Below are positions 1-23,883 of a stretch of 23,883 bases of DNA, piece after piece. Both the position numbers and the translations under genes were made by a program. The notes beneath the pieces are model-generated. The model was given only the letters and a program-made list of their open reading frames with translations. It had not been told where the DNA came from and did no database searches. How positions within the stretch are numbered: position 1 is the stretch's first letter; the number at the start of each line of letters is the position of its first letter. Origin of the DNA: a virus; IMG/VR virus record IMGVR_UViG_3300023192_000225, positions 1 through 23,883 of that record; one strand, 5' to 3'.

Positions 1-126
1 GAGCTTGAGACGCGGACGGGAAACATCACGTTTTCGCGCTTCTATGACTTCGAGAACTACCGGAGAGACCTTGAGGAAACCGGAGAACTGTCGCTCGACG
101 AGGTCAGAAGCAGATATGGTCTCTAG
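1..126 (+). CDS. C-terminal end of an upstream gene (partial)
   Basis: The first reading frame is open from the window edge to a TAG at 124-126 and encodes 41 residues, rich in charged residues (Glu, Arg, Asp), ending in VRSRYGL. The start lies outside the window. The string FYDFENYRRDLEETGEL has the aromatic-acidic-aromatic then RDL pattern seen near the end of ArdA-type antirestriction proteins, but the match is far too short to name it. A terminator follows about 100 bases downstream, so this gene probably closes the previous transcription unit. Confidence 0.6.
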   Translation, partial: ELETRTGNITFSRFYDFENYRRDLEETGELSLDEVRSRYGL

Positions 127-231
127 TTGTGCGATTTAGGTTCCTTGATATTCAATCAGTGTGTTATTGTTGTCGCTAGTCGTTAATCTGGCCATGGGAT
201 TCTCCTGTGTCTTGGTTTTCGATTCTTTGGG

Positions 232-280
232 AGACCATCAGCGGTTGCCAGGCTAAGCTTTCGCTGGTGGTCTTTTTTAT
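232..280 (+). terminator. Rho-independent terminator
   Basis: The left arm AGACCATCAGCG (232-243) pairs with CGCTGGTGGTCT (262-273) over 12 bp with one G-T wobble. The loop is 18 nt, and a run of T follows directly on the + strand (273-278). On the minus strand no T run follows, so the terminator is directional and would end transcripts of the upstream gene. Confidence 0.8.
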
Positions 281-305
281 TTCTGGTTAGGGTAGGACCT
301 GGGAT

Positions 306-395
306 ATGAGGGATGAGGATGACCCTGTCCTGATCGAGCCTGCACCGATGGGATATATTCGTCAGATAAGGAATAGGCGGAAGCAGAGAAGTTAG
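306..395 (+). CDS. Possible 29-residue basic peptide
   Basis: ATG at 306 opens a 29-codon frame ending in TAG at 393-395. GGTAGGA at 291-297 could serve as ribosome binding site with 8 nt spacing. The peptide starts acidic (RDEDD) and ends strongly basic (RNRRKQRS). It sits between the terminator and the 9-bp repeat array. The frame one base back stays open from 377 to 536 through the repeats, reading VATQS three times, so this could be the 5' part of a frameshifted gene. It may equally be chance; I recognise no homologue. Confidence 0.25.
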   Translation: MRDEDDPVLIEPAPMGYIRQIRNRRKQRS

Positions 396-404
396 GAGCG
401 GAGT

Positions 405-496
405 TTGCGACGCAGTCGGAATCAGTTGCGACGCAGTCTGGCTTAGTTGCGACGCAGTCTGTGCCTGAGCGTCGCAACGCGTCGCAAGCGTCGCAA
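405..496. repeat. Six-copy 9-bp repeat array, three direct then three inverted
   Basis: TTGCGACGC begins at 405, 426 and 447, an exact 21-bp period, with the longer unit TTGCGACGCAGTC conserved each time. Its reverse complement GCGTCGCAA then begins at 469, 479 and 488, at roughly 9-10 bp spacing. I found no other copy in the window. The 21-bp period equals two helical turns, so the direct copies would face the same side of the DNA. This suggests a multimeric DNA-binding protein site: packaging initiation (cos/pac-like) next to the terminase genes, an operator, or replication iterons. Confidence 0.75.
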
Positions 497-525
497 AAAT
501 CCCCTACTAATCTAAAAGAGGTTTT

Positions 526-987
526 ATGGCAGAGATAACGCCAGCTACTCTCGAAGACATCGATTACATCTGTCATTTGCAGAGGATCGAAGCTAACCGT
601 CAGGATTCTATCGGGTTTCTTCCCCGGATAGCTTATGAGAAGGAGGTAATCAACCGTGGCCGTGGGTTGTTGCTCATTGGTCGAGAGAATAATGATGAGG
701 TTGGGTTCATCTATGCGACCAGGAACACCTCTGGGATCACACGGATCCAGCAAGTATCGGTTCAGGATGATGCCCGTAGGCTGGAGATCGGGACGGTTCT
801 GGTCGATGCGGTGACTGACCCTAATGATTGGTTGATGACGTTGCGTTGCCGGGAGAATCTGCCGTCGGTAAGTTTCTGGAAAGACCTTGGCTTCACTGTT
901 GAGAGTATCGATGAGACACCTACGGTACGGAAGCAGAGGGTTCTCGGGTTTCAGAAGGTCATTGGTGGGTTATGGAAGGGAGGATAG
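526..987 (+). CDS. GNAT-fold acetyltransferase-like protein
   Basis: A 153-residue protein with the layout of Gcn5-related N-acetyltransferases: an N-terminal ATLEDIDYICHLQR helix, a central strand GLLLIGRENNDEVGFIYA, then motif A as QVSVQDDARRLEIGTVLVDA (about residues 75-94), and a motif B-like FWKDLGF near residue 120. The acetyl-CoA loop usually reads R/Q-x-x-G-x-G/A; here the first Gly is replaced by Glu (RRLEIGT), so cofactor binding may be altered. Start ATG 526 follows AGAGG at 517-521. The stop abuts the next ATG, and the final Gly-Gly codons carry the next gene's ribosome binding site. The substrate is unknown; position next to terminase suggests a phage DNA- or host-modifying role, which is inference. 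Confidence 0.65.
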   Translation: MAEITPATLEDIDYICHLQRIEANRQDSIGFLPRIAYEKEVINRGRGLLLIGRENNDEVGFIYATRNTSGITRIQQVSVQDDARRLEIGTVLVDAVTDPNDWLMTLRCRENLPSVSFWKDLGFTVESIDETPTVRKQRVLGFQKVIGGLWKGG

Positions 988-1446
988 ATGGTTAGTGGGC
1001 TTGGGATTGACGGGAACTGGGTCGGGATAAAGGATGGTGACCCTCGGGGTATCGGTATATTCAAGCGTCACTATTCGGCACGGAGTTACCGGGACAACCG
1101 TAGAAGGACATTGTTCGTTGGCCCTGGTGAGAAGATGGTCTTACTCACAGTCACGAATGATGCTCTTTTTGTTTGGAGGAAGTTCATCAGTGACAATGGT
1201 CAGGACGGGGTTAACTGTTCTATCTTCAGGAATGAGGGGCCGGTCCTGTCCAGTGACTTGATCCGTGAGGCAGAGGAATTGGCCTGGGATCGGTGGCCGG
1301 ACGAGCGGTTATTCACCTATGTCTGGGATAAGAAGATAGAGAGTGTCAACCCTGGCTACTGTTTTAAGATGGCTGGGTGGAATGTCTGTGGACGGACGAA
1401 GGTGAACGACCTCACGATACTTGAGAAGTTACCGATGGGAGGATAG
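988..1446 (+). CDS. GNAT-fold protein resembling Mom-type DNA modification proteins
   Basis: 152 residues. Conserved-looking blocks are FKRHYSARSYRDNRRR, FVGPGEKMVLLT, NDALFVWRKF, NCSIFRNEG, LSSDLIREAEELAWDRWP, and NPGYCFKMAGWNVCG near the end. The last block corresponds to GNAT motif B (Asn, aromatic, then A-G-W). This pattern is a widespread phage family; similarity to Mom-type GNAT proteins, which modify adenine in phage DNA, is from memory and not proven. ATG 988 directly follows the previous TAG with GGGAGG in the previous gene's last codons, and the next gene (terminase) starts in the same way. It is therefore probably translated together with terminase. Alternative: another GNAT-fold enzyme with a protein or small-molecule substrate. 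Confidence 0.6.
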   Translation: MVSGLGIDGNWVGIKDGDPRGIGIFKRHYSARSYRDNRRRTLFVGPGEKMVLLTVTNDALFVWRKFISDNGQDGVNCSIFRNEGPVLSSDLIREAEELAWDRWPDERLFTYVWDKKIESVNPGYCFKMAGWNVCGRTKVNDLTILEKLPMGG

Positions 1447-2997
1447 ATGATCGATATCGAAGCGTTGGGGTTGAGTAAGGAAGAGAAGGTCCAGGTAGCG
1501 ATGTTAGCTGGGCATGAGAGGGCGAAACGGTCATTTGCGAGGTTCGTGCCTTATGTGAAGATATCGGTGAGTGGGGAGGGGATGGTTCCGCTGTTGGAGT
1601 GGGACCATATAAAGACATTGAACCGGGTGCTTATGGAGAGTAAGCGTCTGGTGTTGGCGAAGAGCCGTCAGTTAGGGATAACGACTGATCTGTCGGCTTT
1701 TGGTCTGTGGCATGCGATGTTCACGCCCCAGGCGTTGGTGCTTTATTTCAGTAAGGGGGAGCGGGACGCGTGGGAGTTCCTGGCGAAGAGTCGGAACACA
1801 TATAAGAATTTGCCGGAGGGGTTGCAGGAGCCTCTGGGGGAGGGTACGGAGTTCCCGAATAACCGGGAGCAGATGAGTTTCGCCAACGGGGGCCGGATAC
1901 TGACGCTGCCGAGTACCGAGACTGCGGGGCGGGGTCTGAACCCAACTTTGGTGGTGATGGATGAGGCTGATTTTCACGAATATCTCGACTCTGCGTACAA
2001 TTCTGTGAAGCCGGGGCTGGACGACAATGACGGGCATTTGATACTGACTAGTACCGTCAATCCGCATAAGGCGCGGAGCCTATTTCAAGACCTTTACAAG
2101 TTGGCGCCGCTGAACGGGTTCACAAAGTTGTATTTTGGGTGGAGGTCTAGACCGGAACGGGACGACACTTGGTACAAGAAGACCAAGGCTGAGTACATGG
2201 ACCAGGCGCTCTTCCAGAAGGAGCATTCTGAGACTGAGGCCGAGGCATTCGCGCCGGCCGCAGGGATCGCGGCCTTCAATCTGACCAGACTTACGGCGCT
2301 TCAGGGACAGACGAAGCCGCCGATATTGCAGATCCCTGTAGGGGTAACGACGGCGAACATCTATCAGGACTTCATCGCACTTCCAAACCAGAGGTACATG
2401 GCTGGGACCGACCCGTCCCACGGTGTTGGGGGTCATGGGGACGATGGGGTGACCGTCATCATGCATATGAACACCGGGGCGGTGGTCGCAGACATAAAGA
2501 CGAATACGGTGCCACCCGACCAGTTGGCAATAGCGTCGATGGAGTTATTGGAGAGGTATAAGAACCCCATCTGGGCTATCGAGGACAACGAGTGGGGGAT
2601 ACTGGCTATCAGGACGGCCCAGGCCATGCGGTATCGACACCTTTATCATCGGGACGACGGCAATAAGGTGGGTTGGCACACCGATGAGCGGTCAAGGAAC
2701 GTGCTGTGGGGGGACTTGAGAGAAGCAATCGAGACAGGACAACTCACCATCTTCAATGAGGACGGGTTGGCCCAGTTCTTCGAGGTCATATATAGGGAGA
2801 GAAGGGAAGGCAGGGTACGGATCGAGGCCCGGTCAGGGGGTCATGACGACTACCCGGTGGCCGTTGGCATCGCCTGGCAGATGCGGATGCACACCAGGAT
2901 AGCCCGGAGTTCCGGGGGAGCCTTATCCGCGGCGGGAGTGGGCGACAATGGTACTTGGGGTAGTATAATGCAGACTACATCTGGTAGGCGGTGGTAA
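1447..2997 (+). CDS. terL: Terminase large subunit (packaging ATPase-nuclease)
   Basis: 516 residues, a normal length for TerL. ATPase domain: Walker A variant AKSRQLGITT at residues 71-80, Walker B VVMDEAD at 169-175, coupling motif LTSTVNP near 200-206. Nuclease domain of RNase H fold: first acidic residue in AGTDPSHG (Asp322), a second acidic cluster in WAIEDNEWG (Glu379/Asp380) and a third in GGHDDYPVA (Asp467/Asp468). It translocates DNA into the prohead through the portal and cuts concatemers. ATG 1447 abuts the preceding TAG with GGGAGG at 1437-1442. The portal gene follows after one base. No small terminase is recognisable next to it. Confidence 0.95.
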   Translation: MIDIEALGLSKEEKVQVAMLAGHERAKRSFARFVPYVKISVSGEGMVPLLEWDHIKTLNRVLMESKRLVLAKSRQLGITTDLSAFGLWHAMFTPQALVLYFSKGERDAWEFLAKSRNTYKNLPEGLQEPLGEGTEFPNNREQMSFANGGRILTLPSTETAGRGLNPTLVVMDEADFHEYLDSAYNSVKPGLDDNDGHLILTSTVNPHKARSLFQDLYKLAPLNGFTKLYFGWRSRPERDDTWYKKTKAEYMDQALFQKEHSETEAEAFAPAAGIAAFNLTRLTALQGQTKPPILQIPVGVTTANIYQDFIALPNQRYMAGTDPSHGVGGHGDDGVTVIMHMNTGAVVADIKTNTVPPDQLAIASMELLERYKNPIWAIEDNEWGILAIRTAQAMRYRHLYHRDDGNKVGWHTDERSRNVLWGDLREAIETGQLTIFNEDGLAQFFEVIYRERREGRVRIEARSGGHDDYPVAVGIAWQMRMHTRIARSSGGALSAAGVGDNGTWGSIMQTTSGRRW

Positions 2998-2998
2998 T

Positions 2999-4819
2999 AT
3001 GCCCCAAGATATGAAACCGACGGCTAATTCTGTCACTACGGCGCGAAAACAACTGCAAGACCTATGGTCGAACTGCCACGGTAAGTGGGAACAGGTAGAC
3101 AGTTATTACAACCGGACGTTCCAGGTCTGGCCCGAGGGGTTGGACCGGCCCGGTTGGTATCGCCCCATGAGGGCAAGGAGCATAATCGACCATGCCGTGG
3201 ACCGGCAGTTGGCCCACGAACCGACCATTCACCGGGAGCCGGTAGGACAGGGCGAAGAACACCAGAAGAAGGCGGACAAGGTCGAACCAGCGCTCCGGGC
3301 TATCATGAGACATGTAGCCCTAGAGGAGATCTCGCTCCCCTGGAAGCAGGCAGCCAAGCACCTGATGCTCTACGGGTACGCGGTCATTGAAGACGGTCTT
3401 GACTCGGTGGTCATGAACAAACGGCGGGACAAACCCACCAAGAAACGTAGTGAGGCCGCCGAGGACTATGCCACCAGGGTGAGGTTGTGGGAGAACTTGA
3501 GACGCTCGATGGTGCCCTTCCGCACCCGGACGCCCCACCCGGCAAGGGTGCTGATGGACCCAACCAGGAAACGCCCGAACATGGCTATAAAGCACACTTA
3601 TCGTTTGGCCGGCGACCTATATGACCTAACTTATGCCCGTTCTCAGGGACGGAGGAAAGGCCGGGACGTAGAGGTGGAGGTCTTTGAGCGGGATAACCCC
3701 CAGGAGATGATACTAACCGATGAGTTCTGGTCCGAGAACTGGCACGGCATGTTTACCTCCACAGGTGACCAGCTCTTCGTGGAACCAAACACCTGGGGCT
3801 TCGTGCCCTTCTCCCACGCCTTCGCCGGTTACGGGAGCGAACCTACCCAGATGGAGAATATCGACCCCTCTTATATGGCGGTGGGGCTCTTAGACCACGC
3901 GATGGAAGACCTTTTGGCCCAGGCACAGGAGGCTGCGGCTAGACATAACGCGGTGATTGACGCCGCCTTCAACCCGATGGTCACCACCGGAGATGCGGCC
4001 GAACTCCAACAGCAACTCGCCCGAGGCGATATCCTTGAGGGACAACGGGGCGAGTACTTCAGACTGGAGATGCAACAGCTCCCACGCTGGATGTTCGAGT
4101 CCGAACAGTGGATAGACCGGGACCTGGATATGGGTACTTATAACCGTTCTGTGGCTGGTATACGGGAGCAGGGCGTTTCGACCGTGGGTCAACAAGCGAT
4201 ACTTTCAACTTCTGCTGACCGGAAATTCATCGCTCCGTCGGTACAACTCCAACACCTAGCAAGCGTGTCCACCGGGCATATACTCCAACTTATAGATGTA
4301 CTCGACCTAGACTTGAAGGTCGAAGGCCATGAGATACGACCCTCTGACTTAGAAGGTGAGTACTCGGTGAACGTGAAGTTCGAGTTGATCGACCCGGTAC
4401 TCCAGATGCAGAACCGGGAGATGGGGCTCCGTGAGGTCCAGCAGGGACTTAAATCGAAGCAGACCTACTGGAGCGCCGATGCCAAGTTGGAAGACGCTAC
4501 TGGCGAGGAGGCAAGGCTCCTTCGGGACATGATCCGCGCTCAGCCCGAAGTCATAAAGATACTCGCAGCGGCGGTAGCACGGGAAGACGGCATCTCTCAG
4601 ATGCTCCAAGATATGGAAGATGAGACTGCCGCAGCGGCCGCCGGCCAGGGGCCCCCGGTGGGTGGTGTGGGTGATCCCCGTGGTGGTGGGGACCCCCTGG
4701 CCGGCCTAGTAGCACCCCCGAGCCCCAACCAGGCTGGGGGCGGGGTACAGGAACTGAACAAGGCACTGACACCAAACGTGTTCAACCCTGACCGTAGAGG
4801 GACACAATTAGCGGGGTAA
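2999..4819 (+). CDS. Portal protein
   Basis: 606 residues. Supporting features are the position immediately after terminase and a typical portal N-terminal half, including RPMRARSIIDHAVDRQLAHE (residues 56-75), a helical KQAAKHLMLYGYAVIEDG stretch near 116-133 and TPHPARVLMDP. A long helical region near residues 300-430 fits the stem and wing. The last ~70 residues are low-complexity, rich in Gly, Pro and Ala, and probably disordered. The protein forms the dodecameric DNA entry ring at one capsid vertex, docks terminase and later the tail or neck. ATG 2999 lies one base after the terminase TAA (TAATATG), the same junction used to start the next gene at 4821. Confidence 0.88.
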   Translation: MPQDMKPTANSVTTARKQLQDLWSNCHGKWEQVDSYYNRTFQVWPEGLDRPGWYRPMRARSIIDHAVDRQLAHEPTIHREPVGQGEEHQKKADKVEPALRAIMRHVALEEISLPWKQAAKHLMLYGYAVIEDGLDSVVMNKRRDKPTKKRSEAAEDYATRVRLWENLRRSMVPFRTRTPHPARVLMDPTRKRPNMAIKHTYRLAGDLYDLTYARSQGRRKGRDVEVEVFERDNPQEMILTDEFWSENWHGMFTSTGDQLFVEPNTWGFVPFSHAFAGYGSEPTQMENIDPSYMAVGLLDHAMEDLLAQAQEAAARHNAVIDAAFNPMVTTGDAAELQQQLARGDILEGQRGEYFRLEMQQLPRWMFESEQWIDRDLDMGTYNRSVAGIREQGVSTVGQQAILSTSADRKFIAPSVQLQHLASVSTGHILQLIDVLDLDLKVEGHEIRPSDLEGEYSVNVKFELIDPVLQMQNREMGLREVQQGLKSKQTYWSADAKLEDATGEEARLLRDMIRAQPEVIKILAAAVAREDGISQMLQDMEDETAAAAAGQGPPVGGVGDPRGGGDPLAGLVAPPSPNQAGGGVQELNKALTPNVFNPDRRGTQLAG

Positions 4820-4820
4820 T

Positions 4821-5099
4821 ATGCCAGAAAATACTAGTTTTTTTACTAAGGTCGTTCAAGAGGTAGCCGGGGAACTGGCTACTTTGAGGAAGAACACCAA
4901 AGAGGGTATCCCTCTGATGAAGAAGAGCGTGACCAGGCGGGACGCGCAGAACCGCATCCACGCCATGTCACCAGAACAGAGGCAGCAGTTCATCGATAAG
5001 AACGGCATCGATGAGGTCATGCGTATCCTAGGGGATGACCTACCCCCGATACCCACACAGGCACCGCAACCAGGCACACTCCCACTGAATATCGGCTAG
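4821..5099 (+). CDS. Small hypothetical protein after portal
   Basis: 92 residues, not recognised. The N-terminal two thirds are helical and basic (EGIPLMKKSVTRRDAQNR), then MSPEQRQQFIDKNGIDEVMRIL forms a helix-turn-helix-like acidic block. The last 25 residues are Pro-rich (DDLPPIPTQAPQPG). ATG 4821 follows the portal stop by one base. Position between portal and the giant virion proteins suggests a head or neck accessory protein, which is context only. Confidence 0.7.
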   Translation: MPENTSFFTKVVQEVAGELATLRKNTKEGIPLMKKSVTRRDAQNRIHAMSPEQRQQFIDKNGIDEVMRILGDDLPPIPTQAPQPGTLPLNIG

Positions 5100-5109
5100 A
5101 GGTAACGAG

Positions 5110-7461
5110 ATGGCACAGGATAATGACCTGAGACTACGGTATGGTACCTGGGAGCAATATCTTAATGGTCGATGGAACGAAGCTTCTGATGCTACTCAGC
5201 GGTGGCTATCGGACCGATATGTCGGGGTGAGGGGTACGGGCAACGCCCAGAGTTTTGAAAATATCGGATACCCAGAAACCACCACCAAGCGATATACGTC
5301 TAGAGATGAATTTAGGACTAGTCTGATCGCAGCTAAAGAGAAAGGGGATCTCACTGGTCCGCGTGACAAGTCACAAAAAAAGAGTTTTAGAGAGCGTTTC
5401 TTAGAAGCCTGGGCTGACTGGTCTGATCAACCTTGGCCGCCATACATAGAGGGTCAAGCTGAGTTTGGGCTTGACGGAAGAGTCGTCGGCCCCTTCATGG
5501 AGTATTTTGAAGCGCTTGACGCAGACAATAGAGAGCCGCAGAGTTTTACGCTAGATAACGACGAGGTCTACACCATCCTGCCGGGTGGCAAGGTCATCAA
5601 AGAAGGGACGAAAGACCCTGAGACTGGCGAACTGATCAAAACACCAGGCTCTTCCGAAGTCTTTGTCGCGGAGGATGGTCGTAGTTATATAAGGCAGCCA
5701 GACGGTACAACGGAGCTGGTGCCAGGCGAAGGGAAGCTCGAATGGAACCAAAGACTGGGGCGTTACATAATCCGGCAACCGGACGGCACCCTCCAGTTCG
5801 GACCCGATCCAACCCAAGATGCCAAGATAAAGACCGACTCCTCTGGGCGTCAGTACATAACCCAGCCTGACGGCACCATCCAGTATCTAGACCGAGAGTT
5901 CGAGCCTGGAGTTATCCAGAAGGAAGGTTACGACCTACTTCAGCAGCCCAGTGGTGCGCTCTCCCAGTTGGCGCCGTTACCAGAAGAAGCTGGCGTGGAA
6001 ACCATCGGCGGGATACAGTTCATCAAGACGACTTCCGGCGAACTCGTACCGCTCGATAACGTGCTGAAGAAGATGAAAGCGAACATGGTCGTCACGGGGG
6101 ACTACACGGGTGCGGCCGCGGTACATGCCTGGGAAACCCGTCCTTCCAACCAGGAATACTTCGACAGGATGCTCCAGTATGTGAACGCGCCGGCCGACCA
6201 GTTGCTGGTATCTGCCATCGCCCGTGGTCAGGGACTGGTATCACCGCCACCCGAAGAGACAATCCAGCGCATCGGTCCACCACCCGAATACCTGACCGAA
6301 GCCTTCAATATGCTCCGCGATCAGATGCGGATGGGCCTACCAAAAGGCACCGAGTCCTTCGCCGAGACGATGGCTAATCATGCCGCAGAACTTCAGAACG
6401 AGTCCCTAGCACTGGACAATGACGCTAAACGGCAAAATATCGAGGACACTGCCCAAGCGGCTTCGGATACTCATGAAGCTGCGGTTGTCGCTCTCCAGGG
6501 ATCTTCGGATACCGTGGACTTCAGTGCCGCTAATAGTGAGATGGACCTGAATCTACGCCTCAATCCTCCTGATGACGACGATACCCCGGTTGACCCAACG
6601 CCGGTTACAGAAGAGCAAGTTATCAGCCCTCCTCCACAAGCATATGTATCAGAAGAGGCCGAGGAGCAAGTTATCAGCCTCGCTCCACAAACATATGTAT
6701 CTGAAGAAGCAGGGGAGCAAGTTGACCCTCTTACCTTTGAAGAAGCCGTTCAATCTCTGCAAGCAGAAGGCTCGGCTGGGACAGTATTTGCTCAGCCAGA
6801 GACAGAGCCTCTTACACCACAACAATATGTTTCTGAAGAAACTATCACCCCCGAACCAGAACCGATGATGACAACCCAAGAAGCCCTGGCAAGTTTCGGT
6901 GTCTCTGGCTCACAGCTTGGTAGCTATGCTGGAGTTAATGAACCAAGTCCTGCTATGTCAACTGACGTTTGGGATACATCCAATGAAGATGACTTGTTTG
7001 CCGGAGGCGGAATCTACGATGACAACACGGCCATCGTCGGTGAATCAGGGCCGGAACTAGCTATCTTCCCTCGTGGCACCGAGATAGTGCCATTAGATAG
7101 AAGGATGAGCCCCGTTCAGGCCAGCCGGTTACGCCGCCGTGGTGTCCGGGGGATGGCAGAGGGCGGCATCGTGTTCGACAACCCGTTAGATAATCCGCTG
7201 CCGTTGGGTATCCGCCAGTTGCAGGCTGGACGCTCGTTGGGCGCTCCCAGAGGTCAACTACTCCGCACGGCTGGTATCGCGCTCCCGTCTGCTCAGGCCC
7301 GGAGAAGGATGCTCCCTAGTGAGAGGGAAGCTTTCGCAGGTCTTGGCCGCATGGCCGGCATACCCGTAGCCGAGTTCCAGCAGGAACTCGGTATCACTAC
7401 CCCATCCGGTGCGCCGAGGACTGGCAGTGCAAGGATGCTGCCTCTCTCATTGAGAAGATAG
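5110..7461 (+). CDS. Large repeat-containing virion protein (internal or tail-associated)
   Basis: 783 residues. The N-terminus is charged and helical. At 191-283 there are three clear RxYIxQPDGT units (starting near 191, 218 and 247) and a degenerate fourth near 274, about 27-29 residues apart, likely small beta repeats. Residues 390-465 are helical. Residues 502-535 carry two 17-residue EQVIS...YVSEEA repeats in an acidic, Pro-rich disordered region, with a YVSEE echo at 573. Near the end GGGIYDDNTAIVGESGPEL and FPRGTEIVPL (632-662) match a motif common in the C-termini of phage tape-measure and other virion proteins. The C-terminal 120 residues are basic. ATG 5110 follows AGAGG with 7 nt spacing. 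It most likely is an internal or ejected protein; it is short and helix-poor for a tape measure. Confidence 0.75.
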   Translation: MAQDNDLRLRYGTWEQYLNGRWNEASDATQRWLSDRYVGVRGTGNAQSFENIGYPETTTKRYTSRDEFRTSLIAAKEKGDLTGPRDKSQKKSFRERFLEAWADWSDQPWPPYIEGQAEFGLDGRVVGPFMEYFEALDADNREPQSFTLDNDEVYTILPGGKVIKEGTKDPETGELIKTPGSSEVFVAEDGRSYIRQPDGTTELVPGEGKLEWNQRLGRYIIRQPDGTLQFGPDPTQDAKIKTDSSGRQYITQPDGTIQYLDREFEPGVIQKEGYDLLQQPSGALSQLAPLPEEAGVETIGGIQFIKTTSGELVPLDNVLKKMKANMVVTGDYTGAAAVHAWETRPSNQEYFDRMLQYVNAPADQLLVSAIARGQGLVSPPPEETIQRIGPPPEYLTEAFNMLRDQMRMGLPKGTESFAETMANHAAELQNESLALDNDAKRQNIEDTAQAASDTHEAAVVALQGSSDTVDFSAANSEMDLNLRLNPPDDDDTPVDPTPVTEEQVISPPPQAYVSEEAEEQVISLAPQTYVSEEAGEQVDPLTFEEAVQSLQAEGSAGTVFAQPETEPLTPQQYVSEETITPEPEPMMTTQEALASFGVSGSQLGSYAGVNEPSPAMSTDVWDTSNEDDLFAGGGIYDDNTAIVGESGPELAIFPRGTEIVPLDRRMSPVQASRLRRRGVRGMAEGGIVFDNPLDNPLPLGIRQLQAGRSLGAPRGQLLRTAGIALPSAQARRRMLPSEREAFAGLGRMAGIPVAEFQQELGITTPSGAPRTGSARMLPLSLRR
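6613..6720 (+). repeat. 51-bp in-frame tandem repeat
   Basis: GAGCAAGTTATCAGCC begins at 6613 and again at 6664, and GAGCAAGTT recurs at 6715, giving an exact 51-bp (17-codon) period with two full copies and the start of a third. It lies in the acidic, Pro-rich linker of the 783-residue protein. A weaker copy of the YVSEE part appears near 6820. The unit likely expands and contracts by slippage or unequal recombination. Confidence 0.85.
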
Positions 7462-10400
7462 ATGCCTTTCTACATGGACATAGCCGAGCCTGCCCGGAAT
7501 AGAGCAACCAAGAAACTCCGGGCCCTGACTGCCGCGGAAGCAGACCCGTTTGGTGCGACACTTCCGCGTCAATTGACCGCGGCGGAAGCAGACCCATTCG
7601 GTACGACGGCACAACTTCCGTTGGCACCACCTCCTGACCTATCTACTATGGCCGGACGTATGGAGGCTTCACGTGCCTATCCGGCACAGCCCGAAGAGGG
7701 TAGTATCGCCGCTAGATTAGGACTAGAACGAAGGGATGCGTTGCCTCTGGCCCAGGAAGACCTCTTCTCCAAGACAGGACAGGCTGTTGCTGCTCTCGGC
7801 GAGAAGATAGGAAGAATCGAAGTAGGACAAGCTCAATTAGCAGGCATTGGTGCTTCTGCTAGTCCTGAAATGTATCTTCCAGGTGTCGATACGCAGAGAG
7901 AGCAAACACAAGAAGCTATAGAGTCCACAACAATGGCCAAGATGGCCCGTGGTGAACTTAGCGCCAGTGAAGGATGGGCGCAGTTAGGAGTAGATCTATC
8001 TAAATTGACTTGGTGGCAGCAAATCCTGATGGGGTTTGGTCCCACAGCCGCTATTCCTCTACCTATTCCAATAAAAGGGATGGGTGGTGTCCGTCAATTC
8101 AATAAATATACAAGTGACGTAACCGACTTATTGTCATCTGCCGTGTGGCGGGACGCTCCCCCTTCCGTCAAAGCTAAGATAAAGACCGGGATACAAGAAC
8201 AGGTAGGCGAGAGGATAGCCGAACAGGTAAGGCAGGCTGCTCCTGACCTAGCCCCCAACCGGGTAGCTGAGGTTGTCGATACCTTGATCGATGACTTTAT
8301 GAAGCCGGGGATGAAACCGGAAGAGTTCCAGCAACACGCAGACCTAGTGATAGACCGGGTCCAGGGATATGACCGTCTGCCTACCGCTAGACCCACTGTC
8401 CGACCTGACGCTGCACCAGTGCCTGCCCTGGAACCGGCACTACCCGTGGCGGCGGCTGTTCCTGAAGCAGCGGTAGTTGTTCCTAGAGCCGACGCAGTAC
8501 TGCCCCCTGCTCCTACCAGACCGGCGTTGCAACCAGGACAAGCCCCAGCAGCCGCTCCGTCCCCAGCCGCTCCATCCCCAGCAGCCGCTCCAGCTCCCGT
8601 AGCGGCGGCTCCTGAAGCAGCGGCCGCAGCTCGTAGTTATGTACAAGACCCTCCCACTTCAGCGGCGACTGAAGGAGTAACTCCTTGGGTAGTCGATAGT
8701 GCTCAAAGACAATTCCCCAAGCATCCTCCTGGTCCTTCTGTTGAAGCCGATGTATTTCATGGCACTACCCGACCAGCCGGTGCGTTAGAGGGCTTGCCAG
8801 CGATTGACGAAGCTAGTGAATTTGCTTTTGGTGGGATGCACTTTGGAACTGAACAAGCTGCTAAAGAAAGATTAGCGCTGCCGTCATTTGACCAACGAGG
8901 ACGACCAGATGCGCTACCTCAGAGGATAGTCCCAGTAAAAATACGGCTGGAGAAACCCTATGGTTCCATTGACAACCCTGTGGACGAAAATCAGCTTTGG
9001 AACCTAATCAATATCAGAGTTATTTTACCGGAGGATTTAGCGGCTGGTATCCCTTCTGCTCAAGCAAGAAGGCATCCATCTGGGATTGAGCAGTTAAGAG
9101 CAGAAGGCTTTGATGGTGTCGTATATAGGAACATCAACGAAGACCCTAACTCTATATCTTACCTCGTATTTGACCCTCAGAAATCTGTCGTTCCAGCAGC
9201 CGCTCCATCCCCAGCAAAAGAACAGGTTCGAGTCTTGGTTCCTGATGACCCATCGCAGTATGGACAACGTATATATGCCGGGGGTATAACGCAACCAAGC
9301 GGCGAGATAGTTCGCGGTACGCCTATCTCCCTTGATGACCCGGTAATTCCAGATACTGTCTACCACATGACCACTAATGCTCCTGCGGTTCGGGTATCTG
9401 GCATATTACGAGCATCTGGAGAAGGTGGACTCGGGGGCGCGAAACGCGATCAGATTGTATCTTTTACCATCAATCCCGACATTGCTTATCAATTAGTCGA
9501 TGATATGAAACTCTCCTCTGAGATTGCCCGTATGGGTAGAGGTGAGTGGAAGTCACCAGAACGCATAGCATCGTCACGCGAGATACTCGCACGATTGACC
9601 GAGAATATGCAAAGTGAGGGATGGACATCCAGCGGGTTCAGTCGCTTTGTTGATGACCCAGAAGTATCCTTTCTTTACGGTAACTATACTCCTACTGAGT
9701 GGCTGAACCAATATTTCAGCTATCGAGAATCTGCAACCACAAAGTTAGGTGCGAAGAAACGAAACCCGTTATTGTTTACCGATGTTGAGACTTTAGCAAG
9801 AGTAAACCCCGATAATATAGCCGTTATTGAGGTGCCCAAATCGTCACTACGTACTGGGGCGATGGTCACTGATTTAGATTTAACGAACCCCTACGGATTG
9901 CAAGAGATCCGCATCTACGGTGATGTGCCGGTTTCCCCTGAAACAGTTCCGCCCCCAGCAGCGGAAGTGCCTGGGCCACCAGCCGCTCTAGGTCAGCCAC
10001 CGATGACTGCGTTGCCCCCGGCCGGGCCGCCGCCGCCCGTAGCTCCTACTGCTGCGGCTGCTGCGCCACCACCGCCGCCCAGAGGGCCGGAAGTCTTTGA
10101 GACAGGGTTGGACCCTGAACAGCCGCCAACTCCGTTCATGCCGGCTAAAGTCCAAGACAACCTTGATTTAGCCAAGCTTCAGATTGACCTAACCACGGGC
10201 AAGAAGAGGCAGATTAGGATAGGCGCCCTATCTCCCATCCAGAAGTGGCAGAATGTCCAGTTGACCATCCGTCCTACAGGTCAGACCCTGAACAAAATAC
10301 CTGGGATCAGCCGGTTCCAGTCGGAATTCTTCCCGAAGTACCGCATGACCCCCAAGTTACATAGGGCGTGGGTGGCATACGGTATCACGGATTCGGAACT

Positions 10401-13400
10401 CCGGGGACAGATGTACTTATCTCGGGCAGGGCTGTTCGTAGAACTTAAATCTGCATTCGGTGAGGATGCACTGAAAGGATGGCAGCCCCCTATCCCCGCT
10501 ACAGGCAGTTTCCAACATCTGGCGCAGTTATATACCCCTGAGGAGGGTCCGGTATACCTTGTCCCGTTTATTGGACCAGAATCTGCAAGAGAGTCTTTCT
10601 CCGGTACGTTGTTCGATATTGCTACACGCCCAAGCATGTATCAGTTAGATGACGCACAGAGGGCCGCATTAGAAACCTGGCGTTCTCACCAAGATGACTT
10701 CATGGACATCATCATCGCGGGGTACGGCGTCAATGTTGAGAAGTATGCGATCCCAGAGGGCGGGGTATTCCTTTCCAATATCGATGTTGGCGAGGACTCG
10801 ATTGCTGCTTCAACGACTGTTTATCAGAAAGTTACACTAGGTAGCAGGAAACGCCGGATATTTGATACGGCCGTAGACCGGTTACATGAGAATCCAGATT
10901 TCATACCTGAGACAAACATCGAAGTCTTGCAGACTGGGATGGACAACGCGAAAGCTCACTGGGCCGCACAGGAAACATTCAAACTCGGCAATGGTGGTAT
11001 CTCCAAGATAGAACTCATGGAGATGGGGCACCCGGAACTGGTAGCCGCTAGAGAAGCTACTATCCGTCAGGTGAACAGCCTGAAAGGGCGCATAAATACA
11101 GCAGAAAGACAGGTAGGTGCGACTCAGAGTGAACTAAACCTACTTGCGACCCGGATAAAGAACTTAGATAGCAGGATTGATAGATTAGATAAGATCATAG
11201 TAGACCTTGACGCAGAATACGGCCCGATGCTGTCTCACCTTTCAGGCGAACTGTACTCGCTCAAAACGGTGCTTAGTGAAACTCAAGGACGGGGCGAGAT
11301 ACTGGTAGAGCGCGGTATTGGCCTAGTTGAAAAAGATAAAGACCTGATAGCGCAACTTGACGTTGCGACCAACAAATTAGATGACCTACGAGATGGATAT
11401 ACCGCCGCAGCACCCACCATCCGTGTCTATGGTAAGAGGATTAATTATGAACTAGTCAAAGAGGGGGGTCTGTTCCAGTACTTCCCAGAGACAGATATCA
11501 ATGGTGTCAAGGTCGCTAAAGCCGCCAACGAACTGGTCAAGGCTGGAAATAATCCGTTTGTGAGATTCGCCAATAACGTTCAGCAGACCGTACTCGCTGC
11601 CGACTTGTCACCGCTGATGGCGATCCAGGGGCATCTGGCGGTTATAGCCAACCCGAAACAGGTCATCTACAAACTGGTGGGCGCTGGCAAGGGCAGTATC
11701 CAGTCCAGAGATACCCTTCATATCTTCCGTGAAGACACGATGCTTAAAGTGATCGAAGAGAACTGGGAGGATGCCCAAGACCTATCAAGGTATATAGGTA
11801 TGCCGTTCATCGGTAACACACCGGAAGAGTTTGCCGGCGGTTTCTTGAAGTACCTAAAAGGCACCATTGGCGGCAAGGAATACAGCTATACCAAACTTAA
11901 CGATGCAATGTTTGCTCTTGTATTACGGAACATGCTGACGGGATATCAGACCAATATGAAGATGCTGGCTACTGGTGGGATAACAGGAGAAGAGGCAAAG
12001 ATAGCCTCGGCATTGGTGGTCACTGACTATCTGCCCCTGGTCAACTGGCGGTTGGCCGGCCTATCTACTGCCCAATATAACGCCAGACGGGCTGCGGTGA
12101 CTTCCGCGTCTTTCATCGTCAAGACTGCGGAACTGATTACCTCGATAACCACTGCTCTTGTGAAACTAGGGACGAAACAGACGTTATCAGCCCAAGAACG
12201 GCTGTCACTCCGCATCGGCATGAATATGTACGCGGTGGTTACTACAGTGGCTTTGACCACGGCTGTCATAGATGCATTGATCAACGATGAAGACCCCGTG
12301 CAGGCAGGGTTGAATGCCGTAAATCCAACCCATCCTGACTGGTGGACGGTGTCGTTAGCTTTTACCCATGTACCGGAAATCGAAAACCAGAGGGTTCCCC
12401 TCGGCGGTCCGTTCCGGTCTATGGCTAAGATGATTGCCCCACGAAATGTCAGTTGGTCACCTATCCAGGTTCCATTTGCCAGACTACCCCAGTGGTCCTC
12501 GAACCGCGTTGGTCCTCTGTGGCAGACCGTTAGAAGCCTTGGAACGGACCGAGACTTTTACGGTTATAAGATCTACAAGGGCGGTGGGGCAGAAAGGTTC
12601 ATCCGTGGAGTTTTATTCGCTCTTGAAGGTGTGCTACCTCTTGGACCGGGAACGCTTGCTGGAGGACTAAGACGGGGTTCCAGTCTCCTTGAGAGTCTCC
12701 CTGATGCTACCTGGCAGTTCTTCGGCGCGAACCCACGGGAAGACAGCGCATGGCAGCAACGGAATAAGAGTGCGGCCTGGTGGGCTGAGTCTGAGAACCT
12801 AAACTATGACGTAGGTGGGTATAAAGACCTCCGGGGCTGGGACCGGAAACGCTACGATGATACCGTTCTGGGCGCACTCGATGCCGAAGCCGTGTATCAG
12901 AAAGTAAAGAAGGACGCTGAAGTAGGCCAGATATCTTGGGCTATGGACCTATTGGACTCTATGAACGCACAGCGGGAGGCTGAAGAAGCCCAAACGCGTG
13001 ACGACCAGAGATTGGACAATTTCTTTGATCCTACTATTGTCAGCACTGATCCCCGTGTGTCGCTCAATCCGAAAGACTGGAAACAGCAACGAAAAGAAAG
13101 AGCATTAAAACTACGGGCTACGAAGAAAACCATCTTCTACGAGCCTGAAGAGAAGAAGTGGCTGCCCACATTCGAGTTCGATGAGGAAGAGCCTACCGAT
13201 AGGTTCTTCGAGAAGATGGCCTCGATAATGAACGATGCCAACCTAGACCGGATGGATGAGAAAGCCTGGGAAGACCTGGACCAGTGGGTATCAGAGCAGT
13301 CACAGGAAGACCAGGAATACATCGAGATGGACGCCTATGGCGGGGCGCTGACGGACAAGGTACAGGAATACTACGATGACCTTGAGAAGCTAGAAGAGTA

Positions 13401-13857
13401 CTTCGAGATCGAGGAAGAGTACATCGCTACAAAGTCGCCAAGGATACAGAATCTATGGGAACAATATCGGCATACAAACAATCAGTCGCGAAATGAAAGT
13501 TTCTTATGGCGGCCGCTGGAAACAACGATAGAAGGACTGGCATTAAGTCTTAAATCTTATCGTCGGGGGAACTTCACGGTAGACCGTTTATTAGCCAAAT
13601 GGGACTACAGTGGCAGAGCAGCTCATCCAGACAATAGGCGGGAATTTAGAAGGATACCGACAAGGCCGGACTTCTATACATCAGAGGAGGGGGCTTCTCA
13701 GGGATTGCCCACTCAGAGAGAGCCTGCTCAGAGAGAACCTACTCCATCCAACGATTTATTTGAAGGTTTATTTGGTGAGTCTAGAGACACTGCACCAAGC
13801 CCTCAATCACCTCAAACCGAAGACTTATTTGAGGGCTTATTTGCCGGTGCTAGATAG
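7462..13857 (+). CDS. Giant polyvalent-type virion protein with two ART-like domains
   Basis: 2131 residues in one uninterrupted frame. Order: duplicated LTAAEADPFG peptide (22-49); helical region to ~305; Pro/Ala linker (310-395); ADP-ribosyltransferase-like domain 1 (about 425-577: VFHGTT, GGMHFGTEQAAKERL, GFDGVVYRN, YLVFDPQKSV); ART-like domain 2 (about 630-825: VYHMTTNAP, GGLGG, VSFTINPDIAYQL, LQEIRIYGDVPV); Pro/Ala linker (826-895); large conserved region; coiled coil (1193-1312); GLSTAQYNARRAAVTSASF block with hydrophobic helices (1547-1606), resembling LPD38-type regions of polyvalent proteins; acidic region (1890-1990); DLFEGLF twice (2098, 2121). Polyvalent proteins are typically packaged and delivered into the host, where such enzyme domains may counter defences. 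ATG 7462 abuts the preceding TAG. Catalysis is unproven. Confidence 0.75.
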   Translation: MPFYMDIAEPARNRATKKLRALTAAEADPFGATLPRQLTAAEADPFGTTAQLPLAPPPDLSTMAGRMEASRAYPAQPEEGSIAARLGLERRDALPLAQEDLFSKTGQAVAALGEKIGRIEVGQAQLAGIGASASPEMYLPGVDTQREQTQEAIESTTMAKMARGELSASEGWAQLGVDLSKLTWWQQILMGFGPTAAIPLPIPIKGMGGVRQFNKYTSDVTDLLSSAVWRDAPPSVKAKIKTGIQEQVGERIAEQVRQAAPDLAPNRVAEVVDTLIDDFMKPGMKPEEFQQHADLVIDRVQGYDRLPTARPTVRPDAAPVPALEPALPVAAAVPEAAVVVPRADAVLPPAPTRPALQPGQAPAAAPSPAAPSPAAAPAPVAAAPEAAAAARSYVQDPPTSAATEGVTPWVVDSAQRQFPKHPPGPSVEADVFHGTTRPAGALEGLPAIDEASEFAFGGMHFGTEQAAKERLALPSFDQRGRPDALPQRIVPVKIRLEKPYGSIDNPVDENQLWNLINIRVILPEDLAAGIPSAQARRHPSGIEQLRAEGFDGVVYRNINEDPNSISYLVFDPQKSVVPAAAPSPAKEQVRVLVPDDPSQYGQRIYAGGITQPSGEIVRGTPISLDDPVIPDTVYHMTTNAPAVRVSGILRASGEGGLGGAKRDQIVSFTINPDIAYQLVDDMKLSSEIARMGRGEWKSPERIASSREILARLTENMQSEGWTSSGFSRFVDDPEVSFLYGNYTPTEWLNQYFSYRESATTKLGAKKRNPLLFTDVETLARVNPDNIAVIEVPKSSLRTGAMVTDLDLTNPYGLQEIRIYGDVPVSPETVPPPAAEVPGPPAALGQPPMTALPPAGPPPPVAPTAAAAAPPPPPRGPEVFETGLDPEQPPTPFMPAKVQDNLDLAKLQIDLTTGKKRQIRIGALSPIQKWQNVQLTIRPTGQTLNKIPGISRFQSEFFPKYRMTPKLHRAWVAYGITDSELRGQMYLSRAGLFVELKSAFGEDALKGWQPPIPATGSFQHLAQLYTPEEGPVYLVPFIGPESARESFSGTLFDIATRPSMYQLDDAQRAALETWRSHQDDFMDIIIAGYGVNVEKYAIPEGGVFLSNIDVGEDSIAASTTVYQKVTLGSRKRRIFDTAVDRLHENPDFIPETNIEVLQTGMDNAKAHWAAQETFKLGNGGISKIELMEMGHPELVAAREATIRQVNSLKGRINTAERQVGATQSELNLLATRIKNLDSRIDRLDKIIVDLDAEYGPMLSHLSGELYSLKTVLSETQGRGEILVERGIGLVEKDKDLIAQLDVATNKLDDLRDGYTAAAPTIRVYGKRINYELVKEGGLFQYFPETDINGVKVAKAANELVKAGNNPFVRFANNVQQTVLAADLSPLMAIQGHLAVIANPKQVIYKLVGAGKGSIQSRDTLHIFREDTMLKVIEENWEDAQDLSRYIGMPFIGNTPEEFAGGFLKYLKGTIGGKEYSYTKLNDAMFALVLRNMLTGYQTNMKMLATGGITGEEAKIASALVVTDYLPLVNWRLAGLSTAQYNARRAAVTSASFIVKTAELITSITTALVKLGTKQTLSAQERLSLRIGMNMYAVVTTVALTTAVIDALINDEDPVQAGLNAVNPTHPDWWTVSLAFTHVPEIENQRVPLGGPFRSMAKMIAPRNVSWSPIQVPFARLPQWSSNRVGPLWQTVRSLGTDRDFYGYKIYKGGGAERFIRGVLFALEGVLPLGPGTLAGGLRRGSSLLESLPDATWQFFGANPREDSAWQQRNKSAAWWAESENLNYDVGGYKDLRGWDRKRYDDTVLGALDAEAVYQKVKKDAEVGQISWAMDLLDSMNAQREAEEAQTRDDQRLDNFFDPTIVSTDPRVSLNPKDWKQQRKERALKLRATKKTIFYEPEEKKWLPTFEFDEEEPTDRFFEKMASIMNDANLDRMDEKAWEDLDQWVSEQSQEDQEYIEMDAYGGALTDKVQEYYDDLEKLEEYFEIEEEYIATKSPRIQNLWEQYRHTNNQSRNESFLWRPLETTIEGLALSLKSYRRGNFTVDRLLAKWDYSGRAAHPDNRREFRRIPTRPDFYTSEEGASQGLPTQREPAQREPTPSNDLFEGLFGESRDTAPSPQSPQTEDLFEGLFAGAR
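7525..7608 (+). repeat. 48-bp period in-frame duplication at the N-terminus
   Basis: Residues 22-33 and 38-49 of the giant protein both read LTAAEADPFG followed by a small residue and Thr. At DNA level the units start at 7525 and 7573, a 48-bp period, and differ mainly at third positions. Synonymous divergence with protein conservation suggests selection on the peptide. Confidence 0.7.
13753..13842 (+). repeat. Repeated DLFEGLF C-terminal motif
   Basis: The codons for DLFEGLF occur at 13753-13773 and 13822-13842, in the last 35 residues of the giant protein. Each is followed by a small residue (Gly or Ala), and the two are separated by a disordered, Ser/Pro-rich spacer. The DNA copies differ at synonymous positions. 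It resembles a short docking peptide rather than a folded domain. Confidence 0.7.
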
Positions 13858-13874
13858 CTTTCGTATAAACGGTA

Positions 13875-13911
13875 TATAATGCATTGACAAATGTGCATTC
13901 TTCCATATAAA
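13875..13911 (+). promoter_or_regulatory. Promoter-like region before the scaffold and capsid genes
   Basis: The only gap between 7462 and 15469 longer than a few dozen bases (13858-13922). It holds TATAAT at 13875-13880 and, separately, TTGACA at 13884-13889 with a 16-bp spacer to TATAAA at 13906-13911, a near-consensus sigma70 pair. The second pair would start transcription near 13918, inside the AGGAGGG ribosome binding site, so it would give an almost leaderless message. The first -10 would leave a normal leader but has no clear -35. AATGCA (13878-13883) and TGCATT (13894-13899) form an inverted repeat around the TTGACA and could be an operator. Confidence 0.5.
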
Positions 13912-13922
13912 TAGGAGGGACT

Positions 13923-14261
13923 GTGACAACCGAAAACTCTGATGTGGTCACTCTACCCGATGAAGTATCCTCGGGAGACAACCCACAAGATGAAGTAGTC
14001 GATTGGGAAAAACGGGCTAAAGAAGCAGAGGGGAAAGCCGAGAAGGCCGAAAACGACCTGAAGGCGCAGAGAGGGCGACGGAACAGGCAGCAAGAACAGA
14101 ACGACTTGGTATTGCAACTGAGTAACCAGCAGCGGATAACAGACCGCAAGCTTGACGCATTGATGCAAGCTATGGGGACCGGCGATACCGATACCCTGCC
14201 AGAACAACTCACCTCGATACAGAGCGATCAGGCCAACCTCTTCAGACATCACCAGAACTAG
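13923..14261 (+). CDS. Scaffold-like protein, N-terminal part
   Basis: 112 residues from GTG 13923, preceded by AGGAGGG. The first 26 residues are acidic; residues 27-75 are a charged Ala/Glu/Lys/Arg coiled coil (EKRAKEAEGKAEKAENDLKA); then QQRITDRKLDALMQAMG. Location directly before the capsid gene and composition are typical of capsid scaffolding proteins, which assemble the prohead and then leave or are cleaved. The frame stops at TAG 14259-14261, but the frame one base back reads SPELAEVRTMWTDAHN straight into the next ORF, so this is probably the 5' half of a split or frameshifted scaffold. Alternatively, two coupled genes. Confidence 0.65.
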   Translation: MTTENSDVVTLPDEVSSGDNPQDEVVDWEKRAKEAEGKAEKAENDLKAQRGRRNRQQEQNDLVLQLSNQQRITDRKLDALMQAMGTGDTDTLPEQLTSIQSDQANLFRHHQN

Positions 14262-14275
14262 CCGAGGTCCGCACC

Positions 14276-14572
14276 ATGTGGACTGACGCGCACAACAGGA
14301 AGGACGAAAGGGGTCTACAGGCAGCAGTGACCGAAGCAGGGAAAGTCATGCGCCTAGTCGAGCGGGGTAAACGTCCCGCTGCGCCGGCAGAACCGGCAAC
14401 GACTGAAGACTCCGGTGCATTCGATCTCGATACAGGTCCGGCTGCGGGTGGCAGTGGTATGTCCGATCAGCGGTGGCTGGACACAGTCTACGGCTCCGAG
14501 GAATATACCCCTACTGCGGCCGACCATAAAAAAGCAAAATCTATTCTTGACCGCTTGAATGCAGGAAATTAA
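14276..14572 (+). CDS. Scaffold-like protein, C-terminal part or separate small protein
   Basis: 98 residues from ATG 14276, with GAGG at 14264-14267 as a possible ribosome binding site. The N-terminal half is helical (NRKDERGLQAAVTEAGKVMRLVERGKR), the middle is Pro/Ala/Thr-rich and disordered, and the C-terminus WLDTVYGSEEYTPTAADHKKAKSI is helical. The frame is already open upstream from 14156 and looks coding (TSPELAEVRTMW), so the ATG may be internal to a longer scaffold fused to the preceding ORF. A basic C-terminal helix is usual for scaffold binding to capsid protein. Confidence 0.65.
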   Translation: MWTDAHNRKDERGLQAAVTEAGKVMRLVERGKRPAAPAEPATTEDSGAFDLDTGPAAGGSGMSDQRWLDTVYGSEEYTPTAADHKKAKSILDRLNAGN

Positions 14573-14584
14573 GGAGAATCAACG

Positions 14585-15469
14585 ATGGCAGCAGGCGATA
14601 CGACTACCCAGTCACTGGCTGACAGTCTGCCTACAGTTATTGCGTCCGCTCGTCAGGTCCGCGAACAAGAGGGTGTTGTCCCTAACCTAGTGGACAAAGT
14701 CACTCTTGGCGAAGGGACTGGCGTCTCATGGAACGAAGTGTCTATGGCGCAATTGACTGCTCAGACGATCACCGAGACAACTCGTCTCGACAACCCACAG
14801 CAGATGTCCGATACGTTGCTGACGATCACTCCCACGGTGGTAGGTATCCATACCCTCATCACTGACCGAGTGGCAGCGCGTATCAGCAAGACTGCCTACG
14901 CAAGGGTAGGCGCTCTGGCACAGAATGCTATCCAGAGGAAGAAGGACGAAGACGGGCTGACCGCCATTGATGGTGCGTCCCTGACTATCGGTTCTTCTGG
15001 TTCGGCTCTGACAACGGGGCATATTGCTGCCGCTGTCTCCCGTATTTCCTCTGACTCTGACGAGCCTGGTAACCCGCCTTACCGTGCGGTCCTACATGGC
15101 TTCCAGATCAAAGACCTGTATGATGCGATTTCATCAATCTCTAGTGGGAATCCTCCCACGCAGGGTCTGACCGATGGTCTGTCCGCTCGGGTCTTCCAAG
15201 AAGGTTTCCATGGCCGCATCCACAACTGCGAGATCTATGAAGATGGAAACATCGACGCTTCCAGCAACAGCGCTAAGGGCGGTATCTTCGCGCAGGAAGC
15301 ACTGATTCTTGTCCAAGGACGTTCCCCGCGCACGGAGACTCGCAGAGAGCCTCATATCGGCGGCGGTTCCACCAGCGTATTCCTTTACGACGAGTACGCC
15401 TACGGTGAGCGCTCTGCCGGGAACTGGCTCTTTGAAGTTGAAACCGACGCGACACTCCCAACCACCTAA
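14585..15469 (+). CDS. Major capsid protein, HK97 fold
   Basis: 294 residues. ATG 14585 follows AAGGAG at 14571-14576. Recognised by position after scaffold and by phage capsid family patterns: an N-arm (QVREQEGVVPNLVDKV), E-loop-like GTGVSWNEVSMAQLTAQTIT, a spine helix DRVAARISKTAYARVGALAQNAIQRK written here only in part as ARVGALAQNAIQRKKDEDG (near 115-135), P-domain PPYRAVLHGFQIKDLYDAIS, and a C-terminal VFLYDEYAYGERSAGNW. It forms the icosahedral shell. The length is short but within the range for this family. I see no fused protease or decoration domain. The stop TAA overlaps the next ATG. Confidence 0.88.
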   Translation: MAAGDTTTQSLADSLPTVIASARQVREQEGVVPNLVDKVTLGEGTGVSWNEVSMAQLTAQTITETTRLDNPQQMSDTLLTITPTVVGIHTLITDRVAARISKTAYARVGALAQNAIQRKKDEDGLTAIDGASLTIGSSGSALTTGHIAAAVSRISSDSDEPGNPPYRAVLHGFQIKDLYDAISSISSGNPPTQGLTDGLSARVFQEGFHGRIHNCEIYEDGNIDASSNSAKGGIFAQEALILVQGRSPRTETRREPHIGGGSTSVFLYDEYAYGERSAGNWLFEVETDATLPTT

Positions 15470-15690
15470 TGAATGTCCGGCGCACCATCTGGTCTGAGGC
15501 TCATGGCCCCATACCTAAAGGGTGGGTCGTTCACAATTTGAATGGTCAACCTGGGGATGTGCGGCTAGAGAACCTAGCCGCCGTCCCTAGGGATAGTATC
15601 TTTCTGGCAGTGGCTCCCTACAGGGTGCGAATACGAAACTTAGAGCTACAGCTCAAACAAGTAGGTGAATACAATGGCTCAATCTGGTGA
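15469..15690 (+). CDS. Compact HNH endonuclease-like protein
   Basis: 73 residues. SEAHGPIPKGWVVHNLNG, then QPGDVRLENLAAVPRD, match the core of HNH_3-type homing nucleases, which reads HxxNGxPxDNRxENL. His22, Asn25 and Asn35 occupy the HNH positions, although the usual double His is reduced to His-Asn. The rest (FLAVAPYRVRIRNLELQLKQ) is a helix that may contact DNA. The start overlaps the capsid stop (TAATG) and the end overlaps the next gene by 17 nt, so it is embedded in the structural operon. The site of action is unknown; it could be a homing endonuclease or a packaging-associated nuclease, and the altered HN pair may mean reduced activity. Confidence 0.65.
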   Translation: MNVRRTIWSEAHGPIPKGWVVHNLNGQPGDVRLENLAAVPRDSIFLAVAPYRVRIRNLELQLKQVGEYNGSIW

Positions 15691-16408
15691 AGGCAGAATC
15701 AGACTGTTTAATGATTTTGCTGGTGTAGGAAACACTCTGGCATTGACCGCTGACACAGCACAGCTTGGCGATTTTTACGCTGGCGGTGAGGGTTTTGAAG
15801 ATGCCGACGCTGGTATTGCGGGGAAAGATGCGCTTTCTGGCGTTGTCACGATCACTGGTGCCGATACTAACGCTGACACGACCTTTGTCGGCACACAGAT
15901 CATGCTTGATGTTGCTCTGATGGGCACGATTGTACTAGAGACTAGGATCCAACTCCCTGACCTGGATACCAAAGAGATATTCTTTGGGCTCACTAGCATC
16001 CTTTCGGTGGATGAGCAACTTGAGGACATCGTGATCAACGCATCATCCTCCACCATCACTATGCCAGCAGACCTTGTTGGGTTTTACTGGAGTGACGAAC
16101 TCTCAGACGATGAGGACTGGCATGCCATTTACAACGGCGGGACTGCTTCTGCCTCAACTACCACCACTGACGTTAATTTAAGTGATGACGCAGTGGCTGG
16201 TGAGTGGCAAGTCCTCCGTTTGGAGATATCTCCCAACGGCACAACCTCTTGGTTGATAGATGGCGTACTCAAGAAGACGGTAACGGGCGCATGTTCGACA
16301 AGCACTAACATGGCTGTCTGCCTTGCCGCCGCCGCCAATACCACTCAGTTAGCTATCTTCGACTGTGACTATATATTGGTCGAAGCCAACCGTGATTGGA
16401 CAGTCTAA
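15674..16408 (+). CDS. Jelly-roll (LamG/concanavalin-like) virion protein, likely capsid decoration
   Basis: 244 residues from ATG 15674, chosen over GTG 15665 because AGGTG at 15663-15667 is well spaced. Starts MAQSGEGRIRLFNDFAG. The body is all-beta, with FVGTQIMLDVALMGTIVLET, FFGLTSILSVDEQ, WHAIYNGG, VAGEWQVLRLEISPNGTTSW and IDGVLKKTV, then FDCDYILVEANRDWTV at the end. This W-x-V-L-R-L-E, IDG and late aromatic strand pattern is that of laminin-G or concanavalin-like sandwiches, often found in phage capsid surface proteins just after the major capsid gene. It would coat the head or bind glycans. Confidence 0.65.
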   Translation: MAQSGEGRIRLFNDFAGVGNTLALTADTAQLGDFYAGGEGFEDADAGIAGKDALSGVVTITGADTNADTTFVGTQIMLDVALMGTIVLETRIQLPDLDTKEIFFGLTSILSVDEQLEDIVINASSSTITMPADLVGFYWSDELSDDEDWHAIYNGGTASASTTTTDVNLSDDAVAGEWQVLRLEISPNGTTSWLIDGVLKKTVTGACSTSTNMAVCLAAAANTTQLAIFDCDYILVEANRDWTV

Positions 16409-16414
16409 CTTTCA

Positions 16415-16711
16415 GTGACCACTCGGCAAGGATTCCGTTATGACAGTGGTAGTTCACGGTTAGAAGTGACGGTGGACGGCACTATCGTGGCACGGTTCAA
16501 TAACGTGTCTCCCGGCCTCTCCGTAGTCAATGGAGTGAAGTTGGACGGGACGGTGACTTTCAATGACAGTGCCCAGTGGACCGCTAATGCCTCTGGCACT
16601 GTCACGATATCTGGTGTCGCGCCGGCAGGAGTAGGTACGGCCACGATCAGCAAGTGGCTGACCGTCACTGACGATAGCGGCACGGTCATGTATATCCCTG
16701 CGTGGACGTAG
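16415..16711 (+). CDS. Small beta-rich virion protein
   Basis: 98 residues from GTG 16415, six bases after the previous stop, with no clear ribosome binding site, so translation may be coupled. Composition is Thr/Val/Ser/Gly-rich beta: RLEVTVDGTIVARFN, DSAQWTANASGTVTIS, GVGTATISKWLTVTDDSG, ending TVMYIPAWT. The YIPAW ending is a recurring signature of small beta-barrel accessory proteins in phage head gene clusters, as I recall. Likely a decoration protein; not recognised by name. Confidence 0.65.
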   Translation: MTTRQGFRYDSGSSRLEVTVDGTIVARFNNVSPGLSVVNGVKLDGTVTFNDSAQWTANASGTVTISGVAPAGVGTATISKWLTVTDDSGTVMYIPAWT

Positions 16712-16719
16712 GAGATGAG

Positions 16720-17082
16720 ATGTCTCTACTCCCAGCAACCCTTGAAATCAGCTATGACGAGCCAGCTTTTAATCTTTCGGAGCTGGTCCAGCCAACTCCT
16801 ATAGGAGCGCCAAGGCGTTTCCAGATAATACTGGTTATACGCAATGACGCCCTCGCGGAATACCGTATTGACCTTGGCCCCGCAAGTGCCTTTACCACAC
16901 CTGAGTTCCGCATCCCTGGCGGTGTCGTTGACGAGATCACGGGGCGCGGCGAGATCCTCCACACTGTTGGCGAACTCAAAGATATAGCCATAGAGATGCG
17001 TGGACTCGCTATGCCTATTGTGTCTACACGCGATATCTGGGGCGATTACTATGACCAATTGAATGGCAAGGGGAGTTTATGA
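16720..17082 (+). CDS. Hypothetical structural protein
   Basis: 120 residues. The frame extends to GTG 16702, but ATG 16720 is preferred because AGGAG at 16710-16714 lies 5 nt ahead. Mixed alpha/beta: RRFQIILVIRNDALAEYRID, then PEFRIPGGVVDEI and ELKDIAIEMRGLAMPI. A Ser-Leu-Pro-rich N-terminus. It overlaps the next gene by four bases (ATGA). Position after decoration proteins suggests a head completion or neck protein; I cannot assign it. Confidence 0.65.
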   Translation: MSLLPATLEISYDEPAFNLSELVQPTPIGAPRRFQIILVIRNDALAEYRIDLGPASAFTTPEFRIPGGVVDEITGRGEILHTVGELKDIAIEMRGLAMPIVSTRDIWGDYYDQLNGKGSL

Positions 17083-17765
17083 CACAGAACATCAGCGAAA
17101 TATTGGAAGAACTTGCAGTAAATCCGGGTCCAGACAGTATCACTGAAGCCCCGGAACCAGGGATCGATACCAACGATATAAACACCACGTTCCCTGATTC
17201 GACCATTCAGTCTGCGGGATATGTGTTTATCTGGGACACCCAGACTGGCAAGAGCAGTGTCTGCAACCGTAACATGCTGACCGCTACTCTCGGGAAGACC
17301 CGGAAGGATAAGTCACGTGTATTCACTACGATCAAGCCTGACTTCGAACCACAAGGTGGTACGTTCAAATGCATGTTATATGCAGATAATGAGAACCGTG
17401 AAGTCTACGATAGCTTGGGATTGGCAGTCTGCACGAAAGATAACCTTGATTCACCGTACCAGGTCACTATCCACATGAAGGCCCGGCACCCACAGGAAGC
17501 GGCGACCATCGAAGACATCAATGCCACTGCACAGCGTGAAGAGGATCGTGAGTTCCAGAGGGTACTCATCCAGGCGGCCGCCCGAGGCGCTGGGTTGCCA
17601 ACGGAAGAGGCGCCGGTAAAGGCTCCGGTAAAGGCTCCGGTAAAGGCCGAGAGGGAGCCGGTGATCGTGCAGTGTGAGGAGTGCGGTACTGAGTTCGACG
17701 GTTACAACAAGATGATAGCCACTAACCGGCTAAAGGTTCATACCAAGAAGGAACACGGAGGTTAG
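17079..17765 (+). CDS. Virion-type protein with C-terminal C2H2-like zinc motif
   Basis: 228 residues. Acidic, Pro-rich N-terminus (1-45), a central mixed domain (GYVFIWDTQTGKSSVCNRNM, KPDFEPQGGTFKCMLYADNE, DNLDSPYQVTIHMKAR; 47-135), a charged helix (145-170), then a flexible linker with PVKA repeats (179-190) and a zinc motif: Cys199, Cys202, His221, His226, spacing C-x2-C-x18-H-x4-H, longer than the classic 12. The linker is encoded by three 12-bp repeats. It overlaps the previous gene by four bases. A tethered zinc finger on a structural-cluster protein could bind DNA or a capsid partner; function unknown. Confidence 0.65.
   Translation: MTQNISEILEELAVNPGPDSITEAPEPGIDTNDINTTFPDSTIQSAGYVFIWDTQTGKSSVCNRNMLTATLGKTRKDKSRVFTTIKPDFEPQGGTFKCMLYADNENREVYDSLGLAVCTKDNLDSPYQVTIHMKARHPQEAATIEDINATAQREEDREFQRVLIQAAARGAGLPTEEAPVKAPVKAPVKAEREPVIVQCEECGTEFDGYNKMIATNRLKVHTKKEHGG
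17613..17648 (+). repeat. Three 12-bp tandem repeats encoding a PVKA linker
   Basis: CCGGTAAAGGCT repeats at 17613, 17625 and 17637, the last with one final base change. In frame they encode repeated Pro-Val-Lys-Ala, a basic hinge between the central domain and the zinc motif. Near-perfect DNA identity suggests recent slippage. Confidence 0.9.
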
Positions 17766-17766
17766 C

Positions 17767-18039
17767 ATGGGCATAGTAAGTAACACAAGTATCCTGGCTG
17801 CTGATGGGCAGGCGACAAGTTATCCAGCCACTGTGTACTGGATGGCTGTCTCTGCGGGAGCGACGGCCGGCAGACTGCAACTGAACGACAGCACGGATGA
17901 CAGCGGCACAGATCTACTCGATGTGGACGTACCCGCGGACAGCATGACGTTCTTCGGTAATCTGGACCTCACATTCAATACTGCGGTCTATGTGGACATC
18001 CCGGGATCTAATATCAGAGTGACGGTAGGACATAGCTAA
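17767..18039 (+). CDS. Small beta-rich virion protein
   Basis: 90 residues from ATG 17767, with GGAGG at 17758-17762. All-beta appearance: ATVYWMAVSAGATAGRLQLN, then a DSTDDSGTDLLDVDVPADS acidic stretch, and NTAVYVDIPGSNIRVTVGHS at the end. The YVDIPGSNIRVTVG ending resembles small beta-sandwich proteins found repeatedly in phage structural clusters. Its stop overlaps the fibre start (TAATG). A role as decoration or fibre-attachment protein is inference. Confidence 0.65.
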   Translation: MGIVSNTSILAADGQATSYPATVYWMAVSAGATAGRLQLNDSTDDSGTDLLDVDVPADSMTFFGNLDLTFNTAVYVDIPGSNIRVTVGHS

Positions 18040-18911
18040 TGGCTAACGAGTTCAAGCACAAAGACCCAGGAACGACATTAACCCAGGATGAGTTCATCAC
18101 ATCTGACGGCACGGGTCATATAGTTGACTCGCAGGCTACGGGTGACATCCTCTATGCTTCATCTTCCACGGTACTGAAGGCTCTTCCGAAAGGTTCAGAT
18201 GGAACCGTCTTAGAGCTTGCTTCAGGTCTGCCTGCTTGGACGGCATCTCCAACGATAGGTTCAACCAGTTGGGCCAATGCGAACCATGCACACGCCGCCA
18301 GTAACAGCGGCGGTACGCTCACTACACTTGGGACTGTCGCAACAGGTGTCTGGCAAGGCACGGCCATAGCTACTACCTATATTGCCGCTGATGCAATCAC
18401 TGGAGCTAAAATCGCGGATGACGCTATTGACTCCGAACATTACACAGACGGCTCCATTGATAATGCACACATCGCAGACGATGCTATTGACTCAGAGCAT
18501 TATGCAGCCGGTTCCATAGACACAGCGCATATTGCGAATCTACAAATCACTACAGGTCTAATTGCTGCTGATGCTGTAACGGGAGCCAAGATTGCGGATG
18601 ATGCCATTGACTCTGAGCATTACACAGATGGGTCGATAGATAACGCGCACCTCGCTGACGATGCGGTAGATAGCGATGAGATAGCCGCTGGAGCAATAGA
18701 TACCGCTCACATAGCAGACAACCAAGTGACTGTTGCCAAGATAGAAGACATAGCTAGAGGTAGCATCATTTACGGCAACGCCAGTGCGGCATCCGCAGAG
18801 TTAACAAAGGGTAGTGCCAGTACCATATTGACCTCCGATGGGACGGACATATCCTGGGCAGCACCATCCGCCGCAGGGAAATCAACTGGATTCATCATAG
18901 CGATGAGTTAA
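18039..18911 (+). CDS. Tail-fibre-like protein with 20-residue repeats
   Basis: 290 residues. N-terminus MANEFKHKDPGTTLTQDEF, then DGTGHIVDSQATGDILYASS, a pattern shared by many environmental phage fibres. Residues 114-233 are built from 20-residue IADDAIDSEHYTDGSIDNAH units, arranged as two 60-residue super-repeats (114-173 and 174-233). Such repeats usually form a trimeric shaft. The C-terminus SAASAELTKGSASTILTSDG resembles the fibre knob pattern in which a string is compared with GDILYA-like segments. ATG 18039 overlaps the previous stop. It likely links the virion to the receptor-binding proteins encoded next. Confidence 0.8.
   Translation: MANEFKHKDPGTTLTQDEFITSDGTGHIVDSQATGDILYASSSTVLKALPKGSDGTVLELASGLPAWTASPTIGSTSWANANHAHAASNSGGTLTTLGTVATGVWQGTAIATTYIAADAITGAKIADDAIDSEHYTDGSIDNAHIADDAIDSEHYAAGSIDTAHIANLQITTGLIAADAVTGAKIADDAIDSEHYTDGSIDNAHLADDAVDSDEIAAGAIDTAHIADNQVTVAKIEDIARGSIIYGNASAASAELTKGSASTILTSDGTDISWAAPSAAGKSTGFIIAMS
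18378..18737 (+). repeat. 180-bp super-repeat in the fibre gene
   Basis: Codons 114-173 and 174-233 of the fibre gene form two 180-bp units (18378-18557 and 18558-18737), each holding three diverged 60-bp subunits. The protein sequence is well conserved between units, while many third positions differ, suggesting an old duplication kept by selection. Confidence 0.75.
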
Positions 18912-18923
18912 TAGGAGACTTTT

Positions 18924-19259
18924 ATGGCTGAAGTATTCAAAAGGCTTGCACAAGGCTACTTCCCTGCAACTGGCGGCACACGGAAGCTATATGATGTGCC
19001 GTCCAGTACAGAGGCTATCATCAAATCTATCAACATCAGCAACAATACCGCCACGGCCCGTGAGGTCACTCTGTACCACACGGACAATGGTGATACCGCA
19101 GACAACGAACAAGTCATATTGCCTGGGGTTTCAGTTGTGGCTGGTGGCTTCGCTGAGTGGGAAGGCACAATGACAATGGCCGCAACCACGGAGATTCATG
19201 GATGGGCCGCTGTTGGGGGTGAGATTACATTCACCATCTGGGGCTTAGAAATATCGTAA
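18924..19259 (+). CDS. Small beta-rich fibre-cluster protein
   Basis: 111 residues from ATG 18924, with AGGAG at 18913-18917. N-terminus MAEVFKRLAQGYFPATGGTR, then KLYDVPSSTEAIIKSINISN, VTLYHTDNGDTADNE, LPGVSVVAGGFAEWEG and EITFTIWGLEIS. This resembles the small beta-sandwich proteins (with a conserved LYDVP-like strand and GF-x-EWEG turn) seen beside fibre genes in many tailed phages. No enzymatic residues stand out. Likely a fibre or virion accessory. Confidence 0.65.
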   Translation: MAEVFKRLAQGYFPATGGTRKLYDVPSSTEAIIKSINISNNTATAREVTLYHTDNGDTADNEQVILPGVSVVAGGFAEWEGTMTMAATTEIHGWAAVGGEITFTIWGLEIS

Positions 19260-19272
19260 GGATGAGTTAGAT

Positions 19273-19884
19273 ATGGCTTGGACGTTTTATTCAGCCACGG
19301 GCGAAGAACTAATCAAAGACGGTGGGCTGTCCAACATCGTTGACGACACCTCTCCCCAACTTGGTGGCAACTTAGATATGCAGGCTCGACTGCTGGTGGG
19401 CAATGGCGGCTCGACTGGTATCGCTATAAGTGCCGCTGGCGAAGTCACGATGGCGGCACAGCCCGCCTTCCATGCCTATAGTTCATCTACCCAAAGTAAC
19501 GTCACCGGAGATGGGACGCAGGCAACGTTTGTGTATGGCACCGAAATATTTGACCAGAACGCTGATTATGATGGAACCAGCACGTTTACGGCTCCTGTCA
19601 CTGGTCGGTATTATCTGGCCTTTGCTATTAGGGTAGAAGCCGGTGCCAGTGCTACATCATTCCAGAGTAATATTGTCACATCCAATACCAACTTCAATAT
19701 AACGATTGACCCGCGAGGGTCAGACCTCAACGGTAGTGTACGGCTTGGCTGGAGTGGATTATTTAACATGGATGCTTCGGACACCGTTGTCATCAAGGTA
19801 ACAGTAAACGGGGTTGGGTCGGATACCTCGGATTTTACCGATGGTGAAGACAGTACGTGGTTCTCTGGATTCCTAGTTGCGTAA
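19273..19884 (+). CDS. Fibre/receptor-binding protein with C1q-like head
   Basis: 203 residues. N-terminal MAWTFYSATGEELIKDGGLS anchor followed by NIVDDTSPQLGGNLDMQ, a linker common in phage fibres. Residues 65-203 match a C1q/TNF-like jelly roll: PAFHAYSSSTQSNVTGDGTQ, VYGTEIFDQNADYDGTSTFT (the DQNxDYD and TFTAPVTGRYYL signatures), and a late FSGFLVA strand. Such heads form trimers and bind receptors on the cell surface. Upstream AGGATGAG is a weak ribosome binding site. Its first ten residues nearly match those of the fibre protein at 20484, suggesting a shared docking site. Confidence 0.75.
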   Translation: MAWTFYSATGEELIKDGGLSNIVDDTSPQLGGNLDMQARLLVGNGGSTGIAISAAGEVTMAAQPAFHAYSSSTQSNVTGDGTQATFVYGTEIFDQNADYDGTSTFTAPVTGRYYLAFAIRVEAGASATSFQSNIVTSNTNFNITIDPRGSDLNGSVRLGWSGLFNMDASDTVVIKVTVNGVGSDTSDFTDGEDSTWFSGFLVA

Positions 19885-19896
19885 CGAGGACTGAAT

Positions 19897-20481
19897 ATGA
19901 CTATTTTCCCAAGTGGAATTGTAATTACTGCCAACGAGAACTCTAGCCTGCTCCATATAGTTCCTGATGCGGAAGCGTGGATGACTGGTACCCTGACAGA
20001 AAAAGCCCGACTGCGCCGTGATGCGTTGATTGAGAAATGGCGACCCAGGCTGTACGCAGACCCAAGCGTGACAGAACTGCCAGCCGACCTAGATGACCTG
20101 GCAACACTGATTCTGGCAAGGAGTGACTACACAACACGGTTAGAGCAGGATGCGGCGGCAGACCCTGTAGTTTCAACCAGCACTGACAATAAAGATAAAT
20201 ATGACGCCGTCACCCGTAGCGGTTCGACAGTTACGCTATTCTCGTCAGGCATCACCATCCCAGACTTGTCGGGTAACTGCGTCCTGGCGTATGTGCAGAA
20301 CTTGGAAGAATGGGTCATCGGTGGACTGATGGGCCAGGTCAACCGTGGCAAGAAGAAGATGATTAAGCAGTACCACCCGATAATCATGGCCGACTCCAGC
20401 GTGACTACCATGCCTGCCACAGAGGACGGACTGATTACGATGATACTGGCGCGGTCTGATTACCAGAGGCTAGGAGGTTAA
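19897..20481 (+). CDS. Unknown protein made of two copies of one domain
   Basis: 194 residues from ATG 19897, with GAGGA at 19886-19890. Residues 3-78 and 114-189 align without gaps at an offset of 111 residues, with about 30 of 76 positions identical by eye. Shared features are FPSG/FSSG-I-x-I, E-x-W near residue 28/139, P-x-x-x-ADxSVT-x-x-PA, and the identical end ILARSDY. The halves are joined by a Thr/Ser/Asp-rich linker (85-112). The family is not recognised. Located between two fibre heads, it may be a fibre-attachment or baseplate accessory. Confidence 0.7.
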   Translation: MTIFPSGIVITANENSSLLHIVPDAEAWMTGTLTEKARLRRDALIEKWRPRLYADPSVTELPADLDDLATLILARSDYTTRLEQDAAADPVVSTSTDNKDKYDAVTRSGSTVTLFSSGITIPDLSGNCVLAYVQNLEEWVIGGLMGQVNRGKKKMIKQYHPIIMADSSVTTMPATEDGLITMILARSDYQRLGG

Positions 20482-20483
20482 TC

Positions 20484-21062
20484 GTGGGTTGGACATTTTA
20501 CAGTAGCTCTGGACAGAGGCTCAGTTCCAAAGGGAAAGTCCCTGTATCTGACCTCGCTGATGGTACGGACGGGGAGCTAATAACTTGGGGAACTGATGCC
20601 GCGCCTACTACGGTAGCCGCTGGTACGTCCGGTTATGTACTGACGTCTGGTGGGCCAAATGCTGTTCCCTCCTTCCAGGCCGTTTCAGGTGGTGCATCTG
20701 TAAAAGTGGGAACTTTTACCCGTGATACCGCCACAGCAAGTGGAAATCAGGCTATCACTGGCATTGGATTTACTCCCAAGGCGTTACTCTTCATGGGTGG
20801 GCAGAGTAGTAGTGCCGAAATAGGCTGGGGACTGAGTGATGGAACTAACGAGCAAGACTTATTTGACCGCCATAATGTTGGTGCTAACGGTTATGGTATA
20901 GGCAACAATAGAGCTATGACATTTGTTGAGGATGGGTGGAAAGATTACAGTGCGACAGTTGCCTCTCTAGACTCCGCCAACAACGGCGGATTCACCCTCA
21001 CATGGCTTAGGACGGGCACTCCGACGGGAACTCTCACAATAATGTATCTAGCGATTGGTTAG
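20484..21062 (+). CDS. Second fibre protein with a different C-terminal head
   Basis: 192 residues from GTG 20484, with AGGAGG at 20472-20477. N-terminus MGWTFYSSSGQRLSSKGK is close to that of the protein at 19273. Residues 25-72 (DLADGTDGELITWGTDAAPT, AGTSGYVLTSGGPNAVPSFQ) are a short fibre-shaft module widespread in phages. The head (75-192), with VGTFTRDTATASGNQAITG, GFTPKALLFMGG, DRHNVGANGYG and GGFTLTWLRTGTPTGTLTIM, matches a recurrent C-terminal fibre domain with a GFxPK signature. Likely an alternative or additional receptor-binding protein. Confidence 0.75.
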   Translation: MGWTFYSSSGQRLSSKGKVPVSDLADGTDGELITWGTDAAPTTVAAGTSGYVLTSGGPNAVPSFQAVSGGASVKVGTFTRDTATASGNQAITGIGFTPKALLFMGGQSSSAEIGWGLSDGTNEQDLFDRHNVGANGYGIGNNRAMTFVEDGWKDYSATVASLDSANNGGFTLTWLRTGTPTGTLTIMYLAIG

Positions 21063-21069
21063 GGGGAGT

Positions 21070-21357
21070 ATGCGTATTTGTACAGAAAAATCCACTGGTA
21101 AAATCCTTGAGATGCAGTCCGATGCAACTGAAGGGACTCTGATTCAAAATGCTGTCAATGCTGGGCATGTTGCGGCAGATGTAGAAGAGAAAGAAATCAC
21201 CAATGCGGAATGGGCGACGTTGAACGCCCCTAGTCAAGAAGAAATTGATGCCCAAGTGGCAAGAGAAGCTAAGTTAGCAGTATTAGACTCTAAATTATCA
21301 GACGATAGTATTGTGTTTGAAGAAATGAAAGAACTTATGAGATTGCGGAGAAGCTGA
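21070..21357 (+). CDS. Small hypothetical protein of the fibre cluster
   Basis: 95 residues. ATG 21070 is chosen over TTG 21055 because GGGGGAG lies just upstream. N-terminal beta segment (RICTEKSTGKILEMQSDATE) then helices (AEWATLNAPSQEEIDAQVAR; SIVFEEMKELMRLRRS). The composition and an EITNAEWATLN segment resemble short proteins encoded after phage fibres, some acting as fibre assembly factors, but no family is certain. Confidence 0.6.
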   Translation: MRICTEKSTGKILEMQSDATEGTLIQNAVNAGHVAADVEEKEITNAEWATLNAPSQEEIDAQVAREAKLAVLDSKLSDDSIVFEEMKELMRLRRS

Positions 21358-21400
21358 AGACGAAGTGGCATTACCTGAACTGCCAGCGAGGGAATAAGGT

Positions 21401-21712
21401 GTGGCGGCTGAAAATGACATAACCGAACAACTGATACAGGCCAGGGTCGAGATTGAACGCCTGAAGAACAAGTCTTCAACAACGCTCTCAGGCACTGAAT
21501 TCCTGACCTTGCTCTTTGTCCTGCCAATAATTCTGGCGTTTGTCATTTTGGGGGTCATAATTATTTGGAAGACAACTTCAAACCCAAGCGAGGTGGCTCC
21601 ACATCTCGATATCATTTTGGTAGCGTTTGCCATGTTCAGCGGGCCGGTGACAGCGTTTGTCGCCACAATGGCCCAACGGCTGGTAAATGACGGCAAGAGG
21701 GGGGAGGACTAA
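21401..21712 (+). CDS. Holin-sized two-helix membrane protein
   Basis: 103 residues from GTG 21401; GAGGGA at 21388-21393 is the ribosome binding site. Residues 4-24 form a short amphipathic coiled coil (TEQLIQARVEIERLK). Residues 34-56 (LTLLFVLPIILAFVILGVII) and 69-91 (DIILVAFAMFSGPVTAFVAT) are transmembrane helices, with a basic C-terminus. Size, two helices and a basic tail fit class II-like holins, which permeabilise the membrane at lysis, but no endolysin is visible nearby, so another membrane role is possible. Confidence 0.6.
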   Translation: MAAENDITEQLIQARVEIERLKNKSSTTLSGTEFLTLLFVLPIILAFVILGVIIIWKTTSNPSEVAPHLDIILVAFAMFSGPVTAFVATMAQRLVNDGKRGED

Positions 21713-21725
21713 CCGGAGGTAAATT

Positions 21726-22760
21726 ATGGAACTTTTGATTATCGGTAGTGGTATCCAGACCATTCAGAACTGGATAGCGTCGCTGGGTATATCGGAGGGA
21801 TTGTCCTTCTGGTTGACCGCGCTGATCTGCGTCGTGGGTTCGTCGGTGGTCAGCGTCGGGCTGATGGTCCTGATGTGGAAGTATCGCAAGGCATTGACCC
21901 GTGACCGTGACATCAAACTCGCTAGGTTCACGGCACCAGGCTTCCCCAGTATCACCCTGCTCAATGCCCTCCACATCCCAATGCCGAAGTTTAGCTTTGA
22001 CCTGAGCGGGTTTAAGGGTGTCGGCACGGCCCTGGCTATCGTAGGTGTCGCGTTCATCGCCGCGTTCACCTTCGTTATTGCTGGCACCGACGATACTCCC
22101 GTTTGGCCCGAAGCTGGGGCCGCTTACGCCCTGCCCAATGTGCATGGTGTGAGTTTAGAGCCTGATCCAGAGAATCCAGCCGATGCAAATCAGACGCTCC
22201 AAATCAACCTGGCTGCTGGGGTCCGACTCACCACTTTAACGCTCAACAACCTGGACCTAGGGAAGGCCGGGCTGACGGACTGCGTGACCATCCAGCGAAC
22301 CACCAACACCACTGGCTGGCTGTATGTGGATAACTGGGTGATGACCGGCGTATCGGCACCGTCCCTGAGCATGGAAAACGTGGAGACTGGCAATCTAGTC
22401 TTGCAGGCTTACACTGACGGCCACGCGATGGATGCGACCATCGACAGCACCATCAGTGAAATCAACATTAACAGTTCACGCGGAGCAGGCCAGTATATCG
22501 CTCAGGACAGCGTAGTTGACCGTGTAATCATCGAAATGCACGGCGATGCCATCATAGGCACGTTGATCATGACGGATGTGGACTGTTCAGTGGGCGGCTT
22601 TAATATAGATTACGTCAAGGCCGGGAGCATCACGATAGACGCCACGTCAAAATTCGGTGACGGCGATGGAATCGACCTAGCCGATTTCGTGGTAGCGGCG
22701 AGCGTGAAGGCGAGAACCATCACCGACAACCTGGTTGATACGCCCATCACGGTCAAGTAA
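21726..22760 (+). CDS. Membrane-anchored protein with extracellular beta-repeat domain
   Basis: 344 residues from ATG 21726, with GGAGG upstream. Helix 1 at about 27-51 (LSFWLTALICVVGSSVVSVG), helix 2 at about 98-120 (GVGTALAIVGVAFIAAFTFV). The loop between begins with KYRKALTRDRDIKLAR, so by the positive-inside rule it is cytoplasmic and both ends face outward. Residues 140-344 are repetitive short strands (LTTLTLNNLDLG, LSMENVETGNLVLQ, DSTISEININSS, VVDRVIIEMHGDAIIGTLIM), a right-handed beta-helix-like pattern. Encoded after the holin-sized protein. Possible roles are lysis control, surface display or superinfection exclusion; all are inference. Confidence 0.65.
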   Translation: MELLIIGSGIQTIQNWIASLGISEGLSFWLTALICVVGSSVVSVGLMVLMWKYRKALTRDRDIKLARFTAPGFPSITLLNALHIPMPKFSFDLSGFKGVGTALAIVGVAFIAAFTFVIAGTDDTPVWPEAGAAYALPNVHGVSLEPDPENPADANQTLQINLAAGVRLTTLTLNNLDLGKAGLTDCVTIQRTTNTTGWLYVDNWVMTGVSAPSLSMENVETGNLVLQAYTDGHAMDATIDSTISEININSSRGAGQYIAQDSVVDRVIIEMHGDAIIGTLIMTDVDCSVGGFNIDYVKAGSITIDATSKFGDGDGIDLADFVVAASVKARTITDNLVDTPITVK

Positions 22761-22763
22761 GTT

Positions 22764-22792
22764 TATAATGTGCATATGGTGTTACCACACCA
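22764..22792 (+). promoter_or_regulatory. Possible promoter -10 and leader hairpin
   Basis: The 41-base gap before 22802 holds TATAAT at 22764-22769 without a well-spaced -35, then a perfect 6-bp hairpin TGGTGT / ACACCA (22777-22782 and 22787-22792) with a TACC loop, directly followed by AGGAGG and ATG 22802. TATAATGTGCAT here echoes TATAATGCAT at 13875-13884. The hairpin could sit at the 5' end of a message or act as an operator. Confidence 0.35.
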
Positions 22793-22801
22793 GGAGGGAT
22801 A

Positions 22802-23260
22802 ATGGCTAGATATTCAGCTTCAGGAAGCCAGACTTTACAAGATTCTGCAAGCGGTGACGCCACTGCCTTGTCGTTTGCGGCACAATCTACGGCACATAGA
22901 AATATGGTCTATGAGTTGTGGATGGGCAATGAAGGTTCTCCAGCGGACCAAGTGACTGTCTATCATGTCGCTCGGATTACTACTGATGGTACAGGTAGCG
23001 CTGTAACCCCTAGTCCACTAGATCCTGGAGACCGTGCTTCTCAATGTACTTGCTTAGAGGATCACGGAGCTGAACCTGTTTACACATCTGGTGGAGAGAT
23101 ACTGGAGATACCGCTGAATCACCGTGCTACGTTCCGGTGGGTGGCGGCTCCGGGTGGAGAGATCATAACTCCAGCAACGGACAACAATGGTCTAGGATTG
23201 AAAGCTATCCACGCTACTGTTACCACTATCTTCCGCATGGGTGCGATGTGGGAAGAGTAG
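22802..23260 (+). CDS. Small conserved virion-type protein
   Basis: 152 residues from ATG 22802 after AGGAGG. MARYSASGSQTLQDSASGDA, then TAHRNMVYELWMGNEGSPAD, PSPLDPGDRASQ, EPVYTSGGEILEIPLNHRAT and FRWVAAPGGEIITPATDNNG, ending in MGAMWEE. This order of a beta-rich core with LNHRATFRWVAAPGGE is familiar from a widespread family encoded in phage structural clusters. Likely a virion decoration or fibre-associated protein; the exact role is unknown. Its end overlaps the next gene by 13 nt. Confidence 0.75.
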   Translation: MARYSASGSQTLQDSASGDATALSFAAQSTAHRNMVYELWMGNEGSPADQVTVYHVARITTDGTGSAVTPSPLDPGDRASQCTCLEDHGAEPVYTSGGEILEIPLNHRATFRWVAAPGGEIITPATDNNGLGLKAIHATVTTIFRMGAMWEE

Positions 23261-23502
23261 GCGGGTACGGTACTCTGACCGGATCCTGGGGGGGGATCGA
23301 GGAACTCGATACCTTCACCTGTTGCCATTGCAATGGGGTCCAGTTCATCCGGCCGGGGAGCGGCACCCAGCGTGGGTACTGTTTCCGGTGTAACCAGCCC
23401 ACCTGTGGTAAGGAACGGTGCCTGAACTGCATACCATTCGAGAGGAAGATGGAAGAGATGGAGAACCGGTATAGACTGAGGAAAGCGATGGATAGGGCGT
23501 GA
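23248..23502 (+). CDS. Cysteine-rich zinc-binding protein
   Basis: 84 residues, using GTG 23248; the frame opens further upstream inside the previous gene but that part reads as an unrelated shadow. Starts VGRVGGYGTLTGSWGGIEELDTF, quoted here only as the GIEELDTFTC block. Cysteines at 25, 26, 28, 45, 48, 53, 58 and 61 form CxxC pairs (CCHC, CFRC, CLNC), enough for two zinc sites. The C-terminal ERKMEEMENRYRLRKA is a charged helix. Similar small proteins lie in phage structural clusters; the role is unknown. No clear ribosome binding site, so translation is probably coupled to the upstream gene. Confidence 0.65.
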   Translation: MGRVGGYGTLTGSWGGIEELDTFTCCHCNGVQFIRPGSGTQRGYCFRCNQPTCGKERCLNCIPFERKMEEMENRYRLRKAMDRA

Positions 23503-23771
23503 TGTTCTTCCTAGCCACGAATGACATACCCTTCCCGATAACCTTTCCTGCTGATTTCGTATCGGGGGTCAGCATGAATGAGGCTGTGCGGCAGCCGATA
23601 GAACTTTACTATCCGCCGAAGCACCGCTTCTATCTACCATTCTTCTCCCAGCAGACGAGCCCACCAGTGTGGTCACCAGACGGTGAACCTGTAGCAGGAG
23701 GTACGGACATCGAGTTGGTTTCATCTGGCATCACCCAGGTCGAACTCGCTGCTCCGGCATCATCGACATAA
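23502..23771 (+). CDS. Hypothetical protein
   Basis: 89 residues using ATG 23502, which overlaps the previous TGA (TGATG); a GTG sits just before at 23499. Hydrophobic N-terminus (MFFLATNDIPFPITFPADFV) that is Pro-broken rather than a good signal, then ELYYPPKHRFYLPFFSQQTS, rich in aromatics and Pro, and an ELVSSGITQVELAAPAS beta end. Not recognised. The stop overlaps the next start (TAATG), so it is in the same translational chain. Confidence 0.6.
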   Translation: MFFLATNDIPFPITFPADFVSGVSMNEAVRQPIELYYPPKHRFYLPFFSQQTSPPVWSPDGEPVAGGTDIELVSSGITQVELAAPASST

Positions 23772-23883
23772 TGGCTGAGAAATTCTACATAAAACAGAAT
23801 GACACGAAGCCCGTCATCCGGGCCAAGTTGTTGGACTCCGCTGGTAACGTGGCAAACGTGACCGGCGCGGCCGTGGTCTTCAG
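23771..23883 (+). CDS. BppU-like baseplate/fibre protein, N-terminal part (partial)
   Basis: ATG 23771 overlaps the previous stop; the frame runs off the window after 37 codons. AEKFYIKQNDTKPVIRAKL, then LDSAGNVANVTGAAVVF, follow the N-terminal BppU pattern of a strand, KQxDTxPxI, LxDxxGxxxxxTGAxVxF. This immunoglobulin-like domain anchors baseplate or fibre proteins in many phages. The 3' part is outside the window, so the full product is unknown. Confidence 0.65.
   Translation, partial: MAEKFYIKQNDTKPVIRAKLLDSAGNVANVTGAAVVF

What the first reader, a model, noticed from the sequence alone, without database searches (positions are those of the whole stretch)
8746..9933. Two different ADP-ribosyltransferase-like domains in one virion-type protein
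Residues 425-577 and 630-825 of the giant protein each carry ART-like signatures (VFHGTT with GFDGVVYRN; VYHMTTNAP with GGLGG and VSFT) and are unlike each other. Placed in a protein of polyvalent architecture next to the capsid genes, they suggest an ejected dual effector that could modify host targets at infection, for example defence or transcription proteins.
Basis: partly seen in the sequence, partly recalled or inferred. Interest (0 to 1): 0.68.

Follow-up and report, generated by a model that had tools for sequence, protein, structure and literature searches.

The report
Phage virion protein carrying swappable effectors
A very large protein encoded among the head genes of an uncultivated phage carries one clear ADP-ribosyltransferase domain plus a second, undescribed enzyme-like domain shared by many unrelated phages, both in a region that is swapped between relatives; this fits a known kind of protein thought to be injected into bacteria, with a second domain that is new.

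Summary
Domain 1 (res 420-581) is an ADP-ribosyltransferase: 8 of 9 aligned relatives hit Pfam ART-PolyVal (best 5.5e-16), and its AlphaFold model retrieves mostly ART folds (NatT, diphtheria toxin, tankyrase, KptA, ParT). It is a sub-family with invariant His433, H460-F-G-T and Glu560. Domain 2 (res 611-828) is not in Pfam. I found 18 distinct relatives (35-65% identical), all in large phage-type proteins, with invariant His635, Ser667-x-Thr669 and Glu815. Its motif order looks ART-like, but fold search found no ART match and profile tests were inconclusive, so 'second ART' is plausible, not shown. New observations: the effector region is a cassette. Orthologues sharing 65-72% of the C-terminal core carry other domains there (ParB-like plus YHKT domain in L003), bounded by homologous Pro/Ala linkers with identical linker DNA; a syntenic phage (L103) keeps domain 2 but not the core. 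Best reading: a head-packaged, ejected polyvalent effector, a known kind, containing an undescribed domain family. Target, NAD chemistry and virion location are untested.

The parts
7462..13857 (+). 2131-aa giant polyvalent-type protein, ATG to stop
   Evidence: ORF; identical in L001 and, over its first 1172 aa, in L002; flanked by head genes
8503..8640 (+). Pro/Ala-rich linker before domain 1, containing linker DNA shared with L003
   Evidence: blastn to L003: window 8503-8570 at 87% identity and 22-bp exact match at 8564-8585; direct-repeat family
8719..9204 (+). Domain 1 (res 420-581): ADP-ribosyltransferase, H-F-G-T sub-family of ART-PolyVal
   Evidence: profile match res 420-581; Pfam ART-PolyVal E 0.022 for the window sequence, 8 of 9 aligned members match, best 5.5e-16; AF2 pLDDT 77, pTM 0.73; Foldseek top hits are ART folds
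8758..8760 (+). codon of His433 (strand-1 His, VFHGTT)
   Evidence: invariant in 9 of 9
8839..8841 (+). codon of His460 (HFGT; strand-2 position occupied by other residues in canonical copies)
   Evidence: invariant in 9 of 9; alignment with canonical copies
9139..9141 (+). codon of Glu560 (putative catalytic acid, NxxED)
   Evidence: invariant in 9 of 9
9195..9216 (+). 22-bp linker DNA between domains 1 and 2, identical in L003 (531-552) between its ParB-like and YHKT modules
9292..9945 (+). Domain 2 (res 611-828): undescribed phage-associated domain family, ART-like by motif order only
   Evidence: profile match res 611-828; relatives in 18 distinct contexts; no Pfam
9364..9366 (+). codon of His635 (YHMTT)
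   Evidence: 19 of 19
9460..9468 (+). codons of Ser667-Phe668-Thr669 (VSFT)
   Evidence: Ser and Thr 19 of 19
9904..9906 (+). codon of Glu815 (LQEIRIYGD), candidate catalytic acid
   Evidence: 19 of 19
9973..13806 (+). conserved C-terminal core (from about res 838-881 to 2115), with a coiled-coil-like segment at about 1196-1311
   Evidence: 65-72% identity to L003 and L004, which lack domains 1 and 2; SMC-like weak hits to the coiled coil
1447..2997 (+). terminase large subunit
   Evidence: PHROG terminase, best E 4.2e-20
2999..4819 (+). portal-position protein
   Evidence: no informative PHROG hit; syntenic homologue in L103 32%, E 1e-75; portal by position only
14585..15469 (+). major-capsid-position protein
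   Evidence: 52% to L103, 92-94% to L003/L004; capsid by position only (no named hit)

Best explanation
The ORF encodes a polyvalent virion protein made late with the head proteins, packaged in the head and ejected into the host with the DNA. A conserved C-terminal core carries a variable central payload region. In this phage the payload is (1) an ADP-ribosyltransferase of the ART-PolyVal family that would use NAD+ to modify a host macromolecule early in infection (His433/His460-Phe461 binding NAD, Glu560/Asp561 catalysing), and (2) a second, undescribed domain, most likely also an NAD-dependent ART-like transferase (His635, Ser667/Thr669, Glu815). Pro/Ala linkers with near-identical DNA let payload modules be exchanged between phages. 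Shown here: domain-1 family and fold, domain-2 family and its invariant residues, head-locus position, payload exchange. Inferred: packaging, ejection, catalysis, host target, and the ART nature of domain 2.
For: Domain 1: ART-PolyVal in 8/9 members; Foldseek list dominated by ART folds, NatT probability 0.95; invariant His/HFGT/Glu. Domain 2: 19 sequences with about 20 invariant positions; a structural relative (E 3.7e-14) lies in a 'Phage head morphogenesis domain containing protein'. Head context of domain 2 in phages other than this one: L014 between portal/MuF and head protease/MCP; L099 upstream of a major head protein; L098 downstream of a portal; L103 in the same slot between portal-like and scaffold/MCP homologues; L087 in one polypeptide with Amidase_2 and M23. 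Payload exchange: L003 and L004 keep the core at 65-72% but not domains 1 and 2, L103 keeps domain 2 (49%) but not the core; shared linker DNA. Published precedent: ARTs are the commonest protein-modifying domains in polyvalent proteins, in one or several copies, and about 44% of phage ARTs lie in contexts suggesting head packaging (PMC5512222, PMC9503650).
Against: Domain 2 shows no ART fold by Foldseek in PDB, no Pfam ART family, and profile-profile tests were no better than decoys. Domain 1's Foldseek E-values are individually weak (best 0.025), and its strand-2 Tyr is replaced by His. No virion proteomics; no membrane-segment signal above composition shuffles; no significant similarity of the core to LPD38 polyvalent proteins.
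Confidence: 0.58

Rival explanations
1. Domain 2 is not an ART but a different, uncharacterised enzyme or binding domain; only domain 1 is an ART, so the protein is a single-ART polyvalent effector with an unknown partner.
For: AF2 model (pLDDT 73, pTM 0.74) gives no ART among the 50 best of 190 PDB matches, none with E below 0.4; no Pfam or PDB sequence match; helix-rich model.
Against: Motif order (strand-1 YHxTT, strand-2 VSxT followed by a helix with conserved Ala, late E on a strand) is that of ARTs; model built from only 10 sequences; hhalign also fails on DarT versus Tpt1, a pair of true ART relatives, so that negative has no power.
Confidence: 0.35
2. The domains act in the producing cell late in infection (for example protecting packaging from defence or excluding superinfection), or have a structural role, rather than being injected.
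For: Head-gene position equally means late expression; PMC9503650 raises this alternative itself.
Against: Domain 2 shares single polypeptides with lytic domains typical of virion entry machinery (L087) and has a structural relative in a head-morphogenesis protein; packaged ART precedents exist (T4 Alt, cited).
Confidence: 0.2
3. The payload is a polymorphic toxin used against competing bacteria, as in MuF toxins of temperate phages.
For: HYD2-clade ARTs are shared with polymorphic toxin systems (PMC9503650); module exchange resembles polymorphic toxins.
Against: Payload is central, not C-terminal; no immunity-like gene was noted next to it among the window ORFs, though this was not searched for specifically; multiple unrelated payload enzymes in relatives.
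Confidence: 0.08
4. The domains are degenerate remnants without activity.
For: Domain 1 of the window scores below the Pfam cut-off by itself (E 0.022) and lacks the strand-2 Tyr; strong payload turnover.
Against: Intact 2131-aa frame; all invariant residues retained in both domains, except domain 2's near-invariant Asp660, which is Ala here.
Confidence: 0.1

Closest known systems
ART-PolyVal (Pfam PF18760) / Tox-ART-HYD2 clade in polyvalent proteins (Iyer et al. 2017, PMC5512222)
   Same: domain 1: family match through relatives, strand-1 His, late acidic residue, giant phage protein
   Different: strand-2 Tyr position is His460 (HFGT) throughout this sub-family; invariant Glu560 next to Asp561, where HYD2 is defined by Asp
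Phage T4 Alt (packaged R-S-E ART)
   Same: works-like model: head-packaged ART injected with DNA
   Different: different ART clade, dedicated protein, no exchangeable payload slot; not a family member
Planktothrix phage Pag-Yong1 'large polyvalent protein' UMO75972.1
   Same: contains a domain-1 relative (35% over 115 aa) in a 2772-aa protein
   Different: carries LPD38 at its C-terminus, no domain 2; core not detectably related
MuF-fused phage effectors (PMC5576092, PMC9503650)
   Same: domain 2 has a structural relative in a head-morphogenesis protein and sits beside MuF in L014
   Different: the window protein has no recognised MuF domain

Membership tests
ART-PolyVal PF18760 / Tox-ART-HYD2 (domain 1) | sequence match to the family model | tested here: met
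   window sequence below cut-off (16.0 vs 31.2 bits), but 8 of 9 aligned homologues match, best 5.5e-16
ART-PolyVal PF18760 / Tox-ART-HYD2 (domain 1) | ART fold | tested here: met
   Foldseek: NatT, diphtheria toxin, tankyrases, KptA, RES, ParT fill the shown list; individual E-values 0.025 and above
ART-PolyVal PF18760 / Tox-ART-HYD2 (domain 1) | His in strand 1 | tested here: met
   His433, 9/9
ART-PolyVal PF18760 / Tox-ART-HYD2 (domain 1) | Tyr in strand 2 | tested here: not met
   HFGT: His460/Phe461 in all 9; canonical copies show F or S at this place too, so this is a variant of the clade, not textbook H-Y-D
ART-PolyVal PF18760 / Tox-ART-HYD2 (domain 1) | Asp in strand 5 | tested here: inconclusive
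   invariant Glu560 followed by Asp561 in most members; which is catalytic cannot be told
ADP-ribosyltransferase superfamily (domain 2) | ART fold | tested here: inconclusive
   moderate-confidence model, no ART match in PDB
ADP-ribosyltransferase superfamily (domain 2) | match to a known ART family | tested here: not met
   Pfam on 18 members, PDB profile search; hhalign vs DarT, Tpt1, domain 1 no better than decoys
ADP-ribosyltransferase superfamily (domain 2) | invariant catalytic-type residues in ART order | tested here: met
   His635, Ser667, Thr669, Glu815 in 19/19; resemblance of the order to ARTs is from general knowledge
ADP-ribosyltransferase superfamily (domains 1 and 2) | NAD+ binding and turnover | not testable with these tools
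   needs biochemistry
Polyvalent proteins | several effector-type domains in one very large phage/plasmid protein | tested here: met
   two unrelated domains plus core; relatives with ParB-like, GNAT, kinase-like, peptidase domains
Polyvalent proteins | recognised LPD-type accessory domain | tested here: not met
   no LPD hit in the giant; core versus LPD38-bearing proteins not significant
Polyvalent proteins | packaged in the virion and transferred to the host | not testable with these tools
   context only

The most novel reading that the evidence does not exclude
Domain 2 founds an undescribed phage-associated effector family (either a new ART clade with an H / S-x-T / E site, or a new enzyme fold) that moves as a cassette between unrelated phages' head-packaged giant proteins, in a payload slot whose contents are swapped by recombination in repeated linkers.
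Probability: 0.4. Interest if true: 0.6.

Novelty: new variant of a known kind. Interest (0 to 1): 0.45.

Why it matters
Polyvalent proteins with ARTs are known, but mostly from computation. This locus adds a defined, testable pair: one assignable ART and one widespread, conserved domain without a name, in a slot where natural phages have swapped payloads while keeping the delivery core. Comparing phages that differ only in payload would show what early, injected effectors do, and domain 2's family could be a further set of candidate anti-defence or host-takeover enzymes.

Tried and rejected
Direct Pfam/PHROG/NCBIfam scans of the whole giant: only coiled-coil noise. tblastn of the whole giant in phage records: none. 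Xanthomonas phage XapPhi helicase hits to domain 2: E about 1, rejected as chance. Core as an LPD38 domain: rejected as unproven. Membrane conduit in the core: one hydrophobic stretch, not above shuffles. hhalign of domain 2 to DarT and Tpt1: aligned His motif to His motif in DarT but at decoy level; the test also fails for DarT versus Tpt1, so uninformative. Domain 2 in 291 genomes of one phylum: only the MAG contig already known; plasmids: none. 'Two ARTs are a standard pair': rejected, no other locus found carries both.

Full report
WHAT IS THERE. The window is an uncultivated viral record of 23,883 bases. The finding lies inside a 2131-aa ORF, 7462-13857. Upstream are a GNAT-like protein, a terminase large subunit (PHROG E 4.2e-20), a portal-position protein and a 783-aa protein; downstream are scaffold- and capsid-position proteins. 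Portal, scaffold and capsid are named by position and by homology to the same genes in L003, L004 and L103/L104; they have no informative named hit.

DOMAIN 1 IS AN ART. The window sequence alone hits Pfam ART-PolyVal weakly (E 0.022). Relatives were found in Pag-Yong1 and in eight IMG/VR contigs. Of the nine aligned members, eight match ART-PolyVal, best 5.5e-16. Fourteen columns are invariant: His433, His460-Phe-Gly-Thr, Ala466, Ala467, Arg470, Asp504, Gly549, Asp551, Tyr555, Asn557, Glu560. The AlphaFold model (pLDDT 77, pTM 0.73) retrieves from PDB a list dominated by ARTs: NatT (probability 0.95), diphtheria toxin, tankyrases, KptA, RES and ParT. Single E-values are weak (0.025 at best); the consistency of the list is the evidence. 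Aligned with canonical ART-PolyVal copies, His460 falls where Iyer et al. describe the strand-2 Tyr of the HYD2 clade, and the acid falls at Glu560/Asp561. It is therefore a variant sub-family, H-[H/F]-[E/D].

DOMAIN 2 IS A REAL, CONSERVED FAMILY, BUT NOT A PROVEN ART. Single-sequence and profile scans gave 18 distinct relatives, 35-65% identical. Across 19 sequences His635, Gly658-Gly659, Asp663, Ser667, Thr669, Ala675, Arg755, Gly799-Ala800, Asp806, Glu815, Arg817, Tyr819-Gly-Asp821 are invariant. In the window Asp660, present in the other 18, is Ala. No Pfam family and no PDB sequence matches. The AlphaFold model (10 sequences, pLDDT 73, pTM 0.74) had no significant PDB match and no ART among the 50 listed. 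Its one significant match in the viral library is a 'Phage head morphogenesis domain containing protein', E 3.7e-14. Profile-profile tests against DarT and Tpt1 were at decoy level, but so was DarT against Tpt1. The motif order and strand pattern resemble ARTs from general knowledge; I put ART membership at about 0.6.

THE REGION IS A PAYLOAD CASSETTE. L003 and L004 share the C-terminal core from about residue 838/881 at 65-72% identity and near-identical capsid genes (92-94%), but lack domains 1 and 2 in what is seen of them. L003 carries a ParB-like domain (Pfam ParB_N, E 2.6e-6) and a YHKT-type domain of unknown family in the same place. L004's contig starts just inside this region, so its cassette is only partly seen. 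The Pro/Ala linkers bounding the payload are homologous, and a 22-bp linker stretch is identical between the window (8564-8585, 9195-9216) and L003. Conversely L103/L104, from a more distant phage of the same gene order (portal-like 32%, scaffold 34%, capsid 52%), has a giant protein in the same slot in which the only detected similarity to the window giant is domain 2 (49%). This is good evidence for module exchange; the recombination mechanism itself is inference.

CONTEXT OF DOMAIN 2 ELSEWHERE. L014: portal, MuF/head morphogenesis, domain-2 polyprotein, head protease, major head protein. L099: followed by a major head protein. L098: after a portal. L087: one polypeptide with Amidase_2 and M23. 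L086: N-terminus resembles a lytic domain by eye (not tested). L009/L012/L030: with kinase-like or DUF192 domains. L098: with GNAT. The only genome-collection hit is on a small MAG contig with the same phage-like tags. No plasmid hit.

INTERPRETATION. ART-bearing polyvalent proteins next to head genes are already described: they can hold several ARTs (up to 12 copies), and about 44% of phage ARTs lie in contexts suggesting head packaging (PMC5512222, PMC9503650). The finding is therefore a new variant of a known kind. What appears new is the domain-2 family and the direct view of payload swapping on a constant core. Injection, NAD chemistry and target are inferred. The proposal that defence or transcription proteins are the target has no specific evidence here.

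Noticed in passing
L014 5943-9302 and neighbouring ORFs; L032, L034, L040, L098: Polyproteins carrying domain 2 contain short repeated tags (DQARDEGGRFTSTGGG; GPGSGHxGHxGRPGxxGGS; ARDExGxWTxGG) before or between effector-type domains, and the same tags occur in neighbouring ORFs including the head-protease ORF of L014. They may be packaging or cleavage signals.
   Followed up: partly
L009, L011, L012, L030: Another repeated linker (GEKLEYLSPGEK..TxRGAxGYYPSE) separates ART-like, ParB-like, kinase-like and DUF192 modules in phages of T4-like gene content (UvsX-like recombinase, ribonucleotide reductase and Thy1 with inteins).
   Followed up: partly
L003 about 560-930: A YHKT-type domain of unknown family occupies the payload slot of the orthologous giant; it may be another ART-like domain.
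   Followed up: no
L009, L011: A segment 'FYVFRGG...PTSL...EEELIIL' looks like an R-S-E type ART in the same polyprotein as domain 2 (by eye only).
   Followed up: no
window 5110-7461: The 783-aa protein ends with a 'GGGIYDDNTAIVGESGPELAIFPRGTEIVPL' motif that, from memory, recalls tape-measure or internal virion proteins; no family hit.
   Followed up: no
L087 456-16487: Open reading frame of at least 5344 aa combining M23 peptidase, Amidase_2 and domain 2.
   Followed up: no
L022 5023-6138: Two tandem ART-PolyVal-type copies, one canonical and one of the HFGT sub-family, in one 2166-aa protein.
   Followed up: partly
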